From the NCBI GenBank assembly GCA_945860225.1, contig CAMAPT010000007.1, positions 62,001-126,000 of the forward strand: 64,000 nucleotides of DNA, given 5' to 3'. The DNA comes from Chitinophaga pinensis. GTDB taxonomy: Bacteria > Bacteroidota > Bacteroidia > B-17B0 > Aurantibacillaceae. Shown in pieces: positions 1 through 64,000 of this stretch; within the stretch, counting starts at the first letter, position 1, and every line of letters begins with the position of its first letter. The notes beneath the pieces were generated by a model, which was given only the letters and a program-made list of their open reading frames with translations, did no database searches and was not told the origin of the DNA. The position numbers and the translations under genes were made by a program.

Positions 1-1
1 G

Positions 2-1054
2 AAATCTGGATTTTTAAGTGCTTTTGAAAACTTTTGGAATGACTACTGTTCCACCCGTTCCGATTTGATTGTTGTTATTTGTGGCTCTGCTGCCTCTTAT
101 ATGGTTAAAAAGATCATTCGCAACGTAAAGGGTTTAAGTAAGCGCATTACCCAAACCATTAAACTGATGCCTTTTACTCTGCAAGAAACCAAAGAGTTTT
201 TGAGGTATAAGGGCATAAAAATGGAAGAATACGAATTGCTAAAACTCTATATGTCAATTGGAGGAATAGCCGAATACCTTGAACATGTTCATGCCGGCGA
301 ATCTGCTGTTGCCACTATTGATAGACTTTGTTTTCAGAAAGGGGCTTACCTCGAAAATGAATACGATGAAGTTTTTAAATCGTTGTTTGAAGAACAATCC
401 TATCATCAAAAAATAATGAACGTGCTTGCAAGTAGTAAAAAAGAAGGCATTACACGGAATGAATTGATTAATGCGCTAAAGATTTCATCGGGTGGTAAGT
501 TTAGCGATTCTTTAGATGATTTGATGCAATCCAGTTTTATTTTAAAATACGATGCCTTTAAAAACAATAAGAAAGCAGAGTTGTATCGTATTTACGATGA
601 ATTTTGTTTGTTTCATTTAAAGTTTATTCAAAAGCACAAAGGTTCCTCCTGGAATTCATTATTTCAACAACAGTCTTATATATCTTGGTGCGGTTTTGTG
701 TTTGAAACGATTTGTTTAAAGCATATACATCCAATTAAAAAAGCATTGAAGTGCGATCAAATGGCATCCGAAAATTATCATTGGCATAATGCAAATGCGC
801 AAATAGACCTCGTTATAGACCGAATAGATGGTGTGATTACACTTTGTGAAATTAAATTTTATAGTGAGGAGTTAAGCTTTAATGAAAATACCCTTAACCA
901 ATTAAGGAAGAAGGAAAACGAATTCAGAAAAACAACTCAAACAAAAAAAAGTATTTATACTTGTTTGATTTCAACTTTTGGTATAAAACCCAATCAATAC
1001 AGTAATGCTATCTTGTCTAATTCTATCACAATCAAAGATTTATTTGTAGCGTAA
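2..1054 (+). CDS. AAA ATPase with C-terminal nuclease-like domain, 5' end outside window
   Basis: The frame is open to the left edge of the window, so the true start lies outside; the first usable start codon inside (TTG at 65) is internal. The visible part begins just before a V-V-I-C-G-S-A strand typical of the ATPase sensor region of the Bacteroidota/archaeal family of AAA ATPases with a winged helix and DUF234-like tail. The C-terminal region carries D-L-V-I-D and E-I-K-F, a D...ExK arrangement like PD-(D/E)xK nucleases. Family members are often stand-alone and of unsettled role. A second copy of the last 11 codons lies at 1456-1491, which shows that this gene or a relative has been rearranged here. 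Confidence 0.8.
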   Translation, partial: KSGFLSAFENFWNDYCSTRSDLIVVICGSAASYMVKKIIRNVKGLSKRITQTIKLMPFTLQETKEFLRYKGIKMEEYELLKLYMSIGGIAEYLEHVHAGESAVATIDRLCFQKGAYLENEYDEVFKSLFEEQSYHQKIMNVLASSKKEGITRNELINALKISSGGKFSDSLDDLMQSSFILKYDAFKNNKKAELYRIYDEFCLFHLKFIQKHKGSSWNSLFQQQSYISWCGFVFETICLKHIHPIKKALKCDQMASENYHWHNANAQIDLVIDRIDGVITLCEIKFYSEELSFNENTLNQLRKKENEFRKTTQTKKSIYTCLISTFGIKPNQYSNAILSNSITIKDLFVA

Positions 1055-1072
1055 TATCCTAGGATAGGGGGG

Positions 1073-1140
1073 ATTCCTGATTTTTTAAATAACTCAATAT
1101 CCTCTTTGGCTTTCTCCGTAAAAATCAGCTTATATTCCAT
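1073..1140 (-). pseudogene. Truncated YoeB/Txe-like toxin, 5' fragment
   Basis: One base after the antitoxin stop, an ATG at 1140 opens a frame reading M-E-Y-K-L-I-F-T-E-K-A-K-E-D-I-E, the usual beginning of Bacteroidota YoeB/Txe ribosome-dependent endoribonuclease toxins. After about 22 codons the similarity ends and the frame runs on into the antisense of the ATPase 3' end. The catalytic C-terminal part is missing, so the toxin is inactive. Family assignment rests on the N-terminal pattern and on position behind the antitoxin. Confidence 0.6.
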
Positions 1141-1141
1141 A

Positions 1142-1360
1142 CTACAAGCCTAAAAACTCTTTTAAATCGTCTTTTTTTACATCTGTAAAATTACCTTTTT
1201 GATAGTGTTTTTCGCTTTCTTGGATTTTAGATACAAAATCAGAATCATATTGACTTTCTTTTCCTTTACCTATTTCAAACTTAATATTTAAAGCCTTCAT
1301 AAAAGCTTTCAATGCATTTAATTGTTTTTTATTTTCAGTATGAACAGTAAAAGTTGTCAT
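1142..1360 (-). CDS. Small antitoxin-like protein (DUF2683-type)
   Basis: This 72-residue, charged, mainly helical protein starts M-T-T-F-T-V-H-T and ends with an acidic/lysine-rich segment. It resembles the small Bacteroidota proteins (DUF2683) that precede YoeB-type toxins and are thought to act as antitoxins. It lies one base upstream of the truncated toxin fragment, the usual antitoxin-toxin order. It has its own well-formed promoter. With the toxin broken it would be an orphan antitoxin; it could still neutralise a related toxin elsewhere. The family is inferred from pattern and context only. Confidence 0.65.
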   Translation of the reverse strand: MTTFTVHTENKKQLNALKAFMKALNIKFEIGKGKESQYDSDFVSKIQESEKHYQKGNFTDVKKDDLKEFLGL

Positions 1361-1379
1361 GTTAATCTATTTTGATTAT

Positions 1380-1409
1380 CAAACTTACGAAAAATTCATT
1401 TTTTTTCAA
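1380..1409 (-). promoter_or_regulatory. Bacteroidota promoter of the antitoxin gene
   Basis: Read on the minus strand, TTG (1409-1407) is followed after 19 bases by TAAGTTTG (1387-1380), a full match to TTG-N19-TAnnTTTG. It ends about 20 bases before the antitoxin ATG. Confidence 0.7.
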
Positions 1410-1416
1410 AATGATA

Positions 1417-1433
1417 GTTTACTATATGTAAAC
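1417..1433. promoter_or_regulatory. Palindrome upstream of the antitoxin promoter
   Basis: GTTTAC-TATAT-GTAAAC is a perfect 6-bp inverted repeat just upstream of the -33 box of the antitoxin promoter. Antitoxins often autoregulate through such sites, so it may be an operator. This is inferred from position only. Confidence 0.35.
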
Positions 1434-1455
1434 AAATAGGCTTACTATCTGAAAA

Positions 1456-1491
1456 AATTCTATCACAATAAAAGATTTGTTCATAGCATAA
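1456..1491 (+). pseudogene. Second copy of the ATPase 3' end
   Basis: This stretch reads N-S-I-T-I-K-D-L-F-I-A-stop, against N-S-I-T-I-K-D-L-F-V-A-stop at the end of the ATPase gene (1022-1054). The DNA matches with only a few differences. A stop lies two codons upstream in frame, so only the tail of a paralogous gene remains. The antitoxin/toxin remnant sits between the two tails. Confidence 0.7.
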
Positions 1492-1536
1492 CATAATAGG
1501 GTAGAAGGTTTTTTACAATAGTTGTTATAAATATTA

Positions 1537-1575
1537 TGGTGCCAAATTTTTAATTTTTAGGTAGTTTTGGCACCA
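1537..1575. repeat. 10-bp inverted repeat, 19-base loop
   Basis: TGGTGCCAAA (1537-1546) and TTTGGCACCA (1566-1575) form a perfect 10-bp stem. No U-run follows directly. The role is unknown. Confidence 0.5.
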
Positions 1576-1642
1576 AAATAAAAATGTGTCGAATGTACTC
1601 GTTTAACTAATCGTTCACGATACTGTAAAATCTACCTAATAA

Positions 1643-1679
1643 TCACCGCAATTTTGCGGTGAATAAAACTTTTTTTTGC
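1643..1679 (+). terminator. Rho-independent terminator of no surviving gene
   Basis: TCACCGCAA-TT-TTGCGGTGA is a perfect 9-bp stem followed a few bases later by eight T. No intact gene on the plus strand ends just upstream, so it probably served the lost ATPase copy or another deleted gene. Confidence 0.6.
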
Positions 1680-1971
1680 CGCAAATTGAACCCTACCACA
1701 AATAATAATTTAGATGTTGAGAACTGAATTATAACAGGCGGCTATTCGCCTCTTCTTTCTATAGGCTTAGGATAACACTTATGTAGAAAGGCAGAGGGCG
1801 AGGGCCCAACAAAAAAACCACCCCGATTACGAGGTGGATTTTGATAGATTGAACTATTAAGGTTATAGCTAAATAGATTTATGTTGACTTTAGAATTAAA
1901 ATATAATTCTAATTATATTGCAATTGTATAAAAAGGTTAAGATTTTTTGATTTCTTAATTAAATTGATTTA

Positions 1972-3660
1972 ATGAGCAAAAAAAAATACGATATTATATT
2001 TGCTAATAATGAAGCAAAAAAGAGAGGGTGGTTATGCTTATCAACTAACTATGTTAGCGTTGTAAAAAAGCTTGATTGGAAATGTGATAGTGGTCATTTA
2101 TTTTCAATGCCTTTGAGTTCAGTTATTACTAAAGGATACGGATGCCCTATTTGCAATAATCAAAAAAAGATTATACATACAGCTGATTCAATAAAAAAAA
2201 TGGCAGCAGAAAGAGGATGGGAATTTCTTTCCAAAATATATAACGGAGGAACGAATAAATATAATTTTAAATGTGAAAAAGGACATTTAATTCAAAAAAC
2301 GGGAGAAAATTTTATAAGAGGCTCAAAATGCAGAGCCTGTTCAGGAAAAGAATTATTAATGATAAGTGATTTTCAGAAAATTGCTAAAGAGAGAGGGGGG
2401 AGATGTCTTTCAATTGAATATTTCGGACCTAAAGAAAAATTGAAATTTAAATGTGCTAATGGTCATGTTTTTGATGCGGATGCAGGGTCAATAAAAAATA
2501 GAGGTACTTGGTGCAAAAAATGCACTGGATTAGATAAAGGTACAATTGAAGAAATGGTACAACTTGCAAAAAATAAAGGCGGAGAATGTTTGTCTAAATT
2601 TTATACAAATTCAACAACAAAATTGCAATGGAAATGTAAAGATAATCATATATGGTGGGCAAATCCAGGTGATGTGAAATTTAAATCATGGTGCCCATAT
2701 TGTACATGGAATAAGCAAGAGGAAAAATGCCGACATATTTTAAATAAAATTTTAAATACAACATTTATAAAATCTCGGAAAATACTTGATTGTGGATTTG
2801 AGTTAGATGGTTATTCAAAAGAGTTAAATATTGCATTTGAATATAATGGCGAACAGCATTATATTCAAACTCATTTTTTTCATAAAACATACGAAAAATT
2901 TGCAGAAGCAGAAAAAAGGGATGTTATTAAACAAAAAGAATGTGAGCAAAAAGGAATTAAATTAATAATTATATCCTATAAAAAATCAGAGTCGGATAAT
3001 GTACTTTACGAATATTTAAAAACTGAATTAAAAAAGAAGAAAATTTTTTTTTCTGATTTAAATCTTGACGAAGTTTTAAAGGATTTTTACGATTCTAATT
3101 CTAAGTTAGATGAAGTGAAAAGTATAATTAATCAAAAAAAAGGCGAATTATTAAGTAATGAATATGTTGATTTTAGAACAAAATTAACTGTTAAATGCTC
3201 AAAGAATCACACATGGCATCCATCAGCGCAAAGCATTAAAAAGGGTACTTGGTGCCCGGAATGTTATGGAAAAATAAAACGAGGAATTGAGGAAATTCAG
3301 GAATTTGCAAAAGCAAAAAATGGATTGTGTTTATCTGATAAATATATTGATAGTAAAACACCCTTGGTTTGGCAATGTGAAAAAGGTCATATATGGTCAG
3401 CATTAGCTTCAGCCGTTAAAAGAAGCAAAAAAAAAGAGGGAACTTGGTGTCCAGAATGTTTTGGTAAGAAAAGTGCAACAATAGATGAAGTTCAATTAGT
3501 CGCATCTAAAAGGGGGCATACATGTTTATCGAAAATATATGTTAATCGTGATGAAAAACTAAAATGGAAATGTAATAAAAATCATATTTGGGAATCGTCT
3601 TACCAAAGTTATAAAAATAGTAAAAATGGTTGTCCATATTGTTCGGGAAAATTGAAGTAG
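1972..3660 (+). CDS. Seven treble-clef zinc fingers around a Vsr-like nuclease
   Basis: This 562-residue protein has seven units of about 55-60 residues. Each has a helix, a C-L-S-x-x-Y strand, a C-x3-H knuckle and a C-x2-C pair, like the DUF4379/treble-clef 'probable zinc ribbon' family. Zinc ligands are near C38/H42/C58/C61, C101/H105/C120/C123, C161/H165/C181/C184, C222/H226/C241/C244, C409/H413/C428/C431, C469/H473/C493/C496 and C534/H538/C554/C557. Between units 4 and 5 (about 253-345) is a nuclease-like domain with E-L-D-G-Y, F-E-Y-N-G-E-Q-H-Y and R-D-x-x-K-x-x-x-C-x-x-x-G-I. This is a Vsr/EDxHD-like PD-(D/E)xK pattern: D279, E290, E294, H296, D317. Such proteins occur in phages and mobile regions, as homing or DNA-processing enzymes. 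The gene is single and very A-rich. Confidence 0.75.
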   Translation: MSKKKYDIIFANNEAKKRGWLCLSTNYVSVVKKLDWKCDSGHLFSMPLSSVITKGYGCPICNNQKKIIHTADSIKKMAAERGWEFLSKIYNGGTNKYNFKCEKGHLIQKTGENFIRGSKCRACSGKELLMISDFQKIAKERGGRCLSIEYFGPKEKLKFKCANGHVFDADAGSIKNRGTWCKKCTGLDKGTIEEMVQLAKNKGGECLSKFYTNSTTKLQWKCKDNHIWWANPGDVKFKSWCPYCTWNKQEEKCRHILNKILNTTFIKSRKILDCGFELDGYSKELNIAFEYNGEQHYIQTHFFHKTYEKFAEAEKRDVIKQKECEQKGIKLIIISYKKSESDNVLYEYLKTELKKKKIFFSDLNLDEVLKDFYDSNSKLDEVKSIINQKKGELLSNEYVDFRTKLTVKCSKNHTWHPSAQSIKKGTWCPECYGKIKRGIEEIQEFAKAKNGLCLSDKYIDSKTPLVWQCEKGHIWSALASAVKRSKKKEGTWCPECFGKKSATIDEVQLVASKRGHTCLSKIYVNRDEKLKWKCNKNHIWESSYQSYKNSKNGCPYCSGKLK

Positions 3661-3702
3661 ATCAAACTCTTATGACATAATTAATCTTTCACAATAGAGT
3701 CC

Positions 3703-5109
3703 CTATATTTTGAAATCAAAAATTAAGTTGAGGTTAACCATATTGACTTTGTTGTAAATGTATTTTGGATTTTGGTAGGTTTCACCTTGTTTTAGTTTAC
3801 AAGCTAGTAAACATTTCACTTCGAGACCTTTTAAAAAGCCGGTAAAATTATAAGAGGCATCTAAGTTAATTTGGTGATACGATGGTAATCCGTATTTATT
3901 TAAACGGTAATTTTTCACATCTGGCAATATGTAATATCCATATCCTAGGCCGGTTTTAAAAGCTTTTTTAAATGCTTGGTTATAAGTTTTAATTGTAAAG
4001 GCATGTACATTTCCTAAACCTTCATTCCTTTCTCTGGGTAAAAATGTGTAAAATACTTCCTTGCCCCATTCTCTCGGCATTAAATAACGGCCATCGCCTG
4101 TTATGTGGGTGTAATTTACATTGGTGTTGGTATTTTGGTACTTGAAGCCAACTTGAGCACTTACGGCATTTGATTGCGCTCCTTTATTGATGTATGTTTG
4201 TGATTGGTTGCTATTGCCTCCATTGTTTATAGCATCCTGATGTAGGAAAATTAATCCTTCATAAAACTTTAGGTTTTCGGTTGATTGTTCTGCATTTACT
4301 TCCAGAATGGCAGTATTCATGACATTTTCAAGAAATGCATTCCAAAAATTCAGTTTCATGTTTTTTGAAGGATGATAGTATATATTCATGATACCTATGC
4401 CACTGTTACCTTCAATGTTTGTGTTATAATTTGACTTCATTCCATCTGTATTTACTCCCATCGAATAAACGCCCATTGAGTTAGCCACTGAAAACCATTT
4501 AACGGTAGACCTTGGCGAAACATCCCAAATCCAACCACCGTTTATTCCAATTTTGTTCGATTCTTTCATACTCATCCAAACTCCTTCTTCTACGGTAGGC
4601 CTCATCCTGCCATCTTGCGGGTTAAAAAATGGCGTATTTAAATTTAATTTCCCTATAGTAACAGATGTTTTGGAGATGGTGTACTTTAAATACAATTCTT
4701 CTAATCTGTCTAAATCATTTTTATTAGTAGGATTTTCAATATCAAATAATCCAATTTCGTATCTGTTTGATTGGTTTGCTTGTGAGTCTAATAGTTGTAT
4801 GTTACTTGATATTAAATTATACATGAAAAAGCCACTGACACCAATTTGAAAGCCATACAAAGGTTTTGTTACGACACCAATACCTGCACCCGAGCCAATA
4901 GCGTAATCATCTTTTAGGCTACCTTCATTAATTGTACTCATGGCGAATGTTCGCGCATGAGCTTCCCAATGAGCGTGTAACAAGCAATCTTTTAGGCATA
5001 ACGAGTCTTTGAGTTTGGGTTTTAAACTATTCAAATGGTCGTCTACCTCTTGCGATTTTGTGATTAAACTAGATAATACACTCACTATGAGTATCAAATT
5101 TTTAAGCAT
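3703..5109 (-). CDS. OprD-family outer membrane porin
   Basis: The 468-residue protein has an N-terminal signal peptide (M-L-K-N-L-I-L-I-V..., cleavage near residue 20). It then shows alternating aromatic/polar strands of an outer membrane beta-barrel ending in a terminal strand F-D-F-K-I. The H-A-R-T-F-A-M-S-T motif after the leader, the segment on an N-R-Y-E-I-G-L-F-D core and the D-G-R-M-R-P-T loop resemble OprD-type porins. It is the last gene of a run of minus-strand genes devoted to sulfur compounds, separated by 160 bases from the YeeE-like gene. It may let anionic substrates such as thiosulfate cross the outer membrane; that substrate is inferred from context. Confidence 0.7.
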   Translation of the reverse strand: MLKNLILIVSVLSSLITKSQEVDDHLNSLKPKLKDSLCLKDCLLHAHWEAHARTFAMSTINEGSLKDDYAIGSGAGIGVVTKPLYGFQIGVSGFFMYNLISSNIQLLDSQANQSNRYEIGLFDIENPTNKNDLDRLEELYLKYTISKTSVTIGKLNLNTPFFNPQDGRMRPTVEEGVWMSMKESNKIGINGGWIWDVSPRSTVKWFSVANSMGVYSMGVNTDGMKSNYNTNIEGNSGIGIMNIYYHPSKNMKLNFWNAFLENVMNTAILEVNAEQSTENLKFYEGLIFLHQDAINNGGNSNQSQTYINKGAQSNAVSAQVGFKYQNTNTNVNYTHITGDGRYLMPREWGKEVFYTFLPRERNEGLGNVHAFTIKTYNQAFKKAFKTGLGYGYYILPDVKNYRLNKYGLPSYHQINLDASYNFTGFLKGLEVKCLLACKLKQGETYQNPKYIYNKVNMVNLNLIFDFKI

Positions 5110-5269
5110 AAGGCCAGTTTTACAAGGGTGGTTCGTATTTAATTGACAAAGAGATTGCCTTTCGCCAATTTTGTAAATTGGGATTCGGTTTAACTTAAGA
5201 ATAAAACAGTTTAGAAGTTTAAGTGCTAATTCGTTTCACTTTATAGTTTATATGATGAACGTCATTTTA

Positions 5270-5683
5270 TTAATGTGGTAATTTATTTTTGATGATCCCA
5301 AATAGGTAAGTGCCAATAATAGCAAATACAAACACAATAATCATAGCCATGTATCCATACCCAATGTTTACCACCATGGGGCCTGGACATGCGCCGCTTA
5401 ATGCCCATCCTAAACCAAAAATGGTTCCGCCAATGAGGTAGCGAGCGGTTGATTTTTCTTTTGGATAAAAGAGAATAGGGTTTCCTTTTATATCTCTTAA
5501 TTTATATTTTTTAATCAGAGCCACTCCTATAACTCCTAGCGTAACGCCTGTACCAATAATGCCATACATGTGAAATGATTGAAAGCGGAACATTTCCTGA
5601 ATTCTAAACCAAGAAAATGCTTCAGATTTAGCCATCACGATACCGAACAAGGTACCTAGTATTAAAAATTTTAAAAACTTCAT
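5270..5683 (-). CDS. DUF6691 / YeeE-YedE half transporter (small subunit)
   Basis: This 137-residue membrane protein has about four hydrophobic segments and the signature L-S-G-A-C-P-G-P (about residues 95-102). It is the C-terminal half of the split YeeE/YedE (PmpB-like) transporters. In thiosulfate transporters of this superfamily the conserved cysteines pass the sulfur substrate through the membrane by transient contacts. The partner half lies 91 bases upstream. Together they would form one complete transporter for thiosulfate or another sulfane-sulfur compound; the substrate is inferred from the family and the adjacent rhodanese genes. Confidence 0.85.
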   Translation of the reverse strand: MKFLKFLILGTLFGIVMAKSEAFSWFRIQEMFRFQSFHMYGIIGTGVTLGVIGVALIKKYKLRDIKGNPILFYPKEKSTARYLIGGTIFGLGWALSGACPGPMVVNIGYGYMAMIIVFVFAIIGTYLFGIIKNKLPH

Positions 5684-5774
5684 ATCTCTAAATTGTTTGT
5701 TTTTTATTTGTCATTTGATTTGTGTATCCTGCAGTAACTGTATGCAGATGTTTAGATCAAGGGTGCTTTATACT

Positions 5775-6332
5775 TTATAATATTAAAGGAAGTAGAACGA
5801 ATGTCATGATTAATCCACCGATGAAAAATCCAATTACGGCAATTAAAGAGGGTAATTGTAGGTTAGATAAGCCACTGATAGCATGACCTGATGTGCATCC
5901 GCCAGCATAGCGAGACCCGAAACCAACTAATAATCCTCCTACTGCAAGAATTAAGAAACCTTTTAAAGTGAACATATATTCTATGCTAAATAGTTCATCG
6001 GGTTGGGCAGATGTTGGTGGAGCTATTCCTAATGTTGCCAAATCAGAAATGGTGTTTTGTGAAATTTGAACAGGTTGCCCATTTGATAAAAATTGATTGG
6101 CAATAAAACCACCCAGAACAGCCCCTATTAAAAACATTAAATTCCAAATTTGAGAGCGCCAGTTAAAATCGAAAAATTTCACGAATTTACCCCCTCCGGC
6201 TGCTGAGCAGATGGTTCTTAAGTTAGAGGAGAATCCAAATGATTGTCCGAAAAAAAGCAATAAAAACATGATTCCGGCAATTAATGCCCCAGAAACCCAC
6301 GATGTCCATGGTTGTTGAATGAATTCAAGCAT
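5775..6332 (-). CDS. YeeE/YedE family half transporter (large subunit)
   Basis: The 185-residue inner membrane protein has about five hydrophobic segments. It carries the signature G-G-C-T-S-G-H-A-I-S-G (about residues 144-154), with the conserved cysteine of YeeE/YedE sulfur transporters, and is PmpA-like. It starts five bases after the stop of the universal stress protein gene and is followed by its DUF6691 partner. The split into two short genes is usual in this subfamily, in contrast to the single-chain E. coli TsuA. Confidence 0.85.
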   Translation of the reverse strand: MLEFIQQPWTSWVSGALIAGIMFLLLFFGQSFGFSSNLRTICSAAGGGKFVKFFDFNWRSQIWNLMFLIGAVLGGFIANQFLSNGQPVQISQNTISDLATLGIAPPTSAQPDELFSIEYMFTLKGFLILAVGGLLVGFGSRYAGGCTSGHAISGLSNLQLPSLIAVIGFFIGGLIMTFVLLPLIL

Positions 6333-6337
6333 ACGTA

Positions 6338-7174
6338 TTAATTTTTTAAATGATAAGAAATAATAGGTTTAAATAAATGATTGATTAATTTTTCAGTAGC
6401 ACTTTGATGAAATAATCCAACTTTACCATAAGTGCCGATGCAAACGATATCCAGTTCGTGCATTTGGTTAAAGTGAATAACCCCATTTTCAACATCACTA
6501 TCTTTCAAAATGTGTTTTTCAAAATTACTAATAGCATTCAAAGTCGCAAATTCATTCATTTGATGCATGACATGTGATTGATTAGACGGCGAAGTATCTT
6601 TTGTAATTTGTAATAAATGAACTTTTGTATGAAATGCTTTTATGAGTTTGTGAAGAAGTGCCAAATTCTCATTTTTAGGATGAGAAAAATTATGAACTAA
6701 TAAAATGTTTTCGATGATTAAATCAGACCTATCGCACATTAATGATAGTAATGGAACCGTTGATTGACGAGCTATCATTTGAGTTTCTGAACCAGATAAT
6801 TTTTCTTTCAAACCCCAAGCTCCTTTTGTACCCATAACTATTAAATCAAAATGATTGATTTGAGCATAAGAAACAATTTTATCGGTTAATTTTCCAAGCT
6901 CTAAATGTGTGTGAATAATTGAGCCATATAATGTTTTTAGGTGTTGTAATTTTTGTTCGGCAATTGTTTTTTGTGAAACCACGTAATCAACACTAATGTC
7001 TCCACACGTCTCAATATTTCCCTGTCCATCCATGGTAACTGTATCCGGAACTCCTAACACATATAAAAAATGAATCTCGATAGGAATTTTTTCTTCCAGT
7101 TTTTTCACCATCAAATAGGCATACTCGGCTTGCACCGAAAAATCTGTTGGTATTAATACTTTTAATGGTTCCAT
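6338..7174 (-). CDS. Universal stress protein, tandem UspA domains
   Basis: The 278-residue protein has two UspA-like domains (about 1-150 and 150-278). The first carries the nucleotide-binding pattern G-T-K-G-A-W-G...S-G-S-E-T of ATP-binding Usps; the second ends with a degenerate G-T-Y-G-K-V-G. There is no signal or membrane segment, so it is cytoplasmic. It sits two bases after the rhodanese gene and five before the YeeE half transporter, clearly in one operon. Usps are often co-transcribed with anaerobic or sulfur-stress genes, but its precise role here is unknown. Confidence 0.85.
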   Translation of the reverse strand: MEPLKVLIPTDFSVQAEYAYLMVKKLEEKIPIEIHFLYVLGVPDTVTMDGQGNIETCGDISVDYVVSQKTIAEQKLQHLKTLYGSIIHTHLELGKLTDKIVSYAQINHFDLIVMGTKGAWGLKEKLSGSETQMIARQSTVPLLSLMCDRSDLIIENILLVHNFSHPKNENLALLHKLIKAFHTKVHLLQITKDTSPSNQSHVMHQMNEFATLNAISNFEKHILKDSDVENGVIHFNQMHELDIVCIGTYGKVGLFHQSATEKLINHLFKPIISYHLKN

Positions 7175-7176
7175 AG

Positions 7177-7485
7177 TTATTTGTATTGGTTAACATTCTG
7201 CCAGCTTCCGCCGTTAGTTATATTTTTTAATCCTTTTGCTTCAAGGGCGCGTTTGGCCATACCGCTTCGGTTTCCGCTTCGGCAACAGGTGATAATATGA
7301 CTATAAGTTTTTAATTTTTCAACACTTGAGTCTATTTGTTCTAAGGGTATATTGATGGAACCTTTGACGTGTCCTGAGGCAAATTCAGATTTGCTTCTTA
7401 CGTCCACAATCAAAGCACCGTCTTTAATTAACTGTGCAAGATCAACCGTATTGGATGAAAATATTTTTTTGAATAGTGATAACAT
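7177..7485 (-). CDS. Single-domain rhodanese
   Basis: This 102-residue rhodanese starts at ATG 7485; a TTG at 7509 would add eight residues but overlaps the -7 box. The pattern D-V-R-S-K-S-E-F-A-S-G-H-V-K-G-S-I-N-I-P and the active-site loop C-C-R-S-G-N-R-S-G provide the catalytic cysteine that carries persulfide. It is cytoplasmic. It leads the minus-strand operon rhodanese-Usp-YeeE-DUF6691, so it is likely to accept sulfane sulfur brought in by the transporter. Confidence 0.9.
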   Translation of the reverse strand: MLSLFKKIFSSNTVDLAQLIKDGALIVDVRSKSEFASGHVKGSINIPLEQIDSSVEKLKTYSHIITCCRSGNRSGMAKRALEAKGLKNITNGGSWQNVNQYK

Positions 7486-7506
7486 AATTTTATGATTTTT
7501 ATGTTG

Positions 7507-7514
7507 CAAATGTA
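7507..7514 (-). promoter_or_regulatory. -7 box of the rhodanese operon
   Basis: On the minus strand the sequence is TACATTTG, a full match to TAnnTTTG, ending about 21 bases before the ATG. No good -33 TTG lies at the usual spacing. The motif at 7538-7554 is centred some 35-45 bases upstream, where a class II activator would bind. Confidence 0.55.
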
Positions 7515-7537
7515 TAACCTAAGGCGTTTTTTAACGG

Positions 7538-7554
7538 TTACAAATGTTACATAA
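7538..7554. promoter_or_regulatory. Shared near-palindromic motif, copy 1
   Basis: TTACAAATGTTACATAA differs at one base from the motif at 9251-9267 (TAACAAATGTTACATAA). It lies just upstream of the rhodanese operon's -7 box. Its size and T-A-A-C-A/T-G-T-T-A symmetry recall CRP/FNR-family binding sites. The regulator is not in the window. Confidence 0.45.
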
Positions 7555-7560
7555 GAACAT

Positions 7561-7593
7561 ATAAAAATAAAAAAGCGACGTTTAGTCGCTTTT
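7561..7593 (-). terminator. Terminator of the MBL-rhodanese gene
   Basis: AAAAGCGAC-GTTTA-GTCGCTTTT forms a 9-bp stem. On the minus strand it is followed by a T-rich tail. It lies about 20 bases after the stop of the upstream-coordinate gene and separates it from the rhodanese operon. Confidence 0.8.
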
Positions 7594-7613
7594 AATGTTT
7601 TTCGAAGATCAAC

Positions 7614-9032
7614 TTATAATAATGTGGAAGGGCAAACGTAATCAGTTACTTTAAACAAATTACTTGTTTTTAACGCATTAAATCCACCCGAAACATCAAT
7701 TAAATGATTGTAACCTCTTGCTTTTAAAATGGAAATAAAAACTACCGAACGGTAACCAGAAGCACAGTGTACATAATAGGTTTTGTTTTTATCTAATTTA
7801 GTCATGCTGTCATTGATAAAGTCCAACGGCGCGTTAATGGCATCAACAATATGCTCACTGTTGTATTCGCTGGCTTTTCTTACATCAACAACAGTTATTT
7901 GCTCTTTTTTACAAATTTCGGATAATTCCTCGTGATTGACGGAATGGATTTGTTCAATCTCTTTATTGGCGGACAACCAGGCATTAAAGCCACCTTTTAA
8001 AAATCCTAATGCATTATCATATCCCACCCGGGCCAAGCGAGTAATTACTTCTTCTTCTCTGCCTTCGTCGGCAACGATTAATAATTCTTGTTTTACACTT
8101 GGTACTAATGTTCCCACCCAAGTCGCAAAGTTACCTACAATACCAATGTTTATAGAGTTTGGAATAAAGCCTTTTTTGAAATCTTGAGGTTTTCGAGTGT
8201 CAATAATTAATGCACGCGTTTCATTGGCTGCTACTTCAAATTCAACTACGGATAATGCTCTCGATCCCTTTTGAATGACTTTATCTATACTTTCATATCC
8301 GTTTATATTCATCAATACATTTTGAGGAAAATATCCCGGAGGTGGAACTAATCCGGTTAAAATTTCTTTAATGAACTGTTCTTTCGTTAAAGATGGATTT
8401 AATGCGTAGTTCACTTTTTTTTGATGGCCTAAAGTGTCCGTTGTTTCTTTACTCATATTTTTACCACACGCACTGCCCGCACCATGATTCGGGTATACGA
8501 TTAAATCATCGCTTAAAGGCATGATTTTATTTCGCAATGAGTCATATAAATGACCGGCTAATTTTTCTTCGGTTAAGTCGGCAATGACATGTTGTGCTAA
8601 ATCAGGTCGACCAACATCTCCAATAAATAAGGTGTCACCGGTAATGATACCGTGTTCTTTACCAAGCTCATCAATTAATAGATAAGTAGTGCTTTCCATT
8701 GTATGCCCTGGTGTATGAATAACTTTTACGCCATACTTACCAACTGTAAACAATTGATTGTTTGCCGCAATTGTTGCTTGATAAGCAGGTTTAGCTGTTG
8801 GCCCAAATACAATTTCAGCTCCGGCTTTATTCATTAAATCCAAATGACCACTTACAAAATCTGCATGAAAATGGGTTTCAAACACATATTTAATTTTAGC
8901 ATTATCGTTTTTGGCTTTGTCAATATAGGGTTGTACTTCTCTCAATGGGTCGAAGATGGCAGCTTCACCATTACTTTCTAAATAGTATGCTGCATGAGCA
9001 ATACATCCTGTATAAATCTGTTCGATTTTCAT
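7614..9032 (-). CDS. MBL-fold persulfide dioxygenase-like protein fused to two rhodanese domains
   Basis: The 472-residue cytoplasmic protein has a metallo-beta-lactamase domain (about 1-240) with T-H-F-H-A-D-F-V-S-G-H, H-T-P-G-H and D-T-L-F-I-G-D-V-G-R-P-D, as in ETHE1-type persulfide dioxygenases. Two rhodanese domains follow. The first (about 260-360) lacks the catalytic cysteine (V-A-D-E-G-R). The second (about 370-460) keeps it in H-C-A-S-G-Y-R-S. This layout is common in Bacteroidota and is expected to oxidise glutathione- or other low-molecular persulfides to sulfite. The gene has its own terminator and lies next to the rhodanese/YeeE operon. Confidence 0.9.
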   Translation of the reverse strand: MKIEQIYTGCIAHAAYYLESNGEAAIFDPLREVQPYIDKAKNDNAKIKYVFETHFHADFVSGHLDLMNKAGAEIVFGPTAKPAYQATIAANNQLFTVGKYGVKVIHTPGHTMESTTYLLIDELGKEHGIITGDTLFIGDVGRPDLAQHVIADLTEEKLAGHLYDSLRNKIMPLSDDLIVYPNHGAGSACGKNMSKETTDTLGHQKKVNYALNPSLTKEQFIKEILTGLVPPPGYFPQNVLMNINGYESIDKVIQKGSRALSVVEFEVAANETRALIIDTRKPQDFKKGFIPNSINIGIVGNFATWVGTLVPSVKQELLIVADEGREEEVITRLARVGYDNALGFLKGGFNAWLSANKEIEQIHSVNHEELSEICKKEQITVVDVRKASEYNSEHIVDAINAPLDFINDSMTKLDKNKTYYVHCASGYRSVVFISILKARGYNHLIDVSGGFNALKTSNLFKVTDYVCPSTLL

Positions 9033-9249
9033 AGTGTTATTTTTTAGTGTTTTTTTGATTTTTGGTTATTGATTCTTGTTAATAGATTAGTTAATTATGG
9101 ACATCTGTTTTTACACGGTATCACCTTTATTAATTTTTTATGGGTTTCAAATGATATTCTTTTCTCGAAGCAAAGTTCGTTTAGGAAGTAAGAATAGGAT
9201 ATGAGGAATATCAGTTTTTAAATAAAATTGAGACTTTGATGAAGCTTAA

Positions 9250-9267
9250 GTAACAAATGTTACATAA
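9250..9267. promoter_or_regulatory. Shared near-palindromic motif, copy 2
   Basis: GTAACAAATGTTACATAA contains the 14-bp palindrome GTAACA-AA-TGTTAC. It lies about 220 bases upstream of the MBL-rhodanese start and directly after the BLUF gene's terminator. It matches copy 1 at 16 of 17 bases. No clear -7 box could be placed at a fitting distance for this copy. Confidence 0.4.
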
Positions 9268-9294
9268 AAAAGGAGAACCTTTTGAGTTCTCCTT
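9265..9294 (-). terminator. Terminator of the BLUF gene
   Basis: AAGGAGAAC and GTTCTCCTT form a perfect 9-bp stem with a 7-base loop. On the minus strand it is followed by a T-run. It lies about 40 bases beyond the BLUF stop codon. Confidence 0.8.
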
Positions 9295-9331
9295 AATTCT
9301 AAAAATAAATTTTTTATTTTTTTGAAAAAAA

Positions 9332-9763
9332 TTACACTAGTTTATAAAATCTAGAAAGCATTTTTAACACTTTACTGTCTTCAATAATTCCACCTTTAAT
9401 TAATTTGTTAAATACTTCATTTTCCTCAATTGTAGCATCTGTAATCAGTTTTAAGTCTTCTTTATCGGCATCTTTATATCCCATGTGCCAAGCTGGAAAC
9501 ATACGCTCTGTTATTTCTCCTTTATTTAATAAAATAACTTTTGAATGTCTATCATCTTTCTTTATTAGGTTAAATAGACTTGTTAAATCATTTTCCGCTC
9601 CTTCTAGAAATTGTAAAAAATAATTTTTAGAGTGAACTAATACTCCGGTTACAGACTTTCCAGGATTGTTTTTTTCACATGATTTTAATATTTTTTGAAT
9701 TTCTTCGTCAGTACAATTTGCATTTCTAACACTAGAATAGACTAGATAATTAAGTTTCTCCAT
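9332..9763 (-). CDS. BLUF-domain blue-light sensor
   Basis: The 143-residue protein is a BLUF (FAD-binding blue-light) domain of about 95 residues plus a short helical tail. Visible family features are the N-terminal Y-L-V-Y-S-S strand with the flavin-partner tyrosine, the N-N...S-V-T-G-V-L segment with the asparagine, F-L-Q-F-L-E-G with the key glutamine, and F-P-A-W-H-M-G-Y with the Trp/Met pair. There is no attached output domain, so it should act through a partner protein. The gene stands divergent to a SpoIIE-type phosphatase 53 bases away, the likely partner. It has its own terminator. Confidence 0.9.
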   Translation of the reverse strand: MEKLNYLVYSSVRNANCTDEEIQKILKSCEKNNPGKSVTGVLVHSKNYFLQFLEGAENDLTSLFNLIKKDDRHSKVILLNKGEITERMFPAWHMGYKDADKEDLKLITDATIEENEVFNKLIKGGIIEDSKVLKMLSRFYKLV

Positions 9764-9781
9764 AAAATTGATATTAATAGT

Positions 9782-9797
9782 TATTTTTGCAAATATA
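9782..9797. promoter_or_regulatory. Back-to-back -7 boxes for the divergent pair
   Basis: TATTTTTG (9782-9789, plus) faces the phosphatase gene, and TATATTTG (9797-9790, minus) faces the BLUF gene. Both match TAnnTTTG and abut each other, which would make the two promoters overlap. Neither has a well-placed -33 TTG. Confidence 0.4.
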
Positions 9798-9816
9798 ATT
9801 TTTTAGCTCAACAAGC

Positions 9817-10688
9817 ATGGTCATCCTTTTTTTTATTATTAATGTTTTTTGTATAGTAGGGTTAATATTTTATGTGTTACAACTTCAAAAATCGAAATTA
9901 ATTCTCGCTAATCAATTGGCAGATTATCGAATTCAGAAAAATGACCTTTTAGATAGTATTAGCAATGCTGAAAGAATTCAAAGAGCAGTTTTGCCGGCCA
10001 AGGATACTATGGATAGATTTCTAGAAGAGTATTTTATTTTTTATCAACCTAAAGATATTGTTTCAGGGGATTTTTACTGGTTTGAATATTACAATTGTAA
10101 ACTATATATTGCTGTAGCCGATTGCACTGGGCATGGTGTCCCAGGTGCTATGATGAGCTTAATATGCAAAACGCGCTATTACGGGCACTGTATGATGATG
10201 GCTCTGAAACAACAGGAGAATTGTTAAATAATACCCGTGTTCATGTAATTGAAAATTTATCAAAAGGTAAATTTAATATAAGTGATGGAATGGATATTTC
10301 CTTATGTTGCGTTGACTTTTTAGAGTATAGCATTGAGTGGTCTGGTGCAAATAATCCAATTTGGATAATTCGTGATGGCGAATTTATTGAACTAAAACCA
10401 AATAAATGTTCAATAGGAACAGACATTAATCATGTGCAATTTGAAACACATAGTTTGAATCTCTCAGAAAATGACATATTGTATATGTTCTCTGATGGTT
10501 ACAAAGATCAGTTTGGTGGAGCTGAAAATAAAAAATTTTTAAACAAAAGGTTTAGGCAAATGATTCTTGAAATTAGTAAAGAACCTATGAATAAACAGTC
10601 AGCAATGGTTGAAGCAAATCTTAAGAGTTGGATGGGTAATAACCCTCAAGTCGATGATATTTGCGTAATGGGAATAAAATTAGTTTAA
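9817..10688 (+). pseudogene. SpoIIE/PP2C-type phosphatase, frameshifted
   Basis: The product has one N-terminal membrane helix (about residues 1-22), a short coiled stretch and a SpoIIE-like PP2C phosphatase domain. Motifs are V-S-G-D-F-Y-W, V-A-D-C-T-G-H-G-V-P-G-A in the first frame, and F-S-D-G-Y-K-D-Q-F-G-G and V-D-D-I-C-V-M-G in the second. These supply the metal-binding aspartates. The frame changes at the A-run 10168-10171 (about codon 118). One added A restores the expected S-L-I-C-K-N-A-L-L-R-A-L sequence. Otherwise the gene looks healthy, so this is a recent mutation or a homopolymer sequencing error. It stands divergent to the BLUF sensor and probably was its output. Confidence 0.8.
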
Positions 10689-10713
10689 TCGTATTTAACA
10701 ATTTTTTCGCTAC

Positions 10714-11745
10714 TTAACTTTTTAATAGCAATACATTCAAGCTTTCTTCCATAATTTCTCCCATGTTGGAACATCGATTGAATATAGGATGATTGTAATG
10801 TTCTGCTAATTCTGTTTTTAAGGTTTCAGTTTTTTCTAAAGTAGATAAATTATCCTGTTTCATCACATCTAAAAGATGGTCTGTATTATATTTTGAGGTT
10901 CTTACTCTACGCGCAATTAATGAACGTTCTTCTGATTGGTATTGTTTAACTGTGTTAACATTGAGATGTTTCATGCACAATTCAACAAAGGGCGTATTTT
11001 CTTTAAAATACTGAGGAATGTATAATGATTTTCGACCTTCAAAACTTTGTTGGTCAAAATCAATGGCTCTTATTCTGTACTGAGTATCTTCGAAATCGGG
11101 AGTTACATCAACTACATAGTTATAGGAACGCATATCACCAAGTAATCTTACTAAACAACGTTCATTAAACTTTACAAATTCTTTTGCTAAACGTATTTCG
11201 TTTACTTCAGGATCTGAAAAATTATTTTTAATGAATTGATCTCCAGGAATTCCAACAATATGCTCTTCAACCAAGGTTTGATTATTTACAAAGTAATTGA
11301 TTCTGTTTGGAGACAATATGTGTTCCCATTCCAATCCATAAATTCTTGATGAATCTGCTAATTTGATATAGTAATAGTCGTAATTATCATTGTAATTATT
11401 GACGACTTTAATTCTAAATGGTTTGGAATTACCAAATGTACAGAAGTCTATTCTTTCTATATGAAGGTGTTCCATAACTTTTATGTCACCATTAGTTTTT
11501 AAAATGGCGTATATTTTCGTTAATTCTCTATTTAATTCTTCAATTTCACTTTGAGAATAAGCAACGGTTAACCACAAAGTATCTTTGCCGTATTTGTCAT
11601 ACAAACTGATGGACGTTGTAAATCTGAGTAAATCTTCATACTGAACAGGTATATTTTGTAATCTACCATTAGTTGATAGATAATCGCTAAGGTTTGGCGA
11701 TACTTGATACGGTATTTTCTTTTTTTGTACAGAATGGCTACTCAT
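10714..11745 (-). CDS. Conserved protein with kinase-like C-terminal motifs, function unknown
   Basis: This 343-residue soluble protein matches no family I can name. Residues of interest lie around 205-240: L-L-G-D-M-R-S-Y-N-Y-V-V followed about 15 residues later by I-R-A-I-D-F-D-Q-Q-S-F. This pairing recalls the catalytic D/R-x-x-x-N and the D-F-D metal motif of atypical kinase-like folds. No glycine-rich loop is evident. It is transcribed toward the phosphatase gene with a 25-base gap between the convergent stops. A role as a regulatory kinase is speculation. Confidence 0.65.
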   Translation of the reverse strand: MSSHSVQKKKIPYQVSPNLSDYLSTNGRLQNIPVQYEDLLRFTTSISLYDKYGKDTLWLTVAYSQSEIEELNRELTKIYAILKTNGDIKVMEHLHIERIDFCTFGNSKPFRIKVVNNYNDNYDYYYIKLADSSRIYGLEWEHILSPNRINYFVNNQTLVEEHIVGIPGDQFIKNNFSDPEVNEIRLAKEFVKFNERCLVRLLGDMRSYNYVVDVTPDFEDTQYRIRAIDFDQQSFEGRKSLYIPQYFKENTPFVELCMKHLNVNTVKQYQSEERSLIARRVRTSKYNTDHLLDVMKQDNLSTLEKTETLKTELAEHYNHPIFNRCSNMGEIMEESLNVLLLKS

Positions 11746-11891
11746 CTTTTTGCTAATATTTAGAACTTTAAATGTAACTTTTTTGAAACAAAATGTTTAA
11801 TTCAAATTGAATAATAAGTGTAAAAAAACAGTAAAATATTTGTGCTCTGAAGTCACAAGATTGATTGTTTTACCTTTAGCTTCTATGATAA

Positions 11892-11926
11892 GCAAAGAGC
11901 CTTGTTATTTCGACAAGGCTCTTTGC
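11892..11926 (-). terminator. 14-bp perfect hairpin after the malic enzyme gene
   Basis: GCAAAGAGCCTTGT and ACAAGGCTCTTTGC pair perfectly around a 7-base loop, 23 bases beyond the malic enzyme stop codon. The following minus-strand sequence is only modestly T-rich, so termination may be imperfect. Confidence 0.65.
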
Positions 11927-11949
11927 AATCATTAGGTATTTTATGTTAA

Positions 11950-14223
11950 CTAGATTTTTTTACTTTGTGCGTCGATGACGGCAATGGTAATCATATTAAC
12001 AATTTCACGAACAGAACTACCAAGCTGAAGAACATGAACAGGTTTTTTTAGCCCCATTAATACTGGACCTATGGCTTCAGCTCCGCCCAATTCTTGTAAT
12101 AACTTGTAGGCAATGTTACCAGATGCAAGGTTTGGAAAGATAAATGTATTCACATCTTTATCTATTAACGTACTGAAAGGGAATTGCTCTTTTAGTAAAT
12201 CATTGTTTACGGCAAAATTAGCTTGCACATCTCCATCCACGATGAGTCCGGGATAATTTTTATGCAATATTTTAACCGACTCTTGAACTTTTTTAGGAAC
12301 TTCTCCCTCTGCCGAACCAAAATTAGAATAAGACAGCATGGCAATGCGTGGCGTAATATTGTATTGTTTTACTGTGGTGGCAGTCAATACCGCTATATCA
12401 GCCAATTGTTGAGCGGTAGGATCGGTATTCATGGTTGTATCAGCAAAAAAGTAAGGGCCTTTTTTGGTAACCATCATATATAAACCAGCTACTCGACTTA
12501 CACCTTCTTGCACACCAATTATTTCAAGGGCAGGCTTAATAGGAGCTGCATATTTCCGGGTTAAGCCCGATATCATCGCATCTGCTAAACCTTGTTCAAC
12601 CATCATCGCCCCAAAGTAGTTTCTGTCACGCATAAGTTTACGTGCATCATACTGAGTTAATCCTCGGCGTTGTTGTTTTAGCCATAATAAATCACCAAAT
12701 TCTGCTCTTCTTTCTTCTTCTTCCGGCAACCAAGCATCGATGATTGGAGTATCGCCCATGTCAATTTGGTGTTCTTCAATTAAGGCTAATATTTTTTCTT
12801 TGTTACCTAATAAAATTGGTTTAGCTATTCCTTCATCTTTGGCAACTTGAGCTGCCTTCAATATTTTATAGTTATCAGCTTCTGTAAATACAACGCGTTT
12901 AGGGTTTGATTTAGCTTTATTCGCTAAACTTCGCATTAATTTGTTGTCTTTTCCTAAACGATTATCTAATTCAGTTCGATAAGTTTCCCAGTCGGTAATA
13001 ACACGTTTTGCCACACCACTTTCGATAGCTGCTTTTGCCACAGCAGAACTCACTGTAGAAATTAAACGGTTATCAATTGGTTTAGGAATGATATATTCTT
13101 TTCCGAATACTAAATTTTTTGAACCATAAGCTAAATTTACGTAATCAGGAACGCTTTCTTTTGCCAGTGCGGCAATAGCTAAAGCAGCAGCTAATTTCAT
13201 TTCTTCATTAATGCACGTGGCGCGAACGTCTAATGCTCCTCTGAATATGAAGGGGAAACCTAAAACGTTGTTCACCTGATTAGGATGATCACTTCTACCA
13301 GTAGCAACTATAATATCCGGACGAGCACTAATGGCATCTTCGTAAGAAATTTCAGGAGTAGGATTCGCCAAAGCAAATACAATACAATTTGTAGCCATAG
13401 AACGAACCATATCTTGCGACAAAATATTGCCTTTAGATAATCCAACAAATACATCCGCCCCCTTAATAGCTTCTTCAAGTGTATTTACACTTGTATTATC
13501 CGATGCGAAAAAAGTTTTGTATTGATCTAAGTCTTTTCTATTTTTATTAATAACCCCTTTACTATCCAACATCAAAATATTTTCTTTTTTGACGCCAACC
13601 GCTATATACATTTTGGCACATGAATTAGCAGACGCTCCAGCCCCGTTAATCACCAATTTTATTTCGCTGATTTTTTTTCCGGAAAGTTCTACAGCATTTA
13701 GCAAGCCTGCTGATGAAATGATAGCTGTACCATGCTGATCATCATGCATTAAAGGGATATTAAGTTCTTCTTTTAATCGACGTTCAATTTCAAAACACTC
13801 TGGAGCTTTGATGTCTTCGAGGTTAATACCTCCAAATGTACAAGCGATGTTTTTGACGGTATTTACAAATTCATCAATGTTTTTGGTGTCAACTTCAATA
13901 TCAAATACGTCAATGTCTGCAAAGATTTTAAATAATAAGCCTTTTCCTTCCATAACTGGCTTAGATGCCAAGGCACCAATATCACCTAATCCTAGTACAG
14001 CCGTTCCGTTAGATATAACAGCTACTAAATTTCCTTTTGCGGTATATTTGTAAGCGTCTTCTTGATTTTTTTCGATTTCAAGGCAAGGTTCAGCCACTCC
14101 GGGAGAGTAGGCTAAAGTTAAATCTCTTTGAGTACTGTATGGTTTGGTTGGTATTACTTCAATTTTTCCGGGTCTTCCTTGAGCATGATAATCAAGGGCA
14201 TCTTGTTTTCTAAATTTTGCCAT
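11950..14223 (-). CDS. maeB: NADP-dependent malic enzyme with phosphotransacetylase-like domain
   Basis: The 757-residue enzyme converts malate to pyruvate and CO2 with NADP reduction. The malic enzyme part (about 1-420) shows S-P-G-V-A-E-P-C, the E-G-K-G segment and M-H-D-D-Q-H-G-T-A metal site, and the Rossmann motif G-A-G-A-S-A. The C-terminal 330 residues are a phosphate acetyltransferase-like domain, which in MaeB enzymes serves regulation by acetyl-CoA and assembly rather than catalysis. The length is normal for the family. It stands alone between the NrnA-like gene (134 bases upstream) and a strong hairpin downstream. Confidence 0.95.
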   Translation of the reverse strand: MAKFRKQDALDYHAQGRPGKIEVIPTKPYSTQRDLTLAYSPGVAEPCLEIEKNQEDAYKYTAKGNLVAVISNGTAVLGLGDIGALASKPVMEGKGLLFKIFADIDVFDIEVDTKNIDEFVNTVKNIACTFGGINLEDIKAPECFEIERRLKEELNIPLMHDDQHGTAIISSAGLLNAVELSGKKISEIKLVINGAGASANSCAKMYIAVGVKKENILMLDSKGVINKNRKDLDQYKTFFASDNTSVNTLEEAIKGADVFVGLSKGNILSQDMVRSMATNCIVFALANPTPEISYEDAISARPDIIVATGRSDHPNQVNNVLGFPFIFRGALDVRATCINEEMKLAAALAIAALAKESVPDYVNLAYGSKNLVFGKEYIIPKPIDNRLISTVSSAVAKAAIESGVAKRVITDWETYRTELDNRLGKDNKLMRSLANKAKSNPKRVVFTEADNYKILKAAQVAKDEGIAKPILLGNKEKILALIEEHQIDMGDTPIIDAWLPEEEERRAEFGDLLWLKQQRRGLTQYDARKLMRDRNYFGAMMVEQGLADAMISGLTRKYAAPIKPALEIIGVQEGVSRVAGLYMMVTKKGPYFFADTTMNTDPTAQQLADIAVLTATTVKQYNITPRIAMLSYSNFGSAEGEVPKKVQESVKILHKNYPGLIVDGDVQANFAVNNDLLKEQFPFSTLIDKDVNTFIFPNLASGNIAYKLLQELGGAEAIGPVLMGLKKPVHVLQLGSSVREIVNMITIAVIDAQSKKI

Positions 14224-14357
14224 AAATGTTAAATTTAAGAAATCGAAAGTAGTGTTTTTAGTGTTAAAAAATAAATAATTAAGGTTATAGTTATGTGATG
14301 TTACTCACAATTTGGAGGTTGTTTTTAAACTATTTTTTATGAAAAACCAGTGTTAAG

Positions 14358-15377
14358 TTATTTCTTGAGTAAATCTTTTTTATACTCTGGAAGTAAATTT
14401 AAAAAATGCTGAACGGTTTTTTGCAGGTCAAATTCATTACCTCTTCCTCCCGCAGCATTTATGTGACCACCTCCGTTAAAATGTTTTCTAGCCAATTGAT
14501 TGACATCGAATTTACCTTTACTTCTGAATGAAATTTTTATTTTCCCTTCGCCCTCAGAAAAGAAAGCGCAAAACCGGATTCCTTTAATTGAAAAAGGATA
14601 GTTAACTATTCCCTCAGTATCTCCTTTTTGATGATTAAATTTTTTTAATTCTTTTTCTGATAATGTAATATAAGCTGTTCGTAATTCTGGGATGACAACC
14701 ATTTTTTCGGTTAAACAGTAGCCTAATAATTTGACTCTACTTTCGCTATACGTATCATATATAGAAGTGTGTATGTCGCTTGGTTTTAAACCGGTTGATA
14801 GTAAATGTGCTAAGGTTAAATGAGTTTGAGGAGTGACGCTATCAAACCGAAAAGAACCTGTGTCAGTCATGATACCAGTATATAAACAAGCGGCAATATC
14901 TTTGTCAATCAAGGTTTTCCCTCCTAGGCCAACAATAAATTCGTATACTAGTTCGCAAGTCGAACAAGCATTAACATCATGGAAATATAAATCGGCATAG
15001 TTATCGGGTTGTTGATGATGATCAATGAGGATTTTTTTTGCGGTCGCATGTTGTAATAATTCACCTAGTCCTTCTAATCTCGAAAATGTATTAAAATCTA
15101 GAGTGAAAATTAAATCACTTTTTGAAATAAGAGAAGCTACTTTTTTAGGATTTTTGCTAAACTCTACAACTTTTTTATTTCCGGGTAACCAATGTAAAAA
15201 ATCAGGATAATCATTGGGGGTAATCACCGTAACATTTTTTTCGAGTTTAATCAAGTAGTTATAAAGTCCTAATGAAGAGCCCATTGCATCACCATCTGGA
15301 TTGTAATGGGTAACAATGAGTATATTCTGAGATTTAGTTAGAAGAGTTTTGAATTTTCGAAATGAATCTTTCTGCAT
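14358..15377 (-). CDS. DHH/DHHA1 phosphoesterase, NrnA-like
   Basis: The start is ATG 15377, giving 339 residues; a TTG at 15398 would extend it without family support. The DHH domain shows T-H-Y-N-P-D-G-D-A-M-G and D-H-H-Q-Q-P-D. The DHHA1 part has G-G-G-H-I-N-A-A-G-G near the C-terminus. NrnA-type enzymes degrade nano-RNA and pAp or linear dinucleotides such as pApA, and are cytoplasmic and manganese-dependent. The gene is divergent from ndk with under 100 bases between. Confidence 0.88.
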   Translation of the reverse strand: MQKDSFRKFKTLLTKSQNILIVTHYNPDGDAMGSSLGLYNYLIKLEKNVTVITPNDYPDFLHWLPGNKKVVEFSKNPKKVASLISKSDLIFTLDFNTFSRLEGLGELLQHATAKKILIDHHQQPDNYADLYFHDVNACSTCELVYEFIVGLGGKTLIDKDIAACLYTGIMTDTGSFRFDSVTPQTHLTLAHLLSTGLKPSDIHTSIYDTYSESRVKLLGYCLTEKMVVIPELRTAYITLSEKELKKFNHQKGDTEGIVNYPFSIKGIRFCAFFSEGEGKIKISFRSKGKFDVNQLARKHFNGGGHINAAGGRGNEFDLQKTVQHFLNLLPEYKKDLLKK

Positions 15378-15422
15378 GAATTTGTTTTTTAAGGCCAAAT
15401 TTAGGGTATTTTAAATCGAATA

Positions 15423-15452
15423 TTTGATATAAATACAATAATTGTATATTTG
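15423..15452 (+). promoter_or_regulatory. Promoter of ndk
   Basis: TTTG (15423-15426), an 18-base spacer and TATATTTG (15445-15452) give a textbook Bacteroidota promoter, ending 20 bases before the ndk ATG. Confidence 0.75.
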
Positions 15453-15472
15453 CGCCCATAAAAAATACAATA

Positions 15473-15892
15473 ATGGCAGGAAATATTACATTTACAATGA
15501 TTAAACCTGATGCAGTTGAAGCTAACAACATCGGGCCAATTTTAGCAAAAATTAACCAAGCTGGTTTTAAAATTGAGGCTATGAAATACATGAAATTGAG
15601 CGCTGAAACAGCCGGTAAATTTTATGAAGTTCATAAAGAGCGTCCTTTCTACGGTGAGTTAGTAGATTATATGAGCAGTGGACCAATTGTAGCGGCTGTT
15701 TTATCTAAAGACAATGCTGTTGCAGAGTACAGAACTTTAATTGGAGCAACTGATCCAACTAAAGCAGAAGAAGGAACGATTCGTAAATTATTTGCTAAAT
15801 CTATCGCTGCTAATGCCGTTCATGGTTCAGATAGCGATGAAAATGCAAACATAGAAGCTAACTTTTTCTTTTCTCAAACAGAACGTTTCTAA
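15473..15892 (+). CDS. ndk: Nucleoside-diphosphate kinase
   Basis: The 139-residue protein starts [14 protein letters not shown] and carries the active-site segment [12 protein letters not shown] with the phospho-acceptor histidine. It transfers the gamma-phosphate between nucleoside tri- and diphosphates to balance nucleotide pools. The length is normal. It is a single-gene unit with a consensus promoter and a strong terminator right after it. Confidence 0.97.
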
Positions 15893-15919
15893 TTTTATTT
15901 TAGTTACATAACTTTGAAG

Positions 15920-15949
15920 AGCCGTTTCATTTTTGAAACGGCTTTTTTT
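15920..15949 (+). terminator. Terminator of ndk
   Basis: AGCCGTTTCA and TGAAACGGCT pair perfectly around four T and run into a T-stretch, 28 bases after the ndk stop. It also rules out the upstream start codon of the next gene. Confidence 0.9.
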
Positions 15950-15973
15950 ATCGTTTTTATATTATATTTATTC

Positions 15974-16957
15974 ATGCAATTTCATTTAAATTTTCAACCA
16001 AAAGGTACTCAAAATCAGATTACTCATCAAGATGAGATACTTTTTATGGGGTCGTGTTTTAGCGAACATATCGCAAGTCGGATGTCAGAATTGAAATTTC
16101 ATGTAAATACAAATCCTTTTGGTATTGTATTTAATCCTAAAAGTATGTTGCTGAACTTGAACCGAATGCTTTATAAAGATTATTTTACTGTAAATGATGT
16201 GTTTGAAAAAGATAGAATTTGGTATTCATTCGACGCTCATAGTTCTCTGTATGCCTCATCTCAATTCGAATTATTAAAAAGATTGAATGATTTGATTGAC
16301 CAATGGCATGAGAAAATTCAAGTTTCTTCTTTTTTGATGCTTACTTTCGGTTCGGCTTATGCCTATTACCATAAGCAACAACAAAAAGTAGTTGCAAATT
16401 GCCATAAATTACCTCAGATTATTTTTGATAAAAATTTACTGAATTATTATGAAATAGTGTCGGAGTTTCAATTGTTTATCGATGAGTTGAAACGCCTGAA
16501 TCCTAAATTAAAAATAGTGTTTACAGTTTCACCTGTTAAGCACTTACGAGATGGAGTAATAGAAAATAACTTTAGTAAGGCAATTTTGATTCAATCAGTT
16601 CATCGACTAGTTCAACAAAATGAGCGATGTCTGTATTTTCCTGCTTATGAGTTAGTCGCAGACGATTTAAGGGATTATCGTTTTTATGAGGCTGATATGG
16701 CTCATCCAAATTTGCAAGCCATTAATTACGTATGGAGTAAATTTTCAGAGGTTTATTTTAATGAAATAACTCAACAAATGAATACTAAATTGAGTCAAAT
16801 ACATCAAGCCTATTTGCATAGGATAATGAATCAAAGTTCAGAAAATGCCATGAAATTCAAGGAAAGCTTTTATCAAAAATGTGTTTCACTCAAAGAAGAA
16901 TTTCCGTTTTTGAATTTGGAGGAAGAATTAACGTATTTTCAAACCCGTACTAATTAA
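15974..16957 (+). CDS. GSCFA domain protein
   Basis: The start is set at ATG 15974 (327 residues), because an alternative frame start at 15914 would read through the ndk terminator. Near the N-terminus is the family signature F-M-G-S-C-F-S-E-H-I. Later T-F-G-S-A-Y-A-Y and A-D-M-A-H-P-N match the SGNH-hydrolase-like layout of GSCFA proteins, with a D-x-x-H pair near residue 248. The family is frequent in Bacteroidota, with no proven substrate. Its stop overlaps the beginning of the HAD hydrolase gene, suggesting translational coupling. Confidence 0.85.
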   Translation: MQFHLNFQPKGTQNQITHQDEILFMGSCFSEHIASRMSELKFHVNTNPFGIVFNPKSMLLNLNRMLYKDYFTVNDVFEKDRIWYSFDAHSSLYASSQFELLKRLNDLIDQWHEKIQVSSFLMLTFGSAYAYYHKQQQKVVANCHKLPQIIFDKNLLNYYEIVSEFQLFIDELKRLNPKLKIVFTVSPVKHLRDGVIENNFSKAILIQSVHRLVQQNERCLYFPAYELVADDLRDYRFYEADMAHPNLQAINYVWSKFSEVYFNEITQQMNTKLSQIHQAYLHRIMNQSSENAMKFKESFYQKCVSLKEEFPFLNLEEELTYFQTRTN

Positions 16958-17657
16958 TTCAATCAAACAGGTTAAACACATATTTTTTGATTTAGATAAT
17001 ACATTATGGGATTTTGATAAAAATTCTCATGAAGCCTTACGTTTCTTATTTGTACAGTATAACATGAAGCATAAATTGATGGTGGATTTTGAATCCTTCA
17101 TAGATATTTATGAAAGGATTAATTTAAAGTTATGGAAACTGTATGATGTTCGATTAATTTCCAAAGAGGAATTACGTTACAAACGATTTCAGGAAACATT
17201 TTTATTTTTCAAATTCGATAATTTGGATTTAGCAAAACAATGGGCCGGAGAATATTTACAAATATCTCCTTACAAAACCCATTTGAAGGAAGGTGCCATA
17301 GATATTTTACTGTATTTGAAAACAACGTATCAATTACATATTATTACCAATGGCTTTAAGGAAGTGCAACATATTAAATTGAATCAATGCCAATTAGCTC
17401 CCTTTTTTCAAAAGATTGTTATTTCAGAAGAGTATGGTTTCAGTAAACCGGATATTAAAATTTTTGATTTAGCCCAAAAATTATCTATGGCTAAACCCCA
17501 CGAATGCGTGATGATAGGAGATAATTACGAAACCGACATTTTAGGAGCTTTAAATGCTAAATGGAAGGCAATTTATGTTTCGGATAGTGATAAGGAGAAT
17601 GATAATTGTAATTATTTTCAGGTTAATAGATTGATGGATTTGAAAAATTTGTTGTAA
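16953..17657 (+). CDS. HAD-family hydrolase (YjjG-like) with non-standard start
   Basis: The catalytic motif F-F-D-L-D-N-T-L-W-D-F-D lies at 16983-17018, upstream of the first ATG of the frame (17064). The frame is closed by a stop at 16929, and between there and the motif no ATG, GTG or TTG occurs. ATT codons at 16935 and 16953, ATC at 16962 or GTT at 16971 are the candidates. I choose ATT 16953, which overlaps the GSCFA stop. Later motifs are I-T-N-G, S-K-P-D and I-G-D-N-Y-E-T-D-I-L-G-A. The enzyme is a cytoplasmic phosphatase, probably acting on nucleotides like YjjG. The exact start is uncertain. Confidence 0.8.
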   Translation: MNSIKQVKHIFFDLDNTLWDFDKNSHEALRFLFVQYNMKHKLMVDFESFIDIYERINLKLWKLYDVRLISKEELRYKRFQETFLFFKFDNLDLAKQWAGEYLQISPYKTHLKEGAIDILLYLKTTYQLHIITNGFKEVQHIKLNQCQLAPFFQKIVISEEYGFSKPDIKIFDLAQKLSMAKPHECVMIGDNYETDILGALNAKWKAIYVSDSDKENDNCNYFQVNRLMDLKNLL

Positions 17658-17853
17658 AAAATACTCTTTTACAATAATGGTTATTCATACATTCACTTTT
17701 TTAAATCATTTAACATCTTTCATGGTTTGCCATAATTAATTGGAAATTGCAAAGCAATAGATAAATACATATTTTTATGCTTTTTGAATCAGTAAAGTTG
17801 CATGTGTTTTTATGTGTCTGATTCCTTTTTAAAACATTAATAATTAATCATTT

Positions 17854-19242
17854 ATGAAACCATCCATTCCTAGAGGAACAAGAGATTTTGGACCCGTTGA
17901 AATGCAAAAACGTCAATATATTTTTAATATATTAAGGACAAATTTTCAATTATTTGGTTATGCACCCATTGAAACGCCAAGCATGGAGAATATTGGTACT
18001 TTAACTGGTAAGTATGGTGAAGAAGGAGATCAATTGATTTTTAAGGTATTGAATTCACGCATACATGAGAGTAAGGATGAAAAAAAAGAATTACTTAAAA
18101 AAGAATTTAATACATCGCTTGAAAAGTCTTATAATTCAGAGTTATTGACCGAAAAGGCTTTACGATATGATTTAACGGTGCCATTTGCACGTTTTGTAGT
18201 GACTAATCATCATCAATTAACATATCCTTTTAAGCGTTATCAAATACAACCAGTTTGGCGTGCTGATAAACCTCAAAAAGGTCGTTACCGTGAGTTTTAT
18301 CAATGTGATGCTGATGTAATAGGTTCTAATTCTTTGATAAACGAATTAGAATTGATGGCAATGATGGATAAATCGTTTGCAGATTTGAAAATTCCTGTAC
18401 TCATTAAATTTAATAATCGAAAAGTTTTAACAGGCATTGCAGAGGTTCTGAAAGCACAGGATAAAATTATAGATATCACTGTGGCAATTGATAAGTTAGA
18501 TAAAATTGGGAAAGAAGGCGTTGTAAAAGAATTAAGAGAAAAAGGATTGTCAGACATAGCCATTCAACAGTTGGAACCATTAATTGATTTATCAGGTTCC
18601 AACCAAGATAAAGTCATTGTTTTAAAACAATTTCTTGGTGATAGTGCAATTGGTAACCAAGGCATTGCTGAAATAGAATATTTGTTACATCATTTGTCTT
18701 CTATTAAAATACAACATGTAAAAGTTGAATTGGATATTACCTTAGCTAGAGGTTTAAACTATTATACAGGAACTATTTTTGAGGCCAAAGCTAATGCAGG
18801 AACTTTTACTCCAAGTATTTTAGGAGGTGGCAGATATGATGATTTAACAGGAATTTTCGGATTAAAAGGATTGTCTGGTGTAGGGATTTCGTTTGGTATC
18901 GATCGTATATATGATGTGATGGATGAACTAAACTTGTTTTCTGATGTAGTTAGTCATGCATCTACTACAAAAATTTTGTTAACTAATTTTGGAGAAACGG
19001 AGCAGGTTTACAGTATAGGCTTGGTAGCAAAATTACGAGCTAATGGAATTAATGCAGAGGTATATCCGGATTTGGTGAAAATGAAAAAACAATTTGAATA
19101 TGCTGATAAAAAGGGAATTCCATTTGTAGGTGTTATAGGTAGTAACGAAATTGCCAATCATACAATTATGCTGAAAAATATGACTACCGGCTCTCAGGAA
19201 GAAGTGCATTTTGATAAATTAATTGAAATTTTAAACGCTTAA
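17854..19242 (+). CDS. hisS: Histidyl-tRNA synthetase
   Basis: The 462-residue class II synthetase starts K-P-S-I-P-R-G-T-R-D-F. It carries motif 2 (G-R-Y-R-E-F-Y-Q-C-D), the histidine-binding segment R-G-L-N-Y-Y-T-G and motif 3 (G-I-S-F-G-I-D-R-I-Y-D), followed by the C-terminal anticodon-binding domain. It charges tRNA-His with histidine. The 196 bases upstream hold no gene. The thioesterase gene follows 41 bases later and may be co-transcribed. Confidence 0.97.
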   Translation: MKPSIPRGTRDFGPVEMQKRQYIFNILRTNFQLFGYAPIETPSMENIGTLTGKYGEEGDQLIFKVLNSRIHESKDEKKELLKKEFNTSLEKSYNSELLTEKALRYDLTVPFARFVVTNHHQLTYPFKRYQIQPVWRADKPQKGRYREFYQCDADVIGSNSLINELELMAMMDKSFADLKIPVLIKFNNRKVLTGIAEVLKAQDKIIDITVAIDKLDKIGKEGVVKELREKGLSDIAIQQLEPLIDLSGSNQDKVIVLKQFLGDSAIGNQGIAEIEYLLHHLSSIKIQHVKVELDITLARGLNYYTGTIFEAKANAGTFTPSILGGGRYDDLTGIFGLKGLSGVGISFGIDRIYDVMDELNLFSDVVSHASTTKILLTNFGETEQVYSIGLVAKLRANGINAEVYPDLVKMKKQFEYADKKGIPFVGVIGSNEIANHTIMLKNMTTGSQEEVHFDKLIEILNA

Positions 19243-19283
19243 TTGATTATCGGAATTGATAGGCTAATACTAGAAAGTAATTT

Positions 19284-19694
19284 ATGATTAAGGCGGAAAC
19301 AAGAGTAAGAGTTCGTTACGGAGAAACCGATCAAATGGGTTTTGTGTATTATGGAGTTTATGCTCAATATTACGAAGTGGGTAGGGTAGAAGCTATCAGG
19401 AGTTTAGGCTTTAGTTATAAAGACATGGAGCAACGTGGTATTTTGATGCCTGTGATTAATTTGACTATTAATTATAAAAAACCTGCTTTATACGACGACG
19501 AAGTTCGAATTGTAACTACTGTACGCGAAATGCCTAGTGTTAAAATACAATTTGAGTACGAGTGCTATAATCAAAAAAATGAGTTATTAAATACTGGTTC
19601 AGTAACCTTAGTTTTTATTGATAGAGAAAAAAATAAGCCAACCAAAGCACCGGATTGGTTTATGGAAAAATTCAATCAAATTTTTAAACGATAA
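19284..19694 (+). CDS. Acyl-CoA thioesterase, YbgC/4HBT hotdog fold
   Basis: The 136-residue protein has the 4-hydroxybenzoyl-CoA thioesterase signature R-Y-G-E-T-D-Q-M-G-F-V-Y-Y-G-V-Y, with the catalytic aspartate in T-D-Q-M-G, and a hotdog-fold beta pattern. YbgC-like members hydrolyse acyl-CoAs, often in connection with the cell envelope. It is cytoplasmic. The usual tol-pal neighbours are absent here. Confidence 0.9.
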   Translation: MIKAETRVRVRYGETDQMGFVYYGVYAQYYEVGRVEAIRSLGFSYKDMEQRGILMPVINLTINYKKPALYDDEVRIVTTVREMPSVKIQFEYECYNQKNELLNTGSVTLVFIDREKNKPTKAPDWFMEKFNQIFKR

Positions 19695-19728
19695 AATTTT
19701 CATTAAGATTTTGAATAACCAATCGTTA

Positions 19729-20025
19729 CTATTTTATGTGATGTTTCAAAGTCATTTGCTCTATAAATCGGTTTATATTTCCCTCGCTATAAATACCATA
19801 AGCATTTACCAAAACACCTTTTCGTTTCCCATCTTTTGAAGAAATAGCATATAAAATGGCTTCATCTTCTAAATCGGTCATCCCTTCAAACCGATGTATT
19901 TGATCAATCTTAAAATCTTCCGGATTAATAGTCAATTTGCCTGATTGCATAAAATTATTGGTGTAACCCTGCTTTCGCCAAGTATCCAATACAGCTAATA
20001 ATGTGTCCTCTACTTGTATTTGCAT
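19729..20025 (-). CDS. Small conserved Bacteroidota protein (often mislabelled PRPP synthetase)
   Basis: The start is ATG 20025 (98 residues); the frame stays open further upstream but family members begin near here. Features are L-x-x-W-R-K-Q-G-Y, the core D-F-K-I-D-x-x-H-R-F-E-G-M-T-D-L-x-D and L-V-N-A-Y-G-I-Y-S. Relatives of about 100 residues carry the label 'phosphoribosylpyrophosphate synthetase' in databases, but no PRPP-binding motif is visible and the length is far too short. The function is unknown. Confidence 0.75.
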   Translation of the reverse strand: MQIQVEDTLLAVLDTWRKQGYTNNFMQSGKLTINPEDFKIDQIHRFEGMTDLEDEAILYAISSKDGKRKGVLVNAYGIYSEGNINRFIEQMTLKHHIK

Positions 20026-20239
20026 AAAAATAGTTTTTTTATTCTTCAACCATTTAAAACTCCCTTTTATCAAAACTAATAGAATATGAGAGTCAAAGCC
20101 ATGACAAAAAGCATCTAATTTTTGTTTTAATTCAAATATAGTTTGCCTATATATATCCTACTTGCTACAAATCAATTGAGGTGATGATTTCTGATACGGT
20201 TTTCAATGAAAAATATAAAGAATTTAGCCATGGTGTACT

Positions 20240-20995
20240 ATGGTTAAAGAAATTTTCATCGAAATAGGTTTAATTACGCGCTTTGCAGGAAGATTTTTTC
20301 GCGAACTTATAAAACCACAGTTAGAATTTTCTGAGTTTGTACGGCAGTGTTTTTTTATAGGCAATAAATCTTTGTCATTAGTAGGAATTACGGCATTTAT
20401 AATGGGATTAGTGATTACCATACAATCCCGCCCAACACTAGTTGAATTTGGTGCAGAGGCTTGGTTACCGAAAATGGTATCCGTATCGTTAGTGAGAGAA
20501 ATTGCACCAGTTATCACCGCTTTAATTTGCGCAGGAAAAATAGGTTCGGGGATAGGAGCCGAGCTTGGTTCTATGAAGGTAACTGAACAAATTGATGCCA
20601 TGTATGTATCGGGCACCAATCCGTATAAATTTTTAGTAGTAACCCGGGTGATGGCTACTACTCTCATGATACCGATACTAGCTATAATGGCCGACGGTGT
20701 ATCATTATATGGAGGGTATTTAGGTGCTAATATTCACGGCATAGTAAGTTGGGATTTATATTGGAATCAGGTATTTGATACGCTCGTATTTGGAGACGTA
20801 TTACCTTCCATCATTAAAACATTTTTTTTTGGTTACGTTATTGGCATAATAGGTAGTTACAAAGGTTTTAATTCCAACAGAGGAACTGAAGGCGTAGGGC
20901 AATCGGCTAATTCGGCTGTAGTTATATCATCTCTTCTAGTATTTATCATCGATTTATTAGCTGTGCAAATTACGGATGTCTTAAATCTCAATTAA
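20240..20995 (+). CDS. mlaE: MlaE-type ABC permease
   Basis: The 251-residue inner membrane permease belongs to the MlaE/DUF140 family. It has about five to six hydrophobic segments and the conserved stretch P-V-I-T-A-L-I-C-A-G-K-I-G-S-G-I-G-A-E-L-G (seen in two parts around residues 92-112). With MlaF and MlaD it moves phospholipids between the inner and outer membranes. It is the first gene of a three-gene operon; the ATPase gene starts four bases after its stop. Confidence 0.92.
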   Translation: MVKEIFIEIGLITRFAGRFFRELIKPQLEFSEFVRQCFFIGNKSLSLVGITAFIMGLVITIQSRPTLVEFGAEAWLPKMVSVSLVREIAPVITALICAGKIGSGIGAELGSMKVTEQIDAMYVSGTNPYKFLVVTRVMATTLMIPILAIMADGVSLYGGYLGANIHGIVSWDLYWNQVFDTLVFGDVLPSIIKTFFFGYVIGIIGSYKGFNSNRGTEGVGQSANSAVVISSLLVFIIDLLAVQITDVLNLN

Positions 20996-20999
20996 TTAT

Positions 21000-21773
21000 A
21001 TGGACGGCACCGCAGTAAATACAAACATTTTTACAAAACCAGATAGGGATGCAGTTATCACAATTCGAAATCTCTATAAATCATTTGGCGACAATAAAGT
21101 TCTCAATGGTTTAGATCTTGATTTATATCGTGGCGAAAATATGGTTGTACTCGGAAAATCCGGTTCAGGAAAATCAGTACTAATAAAAATAATCATCGGA
21201 CTCATGAGACCGGACAATGGAAGTGTGCATGTATTAAATCACGACATCTGTCAATTAAACTCTAGCCAGCTCGATAAAATGAGAGTTAAAGTGGGGTTTC
21301 TTTTTCAAAGCAATGCCTTATACGATTCCATGACTGTTAGGGAGAATCTGGAATTTCCTCTAAGACGCCATTGGATAAAAACAACCAAAGAAGAAGTCAA
21401 TCGTTTAGTGATGGAAGCACTTAAAAATGTAGGATTGCCTCACACCGTAGATATGATGCCTTCCGAATTATCAGGAGGAATGCGAAAACGTATTGCTCTT
21501 GCTAGGACACTCATACTAAAACCTGAAATTATTCTTTATGATGAACCTACAACCGGTCTCGATCCTATCACAGGAAAAGAAATCAGCCATTTAATGCTAG
21601 ATATTCAAAAAAAATATAATACTTCTTCCATTATCATTTCACACGACATTAATTGTGTGAAAATTGTGGCTAACCGAATTGTGATGTTGATTGATGGAAA
21701 ATGTGAAGCTACTGGAACCTATCATGAATTAAGTATTTCAAAAGACAATAGAGTCAAACAATTTTTCGAATAA
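21000..21773 (+). CDS. mlaF: MlaF-type ABC ATPase
   Basis: The 257-residue ATP-binding subunit has Walker A G-K-S-G-S-G-K-S-V, the Q-loop F-Q-S-N-A-L-Y-D-S-M-T, signature L-S-G-G-M-R-K-R-I-A-L and Walker B I-L-Y-D-E-P-T-T-G-L-D, with the H-loop in I-I-S-H-D. L-S-G-G-M-R-K-R is characteristic of the Mla/Mce-type transporters. It energises the lipid transporter formed with the flanking genes. Confidence 0.95.
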   Translation: MDGTAVNTNIFTKPDRDAVITIRNLYKSFGDNKVLNGLDLDLYRGENMVVLGKSGSGKSVLIKIIIGLMRPDNGSVHVLNHDICQLNSSQLDKMRVKVGFLFQSNALYDSMTVRENLEFPLRRHWIKTTKEEVNRLVMEALKNVGLPHTVDMMPSELSGGMRKRIALARTLILKPEIILYDEPTTGLDPITGKEISHLMLDIQKKYNTSSIIISHDINCVKIVANRIVMLIDGKCEATGTYHELSISKDNRVKQFFE

Positions 21774-21787
21774 AGAATAAATAGAAA

Positions 21788-22756
21788 ATGGGACAAAATG
21801 CATCAAAAAATATCCGGGTAGGTATGTTCGTTATGATAGGTACCGGTTTATTAATTTTTTCACTTTATTTAATAGGCACTAAGCAAAACTTATTTGGCTC
21901 AACATTTACATTAAAAGCTCAATTTCATCAAGTAAACGGATTAATGCCCGGAAATAACGTGCGCTTTACAGGTATTGATGTAGGAACGGTAAAAAGTGTG
22001 GAAATCATAAACGATACCATTGTTAATGTAGAGATGGTGATTGAAAATAAAGTACAGATTTTTATAAAAAAAAATGCCACAGCCACCGTAGGTACAGATG
22101 GATTAATGGGTAATAAACTCATAAATATTAACGCTTCAAACCAAAATGCCCCAAGCGTAGAAGATGGAGATGTGTTGAGAACAAAAAATCCATTAGGCAC
22201 AGATGATATGATGCGTACGCTTAGTATTACCAATGAAAACGTTAAAGACATTACAATGAACTTAAAACACATTGTGCAAAAATTGAATAGTCCGAACACC
22301 TTATGGAATATTTTGATGGATACCGTTGTAGCAGATAATGCAAAGAATGCTGTATTTCAAATTAAATTAACCGGAGAACGAACCGCAGAAGCTACAGGCG
22401 ACTTAAAGCAAATCATTAAAGAGGTGAAACAAGGAAAAGGAACTATTGGTCAATTAATAAAGGATACGTCGATGGTTAGGCAACTCAATAAAAGCATGTT
22501 AAATATCAAACAAATTTCCGACTCACTCACTCTGGTTGTAAATGATATGCATTTTATATCCGGAAAAATAAAAATAGGCGAAGGTGCCCTCGGTAAAATA
22601 TTGATAGATACAGCATTTGCAAATAATATGAATCAAGGAATGATTCATATAAAAAATGGAAGTAAACATTTAGAAGAAAATTTAGAGGCTCTAAAACACT
22701 CCATACTACTAAGAAAATACTTTAAAAAACAAGCAAAAGAACGTTCTGGAAAATAA
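21788..22756 (+). CDS. mlaD: MlaD/MCE-domain periplasmic protein
   Basis: The 322-residue protein has one N-terminal membrane helix (about 11-30) and an MCE domain (about 35-120: F-H-Q-V-N-G-L-M-P-G-N-N-V-R-F-T-G-I-D-V-G). A long helical C-terminal region follows. MCE rings carry lipids across the periplasm. It ends the mlaEFD operon; the separate MlaB and MlaC proteins of Proteobacteria are absent, as is usual in Bacteroidota. The P-type ATPase gene begins 20 bases later and may be read through. Confidence 0.92.
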   Translation: MGQNASKNIRVGMFVMIGTGLLIFSLYLIGTKQNLFGSTFTLKAQFHQVNGLMPGNNVRFTGIDVGTVKSVEIINDTIVNVEMVIENKVQIFIKKNATATVGTDGLMGNKLININASNQNAPSVEDGDVLRTKNPLGTDDMMRTLSITNENVKDITMNLKHIVQKLNSPNTLWNILMDTVVADNAKNAVFQIKLTGERTAEATGDLKQIIKEVKQGKGTIGQLIKDTSMVRQLNKSMLNIKQISDSLTLVVNDMHFISGKIKIGEGALGKILIDTAFANNMNQGMIHIKNGSKHLEENLEALKHSILLRKYFKKQAKERSGK

Positions 22757-22776
22757 GACTAAATCCTATATTTTTT

Positions 22777-25284
22777 ATGCTTGATAAACAATTTCATATA
22801 AAAGGATTAACAGACGAGCAAATTATTGAATCAAGAAAAAAGTTTGGAACTAATCAACTAAGCTTTAAAAAACATAATGGGTTCATAGACGCCCTATTTA
22901 GTATTTTTAAAGAACCCATGGTTATTTTATTGCTAGTAGCTTCATCTATCTATTTTATGAGCGGCAAAACCGGTGACGGTTTTTTTTTATTATCAGCCAC
23001 CATCTTAGTATCTATTATTTCCATCTATCAGGATTCTAGAAGTCGAAATGCCTTGGCCAAACTTAAACAAATGTCTCAACCCAATTGCCGGGTAATAAGA
23101 AACAGTGAAATCAAAGAAATCAAAATCGAACAGCTTGTTATAGGAGATTATCTAATGGTAGAAGAAGGAGCTTTAATTTCGGCAGATGGTATTATCATTC
23201 AGTCCAATGATTTTTCGGTTAACGAATCCATACTCACAGGCGAATCATTACCGTTGTATAAAGAACATTCTCAAAAAGATCATTTTATTTATAAAGGAAC
23301 TCTTGTAACAAGCGGAATGGCGATTGCGACGGTGAATGCCATTGGTATGAATACCAAATTGGGTAAAATAGGAAAAAGTATAGAAAGTATTGAGGAAGAA
23401 AAAACGCCTCTTGAAATACAAATTAATCACTTTGTAAAGAAAATGGCTACATCTGGAGCAATTGTATTTACTTGTTTTTGGATGATTAATTATGCTCATT
23501 CTAAAGCTATTATAGATAGTTTATTAAATGCATTAACCCTTGCCATGAGTATTTTACCTGAAGAAATTCCTTTGGCACTTACAACATTTATGGCTCTGGG
23601 TGCCTGGCGATTAATGAAAATGGGTATCATCGTTAAACAAATGAAAACGGTTGAAACACTTGGAAGTGCTACGGTTATTTGCACTGACAAAACAGGCACT
23701 CTTACCGAAAATAAAATGAGTTTGGCTAAACTTTATAGTTTGAAATCAAACAAAATTACCAATGCTCAATATCCGCTTGAGGGGCCTGAAAAAGAATTAC
23801 TCAGAATAGCTATGTTTGCGAGTGAGCCGATTCCATTCGACCCGATGGAAAAAGCCCTGCACGATGCGTATAAAAAAAGTATTTCGGAAGATGAACGCGC
23901 CCATTACAAAATGATGAGGGAATACCCATTAAGTGGTAAACCACCAATGATGACCCACTTGTTTGAAAACAATCAAGGACATCGCATTATTGCCGCTAAA
24001 GGTGCGCCCGAAGCTATTATGCGAGTTTCAGTGCTATCCGAAACAGACAAAAAATGCATTGAAGAAGCTATTCATGAATTAACCATTGAGGGCTATCGTA
24101 TATTGGGTGTTTGTGAATCTGAATTTTCGGGTCATCAATTTCCTCAAATCCAACAAGAATTTCAATTTCAATTCAAAGGTATTGTGGCATTCTATGATCC
24201 GCCAAAACCCAATATTCAATCGGTGTTAGAACAATTTTATGTAGCCGGAATAGATGTGAAAATTGTTACAGGAGACAATGCTGCCACCACAAGTTCAATA
24301 GCCAAGCAAATAGGATTTAAAGGATATGACAAAATTCTGTCGGGCGATGAACTGATGAAGTTATCAGATGATGAATTAGCTGAAAAAGTGCTAAATATTC
24401 ATTTATTTACTCGGATGTTTCCAGAAGCCAAATTAAAAATTATTAATGCTTTAAAATCAAAAAATCAAATTGTTGCGATGACAGGTGATGGGGTTAATGA
24501 TGGGCCTGCCTTGAAAGCAGCACATATTGGAATAGCTATGGGCAAAAAAGGCACCGAAATAGCCAAAGAAGCGGCGGCATTGATTTTAATAGAAGATGAT
24601 TTATCTAAAATGGTAGAAGCCATTGCCATGGGAAGAAAAATTTATATTAATCTCAAAAAAGCCATTCAATATGTTATTTCTATTCACATTCCAATTATTT
24701 TAACCGTCTTTATTCCATTAGCTATGGATTGGAAATATCCGAGTATATTTTCTCCTATACATGTCATTTTTTTTGAACTCATTATGGGCCCCACTTGCTC
24801 TATCATATACGAAAATGAACCTATTGAAAAAAATATCATGATGGAAAAACCTCGACCATTCACCATGACTTTTTTTAGTTGGAAAGAACTCTATTCAAGT
24901 GTTTTACAAGGATTAATGATGACTATTGGCAATTTACTTATTTATCAATATGCGATTTATAAAGGATACAATGAACCTACAACTAGAGCAATAGTTTTTA
25001 CGACACTAATTTCAGCGAATATCTTTCTAACTCTAGTAAACCGTTCATTTTACTACTCTATTTTTACTACTTTAAAATATAAAAATAACCTTGTACTGTT
25101 TATTATTTTGATAACTATTATGATATCCGCTCTTATTCTTTATGTGAAACCAATTCGTTATTTTTTTGAATTGGAATACTTAAATGTGTGGCAATTACTA
25201 ATGAGTATTGGATGTGGGTTTTTGTTTGTCATTTGGTTTGAATTTGTAAAAATGAACAAAAGATTATCTAAACAATCAGAGTAA
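22777..25284 (+). CDS. P-type cation-transporting ATPase (Ca2+-type P2)
   Basis: The 835-residue protein has the N-terminal cation-ATPase domain, T-G-E-S near 154-157, membrane motif P-E-E-I-P (261-265), the phosphorylation site C-T-D-K-T-G-T-L-T with D304, and hinge motif T-G-D-G-V-N-D. About ten membrane helices are visible, six of them at the C-terminus. P-E-E-I-P in place of P-E-G-L-P keeps an acidic residue near the ion site, as in calcium-type pumps; substrate (Ca2+ or another divalent cation) is not proved. It follows mlaD by 20 bases. Confidence 0.88.
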   Translation: MLDKQFHIKGLTDEQIIESRKKFGTNQLSFKKHNGFIDALFSIFKEPMVILLLVASSIYFMSGKTGDGFFLLSATILVSIISIYQDSRSRNALAKLKQMSQPNCRVIRNSEIKEIKIEQLVIGDYLMVEEGALISADGIIIQSNDFSVNESILTGESLPLYKEHSQKDHFIYKGTLVTSGMAIATVNAIGMNTKLGKIGKSIESIEEEKTPLEIQINHFVKKMATSGAIVFTCFWMINYAHSKAIIDSLLNALTLAMSILPEEIPLALTTFMALGAWRLMKMGIIVKQMKTVETLGSATVICTDKTGTLTENKMSLAKLYSLKSNKITNAQYPLEGPEKELLRIAMFASEPIPFDPMEKALHDAYKKSISEDERAHYKMMREYPLSGKPPMMTHLFENNQGHRIIAAKGAPEAIMRVSVLSETDKKCIEEAIHELTIEGYRILGVCESEFSGHQFPQIQQEFQFQFKGIVAFYDPPKPNIQSVLEQFYVAGIDVKIVTGDNAATTSSIAKQIGFKGYDKILSGDELMKLSDDELAEKVLNIHLFTRMFPEAKLKIINALKSKNQIVAMTGDGVNDGPALKAAHIGIAMGKKGTEIAKEAAALILIEDDLSKMVEAIAMGRKIYINLKKAIQYVISIHIPIILTVFIPLAMDWKYPSIFSPIHVIFFELIMGPTCSIIYENEPIEKNIMMEKPRPFTMTFFSWKELYSSVLQGLMMTIGNLLIYQYAIYKGYNEPTTRAIVFTTLISANIFLTLVNRSFYYSIFTTLKYKNNLVLFIILITIMISALILYVKPIRYFFELEYLNVWQLLMSIGCGFLFVIWFEFVKMNKRLSKQSE

Positions 25285-25285
25285 T

Positions 25286-25323
25286 AAAAATAAAAAAGTC
25301 ACTGTAAAATATACAATGACTTT
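25286..25323 (-). terminator. Terminator of uvrD-like gene (may serve both strands)
   Basis: A 12-bp stem (AAAGTCACTGTA with TACAATGACTTT, one G-U pair in minus-strand RNA) is followed on the minus strand by TTTTTTATTTTTAT. It lies between the convergent P-type ATPase and helicase genes. Confidence 0.8.
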
Positions 25324-25348
25324 AAAATGTAATTAGAAAAATGAAAAA

Positions 25349-27772
25349 TTACATAACCACCTTTAATTTGGCATATTTCAATAATAAATTCTTTTCACCT
25401 GAATTTCTGAATTGAATGCAAGCCTTTGACTCTGGGTATACGCCTTCTATTGATGTAATTTCACCAATACCAAATTTTTCATGTTCAACAACACTTCCAA
25501 CTCTTAAATTAGCATTGGCGCTATTATCGGTCGGCGTATTTGTTAAAGCCATGCGCTTAGCCAATGGAATTAATTTTTTGGGAGGAGAAAAATTAATTTG
25601 TTTGGTTTCCATGTCTGAATTATCCATGCCCTTTTTCCTAAAATCAATAGATTCCATAGGTTTTTGAAAAGGCTTAGTAGGTCGCATAAAAACATCATTA
25701 CTAAATTTTTTTCTTTCTGATTCTATAGGATAATCTACACAATTTTCATCTAATTCATCAATAAAACGGCTAGGTTCACAATAGATGATATTCCCAAAGC
25801 GATAACGGGTAGTGGCATAACTAACAGTTGCTTTTTTTTCTGCGCGGGTAATTGCTACATAAAACAACCGACGTTCTTCTTCCAATTCACTGCGACTATT
25901 TAATGCCATTTGAGAAGGAAACAAATTTTCTTCCAAACCAACAATATGAACGTAAGGGAACTCTAATCCTTTAGAGGCATGAATGGTCATCATAGAAACC
26001 TTGTCTGCATTTTTTTCATCTTCTTTTTCCTTATCAACATCAGTCAATAAAGTAATTTCCTGCATAAATTCATCCAATGTTTTCAACTCCGCTGTTTTTT
26101 CAGGAACATCAAATAATTCAACTGGGTTCGGATCTATATTTTGAGAAATGGCCCCTTTTAATTCTTCTTCTTGAGGAGTGCGTTCTTGCTCTACAAAATC
26201 CTTAATGCCATTCAGTAATTCCTGAATATTCTCATAACGACTTACTCCTTCGGGTGTTTTATCATGATACAAATCCTTAACAATACCGCTACTCACCGCT
26301 ATATGATTAGCACATTCGTAAGCATCCTTATATGGAATCATCATTGAAAATGTTTTAATCATCGTTGTAAATTCCGATATTTTTGCAGCTGTACCGGCAT
26401 TGATGCCGATATTGAAATCTCTTAAATTATCTAATACCTGCCACATACTAATATCGTGTTCCATGGCAGCAATCATAACTTTATCAAGGGTAGTTTGTCC
26501 GATTCCTCTTGTTGGATAATTGATTATACGTTTTAATGACTCATCATCATGATGATTAATTGATAACCTAAAATATGATAAAGCATCTTTAATTTCTTTT
26601 CGTTGGTAAAACGATACCCCACCATAAATTTTGTAAGGAATGTTTAATTTTCGAAGCGCTTCCTCAAATGCCCTTGATTGAGCATTGGTGCGATACAAAA
26701 TAGCAAAATCTTTGTAATGAGCTTGTTGGGTAAAATGTGTTTCGTAAATAGAATTGGCTACTTTTTGTCCCTCTTCATTATCTGTATTCGATTTGATAAT
26801 TTTTATTTTTTCACCTTCCTCATTATCAGTAAATATATTTTTCTTGAATTGATCTTTATTAATAGCTATGACTGCGCTAGCAGCTTTCACGATTGTTTGC
26901 GTACTTCTGTAATTTTGTTCCAACTTAAATGTTTTTAAGTCAGGATAATCTTTTTCGAAATTCAGAATGTTTTGAATATTTGCTCCACGAAACGAATAAA
27001 TACTTTGCGCATCGTCTCCCACTACACATATATTTTGAAATCTAGCTGCGAGCTGTTTTACAATGATATATTGTGAGAAATTTGTATCCTGATACTCATC
27101 CACCAATATATACTTAAATTTACTTTGGTATTTAAGCAAAACATCAGGAAAATCTCTCAATAAGATATTAGTATTAAATAGCAAATCATCAAAATCCATT
27201 GCTCCCGATTTGAAATTACGTTTTTGATACGCTAAATAAATTTGGCCTAATAATGGTTTATTTGACGACCGATCTTCAGCTTGAGTAATAGGATTATTGG
27301 CATAATTTTGTGCCGATATTAAACTGTTTTTGGCAGATGAAATTCTATTTAATACTAAAGAAGGTTTGTAAACCTTATCATCTAAATTTAATTGTTTTAA
27401 AATATCCTTAATAACACCTTTGCTATCATCGGTGTCATAAATGGTAAAATTTGAAGGATATCCCAATTTTTCAGCTTCAAAACGTAGTATTTTAGCAAAA
27501 ATTGAGTGAAAAGTTCCCATCCAGATATTTTTCGCCTCCTTATCGCCAACTATTTTACCAATACGCTCCTTCATTTCGCGTGCAGCTTTATTAGTAAATG
27601 TAAGCGATAATATATTGAATGCATCTGCCCCTTTTTCCATAATATGGGCAATTCGATAGGTCAATACTCTCGTTTTCCCGGAACCGGCACCGGCAATAAT
27701 CATAACCGGCCCCTCCGTTGTTTCGGCAGCCATGCGCTGCACAGGATTCAATTCGTTTAAATAATGGCTCAT
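25349..27772 (-). CDS. uvrD: UvrD/PcrA-type DNA helicase
   Basis: The 807-residue superfamily 1A helicase has Walker A A-G-A-G-S-G-K-T-R, L-T-F-T-N-K-A-A-R-E-M, V-D-E-Y-Q-D-T-N, G-D-D-A-Q-S-I-Y-S-F-R-G-A, N-Y-R-S and V-S-M-M-T-I-H-A-S-K-G-L-E-F-P in order. The C-terminal tail is the PcrA-like low-complexity plus Tudor-like end. It unwinds DNA 3'-to-5' in repair and replication restart. An in-frame ATG at 27790 would add six residues; the start used here gives the usual M-S-H-Y-L-N-E-L-N-P-V-Q. Confidence 0.95.
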   Translation of the reverse strand: MSHYLNELNPVQRMAAETTEGPVMIIAGAGSGKTRVLTYRIAHIMEKGADAFNILSLTFTNKAAREMKERIGKIVGDKEAKNIWMGTFHSIFAKILRFEAEKLGYPSNFTIYDTDDSKGVIKDILKQLNLDDKVYKPSLVLNRISSAKNSLISAQNYANNPITQAEDRSSNKPLLGQIYLAYQKRNFKSGAMDFDDLLFNTNILLRDFPDVLLKYQSKFKYILVDEYQDTNFSQYIIVKQLAARFQNICVVGDDAQSIYSFRGANIQNILNFEKDYPDLKTFKLEQNYRSTQTIVKAASAVIAINKDQFKKNIFTDNEEGEKIKIIKSNTDNEEGQKVANSIYETHFTQQAHYKDFAILYRTNAQSRAFEEALRKLNIPYKIYGGVSFYQRKEIKDALSYFRLSINHHDDESLKRIINYPTRGIGQTTLDKVMIAAMEHDISMWQVLDNLRDFNIGINAGTAAKISEFTTMIKTFSMMIPYKDAYECANHIAVSSGIVKDLYHDKTPEGVSRYENIQELLNGIKDFVEQERTPQEEELKGAISQNIDPNPVELFDVPEKTAELKTLDEFMQEITLLTDVDKEKEDEKNADKVSMMTIHASKGLEFPYVHIVGLEENLFPSQMALNSRSELEEERRLFYVAITRAEKKATVSYATTRYRFGNIIYCEPSRFIDELDENCVDYPIESERKKFSNDVFMRPTKPFQKPMESIDFRKKGMDNSDMETKQINFSPPKKLIPLAKRMALTNTPTDNSANANLRVGSVVEHEKFGIGEITSIEGVYPESKACIQFRNSGEKNLLLKYAKLKVVM

Positions 27773-27938
27773 TAATGCAAAAGTACGCATTATGAAACTT
27801 TGAATGTGATGTTGTTTAAAATTTTATAAACCCTCACGACCTATGCGCTGAATCATTATTAATTTATATGAATGACTTGCAGAAATAAAAAATTGTTGGT
27901 TTGTTTGTGGCTCACTAATTTGAACAATATAAATAAAA

Positions 27939-28355
27939 ATGGCAGGTGTTAATAAAGTAATTTTAGTAGGAAATTTAGGAAAAGACCCAGAATTAAAATA
28001 TTTGGAAGGTAATATTGCCCGTGCAAACTTTACCATAGCTACTAGTGAATTTCATAAAGACAAAAATGGCAACAAAGTAGAACAAACTGAGTGGCATAAC
28101 ATCGTATTATGGCGCAGTATGGCAGAGAGTGCTGAAAAACTATTAAAAAAAGGAACCCAAATATACCTAGAAGGTAAATTACAAACGCGTCAATGGATTG
28201 ATAAAGAAGGACATAAGCGCAATATTACCGAAATTGTTGGGGAATCATTTTTAGTATTACAAAAAAGAGAAAGTGGAAATATTCATCCAACCAATACTAA
28301 TACTGACAATCTCAATTTTGAAGATTTAGGTAAAAAAGATAGTTTGCCTTTTTAA
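27939..28355 (+). CDS. ssb: Single-stranded DNA-binding protein
   Basis: The 138-residue protein begins A-G-V-N-K-V-I-L-V-G-N-L-G-K-D-P-E, has the OB-fold W-H-N-I-V-L-W segment and Y-L-E-G-K-L, and ends in the conserved acidic interaction tip D-S-L-P-F. It coats single-stranded DNA and recruits partners through the tip. The linker is shorter than in E. coli. The strong palindromic terminator lies about 85 bases downstream. Confidence 0.95.
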   Translation: MAGVNKVILVGNLGKDPELKYLEGNIARANFTIATSEFHKDKNGNKVEQTEWHNIVLWRSMAESAEKLLKKGTQIYLEGKLQTRQWIDKEGHKRNITEIVGESFLVLQKRESGNIHPTNTNTDNLNFEDLGKKDSLPF

Positions 28356-28440
28356 CAAAAATGAATCTTCAAAAGATTTTTGACAGTTTTTAACCCAACT
28401 ATCAAAAAACATACGTAATCAGGTTAAAACACATCTAAAT

Positions 28441-28482
28441 CATAACAAAAAAGCAGGATATATATCCTGCTTTTTTGTTATG
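28441..28482. terminator. Bidirectional terminator between ssb and secG
   Basis: The 42 bases form one perfect 21-bp palindrome with a GC core (GCAGG/CCTGC) flanked by A6 and T6 runs, so it terminates on both strands. It sits between the convergent ssb and secG genes. Confidence 0.9.
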
Positions 28483-28500
28483 ATATTTTCAAAATAAATA

Positions 28501-28848
28501 TTAGTTAGCTGTTGGAGTTGTAGCTGCTGGTGCAGAAGGAACAACTGGTTGAGCAGCTGGCATAACAGCACCACTCGCTTTGGCTTTTGTAATAGATCCT
28601 TCCGTTTCATCAGAAGAATCAGTTAATCCGGCTTTTTTAGGCGAAGACAATAAACTAAATACTAATAACAAAATGGCTAATGTCCAAGTAGCTTTTTCAA
28701 TAAAATCGGTTCCTCTGCGCGCACCCATAATTTGATTAGCTGCTGAAAAATTACTGGAAATACCTCCACCTTTGGAGTTTTGAACTAATACTACCAAAAT
28801 AAGTAGTACACATACGATAATAATGGCGATAGTTAAAAGTGTTTGCAT
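28501..28848 (-). CDS. secG: Preprotein translocase subunit SecG
   Basis: The 115-residue protein has two membrane helices (about 3-25 and 58-75) with the family loop V-L-V-Q-N-S-K-G-G-G-I-S-S-N-F between them, and an Ala/Pro-rich cytosolic tail. It assists SecYE in protein export. It is the last gene of the cluster PorE-like/lptE/TPR/secG, a gene order known in Bacteroidota. Confidence 0.92.
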   Translation of the reverse strand: MQTLLTIAIIIVCVLLILVVLVQNSKGGGISSNFSAANQIMGARRGTDFIEKATWTLAILLLVFSLLSSPKKAGLTDSSDETEGSITKAKASGAVMPAAQPVVPSAPAATTPTAN

Positions 28849-28851
28849 AAT

Positions 28852-29898
28852 TTATTTATTAGTTTTTAGTTTCTCTATAAGGGATGCAAAGTAAACACTT
28901 TTTTGTGGAAATTTCAAACTTAATATCTCATATGCACGTATTGCTTTAGAAATATTTCCTTGTAAAGCATATATTTTAGCTAAAGTTTCGGTTACTAAAT
29001 GTTCATTTTCCAATAAACTCTGCTTAGCATCCACTACAGGTGTGAAAAATTTATTATTTCCCAATTTTATTCTCCCTGGATCGGACTCTATAATTTTATC
29101 AATTAATTCTCGTTTTGGGTTTGTTACAGTTGTTTTTTTAGCTGTATCAGGTATTAATTTTGTTTCTGAAGGCTTGGTTGGAATTTGAGGTACATCTTGT
29201 TTATCAGACACCGACTGCTCCATGGTCGACTGTTTCTGTATGACTTTTAACCAATCGGTAAAAGAATGAGGCTCTGCATCTTCCTGATGTAGCTCCTGCG
29301 TCTTGATAATATCGGTTTCAACATAAGATTGTACAATAGCCTTACTGATTTCCTGTTCTATGGATTTATTTAATTTTTCTTCATCGAATTTTTGAATCGG
29401 GGCTTCTGTTTCATTTTCAATGTGCTTTACCAGGTCTATCTCTTTGGTTTCCTCAATCTCTTCTTTAATAGAAGTTTCTGTTTTTTCAAAAGACTTAACC
29501 GGATCAGATACAGTTGTGTTAACATAAACGATCTTAAGATCCTGACTAGTAGTGTTTACAGGACCTGTATCATTTTTTATATCCACATTGATTTCAGGAG
29601 ATGACTGAGAATTATTTCTTATGTCTTCGGAATCAGAAGCTTGAATTGGATGAATAATTACATTTTCCTGACGCTGAATGAGCTCGTGAAGAATAGTTCT
29701 GCTTTGAGCAATAATAGCCGTTTTACGCAATTGTTTAGGGTAATTAATCGATTGATGATCGTGTAGTCCCTTAGCTAAAAGCAAATGTGCCGAAGCAAAA
29801 AAAGGATATTCTTCAATAAGTTTTTCCAACTTTTGCAAGTGATCAGCCTCTATTAAGTGAGGATTACGAACAATATCTATAAACTGCTGTTGCAACAT
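28852..29898 (-). CDS. TPR-like conserved protein between lptE and secG
   Basis: The 348-residue protein has a conserved N-terminal helical part (Q-Q-Q-F-I-D-I-V-R-N-P-H) and a conserved C-terminal TPR-like end (L-V-T-E-T-L-A-K-I-Y-A-L-Q-G-N, then A-I-R-A-Y-E-I-L-S-L-K-F-P). They are joined by about 200 acidic, low-complexity, probably disordered residues. No signal peptide or membrane helix is seen. It overlaps lptE by one base and leaves three bases before secG, so it is tightly co-transcribed. The conserved position next to envelope genes suggests a role there, unproved. Confidence 0.8.
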   Translation of the reverse strand: MLQQQFIDIVRNPHLIEADHLQKLEKLIEEYPFFASAHLLLAKGLHDHQSINYPKQLRKTAIIAQSRTILHELIQRQENVIIHPIQASDSEDIRNNSQSSPEINVDIKNDTGPVNTTSQDLKIVYVNTTVSDPVKSFEKTETSIKEEIEETKEIDLVKHIENETEAPIQKFDEEKLNKSIEQEISKAIVQSYVETDIIKTQELHQEDAEPHSFTDWLKVIQKQSTMEQSVSDKQDVPQIPTKPSETKLIPDTAKKTTVTNPKRELIDKIIESDPGRIKLGNNKFFTPVVDAKQSLLENEHLVTETLAKIYALQGNISKAIRAYEILSLKFPQKSVYFASLIEKLKTNK

Positions 29899-30407
29899 TA
29901 CCAGTTATTAAAAGCTCTATTAAATATATCTTCTGTTAATTGGCGGTTAATCTCACTTAATAAGACATCTTCCTGCGAGGAAATGGTTGTATTGGCCTTA
30001 TAGTCAGCAAATCTCGTAAAATTTTGTTCAAAATTTTTAGTAACATCAAAACGGTTCGAATATTTTACATTAATTGTTATCGTCAAACGATTATTTGCGG
30101 CTTGGTCGTTACTTTGAATGGCAACAGGGGCTACATTATAATTGATAATAGATCCTTCAAATTTCAAATCACCATTTTGTTTCATCAACGCTAAATTAGT
30201 TTGTGTAGATACAACATCTCTTAATTTTTCAGTAAATTTTTGACTAATAGCCGGACTACCTAAGCTTGTATTATTTTCAAAATACCCCACAGAAACCGTT
30301 TTAGCCTCTAAAGGTATAGTGGCTCCATTGAGAGAATATTTAACCTTACAGCCTGTAGTCAATAATATCAACAAGGAATAACATACTATGTGTAATATTT
30401 TTTTCAA
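29898..30407 (-). CDS. lptE: LptE-family lipoprotein
   Basis: The 169-residue protein has a lipoprotein signal with lipobox L-L-T-T-G-C (Cys20) followed by K-V-K-Y-S-L-N-G-A-T-I-P. The pattern of F-E-N-N-T-S, A-x-I-S-Q-K-F-T-E-K-L-R-D and S-I-I-N-Y-N-V-A-P matches Bacteroidota LptE proteins, which with LptD insert lipopolysaccharide into the outer membrane. It lies just upstream of the TPR protein and secG. Confidence 0.88.
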   Translation of the reverse strand: MKKILHIVCYSLLILLTTGCKVKYSLNGATIPLEAKTVSVGYFENNTSLGSPAISQKFTEKLRDVVSTQTNLALMKQNGDLKFEGSIINYNVAPVAIQSNDQAANNRLTITINVKYSNRFDVTKNFEQNFTRFADYKANTTISSQEDVLLSEINRQLTEDIFNRAFNNW

Positions 30408-30434
30408 GCAATATAGTTTTATTAATTTTTCAGA

Positions 30435-32042
30435 TTATTTGTCTTTTTTTAGCATTACCTGTTTTTCTAGAATAAATGTGTCGGTTTTACTCATTTTGAG
30501 CTCAATCACTTCCTCAGCTATTTTGTATCCTTTTTTATTAACCCTCATCATATATTTAGTGTCACCTTTCAAAGTTATAAAATACTCCCCATTTTCATTG
30601 GTTAGTGTAGAGGCAATAAGCAAACCAGCACTATCTAAAAATTGGATTTCTACAGAAGCAATACCATATCCCTCAAATCCATCTCTTATAGTCCCTTTTA
30701 AGATACTCAAACCTGAATTTACTTTTTTTACTCCATCCTTTTCTAAAATGGAATAATCATTTAAGTCGGCCATATATATGTCACTTTCACCAAAACCTCC
30801 TTGACGTTCACTCGCAAAATACGCCGTTTGTAAATCGGCACTAACCACCAATGGACCATCCTTATGAACGGTGTTGATAGGATAACCAACATTAACAGGT
30901 TTAGTCCACTTACCAGACTCTTTGGTTGTCTTAAATACATCATAAGACCCCATCGATCCCTTGCCATTAGAAGAAAAAAACAATGTTTTTCCATCAGGTG
31001 CCAAAAATACCCCAACCTCATCAAATTCAGAATTAATTTCAGAACCTAAATTTTCAGGTTTTCCCCACTCCGATTTACTTATTTTTTGAGCCATCCAAAT
31101 ATCTGCTCGGCCATAACCACCCTTTCGTTCACTAATAAAATACAAGGTTTTTCCATCGGCTGATATGCAAGCACCTCCTTCCCAATAACTTGTGTTAATA
31201 GGTTTGCCAAGAGGTTCAGGAGTTTTCCATTTATTATTTGCTACTTTGGAAATAAAAATATCTCCGCCTATAGAAGCGCTGTTGATGTCATTTTTGTATA
31301 TAAAAATCTGTTTACCGTCAGGAGAAATACTCGTACATGCATCATGAGCGAGTGTATTTACAGTTCCAGGAACTTCTGCGCAATCGTTCCACTTTTTATT
31401 AATTGTATCCCAACTAGAAATATAAATGTCTTGAAAAAATTTACCATCTCCTTCAATATCATAGGGAGCATCTGTAGTAGCGGGACGGCGAGTATTAAAT
31501 ACCAACGTTTTTCCATCGGCGCTGATACAAGGTGATTGATCATCGTATTTAGAATTAATAGCAGTTCCCATATTCTGAATCTTTGTTTTGAGAGGATTAG
31601 CCATTAAATTTTTAGCATTTTGACAATAAGCCAAATAAAGTTCCAAATCTTCTAATTCTGCTTCCTTTGGTGTTACTAAATTTTTGTAAAGCTGCAATTC
31701 AGACAAAGCTTCGTCTACTTTTTCATCTATCAAGTATATTTTACCTAACACCAAATGAGTTTCTGGTTTTACATTTTGATTAATAGCTATGGCTTTTTTT
31801 AAACTTTCTGTAGCTACTAGGTTCTTCTTAAGCTGAAATTGGCAATACCCAACATAATATAGAAGTTGCGCATCTTCCGGATTTTTCTGAGATAATTCTT
31901 GATAAATAGTTAAAGCTCCTATATACTGACCTGCATATAACTTTTGTTTAGCTAATGCCATCTTGAGTTGATCTGTCGCATCTAGGGCATTCAGGTTGAA
32001 TAAAATCCCAAATAGACACAAAATGGTAATAATATTTTTCAT
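30435..32042 (-). CDS. PorE-like T9SS protein without OmpA domain
   Basis: The 535-residue protein has a signal peptide (1-20), TPR-like helices (about 25-140), a WD40-like beta-propeller of PD40 repeats (about 160-420: S-x-D-G-K-T-L-x-F motifs) and a carboxypeptidase-regulatory-like domain (about 445-525: L-K-G-T-I-R-D...T-N-E-N-G-E-Y). This is the order of PorE/T9SS envelope proteins, which normally finish with an OmpA peptidoglycan-binding domain. Here the protein stops after the regulatory-like domain. It heads the lptE cluster, 27 bases upstream of lptE. Confidence 0.82.
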   Translation of the reverse strand: MKNIITILCLFGILFNLNALDATDQLKMALAKQKLYAGQYIGALTIYQELSQKNPEDAQLLYYVGYCQFQLKKNLVATESLKKAIAINQNVKPETHLVLGKIYLIDEKVDEALSELQLYKNLVTPKEAELEDLELYLAYCQNAKNLMANPLKTKIQNMGTAINSKYDDQSPCISADGKTLVFNTRRPATTDAPYDIEGDGKFFQDIYISSWDTINKKWNDCAEVPGTVNTLAHDACTSISPDGKQIFIYKNDINSASIGGDIFISKVANNKWKTPEPLGKPINTSYWEGGACISADGKTLYFISERKGGYGRADIWMAQKISKSEWGKPENLGSEINSEFDEVGVFLAPDGKTLFFSSNGKGSMGSYDVFKTTKESGKWTKPVNVGYPINTVHKDGPLVVSADLQTAYFASERQGGFGESDIYMADLNDYSILEKDGVKKVNSGLSILKGTIRDGFEGYGIASVEIQFLDSAGLLIASTLTNENGEYFITLKGDTKYMMRVNKKGYKIAEEVIELKMSKTDTFILEKQVMLKKDK

Positions 32043-32156
32043 TTATGGTGTGGTAGGTAATAAAATTGTCGTTTATAAAGATATAAAAAAGGATTCAATG
32101 CAAGATTATTTACTCAAAAAACACACTACATTGCTAATAATCTGTAATTTTGGTTT

Positions 32157-33041
32157 ATGAGTTCCATCGGATTTTACTTAACACTCCCTCTTCTTTATCT
32201 GCTTTCCATTTTACCATTTCCAGTTTTATACCTAATATCTGATGCTTTTTGCTTTCTATTCTATAATGTTATTGGCTACCGTAAAAAAGTAGTGTATCAA
32301 AATTTAAAAAACTCATTCCCTCATAAAACTGAAAAAGAACATAAAGATTTACAGAAAAAATTTTATAGTTTCTTGTGTGATTTATTTTTAGAAACATTCA
32401 AAACATTAACGATAAGCCAATCGGAAATGCTTAAACGTTGCAAAGTTAATGAAAATGCACAGGCATTATTTAAACAATTACACGCTGAAAAAAAATCGTG
32501 CATACTGGTTATGGGACACTATGGTAATTGGGAATGGGCGGGACACTCTTTTAGCCTAACTAATCCTCAACAACTTTATGTTATTTACCACCCTTTATCT
32601 AACAAACATTTCGATCGATTAATTTACAAAATGCGCGCTCGATTTGGGACTAAACTTTATGCGATGAAAGATACAGTCAGGGAAATGATTAAAAATAAGA
32701 ATGAGATTAGCGCTACAGGTTTTATTGCAGACCAAACACCATCTCCATTAAATGCTTATTGGACAAATTTTTTAAATCAAGAGACCCCCATTTTTTGGGG
32801 AACAGAAAAAATTGCCTATAAACTAAACTTTCCGGTTATATACATAAGAATAGCTCGTTTAAAACGAGGTTATTATGAGATTCAAGCAGAATATTTAATC
32901 AAGGAGCCGCGATTGACGCAAGAAGGCGAGATATCGGAAATACACACTAGAAAATTAGAATCAGATATTATTGCTAAACCTGAATTTTGGCTTTGGAGCC
33001 ATAGAAGATGGAAGCATAAAAGAATAAACATCCCAAACTGA
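32157..33041 (+). CDS. LpxL/HtrB-like lysophospholipid acyltransferase
   Basis: The 294-residue protein has an N-terminal membrane anchor, G-Y-R-K-K-V-V-Y-Q-N-L near residue 40, the catalytic H-x4-E in M-G-H-Y-G-N-W-E-W-A-G, and W-S-H-R-R-W-K-H-K-R close to the end, all typical of lipid A secondary acyltransferases (LABLAT). It adds a fatty acid to lipid A or a related lipid at the inner membrane. The stop codon lies inside the stem of its terminator. Confidence 0.92.
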   Translation: MSSIGFYLTLPLLYLLSILPFPVLYLISDAFCFLFYNVIGYRKKVVYQNLKNSFPHKTEKEHKDLQKKFYSFLCDLFLETFKTLTISQSEMLKRCKVNENAQALFKQLHAEKKSCILVMGHYGNWEWAGHSFSLTNPQQLYVIYHPLSNKHFDRLIYKMRARFGTKLYAMKDTVREMIKNKNEISATGFIADQTPSPLNAYWTNFLNQETPIFWGTEKIAYKLNFPVIYIRIARLKRGYYEIQAEYLIKEPRLTQEGEISEIHTRKLESDIIAKPEFWLWSHRRWKHKRINIPN

Positions 33042-33066
33042 TTGGTTTGGGATGTTATATTTTTTA
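33027..33066 (+). terminator. Terminator overlapping the acyltransferase stop codon
   Basis: AACATCCCAAAC and GTTTGGGATGTT pair perfectly over 12 bp, followed by a T-run. The loop contains the TGA stop of the acyltransferase gene. Confidence 0.88.
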
Positions 33067-33070
33067 AATT

Positions 33071-33601
33071 TTATTCAGTATCAGAAGTTTTTTTGGTATC
33101 TGCTGCCTTTTTTTCTTCGTTTTTTTTGAACGTTTTATTGATATAATAGAGATTTTTTTCATCGTGTCCTACCCTTTTAATCATATCTAGTAATTCATTC
33201 ACACTTTTTTCTGATTGTTGTTGCTCCAACACAAATGCTTCTAAAAATTTGAATGTAGCAAAATCATTTTCTTCATAAGATAATTTAGCTAATTTATTAA
33301 TCGAAACTGTAACATCATGCTCTAAATCAAATACATACTCAAATACATCTAGTAAATTTTTTAATTTAATAGATGTATCTTTTAATGGTTTAATATGGGC
33401 TGCACCACCGTAAGTATTTAAATATTTATATATTTCGAGCATGTGGGCGCGCTCATCGTTACTCGCTGCGTAAAAATATTCAGCTATTCCATCTAAGTTT
33501 TTCTCTTCGCACCAAGTAGCTAAAGTTAAATAAGCATTAGAGGCATAGGCTTCTTTTTGAATTTGCTCATTAAGAGCTGATTTTATTTTGTTAGATAGCA
33601 T
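33071..33601 (-). CDS. ftn: Ferritin
   Basis: The 176-residue four-helix protein has E-Q-I-Q-K-E-A-Y-A-S-N-A-Y-L, E-Y-F-Y-A-A-S-N-D-E-R-A-H-M and F-V-L-E-Q-Q-Q-S-E, giving the ferroxidase ligands Glu, Glu-x-x-His and Glu. It stores iron as ferric mineral in a 24-subunit shell in the cytoplasm. A lysine/aspartate-rich tail of about 20 residues extends the usual length. It is a single gene, convergent with the acyltransferase. Confidence 0.95.
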   Translation of the reverse strand: MLSNKIKSALNEQIQKEAYASNAYLTLATWCEEKNLDGIAEYFYAASNDERAHMLEIYKYLNTYGGAAHIKPLKDTSIKLKNLLDVFEYVFDLEHDVTVSINKLAKLSYEENDFATFKFLEAFVLEQQQSEKSVNELLDMIKRVGHDEKNLYYINKTFKKNEEKKAADTKKTSDTE

Positions 33602-33800
33602 TTTCTAGATTTTTGTTGCACAATATTACATTTTTTTTCATTTAGGCGATATATTCTGAAACATATTTCAATAACCAAAATGCTAATCATTAAAAAAATG
33701 CTTTTGAGTTAAAAAAACATCAAGATTTGTAATTGGCAGATTACTAAGTTTTTTTTATTGAATTTTTATTTAGATTTTCGTTGATACTAACTCTTGAAAA

Positions 33801-34850
33801 ATGACACAGCTCAAACCATCCATTATAACACTGATATTGAGCAGTTTTTCTGCAATCATTCAAGCCGTTTTAATGTCTTTGATAACTTTTAAAATCAATC
33901 ACAGTTTTGATTTATCAATTATTTTATTGTCATTCTTCATTACATTCATTTTAAGTTTTTTTGTCATTTATTTTCTGTTTAACAATATTATTTTTGAAAA
34001 AATCAACAAATTATATCTTATAGTAAAGTCACAGCAACCAAAGGAAATTCCTAATACCGAATTTCAATTGGAAGAGGTGGATGCTATGGAGCAACTCGAA
34101 GAGGAAATTAAAAAGTTAGCTCTTGAAAGACATAAAGAGGCCGAACAAAATAGAAATTTAGATAGCTATCGAAAAGAATTTTTAGGTAATGTATCTCATG
34201 AACTTAAAACACCCATATTTAATATTCAGGGTTATATATCAACCCTTATAGATGGTGGCATTAATGATCCTTCTATTAATGTAGAATACCTTAAACGTGC
34301 CGACAAAAGTGTAGATAGAATGATTAGGATTATTGATGATTTAGAAACTATTTCTCAATTAGAAGTCGGTACCTTGGAATTGGAAATTGAAACGTATGAT
34401 ATTGCTCAACAAATAAAAGACATAATTGAGGCGCTAGAATTACAATCTAGCAAAAAATTAATTAAACTTTTAACAGCTAAAAAATACGACAAGCCTATCA
34501 TGGTGAAAGCCGACAAATTTAGAATTCGGCAAGTACTTGTTAATTTAATAACTAACAGCATTAAGTACGGCAAAGAAAAAGGAAAAACGATCGTTTCAAT
34601 CAATTTGTTTGACGAACAAGTTATTATTGACATCAAAGACAATGGAATTGGAATTGATAATAAACATTTATCAAGACTATTTGAAAGATTTTACAGAATT
34701 GACAAAGGTCGCAGCAGAGAACAAGGTGGAACAGGATTAGGTTTAGCAATTGTAAAACATATTATTGAAGCACATGGTGAAACAATAGATGTTGCAAGTA
34801 CAATAGGGCAAGGTACTACAATGTCTTTCACACTAAAAAGAGGTAATTAA
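33801..34850 (+). CDS. Sensor histidine kinase (PhoR-like)
   Basis: The 349-residue protein has two closely spaced N-terminal membrane helices (about 8-28 and 38-60) with almost no periplasmic loop. A coiled linker follows, then the H-box L-G-N-V-S-H-E-L-K-T-P (phospho-acceptor H133), the N-box N-L-I-T-N-S-I-K-Y-G, the G1 box D-N-G-I-G-I-D and the G2 box G-G-T-G-L-G-L-A-I. No response regulator gene is next to it, so it is an orphan. The lack of a sensor loop suggests it senses within the membrane or through a partner. Confidence 0.92.
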   Translation: MTQLKPSIITLILSSFSAIIQAVLMSLITFKINHSFDLSIILLSFFITFILSFFVIYFLFNNIIFEKINKLYLIVKSQQPKEIPNTEFQLEEVDAMEQLEEEIKKLALERHKEAEQNRNLDSYRKEFLGNVSHELKTPIFNIQGYISTLIDGGINDPSINVEYLKRADKSVDRMIRIIDDLETISQLEVGTLELEIETYDIAQQIKDIIEALELQSSKKLIKLLTAKKYDKPIMVKADKFRIRQVLVNLITNSIKYGKEKGKTIVSINLFDEQVIIDIKDNGIGIDNKHLSRLFERFYRIDKGRSREQGGTGLGLAIVKHIIEAHGETIDVASTIGQGTTMSFTLKRGN

Positions 34851-34872
34851 TACGTTGAAATAATTTAATATT

Positions 34873-34896
34873 ATACTCCCATACTCCCATACTCCC
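34873..34896. repeat. Three tandem 8-bp units
   Basis: ATACTCCC is repeated three times without gaps between the histidine kinase and the universal stress protein gene. The function is unknown; such short repeats can change copy number. Confidence 0.8.
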
Positions 34897-35014
34897 ATAA
34901 ACAATAATAAAAGATAAGAATCACTTGAAATGCAATAAATAACATAGTAATACTTGACGTACATGATGAAATTTGAATTGTCTCAATGTATAACCAAGTA
35001 AATCACAACTATGT

Positions 35015-35845
35015 ATGAAGAAAATATTAGTAACAACTGATTTATCGAATAATTCTAAATTAGGGATTCAATTTGCTATTCAACTAAGTTTACAAATACC
35101 ATGTAAATTGGCATTTTATCATGTATTTACTGGCATCGAATATAACAGTTGGAATATTGGGAGCCAAGATAATATACATTTTGACAAGGTAAAAAGATTA
35201 AAAAAATTTATTCAAAAAGTATATGAACGTGCGGATTTAAAACCTTCTGATAAATTAAATTGTATTGTTGAATCAGGAATTGATACCGAGTCAACTATTT
35301 TAAACTATCTCAAAAATAACGCATACGATTATCTTTGTGTAAGCACAAAAGGTGGAGGTTTAATGAAAAAAATACTTGGAACCACCACCTCTATGCTTAT
35401 CCAGCATTCTCCTATCCCTGTATTCGTGATTCCAAAAAAGTATAAGTCTAAACCGATAGATGTTATTTGGTTTGCGTCTGATTTAGCAAATCTTAACACT
35501 GAACTACCGATGGTTAAAAAAGTTGCAAAACCATTAAACGCAGAAATTCACCTCTATCATTACGATTATTTGATTGAAGTAGAAGAAATAAGAGCTAATT
35601 TAAATCAAATTGCATTAAAATATATTGCTAAAGGTATTTACTTTCACTTTCGAAAAATGGAAGTAGGGAATACCTTATCCGAATTATTACAAAAAGACTT
35701 ACATAAATCTAAACCAGAATTACTGATACTTTTCACCCATCAACATAAAGATTGGTACACACGTTTTTTTTTGCCAGATAATACAAAGGAAGTGATATTT
35801 GACACCAAAACTCCTCTTCTGATTTTCAAAAAAACAGAATTTTAG
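35015..35845 (+). CDS. Universal stress protein, tandem UspA domains
   Basis: The 276-residue protein has two UspA-like halves. The first ends with V-S-T-K-G-G-G-L-M-K-K-I-L-G-T-T-T, a form of the nucleotide-binding loop; the second half is degenerate and lacks it. It is cytoplasmic. It is only distantly like the Usp of the sulfur locus at 6338-7174. No operon partner is obvious. Confidence 0.85.
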   Translation: MKKILVTTDLSNNSKLGIQFAIQLSLQIPCKLAFYHVFTGIEYNSWNIGSQDNIHFDKVKRLKKFIQKVYERADLKPSDKLNCIVESGIDTESTILNYLKNNAYDYLCVSTKGGGLMKKILGTTTSMLIQHSPIPVFVIPKKYKSKPIDVIWFASDLANLNTELPMVKKVAKPLNAEIHLYHYDYLIEVEEIRANLNQIALKYIAKGIYFHFRKMEVGNTLSELLQKDLHKSKPELLILFTHQHKDWYTRFFLPDNTKEVIFDTKTPLLIFKKTEF

Positions 35846-35993
35846 ATCCAATCCTGAACCATAACCTATTTTCTTAAATCAAGAAACAATTATATATTTT
35901 TTGTTTTTTAAAATCATTCCCGTCTCGTTTTAATTGGTAATTTTAGTAGTCGGAATTTTAGGATTTTTTCAGCCTAAGAAACCATTTTTTTCG

Positions 35994-37310
35994 ATGAATG
36001 ATTTTACACCATATATAGAACGTGACCGAAAGAATTTTTGGATTGTATTGTTTATTTTTTTTTCAATTTTTATCAATTCATTCGTTTTTTTTAAGGAGCC
36101 CTTTGAATTTTACATTGGCTACTTGGTATATATTTTTCTTCTTCCTGGGTTTATCATTAAATACAAATTTAACCGCAATTTGATTTTTATTTTTTTGACC
36201 CTTTTTTTAGTTGGTATCGTAGGTATTTTAACCGGTAATAATACCTCTTCTCAATTTCTTAAAGTATACTTAGGCGTTTTTTTTTCGTACTTATTTTATT
36301 ACTACGTTGTTTTTGAATTAGATTTTGATATTGAACAATTATTTAAATGGTATCTTAAAGGAGCATATTTTGCATCCATAATCGGAATATTTCAATTTAT
36401 TTCGTTTTTACTAAATTTCAAGCCCGGTTTCCGTTTATTTTATTTATTCAATAAATGGGGAATTGCTCCCGGTGGAACTTTTGGTATACGAATAAACTCT
36501 GTTTTTTCGGAACCTACTCACTTAGGCGCAGCTTTATCGGCAGCCTTTTTTGTTTCCGTTTATAATCTTTTCAATTCTAAAACATTCTACTTATCCAAAT
36601 TTCAAAGTCTCGTTATCATCATTGTATACCTTTTATCTTTTTCCGGACTTGGACAATTAGGTGTTTTTTTGACTCTTATATTTATATTAATAAGTTATGG
36701 TTTTATAAGATATCTATTCATTATTATTCCTATTTGCATCATTTTATTCAATTTCCTGTTCAATAATGTATCTGAATTCAGATCGAGATACGAAGGATTA
36801 ATCAGTATGTACACAACTGGGAAATTTGAATTAGGTAAAACACATGGTTCATCATTTATTCTTTACAATAATTATCATGTAGCCTTGGAAAATTTTGAAA
36901 ATAATTTTCTTTTTGGGTCAGGATTAGGCTCACATCTTATTGCTTTTGACAAATATTCATTAGCAAAAGACTTCAAAACAGTGGGCTTTAACCTAAATGG
37001 AGCAGATGCCAACTCAATGTTATTACGTTTAATTTCTGAAACCGGTATGTTCGGAGTATTAATTTTCTTGGTAATTATATTTAAATGTTATGTAAAAAGA
37101 GATGTCGAAAATTTAAGTTACCACTGGCTCATTAGCAATGCTTTACTTATTTTGATTTTGTTAAATTTATTTCGTCAGGGGCACTATTTCCTGAATGGAT
37201 TTCCTTTTTTTGTTATTCTTTATTATTTCAATTCTGTTTCTTACAAGAACTACTTTATTGAAGAACAACCCATATTGGTTGAAACAGAAAATCAGCGCGT
37301 TGAATCGTAA
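35994..37310 (+). CDS. O-antigen ligase/polymerase-like membrane protein
   Basis: The polytopic membrane protein (438 residues from ATG 35994; a TTG at 35934 would add 20) has about ten hydrophobic helices. The motif N-S-V-F-S-E-P-T-H-L-G-A-A-L and the large loop after N-N-V-S-E-F-R-S-R-Y-E-G resemble Wzy/WaaL-type O-antigen polymerases and ligases. G-S-G-L-G-S-H near residue 310 is the conserved post-loop motif. It likely acts in polysaccharide polymerisation or attachment, but no glycan genes are next to it. The start is uncertain. Confidence 0.7.
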   Translation: MNDFTPYIERDRKNFWIVLFIFFSIFINSFVFFKEPFEFYIGYLVYIFLLPGFIIKYKFNRNLIFIFLTLFLVGIVGILTGNNTSSQFLKVYLGVFFSYLFYYYVVFELDFDIEQLFKWYLKGAYFASIIGIFQFISFLLNFKPGFRLFYLFNKWGIAPGGTFGIRINSVFSEPTHLGAALSAAFFVSVYNLFNSKTFYLSKFQSLVIIIVYLLSFSGLGQLGVFLTLIFILISYGFIRYLFIIIPICIILFNFLFNNVSEFRSRYEGLISMYTTGKFELGKTHGSSFILYNNYHVALENFENNFLFGSGLGSHLIAFDKYSLAKDFKTVGFNLNGADANSMLLRLISETGMFGVLIFLVIIFKCYVKRDVENLSYHWLISNALLILILLNLFRQGHYFLNGFPFFVILYYFNSVSYKNYFIEEQPILVETENQRVES

Positions 37311-37311
37311 A

Positions 37312-37356
37312 AAAGATAAAGCCTCCAAAGGAAAATATCCCGGAGGCTTTATCTTT
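37312..37356. terminator. Bidirectional terminator between membrane protein and coaE
   Basis: AAAGATAAAGCCTCC and GGAGGCTTTATCTTT pair perfectly over 15 bp around a 15-base loop, between two convergent genes. Confidence 0.85.
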
Positions 37357-37384
37357 AACTCACATAAAGACTTTTATAAGATAT

Positions 37385-37969
37385 TTAAGCACTTTTTTTT
37401 AGGGTGTCCATAATTTGCGTAACCTGCGGCAGTATAGGTTCTATTTGATCGTTTGTAATAACGAAATTAGCCAAAGGAATTTTATGTTCATCTGTCCATT
37501 GTGTTTTCATCCGTTTCAGTACATCGGCTTTTGTGACAGCATTTCTTTTTATAACCCGATCAATTTTTAATTTTTCGGGAGCAATTACTAAAACAGTATA
37601 ATCTAAAGTTTTGAAACTTCCGGTTTCAAATAAAATGGCACTTTCTTTTACAATGATAGTTTCTGGTGATTGTTTTGATTGAAATAGCTTAAAATCTTCA
37701 TTAACGGCCGGATGAATAATGGCATTTAATTGAAATAATATATCTCGTGTTGAGAAAACTTTTTGAGAAATAAACGCTTTGTTAAGTTCATTGCGACTCA
37801 AATAAGCTTCTTTTCCTAATAGTTTAACAACTTGTTTTTTGACGTCTGAATTGAAGTACACTTCTTTAGCTCGTTCATCTGAATTATAAATGGCACATCC
37901 CATTGTTTCAAATACCTTAGCTACTGTGGTTTTACCACTTCCTATTCCTCCTGTTAATCCTATTACCAT
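37385..37969 (-). CDS. coaE: Dephospho-CoA kinase
   Basis: The 194-residue P-loop kinase begins V-I-G-L-T-G-G-I-G-S-G-K-T-T, followed by G-C-A-I-Y-N-S-D and I-I-H-P-A-V. It phosphorylates the 3'-hydroxyl of dephospho-CoA, the last step of CoA synthesis. Its start overlaps the stop of the YbbR-like gene by one base, within the cluster nusB-pabA-DUF1573-yajC-ybbR-coaE. Confidence 0.95.
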   Translation of the reverse strand: MVIGLTGGIGSGKTTVAKVFETMGCAIYNSDERAKEVYFNSDVKKQVVKLLGKEAYLSRNELNKAFISQKVFSTRDILFQLNAIIHPAVNEDFKLFQSKQSPETIIVKESAILFETGSFKTLDYTVLVIAPEKLKIDRVIKRNAVTKADVLKRMKTQWTDEHKIPLANFVITNDQIEPILPQVTQIMDTLKKSA

Positions 37970-38934
37970 TATTTGTAAATTAAATATGAAATATTATTTG
38001 GTTCTGTTTTTAATATAGTTACTTCCGATGGAACTTTTACCAGTTCAACTTTTAAATGTGATTGTTTAGCTTTTAAATGGTCGTAATTTACAACTGCCTT
38101 AAAAGAACTTGCTGAAATGGTTTCGTAGGCTTTCATAGCTACCAAATAAGTTATTGTCACAAATTTAGGCAATAATTTTATAGTTTTATTATCTGTGTTA
38201 TTCATGACCTGAATTGGTATCTGAATGGTAGCTTCTGTTAGTTTATCTACCGTAAAACTCACTTGGACATCTTTTACATGATAGCTGATTGATGAATATG
38301 GTTTTTTGAGTAATACAGGTGATGAAAAGTTCTGATTTATTCCTTTCAAATTTAGGAAATACGTATATACAGTATCCATTTTTTTTAAGTCGGCACTATC
38401 TCCTGTCACACTCACATAGGCCGGAGAGATGACTGGTTTGGAAATAATAGAATAACCGGGTTGACACTTGACTTTTAAATTTGCCCTAACAGGCAATAAT
38501 TTAGTATTTCCTTTATTGGAAGAAAAAAACAATGTATCAGGGCGTATTTTTAAAATATCAACATCAAAATTAATAGCCTGTTTTATATTTAAGTTCCCAT
38601 TGCTAATGGAGTAAGCTTGAGACTTCGCATTATTTTTCAAACTATTAAAATCTAAAATGATGTCATCGGTGTTTTTTTTGAGCGCAATAAAAATAAGTTT
38701 TAACCCACTCGCTTTAATTTCAACATCTAAATATTCTGGCAATTCTCCAATAATTAATTTATTGGCGGGTAGATTTAAAAATTTAACAGGAATATGTAGC
38801 GTGTATTTATAGTTTTTGTTCAAAGTATGCACCACCCATAAAAGCGATGCAATACCTAGACAAACTAAGAATGTTCCAATTTTTTTATTTAACAATGATC
38901 GCCTGATGCGTTTAATAGCAGGTGAGGATTTCAT
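37969..38934 (-). CDS. YbbR-domain membrane-anchored protein
   Basis: The 321-residue protein has one N-terminal membrane helix (about 20-38) and several YbbR-like beta units outside the membrane. Examples are I-P-V-K-F-L-N-L-P-A-N and V-S-V-T-G-D-S-A-D-L-K-K-M-D-T-V, the latter a YbbR unit end. YbbR proteins (CdaR) control diadenylate cyclase in Firmicutes; in Bacteroidota the role is less clear. It lies between yajC and coaE, a conserved order. Confidence 0.85.
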   Translation of the reverse strand: MKSSPAIKRIRRSLLNKKIGTFLVCLGIASLLWVVHTLNKNYKYTLHIPVKFLNLPANKLIIGELPEYLDVEIKASGLKLIFIALKKNTDDIILDFNSLKNNAKSQAYSISNGNLNIKQAINFDVDILKIRPDTLFFSSNKGNTKLLPVRANLKVKCQPGYSIISKPVISPAYVSVTGDSADLKKMDTVYTYFLNLKGINQNFSSPVLLKKPYSSISYHVKDVQVSFTVDKLTEATIQIPIQVMNNTDNKTIKLLPKFVTITYLVAMKAYETISASSFKAVVNYDHLKAKQSHLKVELVKVPSEVTILKTEPNNISYLIYK

Positions 38935-39022
38935 ATCCGAGTAATCATTGTGTTATTAGTCGTTAACATGTATGGACCTGTTATCTTCTATTTTTTGTAT
39001 CGTTTAGGAACGTAAAATTGTT

Positions 39023-39349
39023 TTAAACGGTTTGGTTTAAGGTAGATGTGGCGTCCTGAGAAACGGCATTCTTGGAAATTTTCATTTTTGAGCCATCTTC
39101 TACAGCAATAATAATTGTTCCATCATCATTTAGTTTGGTAATAGTTCCATAAATACCACCAATAGTCAATATTTTGTCATTAACTTTTAATGCTTCGATA
39201 TATTTTTTGGTTTCTTTAGCTTTTTTCATTTGAGGTCTAATCATGAAAAAATAAAATACCACAACAATTAATACTAAAGGTATAATTTGCGCGATAGGAT
39301 TTCCTCCTTGTTGGGCTCCACCGCCCATTAAAATTACCAGGTTGTTCAT
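39023..39349 (-). CDS. yajC: Preprotein translocase subunit YajC
   Basis: The 108-residue protein has one N-terminal membrane helix (about 20-38), the motif F-Y-F-F-M-I-R-P-Q-M-K-K and the SH3-like part G-D/N-D-K-I-L-T-I-G-G-I-Y-G. YajC joins SecDF in the Sec export complex. Confidence 0.95.
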   Translation of the reverse strand: MNNLVILMGGGAQQGGNPIAQIIPLVLIVVVFYFFMIRPQMKKAKETKKYIEALKVNDKILTIGGIYGTITKLNDDGTIIIAVEDGSKMKISKNAVSQDATSTLNQTV

Positions 39350-39463
39350 ATGTGTTTTTTAAGTGTTGGTTTATGTTTGTTTTTTTAATAGCGGCGAATA
39401 TACAAAATCTGAATTGATGTTAATAGATGAATTTCATCTGTTTATACATGTTTATGTACAGAA

Positions 39464-39946
39464 TTAATGCGCTGTTGGTAGTTGGTTAGGATTAGCACTA
39501 GTAGGTACTATAATATTGGCTTTTATGTAAATAATTTTAGTGCTTGGTTCGCAATTGGTAACTAAGGTTACTGTTTTTTCTACCATGCCTGATTTGCCTT
39601 CGCTTGAAAAAACAACATTAACTACCGCTTCTTCGCCGGGTAAAATAGGTTTTTTAGGATATTCTGGAACGGTGCACCCGCAACTGCCATTTGCAGATGA
39701 TATAATTAGGTTCGCTCCGCCGGTATTTTTGAATTTAAAAGCATGAGAGACTTTTTCACCTTGACTAATTCTGCCAAAATCATGTGTTTCTTGTTCAAAT
39801 TTAATATCGGGCAAATCTGAATTTGAATTCCCTTCCGCAGATTTGGTGTTAATCACATCGTTAGTCGTTATTTCTGTATTATTTGTTTGATTGCAGCTTG
39901 TCAAAAAAAGAATCGTGAAGCTGATGAGTAAGTAGGTAATTTTCAT
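39464..39946 (-). CDS. DUF1573 lipoprotein
   Basis: The 160-residue protein has a lipoprotein signal with lipobox F-L-T-S-C (Cys18) and a DUF1573 (ASPM-SPD-2-Hydin-like) beta-sandwich: H-D-F-G-R-I-S-Q-G-E-K-V-S-H-A-F-K-F-K-N-T-G, then S-C-G-C-T-V-P-E. The C-G-C site is conserved across the family. The exact function is unknown; it always stands in the nusB-yajC neighbourhood in many Bacteroidota. Confidence 0.9.
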   Translation of the reverse strand: MKITYLLISFTILFLTSCNQTNNTEITTNDVINTKSAEGNSNSDLPDIKFEQETHDFGRISQGEKVSHAFKFKNTGGANLIISSANGSCGCTVPEYPKKPILPGEEAVVNVVFSSEGKSGMVEKTVTLVTNCEPSTKIIYIKANIIVPTSANPNQLPTAH

Positions 39947-39974
39947 GTTGTGGTTAATTAGGAAATTAGGATTG

Positions 39975-39982
39975 CAAATTTA
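39975..39982 (-). promoter_or_regulatory. -7 box before the DUF1573 gene
   Basis: On the minus strand TAAATTTG matches TAnnTTTG, 29 bases before the ATG. No TTG is found at -33, so the promoter is tentative. Confidence 0.4.
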
Positions 39983-40043
39983 AATTTATTTGTTGCTCTT
40001 TGATATAGTGCTTTGTTTTTATAATTCGAAAAGTTCAAATTAA

Positions 40044-40610
40044 TTAGTTTTCAATCCAATTTCGAATTATTGTTTCTCCATATTCAGATAAAATAGATTC
40101 AGGATGAAATTGTACGCCTTTGATGTCATGAGTTACATGTTTTAAAGCCATGATGTGATTAGATTCATCTAAAGCGGTAATCTGCAAACTATTCGGTAAA
40201 TTATTAGTATCAACTACCCATGAATGATATCGACCTACCTGAAATGTTTTAGGACAATTTTTAAAAATGGAATCTTCGTTAATAATAGATATTGGTGTGG
40301 CAAGTCCATGAAAAACCGTATTTAAATTTTTCAATTGTCCTCCGTAGGCTTCACCTATGGCTTGCATTCCCAAACAAACACCTAATATGCTTTTTGCAGA
40401 ACCAAATTCTCGAATCAATTGCGGCATGATTCCGGCATCTTTAGGAAGTCCCGGCCCTGGAGAAAGTAGTATTTTATCGTATTGATGAATAGCATTTAGT
40501 TCTATTTGGTTGTTTCGAACCACATCAAATGCTACATTACTTACCTTTTCAATTAAGTGAACTAAATTGTAAGTAAAACTGTCGTAATTATCAAGTACCA
40601 ATAATTTCAT
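40044..40610 (-). CDS. pabA: Glutamine amidotransferase of aminodeoxychorismate/anthranilate synthase
   Basis: The 188-residue class I amidotransferase starts L-V-L-D-N-Y-D-S-F-T-Y-N-L and has S-P-G-P-G-L-P, the nucleophile in G-V-C-L-G-M-Q-A-I-G and the His/Glu pair in Q-F-H-P-E-S-I. It provides ammonia to PabB for folate or TrpE for tryptophan; the two cannot be told apart from sequence. No pabB or trpE is adjacent, which favours a PabA or shared role. Confidence 0.88.
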   Translation of the reverse strand: MKLLVLDNYDSFTYNLVHLIEKVSNVAFDVVRNNQIELNAIHQYDKILLSPGPGLPKDAGIMPQLIREFGSAKSILGVCLGMQAIGEAYGGQLKNLNTVFHGLATPISIINEDSIFKNCPKTFQVGRYHSWVVDTNNLPNSLQITALDESNHIMALKHVTHDIKGVQFHPESILSEYGETIIRNWIEN

Positions 40611-40708
40611 GGCTAATCATTAAACAGTATCAATAGGTTTAAAAGTATCAGGATATTTTGTTCGGCTTCACATAAAGGTTATTTGAATTAATAAACTATT
40701 AAATTCAA

Positions 40709-41650
40709 TTATTTACCCTCCATTAATCCTCTTCCGGTTTTTTGTATTTTATCTGTACGTTTTAAATCGGCTATGATTTTATCCAGTACGCCATTTATAA
40801 ATGTTTTGCTGTTAGGAGTACTGTATTCTTTCGAAATATCAATGTATTCATTGAGAGATACTTTTACAGGAATATTACTTAGATAAATAAATTCGGCTAG
40901 AGCCATTTTCATTAAAAGCACGTCCATCGCTGCAATTCGGTCTAATTCCCAATTCTTCGTTTTCTCGTCAATCATTTGATCGAATTCCTTATCACTCACA
41001 ATTGTTTTTCTGAATAATGTGGAAATAAAGTTTTTGTCATCTTCTGCGTCTTTGTATAGTGGCAGTAGGCTGATTTTCCCTGAAAAATTTTCAAAAGTTC
41101 TCAATACCATCGAGAATGCACCAAATGTATCATCGGCCCAATGCATATTTCTGTCTTCGAACAAATGGTTTAATAAGTCGTGTTCATAAAGAAATTCAGT
41201 AGCCACAGAAATTAAGAATTGCTTATCTTCTTTCGGAGAAGGGGTTTCGGAAGCCATATAATTTTTATAGAGCTCAGTATTTCTTAATTCTGAATAAAGT
41301 TTTCGAACTAAATCGAAATCATTTTGCCATGAAATTTTACGGTTGTTTACCTCTTTTTTAAGTTCTTCACTTCTTGAAAGGGATACTAATAGCACATTTT
41401 CAATAAATCTCAAATTAGGCTCTAAGTCTTCTTTACTTGGCAATCGTTTGTTTTTATTTTCTTCTATAACTAAATGTGCAGTATGATGTATATCGGTCAA
41501 TAAAACTAGGATATAATCATATAATTCATAAATCTTGTCTAAACTCTTAAATAATTCTCTTTCGTGAAAACCTATATCCGGTTTTTCGTGCTGAAAATAA
41601 GAATAAAGGGATTGCATGGTTTTGATGCGAAGGTAGCGTCTATTTAGCAT
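40709..41650 (-). CDS. nusB: Transcription antitermination factor NusB (long form)
   Basis: The 313-residue protein is twice the length of E. coli NusB. The NusB fold is at the C-terminal end (about 190-300: W-E-L-D-R-I-A-A-M-D-V-L-L-M-K-M-A-L-A-E-F, then S-L-N-E-Y-I-D-I-S-K-E-Y-S and F-I-N-G-V-L-D-K-I). The N-terminal 180 residues are helical and typical of Bacteroidota NusB. It acts with NusE in rRNA transcription. Confidence 0.92.
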   Translation of the reverse strand: MLNRRYLRIKTMQSLYSYFQHEKPDIGFHERELFKSLDKIYELYDYILVLLTDIHHTAHLVIEENKNKRLPSKEDLEPNLRFIENVLLVSLSRSEELKKEVNNRKISWQNDFDLVRKLYSELRNTELYKNYMASETPSPKEDKQFLISVATEFLYEHDLLNHLFEDRNMHWADDTFGAFSMVLRTFENFSGKISLLPLYKDAEDDKNFISTLFRKTIVSDKEFDQMIDEKTKNWELDRIAAMDVLLMKMALAEFIYLSNIPVKVSLNEYIDISKEYSTPNSKTFINGVLDKIIADLKRTDKIQKTGRGLMEGK

Positions 41651-41822
41651 AAAGAACGGTAGTTTAGAGGTTTTTTAAGAAGTTAGCCATTGGTTTAGGA
41701 AAGTGAATTACATGTATTTACTTACATCTCAAATTCGGCGCTAATTTAGGATTTATTTGGCTACAAAAAATTTTTAACTCATAATAAAATATCAAATTCA
41801 ATGACTAAATTCGTTTTCCGTT

Positions 41823-42950
41823 TTGATTAAAATCACCAAATATATCCTATTGTTTATACCGCTGTGGTGTTTTTCTCAGAAAAAGATAACAGGTACTAAG
41901 GATTTTTACTTAAAAGTGGCACCTACTTATGGTTTTGTATTCGAACATAAAAGTGCCATTGGTAATTTGGTAAAAGGATATATTCCTGGGGTAGAAATTG
42001 ATTTAGTGAAACCGACCAATGGTTGCAAACATTGGCATTTGGAGAATAATTTTCCTGAAATAGGGTTGTCATTCAATTATATTAGTTTTGCCAATCCGCA
42101 GCAGTTGGGGCACTGTTTTGCCCTATCTCCTTATGTCGAAATTCCTTTAAATAAAAAGGAAAGAGCTATGAGACCAGTACTTCGTGTTTGCTGGGGATTA
42201 TCTTATTTAACAAAAAAATTTGATATAGATGAAAATCCAAAAAATATTGCCATAGCGAGTCATTGGAATACTTATGTGCAATGGAAGGTTTTGTGGCATT
42301 TAAATGTAAACGATAAGGTGCGTTTGGAACCTGGCTTATCTTTTGCCCATGCTTCCAATGGTCGATCCCAGGTACCTAATTTAGGATTAAACATTGTGTC
42401 ACTCAATTTGGGTATTACTTATAAAATGAATGGTAATATCATAAAATCTCCATTAACTGATACCAATTCTGTTTGGCCTTCAAAACACGAAATGTTAATT
42501 TGGAACGTATACGGATTTAATGAACATGAACCACCCGGTGGCCCGAAGTATTTTTCTACTACATTGGGTATAAATTACTATTATAACCTGAGAAATACTC
42601 ACAAATGGGGTGGGGGTATTGATGTGTGTTACGACACTCAAAATTTTTATCATCTCGAAACATCCGGTAATCCCGCAAACAATTGGACAGATATATTACA
42701 GTTAGGCGTGAAGGCCTGCTATGCTTATAATATTGGAAGAATAAGTTTACCTATAGAAATGGGTTATTATGCTATCTCTAAACCCAAGGAAGACGGTCCT
42801 ATTTTTCATCGCATCGGTATCAGACATTATTGCAAAAATGGTCTTATGTTTAATTTTTCGTTAAAATCACATTGGGCTGTAGCTGCGCATTTTGATTATG
42901 GTATAGGCTATCGTTTCAGTATCAAAAAGAAAAAGATTGATGCGTTGTAA
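41823..42950 (+). CDS. PagL-like lipid A deacylase (acyloxyacyl hydrolase)
   Basis: The 375-residue outer membrane protein has a signal peptide (I-L-L-F-I-P-L-W-C-F-S) and a beta-barrel pattern. The active-site segment F-A-H-A-S-N-G near residue 180 carries the His and Ser of the PagL family, which removes the 3-O acyl chain of lipid A. A second barrel-like region follows, so the protein is about twice the size of PagL; this long form is common in Bacteroidota. The only plausible start is TTG 41823, since no ATG occurs before the barrel. The DUF2807 gene overlaps its end. Confidence 0.82.
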   Translation: MIKITKYILLFIPLWCFSQKKITGTKDFYLKVAPTYGFVFEHKSAIGNLVKGYIPGVEIDLVKPTNGCKHWHLENNFPEIGLSFNYISFANPQQLGHCFALSPYVEIPLNKKERAMRPVLRVCWGLSYLTKKFDIDENPKNIAIASHWNTYVQWKVLWHLNVNDKVRLEPGLSFAHASNGRSQVPNLGLNIVSLNLGITYKMNGNIIKSPLTDTNSVWPSKHEMLIWNVYGFNEHEPPGGPKYFSTTLGINYYYNLRNTHKWGGGIDVCYDTQNFYHLETSGNPANNWTDILQLGVKACYAYNIGRISLPIEMGYYAISKPKEDGPIFHRIGIRHYCKNGLMFNFSLKSHWAVAAHFDYGIGYRFSIKKKKIDAL

Positions 42951-43677
42951 AATTTTGTTTTTTATGGTTTGTGCCATGGCTTTATTTTCTTGTAAGAGAG
43001 AAAATTTATGCGATTGCCTTACATCTACAGGACCAACTAATGTGATTTATCGAAATGTCAAAAATTTTAATTCCATTGTTTTGGAAGATAAGATGGATCT
43101 TTTTTTAACACAAGGGCCTAATTATGAAGTGAGGGTAGAGGCAGGAGCAAATATGCAAAGACTTATTAAAACTGAATTAGATGGAGAAACGTTAAAAGTT
43201 ATGAACGACAATACTTGTAATTGGGTAAGGGGTTACAATCATTCTATTAAAGTTTATGTAACAGCTCCTTATTTTAAATACATTAAGCATGCCGGTTTGG
43301 GAACTATGCAGAGTTTAAATACCATCGTTCAGGACGAAATAACAGCAAGAAATGAAAATTCTGGAGATTTAAGACTAAATGTAAATGTTCAAAAAGTAAC
43401 AGGAAGTTCGCATGGAAATGGCGACACTTACTTAACAGGACAAACTCATCAACTGGCTTACGATTACGTGGGTACTAATTATTTATTTGCCTCAGAACTT
43501 GAAGTGAAAAATTACATGTATCTGCATTCCGTTACTATTGGTCATTCACATATAAAGGCTCCTGAAAACGGATTAATGGATATTATTATCGAAAAAGCAG
43601 GTAATGTATATTATTCCGGTAATCCCAAAACTATTAATTTAATACGTAGAGGAAAAGGCCAATTAATCAAAGAATAA
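42940..43677 (+). CDS. Head GIN (DUF2807) lipoprotein
   Basis: The 245-residue protein has a lipoprotein signal (A-L-F-S-C, lipid Cys near 18) and a DUF2807/head-GIN beta-helix repeat domain (F-N-S-I-V-L-E-D-K-M-D-L-F-L-T-Q-G near the start). Such proteins are surface or periplasmic and of unknown role. It overlaps the PagL-like gene by 11 bases and is co-transcribed. A TTG one codon upstream is less likely as a start. Confidence 0.85.
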   Translation: MRCKILFFMVCAMALFSCKRENLCDCLTSTGPTNVIYRNVKNFNSIVLEDKMDLFLTQGPNYEVRVEAGANMQRLIKTELDGETLKVMNDNTCNWVRGYNHSIKVYVTAPYFKYIKHAGLGTMQSLNTIVQDEITARNENSGDLRLNVNVQKVTGSSHGNGDTYLTGQTHQLAYDYVGTNYLFASELEVKNYMYLHSVTIGHSHIKAPENGLMDIIIEKAGNVYYSGNPKTINLIRRGKGQLIKE

Positions 43678-43753
43678 ATGCAGTTTATTTTTTTTAAGAA
43701 AATTAAACATGTATTTTCATTCAGCTTTGTTAATTTAACAGACTACTTGAAAA

Positions 43754-45070
43754 ATGTGCGCGCAAGTTATGATGGATTTTAGACAATTTTTTTTCTGTTT
43801 CTGTTTGTTGGTTTCTTTCAATTCATTGTTTTCACAAGATGATTATGTGAACGATCGGAGATTGAGGTACGAGGATTGGATTTATCTTCCAAACATTAAA
43901 ACGGTTCAACTGCATGAATCGTCGTTTGAATCGAATCCGGCTATCTTACCATTGAATGCAACAGAGCAGTTAGAATTGAGTTTTGATGACTTAGATGCCG
44001 ATAAAAAAGATTATGCGATTAGCTTTGTGCATTGTAATGCTAATTGGGAGCCATCTGATTTAGTTCATTCAGAATATATGAACGGTTTTTTTGAAGCCAA
44101 TATCCTGAATTTTGCTTACTCCTTAAATACCATTCAAAAATATACCCATTATTCTATTTTGTTTCCTCAGGCTAATATGCAATTTACCAAAACTGGTAAT
44201 TATATGGTTTATGTGTATGAGGATAATGATAAGTCAAAAATAGTTTTAACTAAGCGGTTTATGATTTATGAAAATAAAATAACCGTATTGACTAATTTAA
44301 GACAAGCGATTGGTAATGATGAACAATTTGAAAAACAACACATCGATTTTACTTTAATTAATAGCCAATACGAGCTGACAAATCCTTATTCAGATTTAAA
44401 GATTGTGATATCTCAGAACAACAGATGGGATAACATAGTAACTGCTATCAAACCAACATTTGTTGAACCCCGTCAAATTACTTATTCCATGAATGAAGAA
44501 TCAACGTTTAATGGAGGTAATGAATTCAGGTATTTCGATTCTAGGTCATTACGAACCTATACAGAACGAGTGAACCATATTTACCGAGATAGTTTAAATA
44601 TCTCTCATATCGAACTAAAAAAAGACGAATTGCGGATATTTAATCAATATGTTTTTTATAATGATTTAAACGGTGGTTATCTTATTCGTAATAAAGATAT
44701 GGTTGGAAGTCCGGAAACGGAGGCTGATTATGCTTGGGTTCATTTTTTTATTCCGTATGAGAACACCCAGGGAACCGGAAATTTTTATGTGTTAGGGAAA
44801 TTAACCGAATGGCGTTTGAGTCCGACTAACCGAATGGTGTATAATGCCGATAAAAAAGGCTATGAGTGCGATTTATATATTAAACAAGGTTATTATAATT
44901 ACAGTTATGTGTATTTAACCGATAATAAAAAAGGTGGCGATGAAACCATGACAGAAGGGAATCATTGGGAAACGGAAAACGATTATGTGATTTACGTTTA
45001 CCACCGACAAAGAGGAACCTATTATGACCAGTTAGTTGCTGTTAAACGATTTAATTCGTCTAGGAAATAG
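43754..45070 (+). CDS. T9SS Plug-type protein (DUF5103)
   Basis: The 438-residue protein has a signal peptide (hydrophobic residues about 10-26) and a DUF5103 layout: Y-E-D-W-I-Y-L-P-N-I-K-T-V-Q-L, then D-Y-A-I-S-F-V-H-C-N-A-N-W-E-P-S-D-L, and a conserved end with Y-D-Q-L-V-A-V-K-R-F-N. DUF5103 proteins act as the periplasmic plug of the SprA translocon in type IX secretion. ATGs at 43769 and 43772 are alternative starts. Its last 11 bases overlap the convergent LRR kinase gene. Confidence 0.85.
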   Translation: MCAQVMMDFRQFFFCFCLLVSFNSLFSQDDYVNDRRLRYEDWIYLPNIKTVQLHESSFESNPAILPLNATEQLELSFDDLDADKKDYAISFVHCNANWEPSDLVHSEYMNGFFEANILNFAYSLNTIQKYTHYSILFPQANMQFTKTGNYMVYVYEDNDKSKIVLTKRFMIYENKITVLTNLRQAIGNDEQFEKQHIDFTLINSQYELTNPYSDLKIVISQNNRWDNIVTAIKPTFVEPRQITYSMNEESTFNGGNEFRYFDSRSLRTYTERVNHIYRDSLNISHIELKKDELRIFNQYVFYNDLNGGYLIRNKDMVGSPETEADYAWVHFFIPYENTQGTGNFYVLGKLTEWRLSPTNRMVYNADKKGYECDLYIKQGYYNYSYVYLTDNKKGGDETMTEGNHWETENDYVIYVYHRQRGTYYDQLVAVKRFNSSRK

Positions 45071-46355
45071 TTGATAAATAGTCAACGATTTCTGAAAATG
45101 TGGGTCTATCCTGAATACTAGGATGCAGGCAATTATTTTTTAATAACCATAACTTGTCGTTTGAAGTTTCATTTTTGGAATGATTTAATAAATCTTCTAT
45201 TAAACAACCGAAAGCTCTTACATCTATTTTTTCTAATAAATGGGCGTTTTTGTGTTTGATGTCATATATGGTAGCTGCACCAAAATCACCAAAAATAGTG
45301 TTACCAGAGTTATCAAATAAAATGTTGTGAGAATATAAATCGCCATGCATAATGCCGCGTGAATGAAGGTGCTCGGAAGCATTGGCAATACTTTTAGCTA
45401 TTTGCAAAACAACTATTGGCTCAAAATAAGTACCTTCAGTAAATGTATCTCGTGTACAGGTTTCAAAGCTCGGTGGGCTGCCTAGGTTTTTATAGTGTTT
45501 AGAAATGAGTTCAAGCGCTAATCCCGTTTTTTGTTGCGGATGGCTTTGTATTTTTCCTATTACACGCACTAAATTTGGATGTTCACCGGCTAAAATACAA
45601 GCGTTCATTTCATCCTCCGGAAATCCATCGCTCGTTACTTCTCCTTTAAAAATTTTAACAGCAATTTCTTTTTGTTCGCCATTGTTCGTCCATGTTGCTT
45701 TTGAAATAATGCCCGAAGCCCCTTGTCCTAATAGTTCTTGCATCATTAAATCATCCCACGAAATTTCAGATAATTCGGTCGTTTCAGGTGATGTTGAACA
45801 GCAAGGGTTACCAGAAAAAGCAAGCCATGAAAGACGAGGTAATGCGAGTAACCAGTCTGGAATAACCATTAATTGATTAGCCGATATGCGCAATAATTCT
45901 AAATTTTCGCACGCACTCATTTGTTCGGGTAGCTCCTTAATTTGATTGCCGGCCAAAGCAACTTTTTGTAATCGGGGGCAATGGCCAATGCTTTCGGGAA
46001 TATGGCTAATTTTGTTATTAGTTAATATTAACCATTGCAAATGAATTGGAAAAGCTTGTTCAGGAATAGTTTGAATTTGGTTTGACTTAAATCCAATCAT
46101 GGTTAGATTGGGGCATTTGGCAAGTACTTCCGGAAATACTTTGAATTGATTATCTGAAAAAAAAGCGATTTTTAGTTTTTTGAGTTCGCTAAATTTTTCG
46201 GGTAGTTCAGATAATTGATTGTCCGATAAATCGAGTATTTCTAGGGTATCGGCCAGTTCTAAAATTTCAGATGGGAAATGCTTTAATTGGCAAGAAAGTT
46301 TAAGCGTTTTAGTTCCTTTCAATTCTCCTGAAAGTAGTTGTTCGAGGGTATTCAT
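45060..46355 (-). CDS. Leucine-rich repeat protein kinase
   Basis: The 431-residue soluble protein starts with about seven leucine-rich repeats (about 15-185; L-x-x-L-x-L-S-x-N-Q-L-x-x-L-P type). A Ser/Thr-kinase-like domain (about 205-430) follows, with G-Q-G-A-S-G, A-V-K-I-F (catalytic Lys), H-G-D-L-Y-S-H-N (catalytic loop, H-G-D in place of H-R-D) and F-G-D-F-G-A-A. This fusion is rare in bacteria but occurs in scattered Bacteroidota and Proteobacteria. There is no signal peptide, so it is cytoplasmic. Its 3' end overlaps the Plug gene by 11 bases. Confidence 0.88.
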   Translation of the reverse strand: MNTLEQLLSGELKGTKTLKLSCQLKHFPSEILELADTLEILDLSDNQLSELPEKFSELKKLKIAFFSDNQFKVFPEVLAKCPNLTMIGFKSNQIQTIPEQAFPIHLQWLILTNNKISHIPESIGHCPRLQKVALAGNQIKELPEQMSACENLELLRISANQLMVIPDWLLALPRLSWLAFSGNPCCSTSPETTELSEISWDDLMMQELLGQGASGIISKATWTNNGEQKEIAVKIFKGEVTSDGFPEDEMNACILAGEHPNLVRVIGKIQSHPQQKTGLALELISKHYKNLGSPPSFETCTRDTFTEGTYFEPIVVLQIAKSIANASEHLHSRGIMHGDLYSHNILFDNSGNTIFGDFGAATIYDIKHKNAHLLEKIDVRAFGCLIEDLLNHSKNETSNDKLWLLKNNCLHPSIQDRPTFSEIVDYLSTIS

Positions 46356-46358
46356 GAA

Positions 46359-47714
46359 TTAAAATACGCTGTATAATAAATGACCAACCAAAAAATAGAT
46401 AGATATACCAATAATATCATTGAGCGTTGTTACGAAGGGACCCGTTGCCAAAGCAGGATTTACGTTAAAACGGTTCATAGTTAAAGGAACGAATGTCCCT
46501 AAAAACGAAGCACAGATAACAACTGTAAATAAAGCAATACTCACAGTAGCCGCTAATGTCCATGTTTCGCTGATTAATAAATTATAACCTAAAATTAAAC
46601 TAGAGCAAATAATACCATTAATTAGTCCCACACCTAATTCTTTGAATAGCTTTGGAGCAATTCTGTCGGTAATGAGTGTGTTATTGGCTAGGCCTTGAAC
46701 GATAATGGATGACGATTGTACGCCAACATTACCACCAGTAGCACCAATGAGGGGAATAAAAAAGGCCATTTCAGGGTGTATTTGAATTTGCCCTTCGTAA
46801 CTGCCAATAATACGCGAACCAATAATGCCACCGCCCATGCCTATGAGCAACCAAGGAATGCGAGCTCTTGATAAACGCCAAAGTCCGTCGTTACTGTCTA
46901 CGTCGTCGGTAATACCACTCATGAGTTGAATGTCTTTTTCGGCTTCTTCTCTCATCACATCTACCACGTCGTCAATAGTAATACGACCAACTAATCGTCC
47001 TAATTGATCTATAACAGGTAGTACAACTAAGTCATATTTTTGAATTAATTCGGCAACTTCTTCGCTCGAAGCAGATGTTTTGACAGAAATCACATCAGCA
47101 TCATAAATTTCTTCTACCAGCGCTAAAGGATGAGAAATAATGAGTTTTTTAAGCGATAGCATGCCAATCAATTTATCATGGTCATCTACCACATAAATCG
47201 CGTACATCACATCCACATTGTCCGTTTGTCTTCTAATTTCGTCAATACAGGCACTTACGGTTTCATGAGCATATACACTCACTAATTCTTTGGCCATCAA
47301 CGATCCTGCAGTCCCTTCCTCAAAACTCATCAGGTTAGCAATGTCACTAGCCTGTTCTATATCTTCAATTTGAGATAATACTTCTTCCTGAATTTCTTCA
47401 GGTAGTTCATTGATCACGTCGGCAGCATCATCCGACTCCATATTATCAAGTTGTTCGGCAATTTCTTTGGTAGAAAACGTAGCTAATAAAGCTTCCCGTT
47501 TTTCTTCTTCCATTTCCAACAATACGTCGGCAGTTAGTCCTTCCTCAATTTGATCGTACAGATAAATAGATTCATCTAAATCTAACCGGTTTAGAATTAA
47601 AGCAATATCAACAGCATACAATTCCTGAAGCTGTTCCTTTAAATACGCATCATTTCTTTCGGCGATGGCATTTTTGAGGTGGTTGATATATTCTAAACTT
47701 AGTTCAAATTGCAT
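46359..47714 (-). CDS. mgtE: Magnesium transporter MgtE
   Basis: The 451-residue protein has the MgtE N-terminal helical domain (about 20-125; M-E-S-D-D-A-A-D-V-I-N-E-L-P), a CBS pair (about 135-255), the plug helix and five membrane helices with P-L-I-G-A-T-G-G-N-V-G-V-Q-S. It imports Mg2+, gated by Mg2+ binding to the cytosolic domains. The LRR kinase gene follows three bases after its stop, so the two are probably co-transcribed. Confidence 0.95.
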   Translation of the reverse strand: MQFELSLEYINHLKNAIAERNDAYLKEQLQELYAVDIALILNRLDLDESIYLYDQIEEGLTADVLLEMEEEKREALLATFSTKEIAEQLDNMESDDAADVINELPEEIQEEVLSQIEDIEQASDIANLMSFEEGTAGSLMAKELVSVYAHETVSACIDEIRRQTDNVDVMYAIYVVDDHDKLIGMLSLKKLIISHPLALVEEIYDADVISVKTSASSEEVAELIQKYDLVVLPVIDQLGRLVGRITIDDVVDVMREEAEKDIQLMSGITDDVDSNDGLWRLSRARIPWLLIGMGGGIIGSRIIGSYEGQIQIHPEMAFFIPLIGATGGNVGVQSSSIIVQGLANNTLITDRIAPKLFKELGVGLINGIICSSLILGYNLLISETWTLAATVSIALFTVVICASFLGTFVPLTMNRFNVNPALATGPFVTTLNDIIGISIYFLVGHLLYSVF

Positions 47715-47836
47715 AACCTTGATTTATGGTAATCGCGATAAAGGTAACTTTTTACTGTTTAAATATACGTATTGAGGTTTATTTTAAGGTAAAAAATGGT
47801 TAATTAAAGATGAATCATTTGTAAATCAATTATGAT

Positions 47837-48745
47837 TTATTGGTTAGTCAGGTTGGGGTTTGGCCATTTTTGTTTTAACCATGCATTCAGAAATATAGCC
47901 GATAAAATAATAATAAACCCTACATAAAACGTGATAGACAATTCCTTGTTTTCCTGAAAAAATACACAAGCTAAAATAATTCCGTAAACGCCTTCCAAAT
48001 TAATAGTGAGGTTGATGGTATAGGCAGATATATGTTTCATTAAATTAACAATCGCTATAAACGGATAAACCGTGCAGATAATAGCCAATATAAGCAACAG
48101 AAGGATGTCTTGATTTTTTAGGCTGAAAAAGGCAACCGAGTAATTACCGTTTAATAACAAAAAAACACTTAACCCTCCTAGGGCGGCTGTTAATTCAATA
48201 AATGATAAAACCGGAGAAGAAATGGGTTGTTCTTGATTTTGTATTATGGTTCCATTTAGTACACTGAAAATGGAACCTAAAAGAGCGGCTAAAACCCCAA
48301 GTAATATTCCTAAGCTATATTTGATTTCTACTGAAAAAATAAGACAAATTGCTCCTATGATAATCAGACCAATGAGTAATTCATATAAAATGATTTTTCG
48401 TTTATAAATGATAGGTTCAATAATGGCTGTAAATAAAGTGCCAGTGCTAAAAGCAGCCATCGTTACGGATACATTAGAAACTTTGATGGCGCCATAAAAA
48501 CAAAGCCAATGCAAACAAATAATTAACCCAATAGCACTTAGTTGAAGCACTTTTTTGAGCGACATTTTTAAATTAGCTTTGATATAGAGTAAGTAAAAAC
48601 CCATTACCAAAATGGTGATGACAATGCGAAACCACACTAGTTGCATGGTGTCTGTACCGATTCCTTTACCAAGTATAGGAGCCCATCCCCATATAAAGAC
48701 AATAAAATGGAGTAAGAAGTGATTTTTGTTAATGTTTTTGAACAC
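47837..48745 (-). CDS. EamA-family (DMT) transporter
   Basis: The 302-residue inner membrane protein has ten hydrophobic helices in two EamA halves. The first begins F-I-W-G-W-A-P-I-L-G-K-G, and the second half ends with I-N-L-E-G-V-Y-G-I-I-L-A. It exports or imports small metabolites; the substrate is not predictable. It is downstream of the aminotransferase gene by 61 bases. Confidence 0.88.
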   Translation of the reverse strand: MFKNINKNHFLLHFIVFIWGWAPILGKGIGTDTMQLVWFRIVITILVMGFYLLYIKANLKMSLKKVLQLSAIGLIICLHWLCFYGAIKVSNVSVTMAAFSTGTLFTAIIEPIIYKRKIILYELLIGLIIIGAICLIFSVEIKYSLGILLGVLAALLGSIFSVLNGTIIQNQEQPISSPVLSFIELTAALGGLSVFLLLNGNYSVAFFSLKNQDILLLLILAIICTVYPFIAIVNLMKHISAYTINLTINLEGVYGIILACVFFQENKELSITFYVGFIIILSAIFLNAWLKQKWPNPNLTNQ

Positions 48746-48806
48746 AGTTAATAAGATAAAATGGATGTGATTTTAATCCGTAAATGATGAATTTAAAGCT
48801 TACTTT

Positions 48807-50006
48807 TTAAATGGATACTATTTCTCGAATAGAATTCAGTACGATATCACAAGCCGTTTTTATTTCTTGGTCGCTAATAATTAATGGAGGTGCAATGCGC
48901 ATGGAGTGAGAATTAAATAAAAACCAGTCAACAATTAACCCATTTTTTACACAAGCTTGAATGATGTTCATATTTAAATCAGTATCTCCAAAATCTAATG
49001 ACAACATTAAGCCTTTTCCTTTAATGCTTTTAATGGCAGGATGAACGAGCAAGGAGCGAATCAATTGCGATTTACGTTCAACCTCGTTCATTAATTTTTC
49101 AGAATAAATGGTTTCTAAACAGGCCAAAGAGGCGGCGCAGCATACCGCATTTCCTCCAAAGGTATTGATGTTTCCAAGCACGGGATTATGGGTAAATTCA
49201 TTGAGGAACTTTTTGGAGCTAATAAAACACCCAATAGGTAGCCCACCTCCCATACCTTTAGCTACTAATAAAATATCAGGAACAATGCCGGTTTGTTCAA
49301 AAGCAAAAAAAGTGCCGCTTCTTCCAAAACCGTTTTGAATTTCATCCAAAATTAATAGGGCACAATGTTCGTCACATTTTTTTCGAATGGCTGATAAAAA
49401 CTCGTTCGATGCTACCGTGTAGCCTGTTTCACTTTGCACCGGTTCTAATATGACAGCTGCTGTTTTGGATGTAATGTATCGGTTCACATCTTCTACCGAA
49501 TTGTATTCCACTATTCTTACATCGGGTAATAAGGGCCTGAAAGCTTGCTTAAATGTTTCATTACCCATCACACTCAGCGATCCATGAGAGCTACCATGAT
49601 AGGAATCTTTAAAACAAATAATTTCTGTTTTTCCGGTTACGCGTTTAGCTAGTTTCAAAGCACCTTCAGTGGCTTCTGTTCCCGAATTGGTATAAAAAAC
49701 GGAGTTCAGGTTTTCGGGTAATAAATCGGTAATGGCTTTTGCTAATTTAATTTGTGGCGATTGCACATATTCGCCATACACCATCAAATGCATATAGGTT
49801 TCTGCTTGTTGCTTGATGGCATTTACTACATGCGGATGGCAATGCCCGACATTACTTACCGAAATCCCGGAAATAAAATCGATATAAGACCGATTTTGAT
49901 TATCAAATAAATAAACGCCTTGAGCTTTCGTGATTTCCAAATCCATCGGATTGGGAGATACCTGAGCTACGTGGTTCAAAAATAATTGCCTGTTTGAAAT
50001 TTGCAT
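48807..50006 (-). CDS. Class III PLP aminotransferase
   Basis: The 399-residue enzyme shows the class III motifs Y-I-D-F-I-S-G-I-S-V-S-N-V-G-H-C-H-P, Y-T-N-S-G-T-E-A-T-E-G-A-L-K-L-A, L-D-E-I-Q-N-G-F-G-R-S-G and the PLP lysine in V-A-K-G-M-G-G-G-L-P-I-G. It resembles acetylornithine or related omega-amino acid aminotransferases (ArgD-like). With no arginine genes nearby the substrate cannot be fixed. The start at ATG 50006 follows a TATATTTG box. Confidence 0.9.
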   Translation of the reverse strand: MQISNRQLFLNHVAQVSPNPMDLEITKAQGVYLFDNQNRSYIDFISGISVSNVGHCHPHVVNAIKQQAETYMHLMVYGEYVQSPQIKLAKAITDLLPENLNSVFYTNSGTEATEGALKLAKRVTGKTEIICFKDSYHGSSHGSLSVMGNETFKQAFRPLLPDVRIVEYNSVEDVNRYITSKTAAVILEPVQSETGYTVASNEFLSAIRKKCDEHCALLILDEIQNGFGRSGTFFAFEQTGIVPDILLVAKGMGGGLPIGCFISSKKFLNEFTHNPVLGNINTFGGNAVCCAASLACLETIYSEKLMNEVERKSQLIRSLLVHPAIKSIKGKGLMLSLDFGDTDLNMNIIQACVKNGLIVDWFLFNSHSMRIAPPLIISDQEIKTACDIVLNSIREIVSI

Positions 50007-50091
50007 AACAGAGCAAATATACTATTTGTCAAAAAATAGGTGTCGATTGAATAAAATAATAGGTTAATTTTACTTCCTAAATTTTTAAAAA

Positions 50092-53000
50092 ATGAAAAAA
50101 ATATTTTTTTTATGCCTTATAATGGTTAGCGTGTCAATGTCTTTTGGTCAGGCATACCAATTAAGCACTTTTGCAGGTGGTGGCTTTGGTGATGGTTCAG
50201 ACGCTAATTTAGCAAAATTAAACAACCCGGTTTGTGTGGTGAAAGATGCCTCAGGAAATTTGTATGTTTCTGATGAAAATCATTTTGTGGTTCGTAAAAT
50301 TAATGCGGCTGGTATTATTACTACCTATGCAGGTATTGGTACCGAGGGGTATTCGGGTGATGGGGGATTGGCTACAAAAGCTCAGTTAAATCATCCTAGA
50401 GGTTTGGCTTTAGATGCCGCCGGTAACTTATATATTGCGGATAAGAACAATCATTGCATTCGTAAAGTTTCAGTAAATGGCATTATCTCAACCGTTATAG
50501 GAAAAGGATATGGAGATAGTCTTGCAGCCACAAATGCCGTGTTAAATAATCCGGTTCAAGCCATTAAAGATGCTAATGGAAACATGTTTATTATTGATCA
50601 GATCAATAATCGTATTCGTAAAGTTAACTCTAATGGTGTAATTACTACCTATGCTGGTAATGGTCAAACGGGTTATTCGGGCGATGGAGGCCCTGCCACT
50701 CAAGCATCGTTTAATGTTATTACAGGTATCGCTTTGGATGCATCGGGCAATTTGTATGCGACAGATTCTTGGAACAATTGCGTGCGTAAAATTTCTACTT
50801 CAGGCATTATTTCAACTATTGCCGGTAACGGTCAATCGGGCTATTCGGGCGATGGCGGACCTGCTAATATGGCTTTATTAGCTTCTCCTGAAGATGTTGC
50901 CGTTGATAAAATAGGTAATATTTTCATTTCTACCGGAGATCGTAGAATTCGAAAAATTGCATTGGATGGCACAATCAGCACTTTTGCCGGAGTAGGTACT
51001 ATGGGATATAGCGGTAATGGTGGGCCTGCAGTTAATGCAGAGTTTAATAGTCCAGTTAGTATTGCTTTGGATGATTTAGGAAATATGTATGTGGCAGATT
51101 GTTATAATCATGTTGTTCGAAAAATCAATACATCTGGAGTGGTTTCCACTATTGTTGGAACAGGTGTGGGCGGATATTCAGGAGATGGCGGACTTGCCAC
51201 CGCTGCTCAATTGTATAATCCAATTGCTGTTGCTTTGGATGCGGCAAACAATCTTTATATTACAGCTGAAGGTCGCATTCGTAAAGTCGATCAAAATGGA
51301 ATTATTACCACAGTTGCAGGAATACAATCTATTACTTATTCGGGAGATGGTGGGCCTGCTACATCAGCCGGATTAGGTTTTCCTCAAAAAATATCCATTG
51401 ATAGCGATGGTAATTTATATATTGCTTGTGGAATACAAAGAATTCGTATGGTTAATTCCAATGGAGTTATTAGTACAATTGCAGGTACTGGTTTAACAGA
51501 CTATTGTGGCGATGGTGCTCAAGCGTCTAAAGCTATGTTGTTTTTTCCAGACGCAATCGCTTTTGATGCTCAAGGTAGTTTATATATTACAGATGTCGCT
51601 AATTTCAGAATTCGTAAAGTAGCTACAAATGGTATCATTACTACACTTGCCGGAAACGGTATTGAAAATTATTCAGGCGATGGTGGATTAGCAACATCGG
51701 CGAGTTTAAATGGTTTGTCGGGTATAGCTATTGATGGGACAGGTAATGTGTTTTTTTCAGCGGGACTGAATCGTATTCGTAAAGTTGATGTGAATGGCAT
51801 CGTTTCTACATTTGCCGGAAATGTCATTTCTGGTTTTATGGGCGATGGCGGATTAGCTACTTCAGCTCGTTTATATTCGCCCGAAGGTCTTGCTTGCGAC
51901 GCTTCCGGAAATTTATATATTGCTGATGCAAATAATGATCGTATTCGTAAAATATCTCCTAATGGCATCATTACCTCAATTGCCGGAAGTGGATTAAGAG
52001 GTGGTAATTGTCCGTTAAATTTTGGTAACGGAGGACAAGCCCTTCAAGCTTGCTTATATGCTCCCTCAGGTGTTTTTGTAGATCCATCAGGAGTCATTTA
52101 TATTGCCGACAGAGGCAATCAGCGAATACGTCAAATTGATAACAATGGTATTATTTCGAATGTTGCTGGGGTATCAAATTTTACAGGCGAGGGAGGGCTC
52201 GCTGCATCTGCCGATTTCTATTGGCCTTACGGATTAACATCTGATTCTAAAGGGAATATTTATGTGGCAGATCAATACCATGGTATTATTAGAAAAATTG
52301 ATAAGAATGGCATTATAACCACCATTGCAGGGAAACGTTTCAGATCATTTAGCGGAGATGGTGGCCCCGCAACTGAGGCAGTTTTAAATGACCCGAGAGG
52401 TGTGGCTGCTGATAAACAAGGTAATATTTATATTGCCGATACCTATAATAACCGTGTCAGAAAAATAGACGTGAATGGTATTATTACAACGATTGCTGGT
52501 TCTCAATTTTTTGGTGCCTTTGGCGATGGTGGTTTAGCTACCTCCGCTGCATTATATCATCCTACAGATATTGCCATAGATAATAGTGGGAATATTTATA
52601 TTTCCGATTCTGAAAATAACCGAATTAGAAAAGTAGATGTGAACGGAATTATTACGACTGCAGCAGGAAGTTCTACTGTAGGATTCGCGGGAGATGGTGG
52701 GCCTGCTACTGAGGCATCACTATATACACCTGGAGAAATTGCTTTGGATGATAAAGGAAATCTATATATTGTTGATACATATAACCAACGTATTCGTAAA
52801 GTGGATGCTAATGGCATTATATCAACCATTGCCGGAACAGGAAATGCAGGTAATTTTGGTGAGGGTTATTTGGCCGTTAATGCTGAGTTAAATGCTCCTG
52901 CAGGAATTGCTATTGATAAAAACGGCGTAATGTATGTTACTCAATTTGGTTCTCCCTTAGTTAAAAAAATAGATGTTAACGGCGTGATGACCACCATAGC

Positions 53001-53436
53001 GGGTAATCAGTCTTTCGGTTTTTGGAACAATGGTGGTGATGCGTTGCAATGTTCACTTACTATGCCTAGCGGAATTGTTGTTGATTCAATAGGTAATATT
53101 TATTTCGCAGATTTGATTAATAATCGTATTGGTAAATTGAGTCCGGTTCCATTTATACCAACGAGTTTAAATAATTTCGAATTAGAAAATGGCTTCAAGG
53201 TTTTCCCAAATCCAAGTAAAGGAAACATATCATTGGCTTTATTAGGTAAAAATGGTAATAGTGATTTGAAAAAAATAATGGTCTATAATATGTTTGGGCA
53301 AATAATTCATGAAGAAACGGTTTTTGATAAAACACCAGTTTCGCTCGATTTATCTCAACATCCAAAGGGAGTGTACGTTATTAAACTAACTACAAGTGAT
53401 AACGAACAAATTTGTGAAAAAATAATTTTAGAATAA
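50092..53436 (+). CDS. Secreted NHL-repeat protein with T9SS sorting domain
   Basis: The 1114-residue protein has a signal peptide (1-19) and 18 tandem NHL-type units of about 56 residues, each with G-D-G-G-x-A-T-x-A-x-L, G-N-L-Y-I-A-D and R-I-R-K-V patterns. These would form three six-bladed or similar propellers. It ends in a type A T9SS sorting domain of about 80 residues (F-K-V-F-P-N-P-S-K-G-N, then P-K-G-V-Y-V-I-K-L). It is therefore secreted through type IX secretion and probably surface-attached. The DNA of the repeats is itself similar and prone to recombination. A terminator follows 31 bases later. Confidence 0.92.
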   Translation: MKKIFFLCLIMVSVSMSFGQAYQLSTFAGGGFGDGSDANLAKLNNPVCVVKDASGNLYVSDENHFVVRKINAAGIITTYAGIGTEGYSGDGGLATKAQLNHPRGLALDAAGNLYIADKNNHCIRKVSVNGIISTVIGKGYGDSLAATNAVLNNPVQAIKDANGNMFIIDQINNRIRKVNSNGVITTYAGNGQTGYSGDGGPATQASFNVITGIALDASGNLYATDSWNNCVRKISTSGIISTIAGNGQSGYSGDGGPANMALLASPEDVAVDKIGNIFISTGDRRIRKIALDGTISTFAGVGTMGYSGNGGPAVNAEFNSPVSIALDDLGNMYVADCYNHVVRKINTSGVVSTIVGTGVGGYSGDGGLATAAQLYNPIAVALDAANNLYITAEGRIRKVDQNGIITTVAGIQSITYSGDGGPATSAGLGFPQKISIDSDGNLYIACGIQRIRMVNSNGVISTIAGTGLTDYCGDGAQASKAMLFFPDAIAFDAQGSLYITDVANFRIRKVATNGIITTLAGNGIENYSGDGGLATSASLNGLSGIAIDGTGNVFFSAGLNRIRKVDVNGIVSTFAGNVISGFMGDGGLATSARLYSPEGLACDASGNLYIADANNDRIRKISPNGIITSIAGSGLRGGNCPLNFGNGGQALQACLYAPSGVFVDPSGVIYIADRGNQRIRQIDNNGIISNVAGVSNFTGEGGLAASADFYWPYGLTSDSKGNIYVADQYHGIIRKIDKNGIITTIAGKRFRSFSGDGGPATEAVLNDPRGVAADKQGNIYIADTYNNRVRKIDVNGIITTIAGSQFFGAFGDGGLATSAALYHPTDIAIDNSGNIYISDSENNRIRKVDVNGIITTAAGSSTVGFAGDGGPATEASLYTPGEIALDDKGNLYIVDTYNQRIRKVDANGIISTIAGTGNAGNFGEGYLAVNAELNAPAGIAIDKNGVMYVTQFGSPLVKKIDVNGVMTTIAGNQSFGFWNNGGDALQCSLTMPSGIVVDSIGNIYFADLINNRIGKLSPVPFIPTSLNNFELENGFKVFPNPSKGNISLALLGKNGNSDLKKIMVYNMFGQIIHEETVFDKTPVSLDLSQHPKGVYVIKLTTSDNEQICEKIILE

Positions 53437-53467
53437 GTTTTTACATAGATTGGTTTATGAATGACTT

Positions 53468-53498
53468 GAGCGGCATAATAATATGTCGCTCTTTTTTT
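53468..53498 (+). terminator. Terminator of the NHL protein gene
   Basis: GAGCGGCATA and TATGTCGCTC form a 10-bp stem (one G-U pair) around four bases, followed by seven T. Confidence 0.85.
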
Positions 53499-53512
53499 AT
53501 TTTATTGTCTGT

Positions 53513-54010
53513 TACAGTAGAAAATTATGCCTTTTTAAATTTTCGTATCGAGAACTGTTTTAGTACCGACCTCACCCCCGGCCTTCTCCGAAAGGTGTCA
53601 TCCTGAGCCTGTCGAAGGAAAAGGGGAGTGTGTAGATACAATTTTTTGCGAGAGCAAAAGCAAAAAATCACTCAAGGCGACAGAGGTCTGTTCGAGTAGA
53701 AAATTCTGCCTCTTTAAATTTTCGTATCGAGAACTTATTTATGGCCTTTCGATACAATTTTTTGCAAGAACCAAGGCAAAAAATCACTCAAGGCGACGGT
53801 GCTCAGTTCGAGTGAAAATTATGTCTCTTTAAATTTTCGTATCGAGAACTGTTTTAGTACCGGCCTCACCCCCGGCCCCTCTCCAAAGGAAGAGGGGAGT
53901 GTGTAGATACAATTTTTCGCAAGAGCCAAGCCCAAAAATCACTCAAGACGACGGCTGTCTGTTCGAGTAGAAAATTATGCCTTTTTAAATTTTCGTATCG
54001 AGAACTTTTT
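53513..54010. repeat. Array of four dispersed-repeat units (left island border)
   Basis: The core TTTAAATTTTCGTATCGAGA (continuing ACT) occurs at 53534, 53713, 53828 and 53984, each preceded by a GTTCGAGTAGAAAATT-like segment. Between cores lie variable segments with CCTCACCCCCGGCC, an AGAGGGG hairpin arm, and an inverted repeat ATTTTTTGC...GCAAAAAAT. The first unit also contains TCCTGAGCCTGTCGAAGGA, a sequence common in Bacteroidota intergenic repeats. No coding region is seen from 53437 to 54162. Related units lie at 56669-56734 and 60831-61007. Confidence 0.85.
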
Positions 54011-54162
54011 TAATGTCTTTCAATCCAAAATGTATCTTTAAAATCGAGGTACGAGATTCGCTGATACATAAATAAAATAATAGTATCATCAGGACTCGCT
54101 CTCGGCTCCTATTCGAAATCAAATAGACAAAAAAATCAAAAAGGTAATACGTTTATTATTAT

Positions 54163-54582
54163 TTATTTTTTATAACAAACAGTCATCATATAATTTTTAA
54201 CCTCCCAAAGAAAGAGAATGGCATATATGGCGGATATAAAACCAAATAAAACGGCCGATAGAACAAGGAAAACTGTGCCAGACTCATATTTGATACCTAT
54301 TAAAGATGATATACTTACTAAAAATAGTTGTATAGTAAAATGAAAATATTCAATGATTGTAAATACCTGTTTGTTTTTTAAGCCATATCTAAAAATTAAA
54401 AATATCGTAAATAAGGCATTTACCGTCATTCCAAAATAGGTTAGGATTACTTTAAAACTAAACGTAGGGAGTGAATAAAATTTAGAAATGACTCCGGCAT
54501 ACAGGATTAAGGCCATACTTAATACAATTAATATTACAAGCAGTATGGCTGTTTTTTTATCTGTTTTTTGAATGGCAGCCAT
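54163..54582 (-). CDS. Small four-helix membrane protein, island
   Basis: The 139-residue protein has four hydrophobic segments (about 12-32, 40-63, 80-100, 103-125) and few charged loops. I recognise no family. Its ATG overlaps the stop of the preceding gene as TAATG (54584-54580), so translation is coupled to the 121-residue protein. Both would be controlled by the palindrome at 54979-55001. Confidence 0.7.
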   Translation of the reverse strand: MAAIQKTDKKTAILLVILIVLSMALILYAGVISKFYSLPTFSFKVILTYFGMTVNALFTIFLIFRYGLKNKQVFTIIEYFHFTIQLFLVSISSLIGIKYESGTVFLVLSAVLFGFISAIYAILFLWEVKNYMMTVCYKK

Positions 54583-54947
54583 TATGTTTTGTTTTTAATT
54601 AGTTTAATCTGTTCTACTTTACCCTTGTTGACAGAAATTTTATAAGTACACGCCTTGCCCTCAATTTCAGTTTTAAGAAAAATGTCTTTTGTAATTTCAA
54701 TCAAAACCAGTCCTATAAATTTGGATTTTTGTATTCTTCTTTGAGAAACTTTGTTACCAACTTTCTGTTTTTGAGTTATTACTTCCCACTGTTCACGGTA
54801 CAAATAGCCATCATAACTAATGGTGTATTGCTCGTTTCTGTTAAATCCCCAATCAATATCAAAATTAATTTCAAGATTTCTTTTTTGTAAAGCTTTAGAT
54901 ATGGGTAGCAGATAGCTTGGTATTCTTGCTGAATCAGGAGTCTTCAT
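54582..54947 (-). CDS. Hypothetical soluble protein, island
   Basis: The 121-residue protein starts M-K-T-P-D-S-A-R-I-P and is basic, with alternating strand-like segments (Y-T-I-S-Y-D-G-Y-L-Y, C-T-Y-K-I-S-V-N-K-G-K-V). There is no signal or membrane helix and no known family. It is the first gene of a bicistron with the membrane protein and has a TATTTTTG -7 box and an island palindrome upstream. Confidence 0.65.
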   Translation of the reverse strand: MKTPDSARIPSYLLPISKALQKRNLEINFDIDWGFNRNEQYTISYDGYLYREQWEVITQKQKVGNKVSQRRIQKSKFIGLVLIEITKDIFLKTEIEGKACTYKISVNKGKVEQIKLIKNKT

Positions 54948-54963
54948 AAAGAGTAATTTTAGC

Positions 54964-54971
54964 CAAAAATA
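54964..54971 (-). promoter_or_regulatory. -7 box of the island bicistron
   Basis: On the minus strand TATTTTTG matches TAnnTTTG, 17 bases before the ATG at 54947. Its centre is 22.5 bp from the centre of the palindrome at 54980-55000. Confidence 0.5.
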
Positions 54972-54978
54972 GAATGCA

Positions 54979-55001
54979 TAAACGCAGCGTGCATGCGTTT
55001 A
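54979..55001. promoter_or_regulatory. Island palindrome, site A (probable WYL operator)
   Basis: TAAACGCA-GCGTGCA-TGCGTTTA is a perfect 8-bp inverted repeat with a 7-base spacer. It lies between the WYL gene and the bicistron, across the expected -33 region of the bicistron promoter. A repressor bound here would block it. Confidence 0.6.
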
Positions 55002-55010
55002 ATTATTTTA

Positions 55011-56027
55011 TTAAAGAACAATCTTGTTTTTTTCAAATCTCAATTGAGCAATATCTCTAATTCTGTTTTTAATGTTATCCGTATCTAACAGTACATTTTC
55101 GCAATGTGCCAAAAACCATTGTATGAGTTCGTGTGTAGGAATCACTTTTATAGTCATTCTTGTCAACAAAGGATGGGTTTGACGCGAAATTTTTTGGCTA
55201 TGATGAAGAGGGTTCATTTCTAGTAGATAACTATATTTATTAGAAACGTAAAATTTAATAATTTGCTTTTTTTCGTTTTTTAAAGGATACACTCCGTACA
55301 TATCCTTAGCATATTTAACTACCTCTTTGCGCTTACTATCGTTAAATTTAATGGTTGTTATTACATCAAAATCAGGCATAATTCTATCAAACCCATAAAC
55401 CTTTAATTGCTTGGATAATTGCGAATAGGCCAACAAATACCATTTATGATTAAATTCTAATAGCTGATAGGGGTGAACAACGATTATATCGGCTTCCGTT
55501 AAACTTAAATAAAATATTTTGATGACTTCCTTTTTTTTAATATGCTCTAATAATGGCTTGTAATGAAAAAATCCCCATTGTTGAGGTGCTTGCTGAGAAA
55601 CAACTAAAGGGATTGAGTCGTGCGTGGTTGCTTTTTTTACGGATAAACTATTGATGAGTTTGATACATGCGCCACGGCATTCGTCGTTCATATGTTTTTT
55701 GCTAATAGTACTCCATAATTCCAAAGTTTCTGCCATTATTTGAGCTTCATCATTACTTAAAGGTATAGCATTAATAGAATAATTTTCATCAGTGTAAAAA
55801 TACCCATCTTTACTTTTGCTATATTTTATAGGAGCTTTGTAACCAAGTACTTCATCTTCTTTCATGGTTTTAATGTCTTTCTGGATGGTACTTACCGAGA
55901 AATCTTTACCCAATGTTTCCTTTAGTGTTTGAATAATATACTCCATCGAAGGAAATGGATGTCGTTTATTTCCAATACAGGAATCAATTATTTTGTACCT
56001 TAAATAGGCTTCTTTATTTAGTGACAT
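55011..56027 (-). CDS. WYL-domain transcriptional regulator
   Basis: The 338-residue protein has an N-terminal winged-helix DNA-binding part (about 5-80: S-V-S-T-I-Q-K-D-I-K-T-M-K-E-D), a linker, a WYL domain (about 160-225: I-F-Y-L-S-L-T-E-A-D, V-V-H-P-Y-Q-L-L-E-F-N-H-K-W-Y-L-L-A-Y) and a C-terminal WCX-like extension (L-I-Q-W-F-L-A-H-C-E-N-V). WYL proteins sense nucleotides or nucleic acid and control many phage-defence systems (BrxR, CapW). Sites matching AAACGCA-N7-TSCGTTT lie around this gene. It is probably the regulator of the island. Confidence 0.9.
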   Translation of the reverse strand: MSLNKEAYLRYKIIDSCIGNKRHPFPSMEYIIQTLKETLGKDFSVSTIQKDIKTMKEDEVLGYKAPIKYSKSKDGYFYTDENYSINAIPLSNDEAQIMAETLELWSTISKKHMNDECRGACIKLINSLSVKKATTHDSIPLVVSQQAPQQWGFFHYKPLLEHIKKKEVIKIFYLSLTEADIIVVHPYQLLEFNHKWYLLAYSQLSKQLKVYGFDRIMPDFDVITTIKFNDSKRKEVVKYAKDMYGVYPLKNEKKQIIKFYVSNKYSYLLEMNPLHHSQKISRQTHPLLTRMTIKVIPTHELIQWFLAHCENVLLDTDNIKNRIRDIAQLRFEKNKIVL

Positions 56028-56043
56028 GTTATTCCAAATATAG

Positions 56044-56066
56044 TAAAACGCATTTAAATAGGTTTA
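56044..56066. promoter_or_regulatory. Island palindrome half-site at the WYL promoter
   Basis: TAAAACGCA (56044-56052) matches the left arm of the island palindrome; the right arm (AGGTTTA) is degenerate. It lies just upstream of a TATATTTG -7 box (minus strand, 56042-56035) and the WYL start, which would suit weak autoregulation. Confidence 0.35.
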
Positions 56067-56088
56067 AGTTTTAATTGGTAGTTAGAAT

Positions 56089-56493
56089 CTAATCTGTTTT
56101 TTTATTAATAAATAATTTGATACACATCATGGTGCCAATAATTAAAAAAGCAATTCCTATCAGCAGATGACAAATGGATTTATTAAAATCGCTTAATCTT
56201 TCTATAAAATAGTCATTTAATAATAAGGATCCTACAATTATACATGCGCTTATAACAGTTATTTCCAAAAATAATGTTTTGATTTTTTTAGATATATTTT
56301 TAATATGTATGCTAATGATAAATGGAATAATGGATACACAAATACAAGATATAGGTAAAATATCAGCTAGTGTATTTGTTTTATTTAGAACTCGTATTAG
56401 CTCTATGTATAAACTAACGGTTATGATATCAAAAGCTATGATACACAATATGGTTGTTGCTTTTTCTAATTTGGTTTGTTGAGTGGATTCCAT
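56089..56493 (-). CDS. Small four-helix membrane protein, island
   Basis: The 134-residue protein has four hydrophobic helices (about 13-33, 43-63, 75-93, 105-127) and short charged loops. The family is unknown. It resembles the 139-residue island protein in size and topology, though not clearly in sequence. Its promoter region (56531-56568) carries the -7 box TAGTTTTG and a perfect palindrome. Confidence 0.65.
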   Translation of the reverse strand: MESTQQTKLEKATTILCIIAFDIITVSLYIELIRVLNKTNTLADILPISCICVSIIPFIISIHIKNISKKIKTLFLEITVISACIIVGSLLLNDYFIERLSDFNKSICHLLIGIAFLIIGTMMCIKLFINKKTD

Positions 56494-56530
56494 GAGCTTT
56501 TTTTTAGTATTTGTATAATTTATTTTTACA

Positions 56531-56568
56531 CAAAACTAATTTTGTAAAACGCACTGATTATGCGTTTT
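56531..56568 (-). promoter_or_regulatory. -7 box and island palindrome, site B
   Basis: TAGTTTTG (minus strand, 56538-56531) is a TAnnTTTG box. AAAACGCA-CTGATTA-TGCGTTTT (56546-56568) is a perfect 8-bp inverted repeat with a 7-base spacer. The centre-to-centre distance is 22.5 bp, the same as at the bicistron promoter. Confidence 0.6.
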
Positions 56569-56668
56569 TGTAAAATTTAATGCAGATTATAGACTTTTTT
56601 TTAGAATAATCCTCACTATTGAAACTATCCGAGGAGCGATATTATTAAAGAAAAATTTATTTTTGCAC

Positions 56669-56734
56669 CGTCTGTTAGAATTAAAATTCTGTTTTTTGAA
56701 TTTTTATATCGAGAAATTTTTTAATGCCTTTTAC
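56669..56734. repeat. Degenerate copy of the dispersed repeat
   Basis: This stretch aligns to GTCTGTTCGAGTAGAAAATT... and the TATCGAGAA core of the border repeats, with many changes. It is an older copy inside the island. Confidence 0.6.
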
Positions 56735-56735
56735 T

Positions 56736-56757
56736 AAAACGCAAATAGAATCCGTTT
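56736..56757. promoter_or_regulatory. Island palindrome, site C
   Basis: AAAACGCA-AATAGAA-TCCGTTT is the island palindrome with one mismatch in the right arm. It lies 65 bases before the broken gene at 56823 (plus strand). Confidence 0.5.
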
Positions 56758-56822
56758 GACTGATTTAATAATTGTATTTTAAAATATTGAATTAATAATC
56801 AAATCACTATAAAATCAAAAAT

Positions 56823-57071
56823 ATGCACAAGGACGAAAAAAACACATTTGACCATGAAGCACAAAAAGCACAATAACTTAAACATATTCATGAGTATTCA
56901 CCACTTATTAAAACGCCATTAGATCCAAGTGATGTAAGAGATCTTTGCCGTTGTATTTTCCGAAAACAAATAACCATTGATTTGCTTTCTAATGAAGTAT
57001 TTGAAGAATTAAAAGCAACCGATTTTTTTAAATCACTGTTGTCTAATAATAAAATACAAATTAGTACTTAA
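56823..57071 (+). pseudogene. Small island gene interrupted by TAA
   Basis: The frame runs for 83 codons from ATG 56823 to TAA 57069 with one internal stop at codon 18 (56874-56876). After the stop it reads L-K-H-I-H-E-Y-S-P-L-I-K-T and continues with D-V-R-D-L-C-R. The first 70 bases after the stop region recur at 59442-59510, where the matching codon is CAG. I recognise no family. It has an island palindrome upstream. Confidence 0.5.
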
Positions 57072-57146
57072 GCGTATATACCTTAGGTTCTACTATCTTA
57101 ATTTTGGGCTATAATCAATTATTTATTTAACGCTAACAAATTAAAA

Positions 57147-57491
57147 ATGGAAAATTTACCAATCAAACTAAGAAGAAATAAATCTACCTTTGTTACAATT
57201 GAAGCAAATACTCAAATAACATTTGCCTTAGCTGGTGGCATTGATTACAATGAGGATTTTTTTGAATTAAGATACAAGGGTAAAAAATACGCTAATCTTC
57301 CAGTAAAATTTACTTATAATGATGCTAATGGTTTTATTGTAAGTTATATTAAAATTATACCATCTGGTGGCTATTTTTCTTGGCGTAATGAATATAGTAT
57401 AGAAAATTCGAATTTTGGTTTATTGTCATTATCTTGTACTGAATACGTAGAATTTCTTTTTCGAGTTTATCGCAACCATTTCCAAAAATAG
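57147..57491 (+). CDS. Hypothetical protein, island
   Basis: The 114-residue protein (starts M-E-N-L-P-I-K-L-R-R) is beta-rich and aromatic, with G-G-I-D-Y-N-E-D-F-F-E-L-R-Y and S-G-G-Y-F-S-W-R-N. There is no signal peptide, membrane helix or known family. It lies downstream of the interrupted gene with 75 bases between and may share its transcript. The 248 bases that follow hold only tiny or degenerate frames. Confidence 0.5.
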   Translation: MENLPIKLRRNKSTFVTIEANTQITFALAGGIDYNEDFFELRYKGKKYANLPVKFTYNDANGFIVSYIKIIPSGGYFSWRNEYSIENSNFGLLSLSCTEYVEFLFRVYRNHFQK

Positions 57492-57739
57492 TATAGTTTA
57501 AAAGTAGTAATATTTAAACTGGAAACCCGATGAAAAAACTAAAAGCATTTTGCCTGTATTTATAGAGTCATACAAAAATTTCACGACAAGGAAGAAATGA
57601 CACAATTTAATCTTCCTGACGAATTTCAAAGTCTTTTAAATAAAGTTTTAAATTAATCAAGTAGCCTTTAACAGAAATACTGAATTTAATCGCAACGCTA
57701 TCAGCTGCTACCAGTAATGGGCGCAAAAACAAAAATTCA

Positions 57740-58264
57740 ATGAAAAATTTAAGACTTAAATATAAATTAGCTATTATTCCTAAAGACACTATTCTATTTA
57801 GAAAAGCTCCCGACAATGGAATTTATGAATCTATGTATTTTAGTTTTAATTCAAGTGGCACGTATAGTTCTGACTTTAATTCTGGACCAATACAACAATG
57901 GAAAACAAAACAAACTATTATCTCACGCTTAATAGTAAAGGGTAAAATTTCTCCGCTCATATATGGTACTGATTTAGAATTTTGTTACCATCAATTCTGT
58001 GGTGAGGACAAGTATTATTTAGACGTGAAGCATCGCCATAATCCTAAATGCAAAGACTTCTTAGCTTCTTTAAAAAACATTGGAATTGATAGTTGGGTAA
58101 CATCTATTCATAATGGAACTGACATAGAATTACATTTGTTTACAGACAATAATAAAAATTTAATTCAATTCAAAAAAAATATTAACAATGAAAAAAATAG
58201 AATTATAATAAACAAAGATTCTTTTAATAAAGTAATTTTATTAGACCCGAAAGATTACACATAG
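57740..58264 (+). CDS. Hypothetical protein, weakly ART-like, island
   Basis: The 174-residue protein has the N-terminal pattern I-I-P-K-D-T-I-L-F-R-K followed by S-M-Y-F-S-F-N-S and a region with L-I-V-K-G-K-I-S. This arrangement (K-x-T-x-L-x-R, then Y-F-S) vaguely recalls ADP-ribosyltransferase- or RES-type toxins, but I cannot name the catalytic residues. It may equally be unrelated. Its end overlaps the pseudogene on the other strand. It is A/T-rich like the rest of the island. Confidence 0.5.
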   Translation: MKNLRLKYKLAIIPKDTILFRKAPDNGIYESMYFSFNSSGTYSSDFNSGPIQQWKTKQTIISRLIVKGKISPLIYGTDLEFCYHQFCGEDKYYLDVKHRHNPKCKDFLASLKNIGIDSWVTSIHNGTDIELHLFTDNNKNLIQFKKNINNEKNRIIINKDSFNKVILLDPKDYT

Positions 58265-58633
58265 TTCATGCTGCCAATAAGCAATTCGGCAAGCCGATAT
58301 GATTACGTATTTTTTGTAGCTTGAAAAAAATATTCCTTCTCTTTTTTCACTGCTTTCAATTTCGTTTAGTATAGCAAAGGCTAGATGTGTTGCGCCATTT
58401 CCGATAATACTAGAAATACCCAATACATTATAAGTTGTTTTGTTAAGCGCAAATTGTATAGCCGTTGATTTTGCTATTTGATTTGAGTCAATAGATATGA
58501 AGTTATTGAAACTATAATGCTCTTTTGCTGGATATTTTGATGAGTAATTATTAATTATATTGTCATATATTGTATTTGTGATGTTTAATTTTTTAAGTGG
58601 TTTCGAGCTTTTCCTAATGTGATTAGCTGCTGA
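58241..58633 (-). pseudogene. Start-less fragment, possibly beta-ketoacyl-synthase-like
   Basis: An open minus-strand frame of about 130 codons runs from after a stop (58636-58634) to a stop at 58241, without any ATG. It reads F-N-N-F-I-S-I-D-S-N-Q-I-A-K-S-T-A-I, then Y-N-V-L-G-I-S-S-I-I-G-N-G-A-T-H-L-A. The spacing recalls the middle of beta-ketoacyl-synthase-like proteins. Both ends are missing, so it is a remnant. The tail overlaps the 3' end of the opposite gene. Confidence 0.4.
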
Positions 58634-58648
58634 TTATTTTAGACAGTT

Positions 58649-59395
58649 TTAGCCGCCTAATAATTTTTTTTGTCTTACCGCAAAAGGAAACCAACATTTT
58701 CTTTGCTTATTTACTTTCAATATTGGAGTTTGCTCATCAGTCAAATAATTAACAATATATTTTTTTGTTTTTGTAATGGCATGATGAATGGGTAAAATAT
58801 TAAAACTACTTGGTTTTTCAACCCATTCTTTTGTTGTGTTAAGTAGTGATGTTGTAAAATATCCTCCATGATTATTGTCAAAGGATGTCTCTCCGATACA
58901 ACAAGAATAACAAACAATAATTCCGTTCTCACATTTATTTATATATCCGTCAAATAGTCGTCGTGCCTTTGTTTTTAGTAACCTTGATGGAAATGAACAC
59001 AACTCCTCACCTATAAACCCTGAGATTCCACTGTCAACAAAACTTCTACAAGCGTCAACAATAAGCATTTGCTTTGGAACTTTTTTTGCAATTAAATTAT
59101 TAAGAGTTAAATACTCCGTTCTATTAATAGCAAGAATAGTTTGCCCTTGAAGGGAATAAGCACCATGCCCAGAAAAAACAATCAGTAAATAGTCCGCATC
59201 TACTTTGTTAATTGTATTAAGCAATGTGTTCTTCTCAGGATTTTTTATTGCAAGGATTTCAGTTTTGTCCCACGCACCGCCAGTTGGAGACTTTAAGAAC
59301 TTTATATAATTCTTAATATCATACTCAACACCATGAAGATATTTTTGTGTATTTTCTTGTCCTGGTGCTTCGATTAAAATTGCTTGTCGTTTCAT
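58649..59395 (-). CDS. Caspase-like protease 1 (peptidase C14), island
   Basis: The 248-residue protein is a bare caspase-fold domain. It has V-F-S-G-H-G-A with the catalytic His near 77 and I-V-D-A-C-R-S with the catalytic Cys near 116, and an N-terminal strand M-K-R-Q-A-I-L-I-E-A-P-G. There is no added effector, repeat or membrane part. It is the last gene of a minus-strand operon after caspase 2. Such stand-alone bacterial caspases act as effectors or activators in several defence systems; the target here is unknown. The start is ATG 59395. Confidence 0.88.
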   Translation of the reverse strand: MKRQAILIEAPGQENTQKYLHGVEYDIKNYIKFLKSPTGGAWDKTEILAIKNPEKNTLLNTINKVDADYLLIVFSGHGAYSLQGQTILAINRTEYLTLNNLIAKKVPKQMLIVDACRSFVDSGISGFIGEELCSFPSRLLKTKARRLFDGYINKCENGIIVCYSCCIGETSFDNNHGGYFTTSLLNTTKEWVEKPSSFNILPIHHAITKTKKYIVNYLTDEQTPILKVNKQRKCWFPFAVRQKKLLGG

Positions 59396-59441
59396 TTTAT
59401 GTTAAATCAAGGGTTCTCAAATTTAGTTGGAAGTTCAATAT

Positions 59442-59510
59442 CACACAGCTTAAACAAATTCACGAGTATTTACTCCTTATTAAATGCCGCTACACTCTAG
59501 TGATGTATAA
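59442..59510. repeat. Second copy of the broken-gene segment between the caspases
   Basis: This stretch aligns over about 68 bases (roughly 70% by eye) with 56869-56937 of the interrupted island gene. It fills most of the gap between the two caspase genes and enters the 3' end of caspase 2, whose last codons are read antisense through it. Confidence 0.55.
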
Positions 59511-60262
59511 GTGTGTTTCACACCAATCGGAAAGTTTGGTTTTAGTTCTGTAACCAAATACGAAGGTCTTTGAGTTGTTTGGCCTGAAGTATAATTCCTT
59601 TTAAGAAAAGTGGTCGTCATTTTACCAACTTCTAAAGCCGTCAAAACACTATCACCAGTATTGATATTCGACCAATGTTGAGAGGAAGTAAGCAAAGCAT
59701 AACTAAAAAAACTACCTGTTTGTGTCAATACAGACTCTTGCCCACGTGAACATGACATCAAAATCTGCGTTCCATTTGGACTGTTTTTTATAGCATCATT
59801 AAATAATTGACGCGCGCGAGGTTTAGCAATCGAAGAACGAAAACTCATGTACTTTTCCACATTGTCGATACCTTCAAAATAATGATACCCTTCCATGTAA
59901 CTCTGACAAGAATCAGAGATAATAAGTTTTTTTGGTGATTGTATATTGTCAATTATAGTTTGAACTGCAACGGCATCATCCGCATTGATATTAAAAACCA
60001 TCTTTTCTGTATTAGTTGCAAAGAAACCATGGCCACTAAAAATGAAAATTGTGAAATCGGCTTTTGAAGTTATCAATTTTGCTTTTAAGTATTTCCAGCC
60101 TGGATTTTTTAAAATTGTTATCTCGTTGTCAGAATCAAAAGCACCGCCTATCGCTGATTGAAAGTAGCGATTGTAATTAATAACGTCTGCCTTAATTCCA
60201 CTTTGAAAAGAGCCATTTTCATTAACAGGAGAACCTACTATAAAAATTTTACGTGTAAACAT
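59480..60262 (-). CDS. Caspase-like protease 2 (peptidase C14), island
   Basis: The start is ATG 60262 (260 residues); an earlier frame start at 60316 overlaps the upstream gene and has no family support. F-I-F-S-G-H-G holds the catalytic His (about 78), and I-I-S-D-S-C-Q-S holds the Cys (about 119). The N-terminus has M-F-T-R-K-I-F-I-V-G-S-P-V. It is clearly related to caspase 1 in layout but diverged. The last 11-12 residues are encoded by the antisense of the repeat at 59442-59510. It follows the 60270 gene by seven bases. Confidence 0.87.
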   Translation of the reverse strand: MFTRKIFIVGSPVNENGSFQSGIKADVINYNRYFQSAIGGAFDSDNEITILKNPGWKYLKAKLITSKADFTIFIFSGHGFFATNTEKMVFNINADDAVAVQTIIDNIQSPKKLIISDSCQSYMEGYHYFEGIDNVEKYMSFRSSIAKPRARQLFNDAIKNSPNGTQILMSCSRGQESVLTQTGSFFSYALLTSSQHWSNINTGDSVLTALEVGKMTTTFLKRNYTSGQTTQRPSYLVTELKPNFPIGVKHTYTSLECSGI

Positions 60263-60269
60263 ACTTTTC

Positions 60270-60692
60270 TTAATTAAATATTGCCCAGTTTTTATTAGGT
60301 ACTCCCTTAATACCATAATAAACTACAAAATCAAATTCTTCTTGAGAGGTTGCAGAAATATAAATGTGTTTATCTACTAAGCTTGTAGATAAAATCTTAG
60401 GGAATGTAGTAAAACCCTTTCTACCAATGCCAAAATAATACATGTTGGCATTGTTCTTTTTTTCGAGAAGTCTTAATGGTACTTTTACAGTCTCGCAAGA
60501 TATTACATTTTCGTTGTCAAAATTGAAATTAAGGGTTATGGCATCAATATTACCCTTTTTCATTTCAATCCCTATTAAAAGTATATGCCCATTTAATGCA
60601 AGAACTTTTTGAAATTTCTCTGAATTTTTAAGTGTGAATTTCATGTCTATTTTTGTTAAGTTATCAATAGGATTCACTTCCAATTTTTTCAT
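60270..60692 (-). CDS. Hypothetical protein leading the caspase operon
   Basis: The start is set at ATG 60692 (140 residues). The frame is open up to ATG 60761, but that start would put the island palindrome (60728-60748) inside the gene; ATG 60644 is another choice. The protein is mostly beta-strand (L-N-G-H-I-L-L-I-G-I-E-M, A-I-T-L-N-F-N-F-D) and ends in V-V-Y-Y-G-I-K-G-V-P-N-K-N-W-A. It has no signal peptide, membrane helix or family I know. As the first gene before two proteases it may be their substrate, inhibitor or sensor; that is a guess. Confidence 0.6.
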   Translation of the reverse strand: MKKLEVNPIDNLTKIDMKFTLKNSEKFQKVLALNGHILLIGIEMKKGNIDAITLNFNFDNENVISCETVKVPLRLLEKKNNANMYYFGIGRKGFTTFPKILSTSLVDKHIYISATSQEEFDFVVYYGIKGVPNKNWAIFN

Positions 60693-60727
60693 TAGTTGAT
60701 TTATTTTGAGTGCAAGTTCGGAATGTT

Positions 60728-60748
60728 GAACGCAAAGGAAATCCGTTT
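60728..60748. promoter_or_regulatory. Island palindrome, site D, before the caspase operon
   Basis: GAACGCA-AAGGAAA-TCCGTTT matches the consensus AAACGCA-N7-TSCGTTT except for the first base. It carries the same right arm as site C. It lies 36 bases upstream of the ATG used for the operon's first gene. Confidence 0.5.
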
Positions 60749-60830
60749 TACAATAGATCATGAATTTTCATGAAAAACGAAATAATTCCCCAATAGTAGA
60801 GTTGATTTTTCGATTTTAAATTCAACTCAT

Positions 60831-61007
60831 TTTTAATTTTCGTATCGAGAACTGTTAGTACCGGCCTCACCCCGGGCCGCTCTACAAAGGAAGAGGAGAG
60901 TATATAAATACAATTTTTTGTAAGAACCAAGTCAAAAAATCACTCAAGGGGATGATGGTCTGTTCGAGTAGAAAATTCTGCCTCTTTAAATTTTCGTATC
61001 GAGAACT
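60831..61007. repeat. Dispersed repeat units (right island border)
   Basis: Two cores of the same family as 53513-54010 lie at 60831 and 60985, with the CCGGCCTCACCCC segment, the GAAGAGGAGAG arm and the ATTTTTTG...CAAAAAAT inverted repeat between them. This array closes the island on the side of the core gene yigZ. Confidence 0.85.
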
Positions 61008-61065
61008 TATTTAATATCCTTATAACGGTTTATGTATCTTGTGAAAAAGATTTAAATTTAGAACG

Positions 61066-61674
61066 TTATTTATAGCTCAATATAAGGCCTTCAATTTTTT
61101 TGAGTTTTTCTTCGCAAAGTTCGGCATTGGCTTTACGCACCTTAAAATTGATTTCACAAGCATTGTCAAATGCCTGATGAGTAATTTTAACATCCAGTTG
61201 CTTCAGTAATTTCATGACCTCATTGAGTTGCTTAAAATTAAATTGGATATGGTATGAAAATAAGATGTGTTTTTCGATAACATTTGCTGCTTTAATGGCC
61301 TCTGCTGCAGCCTGTTTATATGCATTAATGAGTCCACTTACCCCAAGCAAAGTTCCTCCAAAATACCTAACCACCACAATACAAATATCCGTTAAGTCGT
61401 TCGATTGTATTTGCCCTAGTATGGGTTTTCCGGCTGTGTTTGAAGGTTCGCCATCGTCGTTTGCTCTTACATTTAGTTTATCTTCTCCCAAGCGGTAGGC
61501 GTAGCAATGATGATTGGCGGTGTGGTGTTCTTTTTTTAAGCGCTGTAAAATTTCTTTAACCTGTTGTTCGTTGGTTATAGGATAGGCAAAGGCTAAAAAC
61601 TTACTGCCTTTATCTTTAAAAATAGCCTCACTGTTTTGGTCGATGGTTAAATAGGTATCCGAAAATAAGCTCAT
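61066..61674 (-). CDS. YigZ/IMPACT-family protein
   Basis: The 202-residue protein has the UPF0029/IMPACT core K-F-L-A-F-A-Y-P, D-D-G-E-P-S-N-T-A-G-K-P-I-L, V-V-R-Y-F-G-G-T-L-L-G-V-S-G-L and a C-terminal ferredoxin-like DUF1949 part. Family members are thought to act in translation stress or nucleotide handling; the function is not fixed. It is the first core gene after the island, and shares a run with the EamA and ribD genes (spacings of 3 and 1 bases). Confidence 0.92.
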   Translation of the reverse strand: MSLFSDTYLTIDQNSEAIFKDKGSKFLAFAYPITNEQQVKEILQRLKKEHHTANHHCYAYRLGEDKLNVRANDDGEPSNTAGKPILGQIQSNDLTDICIVVVRYFGGTLLGVSGLINAYKQAAAEAIKAANVIEKHILFSYHIQFNFKQLNEVMKLLKQLDVKITHQAFDNACEINFKVRKANAELCEEKLKKIEGLILSYK

Positions 61675-61677
61675 GAG

Positions 61678-62559
61678 TTAATCCATCAATTGGGGTAGAA
61701 GCCCTAAAATTAAAATAGCCAGTAAACTCAATCCAATACCAATCCAGTTTTTGAATGATAATTTTTCTTTAAAAGACAGCACCGAAAATAGGGTAGATAA
61801 GGTAAGGATGCTTAAATTATTGACTGGAAAAAGGACTGATGGTTCCATAATATTGGCATTTAATGCGCATACAATAAAATACATGGTACCAAAATTTATG
61901 GTACCTAATATAATACCCGCGGGGACGGCCTTGAGTTGAAACCTTTCTTTTTTGATGAGGAGTTGGTAGAGTAAAACCATAAAGCCAATGATAAAGGCTG
62001 TAGAAAAAATGGTTGATAAAAACGCATCAAAATCATCGCTACTTAGTAAAAAACGTTGCGCATAATTGATGGAAGAGTCGATGATACCACTGCATGCAAA
62101 AATAATAAGAGGAAATACCCACCAAAATGTTTGAGTGGTTTGAGTCGTTTCTTCTTTATGTGAAACTAAATATACCGCTAGTACGGCTAGTAGGATACCG
62201 ATGGCTTTTGATACCGTAAATGGATCGTCATAACATAAAATGGCTACCGAAATTGGTACTACCACTGCCATACGGTTGGCTACCTGAGCTACAGAAATGC
62301 CTTGCTTGGCAGTGGTTTCGGCAATAACAAACAAACTGCTAATAAATATAATACCTAAGCTTACTGCCAAATAAAACCAGGGTTGCGTGTGGGCATTTAG
62401 AGGTGTTACACTCGAAGATGTGGTTATAAATCCCAAAGCGCCCGCCATCATGTAGTTAACTATTATTGCTTGTAAGGCATGAATGCGTTTAACGGCAATA
62501 ATTTTGAAAGAAATGCCAAATAAGGTTGAAACTAAAATGGAGATTATTAAAAATACCAT
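61678..62559 (-). CDS. EamA-family (DMT) transporter
   Basis: The 293-residue inner membrane protein has ten helices in two EamA halves. It begins with a Bacteroidota-type start (I-S-I-L-V-S-T-L-F-G-I-S-F-K) and ends with F-K-N-W-I-G-I-G-L-S-L-L-A-I. The substrate is unknown. It sits between ribD and yigZ with almost no gaps, so the three form an operon. Confidence 0.88.
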   Translation of the reverse strand: MVFLIISILVSTLFGISFKIIAVKRIHALQAIIVNYMMAGALGFITTSSSVTPLNAHTQPWFYLAVSLGIIFISSLFVIAETTAKQGISVAQVANRMAVVVPISVAILCYDDPFTVSKAIGILLAVLAVYLVSHKEETTQTTQTFWWVFPLIIFACSGIIDSSINYAQRFLLSSDDFDAFLSTIFSTAFIIGFMVLLYQLLIKKERFQLKAVPAGIILGTINFGTMYFIVCALNANIMEPSVLFPVNNLSILTLSTLFSVLSFKEKLSFKNWIGIGLSLLAILILGLLPQLMD

Positions 62560-62560
62560 A

Positions 62561-63604
62561 CTATGTGTTTTGCAGTGTATATAACCAATCTTTTCCTACC
62601 GTAACGGGTATTTTGTTATCCAAATTTATGAGTGGTGCTTTAATACCATTACCAAATGTTTGGTTGGGATTAATAAATAAGCGCGCTTCGTCCCATGCAT
62701 TTGTTTGCATAAACTGTTCAATGGTTTGGGTGCCGCCTTCTATAATGAGGCTCGAAATGCCTTTTTGAAAACAGTAATTTAATACCTCTTGTGTGCGATT
62801 ATTCCAGTCTATTTTTACAAATTCTGTATGTTCATTTGTTTCTTGTTGCTTGGTATTAAAAATCACTGTTGGCGCATCGTGGTTAAATACATTAAGGTTC
62901 GCATCCAATTCTAAGTATTTGGATAACACCATACGTATAGGATTTTTTCCTTTAGCCAAACGGGCTGTTAATAATGGATTATCAGCTACTAATGTATTGT
63001 GTCCAATTAAAATGGCTTGTTCCTGAGTACGCCAATTATGCACCAATTGTTTGCTTTCGTTTCCGGTTATCCAGTTTTCTGTTTTGTTTTCGGGTAACGG
63101 CCAACGGCTAATGTAACCATCGAGGGTTTGAGCCCATTTTAAAATTACATAAGGCCGTTTTTGTTCATGAAATGTAAAAAAACGTTTGTTTAATTCGCGG
63201 CATTCCTCATCCAATATACCATACTCTACGTTTATTCCTGCATCTCTTAACTTTTGTACCCCTTTGCCCGACACCAAAGGATTTGAATCAAGATTTCCAA
63301 TCACGACGTGTTTAATACCTTTATCAATAATTAAATCGGCGCATGGAGGCGTTTTCCCGAAGTGGGAGCAAGGCTCTAAGGTTACATATAACGTACAGTT
63401 TTTTAGTAATTCATCATTTACTTGCTTGATGGCATTGGGTTCCGCATGAGCACTTCCGTATACCTCGTGGTATCCTTCTGCAATAATTTGGTTTTGGTGC
63501 ACGATGACACAGCCCACCATAGGGTTGGGAGCGACCTTGCCTAAGCCTTGAGCGGCCAATTGAAGGCAGCGTTTCATATACGTTTCGTGCGACTGAATGA
63601 ACAT
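62561..63604 (-). CDS. ribD: Bifunctional riboflavin deaminase-reductase
   Basis: The 347-residue enzyme has the deaminase domain first (about 1-145: G-S-A-H-A-E-P-N-A-I, P-C-S-H-F-G-K-T-P-P-C zinc site) and the reductase domain after it (about 148-347: K-W-A-Q-T-L-D-G-Y, I-I-E-G-G-T). It catalyses the second and third steps of riboflavin synthesis. It heads an operon with the EamA transporter and yigZ. A divergent yicC gene starts 109 bases away. Confidence 0.95.
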   Translation of the reverse strand: MFIQSHETYMKRCLQLAAQGLGKVAPNPMVGCVIVHQNQIIAEGYHEVYGSAHAEPNAIKQVNDELLKNCTLYVTLEPCSHFGKTPPCADLIIDKGIKHVVIGNLDSNPLVSGKGVQKLRDAGINVEYGILDEECRELNKRFFTFHEQKRPYVILKWAQTLDGYISRWPLPENKTENWITGNESKQLVHNWRTQEQAILIGHNTLVADNPLLTARLAKGKNPIRMVLSKYLELDANLNVFNHDAPTVIFNTKQQETNEHTEFVKIDWNNRTQEVLNYCFQKGISSLIIEGGTQTIEQFMQTNAWDEARLFINPNQTFGNGIKAPLINLDNKIPVTVGKDWLYTLQNT

Positions 63605-63713
63605 AAATATCTACCGCAATATTAATGAATCATTTGTTTGTATGAGCAAAAGAAGACGTTTTCTATTCAAAAACCAATTGTTATTTACTTCATAAATTTG
63701 TTACTTTTAGCCC

Positions 63714-64000
63714 ATGCTAAAATCCATGACAGGCTTTGGAAAAGCCACAAAAGAGTTTGAACACAAAACTGTAAGCGTAGAGATTCGTTCTCTGAATAGT
63801 AAAAATATTGACTTAAACTTGCGTTTATCATCTATATATAGAGATAAAGAGCACGAATTGAAAAGTGAAATAACTAAATTACTGGAACGTGGAAAAATAG
63901 ATTTGTCTATTTACGTAGAGTCTAAAACGGTGGAGATGCCTGTGGAAGTGAATACCGAATTGGCAAAGTCTTATTATAATAAAATTAAACAACTGGCTAT
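63714..64000 (+). CDS. yicC: YicC-family endoribonuclease, 3' end outside window
   Basis: The 95 visible codons begin M-L-K-S-M-T-G-F-G-K-A and continue V-E-I-R-S-L-N-S-K-N-I-D-L-N-L-R, the YicC-like N-terminal signature. The gene runs off the right edge. YicC proteins are RNA-processing or RNase-linked factors. A TAAATTTG -7 box lies about 15 bases before the ATG. Confidence 0.92.
   Translation, partial: MLKSMTGFGKATKEFEHKTVSVEIRSLNSKNIDLNLRLSSIYRDKEHELKSEITKLLERGKIDLSIYVESKTVEMPVEVNTELAKSYYNKIKQLA

What the first reader, a model, noticed from the sequence alone, without database searches (positions are those of the whole stretch)
54163..60761. Candidate WYL-controlled caspase island
Seen: a WYL-domain regulator, two small membrane proteins, broken genes and an operon of a beta-rich protein plus two bare caspase-like proteases lie between two arrays of the same dispersed repeat. 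The palindrome AAACGCA-N7-TSCGTTT occurs at 54979, 56546, 56736 and 60728, with a half-site at 56044, all outside gene bodies as annotated here. Known: WYL regulators BrxR and CapW control phage-defence systems through inverted repeats, and caspase-fold proteases act in bacterial defence. Inferred: the regulator silences the caspase operon until infection or DNA damage. I know of no described system with this set.
Basis: partly seen in the sequence, partly recalled or inferred. Interest (0 to 1): 0.82.

Follow-up and report, generated by a model that had tools for sequence, protein, structure and literature searches.

The report
WYL-operated island carrying bacterial caspases
In a Bacteroidia genome a WYL regulator probably switches a small acquired island, including an operon of two stripped-down caspase proteases, through a DNA site that travels with this regulator across the class; the promoter layout suggests it turns the genes on, rather than merely silencing them as first proposed.

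Summary
Four palindromes (54980, 56547, 56737, 60728) stand before the island's transcription units. The strict motif has four places in the 2.9-Mb genome, three of them here. A matrix built only from operators of other genomes ranks exactly these four first in 64 kb. Relatives of the WYL gene (29-46% identity) across Bacteroidia carry the same palindrome beside them, so it is very likely the operator of this WYL clade. Empty sites in related genomes show the region is inserted.

Two parts of the interpretation change. First, a sigma -7 box lies 7-9 nt after the palindrome at 15 of 17 sites with no -33 box, the layout of ssDNA-sensing WYL activators such as DriD; 'silencing' is not supported, though not excluded. 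Second, the caspases are not obligate WYL partners: similar bare caspases sit alone in many Bacteroidota, and no other locus has the operator before them. The caspase site matches the matrix fully but is one of the two without a standard -7 box, so caspase control is the weakest link. The most likely reading is a locally recruited caspase effector operon in a DNA-damage or phage-response island. Function is untested. This is a new variant of a known kind.

The parts
53534..54020 (+). left array of the dispersed repeat (core TTTAAATTTTCGTATCGAGAAC, 4 copies)
   Evidence: 57-bp perfect direct repeat 53685-53741 = 60957-61013
54163..54582 (-). 139-aa protein with four hydrophobic segments, no known family
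54582..54947 (-). 121-aa soluble protein, no known family; first gene of a two-gene unit with 54163-54582
54964..55000 (-). composite promoter: operator 54980-55000 (AAACGCATGCACGCTGCGTTT) + 8 nt + -7 box TATTTTTG (54964-54971)
55011..56027 (-). WYL-domain transcription regulator, 338 aa (helix-turn-helix, helical linker, WYL, C-terminal extension)
56089..56493 (-). 134-aa protein with four hydrophobic segments; probably co-transcribed with the WYL gene (61-nt gap)
56531..56567 (-). composite promoter: operator 56547-56567 + 8 nt + -7 box TAGTTTTG (56531-56538), reading into 56493 and the WYL gene
56693..56731 (+). degenerate copy of the flanking repeat inside the island
   Evidence: 87% identity
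56737..56757 (+). operator AAACGCAAATAGAATCCGTTT before a broken gene; no standard -7 box
56824..57072 (+). broken gene (internal stop); a 36-nt part recurs at 59449-59484 between the caspases
57147..57491 (+). 114-aa protein, no known family
57729..58271 (+). mobile cassette with a 174-aa protein (CDS 57740-58264); 87% identical protein next to a WYL operon in G076 and in G081
   Evidence: dN/dS 0.14
58319..58597 (-). fragment of a DnaA-type P-loop ATPase downstream of caspase 1; intact 65% relative lies before a bare caspase in L107
58649..59395 (-). bare caspase 1 (248 aa), His/Cys dyad present
59480..60262 (-). bare caspase 2 (start ATG 60262), His/Cys dyad present; 76% identical relative in G081, dN/dS 0.23
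60270..60692 (-). 140-aa protein of the caspase operon, start ATG 60692; an orphan, probably all beta
60712..60748 (-). operator 60728-60748 before the caspase operon; at 8 nt only GAACTTGC (60712-60719), not a TAnnTTTG box
60829..61021 (+). right array of the dispersed repeat (2 copies, same orientation)
50007..61065 (.). whole inserted region between an aminotransferase gene (48807-50006) and a yigZ-like gene (61066-61674), adjacent in relatives

Best explanation
The island is an acquired accessory block governed by its own WYL regulator. The WYL dimer binds AAACGCA-N7-TGCGTTT. At its promoters this palindrome occupies the place of the missing -33 box, so RNA polymerase needs the bound WYL protein: it most likely acts as an activator, as DriD does, when its WYL domain binds a signal such as single-stranded DNA from damage or infection. 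The targets are (a) the membrane protein + WYL unit (autoregulation), (b) the 121-aa + membrane protein unit, (c) the operon of the beta-rich protein and two bare caspases, and (d) a gene now broken. The induced caspases would then act as effectors by cutting cell proteins. Shown by sequence: operator, its link to this WYL clade, promoter spacing, intact caspase dyads, insertion. Inferred: activation, ssDNA signal, caspase control in vivo, defence role.
For: Operator blind test: a matrix from 12 sites in other genomes ranks the four window sites top of 64 kb, 23.0-23.5 against 15.6 for the next. Strict palindromes lie beside WYL relatives in G246, G300, G343, G278, G178 (exact) and G041 (one mismatch), and in G413 out of sample; 5 exact in 90 kb of WYL loci, none in 226 kb of control. 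Spacing: TAnnTTTG 7-9 nt after the palindrome at 15 of 17 sites against 3.7% expected, no -33 TTTG anywhere; the same geometry and poor -35 are described for DriD (PMC12340889). The WYL profile matches PafB (1.8e-10) and DriD (4e-7) better than BrxR (1e-4) and CapW (2e-3). Defence context: 4 of 7 WYL loci adjoin known or candidate defence genes, IetAS among them. Caspase dyads intact, purifying selection dN/dS 0.23. Empty sites in 11 of 16 relatives.
Against: The caspase-operon operator has one mismatch and no standard -7 box; only a post hoc match to the alternative box TAnnTTGY (PMC9723704) with one mismatch. No other of about 25 caspase loci has the operator upstream, so the caspase link rests on one genome. 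Two genes of the island are broken, so it may be decaying. No expression, binding or phage data exist. Profile scores against PDB reflect which homologues are solved and do not prove mode of action. The arginine that is nearly invariant in the WYL clade (aligned to 209) is lysine here.
Confidence: 0.5

Rival explanations
1. The WYL protein is a repressor like CapW and BrxR: it sits on the palindrome, blocks sigma at the -33 region, and lets go when it binds ssDNA, so the caspase operon is silenced until infection.
For: CapW and BrxR are WYL repressors of defence operons that bind palindromes of about 20 bp (PMC9122588, PMC9122601). An operator over the -33 region can also block polymerase. A toxic protease operon would be expected to be kept silent.
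Against: Fixed 7-9 nt spacing to the -7 box at 15 of 17 sites and absence of any -33 TTTG leave little for sigma to recognise without help; repressor operators need no such rigid register, and CapW sites overlap the -10 box.
Confidence: 0.3
2. The caspases are mobile cargo with their own regulation; the operator at 60728 is a leftover or unused site and the WYL protein governs only the membrane-protein units.
For: Bare caspases occur alone at many loci without WYL or motif; the caspase site is one of the two sites lacking a TAnnTTTG box; neighbouring genes are broken.
Against: The site scores as high as the other three in a matrix made from other genomes, lies 35 nt before the start codon like the other targets, and caspase 2 is under purifying selection.
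Confidence: 0.25
3. The island is a decayed genomic scrap: a repeat-rich insertion site that collects cassettes, with no working system left.
For: Broken DnaA-type ATPase and plus-strand gene, repeat arrays on both sides and inside, a shared 174-aa cassette.
Against: WYL, both membrane proteins and both caspases are open reading frames with catalytic residues intact, and the operators remain at full score.
Confidence: 0.15

Closest known systems
DriD of Caulobacter crescentus (WYL activator of the SOS-independent damage response)
   Same: WYL architecture with a helical region between helix-turn-helix and WYL; palindrome of about 20 bp over a poor -35, at one distance from the -10 box; targets include BapE, a damage-induced death effector (PMC12340889)
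   Different: Different operator sequence, different phylum; activation and ssDNA sensing not tested here; targets are a compact acquired island with caspases
CapW / BrxR WYL repressors of CBASS and BREX
   Same: WYL regulator encoded beside defence-type genes, binds a 20-25-bp palindrome, local regulon
   Different: CapW operators overlap the -10 box; here the operator replaces the -33 box at fixed spacing; sequence profile is closer to PafB and DriD
PafBC (mycobacterial WYL activator)
   Same: Sigma adaptation at promoters that lack a usual -35 contact, response to ssDNA (PMC11804915)
   Different: Heterodimer in which only PafB contacts promoter DNA; no palindrome
Bare Peptidase_C14 proteases of Bacteroidota (and caspase-like effectors such as the TIR-activated one cited in PMC13373217)
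   Same: Caspase fold with His/Cys dyad
   Different: No TIR, NTPase or partner domain fused or intact beside them; here two in tandem with an orphan beta protein

Membership tests
WYL-domain transcription regulators | WYL domain with N-terminal helix-turn-helix | tested here: met
   Pfam PF13280 E 3.7e-8 above cut-off; HTH_11 weak (0.024); W-Y-L at 196-198
WYL-domain transcription regulators | a palindromic operator near its own locus | tested here: met
   phylogenetic footprint across Bacteroidia and blind matrix test; no binding assay
DriD-type WYL activators | operator over the -35/-33 region at constant distance from the -10/-7 box, poor -35 | tested here: met
   15 of 17 sites, none with TTTG at -33; but the caspase site and 56737 fail the -7 part
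DriD-type WYL activators | ssDNA binding triggers transcription activation | not testable with these tools
   needs protein work; a near-invariant arginine of the clade is lysine in this protein
CapW/BrxR repressors | sequence relationship to CapW/BrxR | tested here: inconclusive
   profile hits 1e-4 to 2e-3, weaker than PafB and DriD
CapW/BrxR repressors | operator overlapping the -10 region (CapW) | tested here: not met
   palindrome ends 7-9 nt before the -7 box
Peptidase_C14 (caspase) proteases | caspase domain with catalytic His and Cys | tested here: met
   PF00656 3e-12 and 8e-7; SGHG and DxC in both, invariant in A1
Known anti-phage defence systems (PADLOC) | match of the effector operon to a described system | tested here: not met
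   only a weak 'caspase' match 0.0024 and generic WYL matches
Integron cassettes | integron integrase in the genome | tested here: not met
   no match over the TIGR02249 cut-off; best match lacks the middle region

The most novel reading that the evidence does not exclude
A clade of DriD-like, damage-sensing WYL activators in Bacteroidia runs accessory defence islands through one composite promoter (AAACGCA-N7-TGCGTTT-N8-TAnnTTTG), and in this genome it has captured a two-caspase operon, making a minimal bacterial pathway from DNA damage to caspase.
Probability: 0.35. Interest if true: 0.8.

Novelty: new variant of a known kind. Interest (0 to 1): 0.55.

Why it matters
WYL regulators are known mainly as local repressors of defence operons or as genome-wide damage activators. 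A conserved composite promoter that ties a Bacteroidia WYL clade to changing island cargo gives a searchable handle (palindrome + 8 nt + -7 box) for finding its targets, and makes the question 'how are bacterial caspases switched on?' directly testable in one short locus.

Tried and rejected
Half-site near 56044 as a fifth operator: rejected (score 8.2). C13:35151 as a distant regulon member: rejected for now, a perfect 10-1-10 palindrome among CobW-type genes without the spacing. Window membrane proteins as relatives of the small membrane proteins beside other WYL genes: no detectable homology. Beta protein as a relative of the WYL-downstream small protein: no; its weak hits in G004 and G308 are in unrelated housekeeping loci. 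Fold searches: models too poor (pLDDT 40 and 46), so not run. Integron origin: no integrase. Viral origin: no caspase or WYL relatives and no composite promoter in viral contigs. Homology of the caspase promoter and the G041 promoter beyond the operator: not significant. UPA-FIIND identity of the WYL-downstream protein: one of nine members, just under cut-off, not used. More distant WYL relatives (27-31%) mostly lack this exact operator.

Full report
What is there. The island lies between two direct-repeat arrays (53534-54020 and 60829-61021) that share a 57-bp perfect repeat; a degenerate copy at 56693-56731 divides it. Between them, on the minus strand, are a 134-aa four-segment membrane protein followed closely by the WYL gene; a 121-aa protein followed by a 139-aa four-segment membrane protein; and an operon of a 140-aa beta-rich protein, caspase 2 and caspase 1, followed by a fragment of a DnaA-type ATPase. 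On the plus strand are a broken gene, a 114-aa protein and a 174-aa protein in a mobile cassette. In 11 of 16 same-genus relatives the yigZ-like gene at 61066-61674 and the aminotransferase gene at 48807-50006 are neighbours, directly or with little between them, so about 11 kb is inserted here.

The motif is real and local. Three exact copies and one with a single mismatch lie in 5.8 kb; dinucleotide shuffles of the window never reach the count. In the 2.9-Mb genome the strict motif has four places, three in the island. Among 87 genomes of the family 13 have any place, each just one except this genome.

The motif belongs to the WYL clade. WYL relatives were fetched without regard to the motif. 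G246 (44%), G300 (43%), G343 (37%), G278 (34%) and G178 (33%) have exact copies near the gene; G041 (46%) and G123 (33%) have one-mismatch copies; G413 gave a hit out of sample. Five exact copies lie in 90 kb of such loci, none in 226 kb of control loci. The controls' one-mismatch hits are loci that had been fetched because they hold the motif, so only the exact count is a fair control. A symmetric matrix trained on twelve sites from other genomes puts the four window sites at ranks 1-4 of 64 kb, with a gap of more than seven bits to the next. More distant WYL relatives (27-31%) mostly do not carry this operator; two of them have CTACGCA-N7-TGCGTAG or TGCGTAC upstream, which looks like drift of the same site and was not tested further.

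How it probably acts. At 15 of 17 sites facing genes a TAnnTTTG -7 box starts 7-9 nt after the palindrome (8 nt at ten of them; chance 3.7%) and no site has a -33 TTTG. Facing strands were chosen by eye from gene starts and some sites are related, so the printed p-value of 5e-20 overstates; the effect is nevertheless large. The palindrome thus covers the -33 region. This is the geometry of DriD, whose sites lie at a constant distance from the -10 box over poor -35 elements (PMC12340889), and differs from CapW, whose palindromes overlap the -10 box (PMC9122588). The profile of the clade also fits PafB and DriD chains better than BrxR and CapW chains. I therefore favour activation, with repression as the main rival. 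ssDNA as the signal is taken from the relatives and is not shown.

The caspase link. Both caspases keep the catalytic pair; caspase 2 evolves under purifying selection against its 76% relative in G081 (dN/dS 0.23). Their operon has a full-scoring operator 35 nt before its start codon, but the -7 box there is not the standard one: GAACTTGC at 8 nt fits the alternative TAnnTTGY box of flavobacteria (PMC9723704) with one mismatch, noticed after the fact. Elsewhere the caspases live apart: about 25 loci with bare caspases, nearly all Bacteroidota MAGs, of which only L102, L111 (the same contig as L060) and L112 also hold a WYL gene, and none has the operator before the caspase. So the caspases are mobile effectors recruited here, not a fixed half of a WYL-caspase system.

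Context. Four of seven WYL loci adjoin known or candidate defence genes: IetAS in G300, PDC-M30 in G041, PDC-S26 in G123, an NsnA match in G178. DnaA-type ATPase genes recur: broken here, intact before a bare caspase in L107, and beside a WYL gene in G298. These support a defence or conflict role by association only.

What would change the verdict is listed under next steps; binding at 60728 and the sign of regulation are the two deciding experiments.

Noticed in passing
57729-58271; L068:2860-3396; L074:1-544: A 174-aa gene of unknown family moves as a unit with sharp DNA borders (89% identity inside, none outside); in relatives it is bounded by GTTAGTGG...CCACTAAC ends that look like attC sites.
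   Followed up: partly
L059:4752-5529, L060:3087-3864, L100-L113: A 247-aa bare caspase, closely similar among MAGs of different lineages, occurs as a lone mobile gene; in L059 it is followed by a hairpin-like TTTAACAGCGTGTAAGC...CTACACGCAAACCGTTA element resembling an integron attC site, though no integrase was found in the window's genome.
   Followed up: partly
L107:5203-5877; window 58319-58597; L158:7522-7865: A DnaA-type P-loop ATPase family recurs beside bare caspases and beside WYL genes.
   Followed up: partly
L132:8624-9028 and alignment A4: The small beta-rich protein encoded directly after many WYL relatives (absent in the window) just misses the Pfam UPA-FIIND cut-off in one of nine members; UPA-FIIND is a domain of the animal inflammasome proteins NLRP1 and CARD8.
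   Followed up: partly
L062:4352-6486 (G026, G034): Bare caspase in an operon with an XRE-type regulator, a 125-aa protein and a membrane protein: another small caspase unit with a different regulator.
   Followed up: no
genome contig C13:35151-35171 (L016:4152): Perfect 10-1-10 palindrome AAACGCAACAGTGTTGCGTTT between genes of a CobW-type metal cluster, possibly a Zur-like box that resembles the WYL operator.
   Followed up: partly
L162:7174, L164:6710: More distant WYL genes have CTACGCA-N7-TGCGTAG or TGCGTAC upstream, a possible diverged form of the operator.
   Followed up: no

Follow-up and report, generated by a model that had tools for sequence, protein, structure and literature searches.

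Two palindromes in the analysed stretch of DNA (64,000 nucleotides of the Chitinophaga pinensis contig CAMAPT010000007.1; hereafter the window) are well-supported candidate operators of the WYL-domain protein encoded between them. We favour, with a probability of roughly 0.6, the reading that this protein is an activator of small membrane proteins acting like DriD over the reading that it is a repressor. WYL regulators are very common, and the sites are known for few of them. In the literature, no paper was found on such regulators in Bacteroidota.

The WYL block and its palindromes

All genes of the block are located on the minus strand. The gene of the 338-aa WYL regulator (55011–56027), recognized by domain and model evidence, lies between a bicistron, whose reading frames encode a 121-aa protein (first gene, 54582–54947) and a 139-aa protein (second gene, 54163–54582), and a reading frame for a 134-aa protein (56089–56493). 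The 139-aa and 134-aa proteins contain about four hydrophobic segments each, the 121-aa protein none. No match to any of the three proteins was found in PADLOC or PHROGs and none above the cut-off in Pfam and NCBIfam; their homologues in relatives were limited to marginal matches, some with stop codons, and a clear homologue of the 121-aa protein was absent among 100 relatives. The 139-aa protein is not considered a homologue of the 134-aa protein, as their similarity is no higher than shuffled scores.

Each palindrome precedes one of these transcription units. Both were confirmed to the base when the sequence was re-read, with arms perfect over 8 bp, and the centre-to-centre distance of 22.5 bp to the -7 box, reported for both sites by the first-pass annotation, was obtained again on re-measurement. 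Moreover, the two sites share one arm sequence and one spacer length, AAACGCA-N7-TGCGTTT, which had not been stated before. Operator 1, located 5' of the bicistron (54980–55000, minus strand; centre 54990), reads TAAACGCA-TGCACGC-TGCGTTTA, and its 8-bp arms are reached by extension to 54979–55001; the -7 box of the bicistron is TATTTTTG (54964–54971, minus strand). Operator 2, located 5' of the 134-aa gene (56547–56567, minus strand; centre 56557; 8-bp arms at 56546–56568), reads AAAACGCA-TAATCAG-TGCGTTTT and is followed by the -7 box TAGTTTTG (56531–56538, minus strand). Overall, operator arms have a 7-bp core and reach 10 bp at most, with a spacer of 7 bp. A -7 box of the Bacteroidota primary-sigma type, TAnnTTTG, is present at both predicted promoters of the window and at most of the homologous ones.

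A possible weak site was revealed at the promoter of the WYL gene itself (56046–56066, minus strand), beside its -7 box TATATTTG (56035–56042, minus strand). It consists of one good arm, AAACGCA on the plus strand at 56046–56052, and a badly degraded second arm, and the centre of this half-site is 17.5 bp from the -7 box, versus 22.5 bp at operators 1 and 2. A further copy with one mismatch, AAACGCA-N7-TCCGTTT (56737–56757, strand not assigned), is of uncertain status; TTTG was absent at the expected offset on both strands. Just past it, at 56824–57071, a short frame (MHKDEKNTFDHEAQKAQ, then TAA) and an open stretch resemble a degraded gene. At 60728–60748, an operator with two mismatches falls within the beginning of a 163-aa frame next to the caspase-domain genes mentioned below; a -7 box is absent at the expected distance.

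Several other features surround the block. The gene at 57740–58264 encodes a 174-aa protein whose close homologue adjoins a WYL gene in the same-genus genome G015 (L015:285–809), and two adjacent caspase-domain (Peptidase_C14) genes are located nearby on the minus strand (58649–60316). An intergenic element, REP-like in appearance (TTTCGTATCGAGAACT..., copies up to 167 nt), flanks the block on both sides and recurs past the caspase-like genes (53520–54033, 56682–56720 and 60818–61034).

An inverted-repeat pair with identical arms (at least 3 G/C), equal spacer length and a distance below 2 kb was found once in the real window and never when the window was resampled 40 times with a first-order Markov model. 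The whole 2.9-Mb genome contains three perfect matches to AAACGCA-N7-TGCGTTT, while about 0.01 is predicted from base composition. The third match, C13:35151–35171 (L005:5152–5172), is AAACGCAACAGTGTTGCGTTT, a 10-1-10 palindrome with a fully palindromic centre; it precedes the gene of a predicted metal transporter, within a COG0523/Fur-like metal-handling cluster. This match probably represents a Zur box, and no TTTG is present at the distance seen for the two operators. A similar palindrome was also seen in G115.

Conservation and spacing in other Bacteroidota

Perfect operators were found near WYL homologues that are only 31–46% identical to the window regulator: there were 8 in 47 loci, against 0.05 expected by shuffling. 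Since L028, L031 and L079 are copies of one place, and L029, L032 and L089 of another, the number of independent sites is below 8. The presence of the operator follows the recognition helix. When loci with a helix resembling [ST][AT]IQKD[IL]K[AT][ML]KED were taken as helix-matched, the operator was present in 8 of 9 such loci and in 2 of the 38 others (Fisher P 1.2e-6, with shared ancestry ignored). The two latter sites have variant arms, AAACGTA and AACCGCA, and in the ninth helix-matched locus (L080) the operator lies 2.7 kb away from the WYL gene. In L079, L089 and L030 an operator is also found before the regulator's own gene, and the full sites before the relatives' own WYL genes sit 22.5–23.5 bp from the -7 box.

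Among 395 sampled genomes of the class, 11 contained a perfect site. Three of them (G040, G174 and G100) had no WYL match at E 1e-30; their perfect matches lie within coding sequence, have no -7 box at the offset and were taken as chance. G115 does contain a WYL match, but its perfect site has a Zur-like centre. The additional perfect sites of G253 were rejected as well, being located within coding sequence or having, on the serving strand, no TTTG at the expected distance. In G387, 49 matches with at most one mismatch were revealed, and we do not consider them a regulon: those sampled belong to an intergenic element that recurs together with its flanks and resembles a repeat. This element (AACCGCAT..ATGCGTTT and AACCGCAT(N)ATGCGTTTTAGGAGTT; e.g., L095:4133, L096:4376, L097:4199) is present in dozens of near-identical copies between genes and mimics the operator. 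Viral contigs contained neither a WYL relative nor a match to the operator plus TTTG, and in plasmids WYL relatives were found only at 23–34% identity.

It should be added that a small unrecognised family (LLRx..TK[IV]DFGYQ...GGW) adjoins the WYL genes of many relatives (e.g., L030:1969–2388, L079:5624–6028, L014:2537–3004, L082:3117–3551) and is absent from the window; DUF932, vWA and RmuC genes are also found nearby.

The distance to the -7 box was analyzed in a de-duplicated set of 17 sites picked by their arms alone. TTTG started at offset 12 in 12 flanks and at offset 13 in three, with 0.15 per other offset (P ~2e-20). Thus, the distance of 22.5 bp (23.5 bp in a few cases) is kept over some fifteen unrelated promoters, which serve the WYL gene itself, DUF932, small uncharacterised proteins and membrane proteins. 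TA is missing from some of these -7 boxes (TTTCTTTG, TTCCTTTG, AATCTTTG), which fits promoters in need of help.

The same spacing was revealed in 36 other Bacteroidota WYL loci that lack AAACGCA arms. Here the distance to TTTG was tallied for 7-N7-7 palindromes of any sequence that have a CG core and six or more matched pairs out of 7: eight lie at offset 12, while other offsets have a mean of ~0.4 and shuffles give 0.065. Without the CG requirement, offset 12 had four palindromes, all with a CG core, and no other offset more than one. In such distant loci the arms have changed (e.g., CTCCGTA, CTACGCA), and the CG core, the 7-N7-7 layout and offset 12 are kept. For several of the sites, located in the interval that separates the WYL gene from a divergent one, the spacing suits the divergent gene, which encodes TROVE (Ro60-like; L023:1318–1338, L026:2599–2619, L027:1319–1339), RtcB (L019:2518–2538) or a small uncharacterised protein (L009, L039). 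The TROVE and RtcB sites suggest WYL control of RNA repair in Bacteroidota. Sites at offset 12 or 13 within coding sequence of L020, L045, L052 and L038 were counted and not relied on, being probably due to chance or misplaced starts; in L021 and L039 the site overlaps the start of the WYL frame as called, which is probably over-extended. As related sequences are not independent, the P values overstate the case; the best safeguard against inflation by shared ancestry is that one spacing recurs although the arm sequences have changed.

Activation or repression

The first-pass annotation had suggested repression by a dimer placed over the -33 region. A WYL dimer operator over -33 is well supported, as the site is found again next to related WYL genes and its presence goes with their type of recognition helix, while repression lost ground to the fixed spacing and the DriD layout. 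From the fixed spacing we infer activation, and this reading is further favoured by the layout, core bases and position of the sites, which match those of DriD, and by the sequence profile, which is nearest to PafBC and DriD. Our claim of likeness to DriD is restricted to its way of working at the promoter and does not place the regulator in the ssDNA-sensing DriD/PafBC group.

Sites, spacing, conservation and the link to the recognition helix were observed directly, and from them we infer binding, activation and a ligand as follows. A WYL homodimer would contact the CG cores of both arms and span the -33 region, its distance from the -7 box being constant at 22.5 bp. The bound, ligand-switched dimer would most likely recruit or anchor RNA polymerase at promoters with a weak -33, as DriD does, and the 134-aa gene and the 121/139-aa bicistron would be activated as a result. 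As the trigger, the WYL domain would probably bind a nucleic acid or nucleotide that arises upon damage or infection. The weak -33 was rejected as proof of activation, TTG at -33 being merely weakly enriched in the genome (~23% of TAnnTTTG promoters versus ~11% at control positions). The fixed spacing makes the choice between activation and repression directly testable, by shifting one site half a helical turn.

Repression of the BrxR/CapW type, the main rival, appears less likely: here the WYL dimer on -33 would block RNA polymerase, and a ligand from infection or damage would release it. The sites do overlap the core promoter. An operator before the regulator's own gene, as seen in L079, L089 and L030, is usual for a repressor, and the half-site beside the WYL -7 box in the window fits autorepression; the fold scores of DriD and BrxR are nearly tied, with the three-helix region modelled at low confidence. 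Furthermore, BrxR (BREX) and CapW (CBASS) are WYL repressors acting on promoter palindromes (PMC9122601, PMC9122589, PMC9122588), and the site of the Acinetobacter BrxR, a proposed repressor, overlaps -35. However, BrxR sites have 10–11-bp arms with a 5-bp spacer and CapW sites overlap -10 (PMC9122601, PMC9122589, PMC9122588), whereas 7-N7-7 sites are found here, and the sequence profile is nearer to DriD and PafBC. Repression is also disfavoured because different promoters, and sites with diverged arms, keep one spacing to the -7 box, which occlusion does not need.

The two actions might also be combined, with activation at the 22.5-bp promoters and weak autorepression at the WYL promoter, whose half-site lies 5 bp nearer to -7. 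With 17.5 bp between its centre and the -7 box, this half-site is indeed half a helical turn off operators 1 and 2, but such a dual role is improbable given the badly degraded second arm and the full sites at 22.5–23.5 bp before the relatives' WYL genes. It is more improbable still that the sites belong to another regulator or that their shared spacing is coincidental. The probable Zur box at C13:35151 makes the pattern alone unspecific, and three genomes without a strong WYL match have a perfect one; yet the matches in those genomes fall inside genes and have no -7 box at the required distance, and the association of helix and operator, together with the spike in offsets, is far outside chance. 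Activation by the WYL dimer thus remains the reading we prefer.

The regulator, its ligand and known WYL systems

The WYL domain of the regulator (PF13280) was recognized with 33.7 bits against a curated cut-off of 21.8, and W196-Y197 are invariant across 17 relatives. The protein is composed of a wHTH (recognition helix at approximately residues 45–57), a three-helix region (92–164), the WYL domain (168–223) and WCX (255–337). The N-terminal wHTH and C-terminal WCX are seen in the predicted model m0d1d1b3352ee and in full-length matches to DriD and PafBC; Pfam HTH_11 matches the regulator only below the cut-off. The helices between wHTH and WYL (92–108, 115–129 and 153–164) are predicted at low pLDDT, and the profile alignment to DriD covers residues 93–331. 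A single-sequence search of solved proteins revealed no relatives, and an alignment profile was needed: with the profile of 17 family members, the nearest solved relatives were PafBC (2e-17) and DriD (2e-11), followed by BrxR (1e-4) and CapW (0.1). By fold comparison, the predicted model is closest to DriD (Z 12.6–15.6), with BrxR (Z 13.0–13.8) almost level.

The arginine pair that binds ssDNA in PafB, R211/R214, is conserved in DriD and corresponds to G212/R215 in the window regulator, so that one of the two is kept; Gly is found at the R211 equivalent in nearly all family members. For this reason ssDNA is not assumed as the ligand, which may differ. A nucleic-acid fragment or nucleotide would be the most natural ligand class, given that the protein has a WYL domain and that distant members adjoin TROVE/RtcB genes.

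Tentatively, and at somewhat less than even odds, it can be hypothesized that these proteins represent a large undescribed family of Bacteroidota WYL activators. They would recognize NNNCGNN-N7-NNCGNNN at a fixed 22.5 bp from -7, in place of -33, with clade-specific arms, a nucleic-acid ligand not of the DriD/PafBC type, and stress, RNA-repair (TROVE, RtcB) or uncharacterised membrane-protein cargo. An operator rule read from sequence alone, across many Bacteroidota, would allow WYL targets to be listed, and the TROVE/RtcB promoter link points to a non-SOS damage response in Bacteroidota.

BrxR and CapW resemble the window system in being wHTH-WYL-WCX dimers with palindromic sites beside the regulator gene, and the fold of the regulator is nearly as close to theirs as to that of DriD. 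They differ in their weak sequence match and in their sites, since a 7-N7-7 site centred 22.5 bp upstream of -7 is unlike both the BrxR arms and spacer and the CapW overlap with -10; besides, BREX and CBASS are absent among the 121-, 139- and 134-aa genes (PADLOC).

SiwR of Mycobacterium smegmatis is a WYL activator (PMC10693628) that was set beside the window system by description, not by sequence. It is a homodimer with neighbouring targets and an imperfect palindrome over the -35 to -10 region; this palindrome is 19 bp long, and the cargo (DinB-like) is different.

PafBC of mycobacteria is a heterodimeric WYL activator acting by sigma adaptation, which places one HTH on DNA at about -24 and cannot bind its site without RNA polymerase (PMC11804915). 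It is the best profile match among solved proteins; its site lies between -35 and -10, just upstream of -10, and the WYL Tyr and the second ligand Arg are conserved in the window regulator. In contrast to the single HTH of this heterodimer, the symmetric palindrome found here implies that both HTHs bind.

DriD of Caulobacter crescentus, a homodimeric WYL activator triggered by ssDNA, recognizes the consensus ATACGAC-N7-GTCGTAT; its sites cover a poor -35 and keep a constant distance from -10 (PMC12340889). At the bidirectional promoter of its own gene, DriD serves the divergent operon. The window system differs from it in the Bacteroidota -7/-33 elements, in the Gly at one of the two ligand arginines (PafB numbering) and in its unrelated cargo, for which the small DriD target DidA, a cell-division inhibitor, is an only suggestive parallel. 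The wHTH, three-helix region (the trigger domain of DriD), WYL and WCX are also predicted in the window regulator. Both systems have 7-bp arms with a 7-bp spacer, and A1, A3, C4 and G5 are common to ATACGAC and AAACGCA. Finally, in both the site lies over the -35/-33 element at one fixed distance from -10/-7, and the targets, putative in the window system, are small neighbouring genes, some of them divergent.
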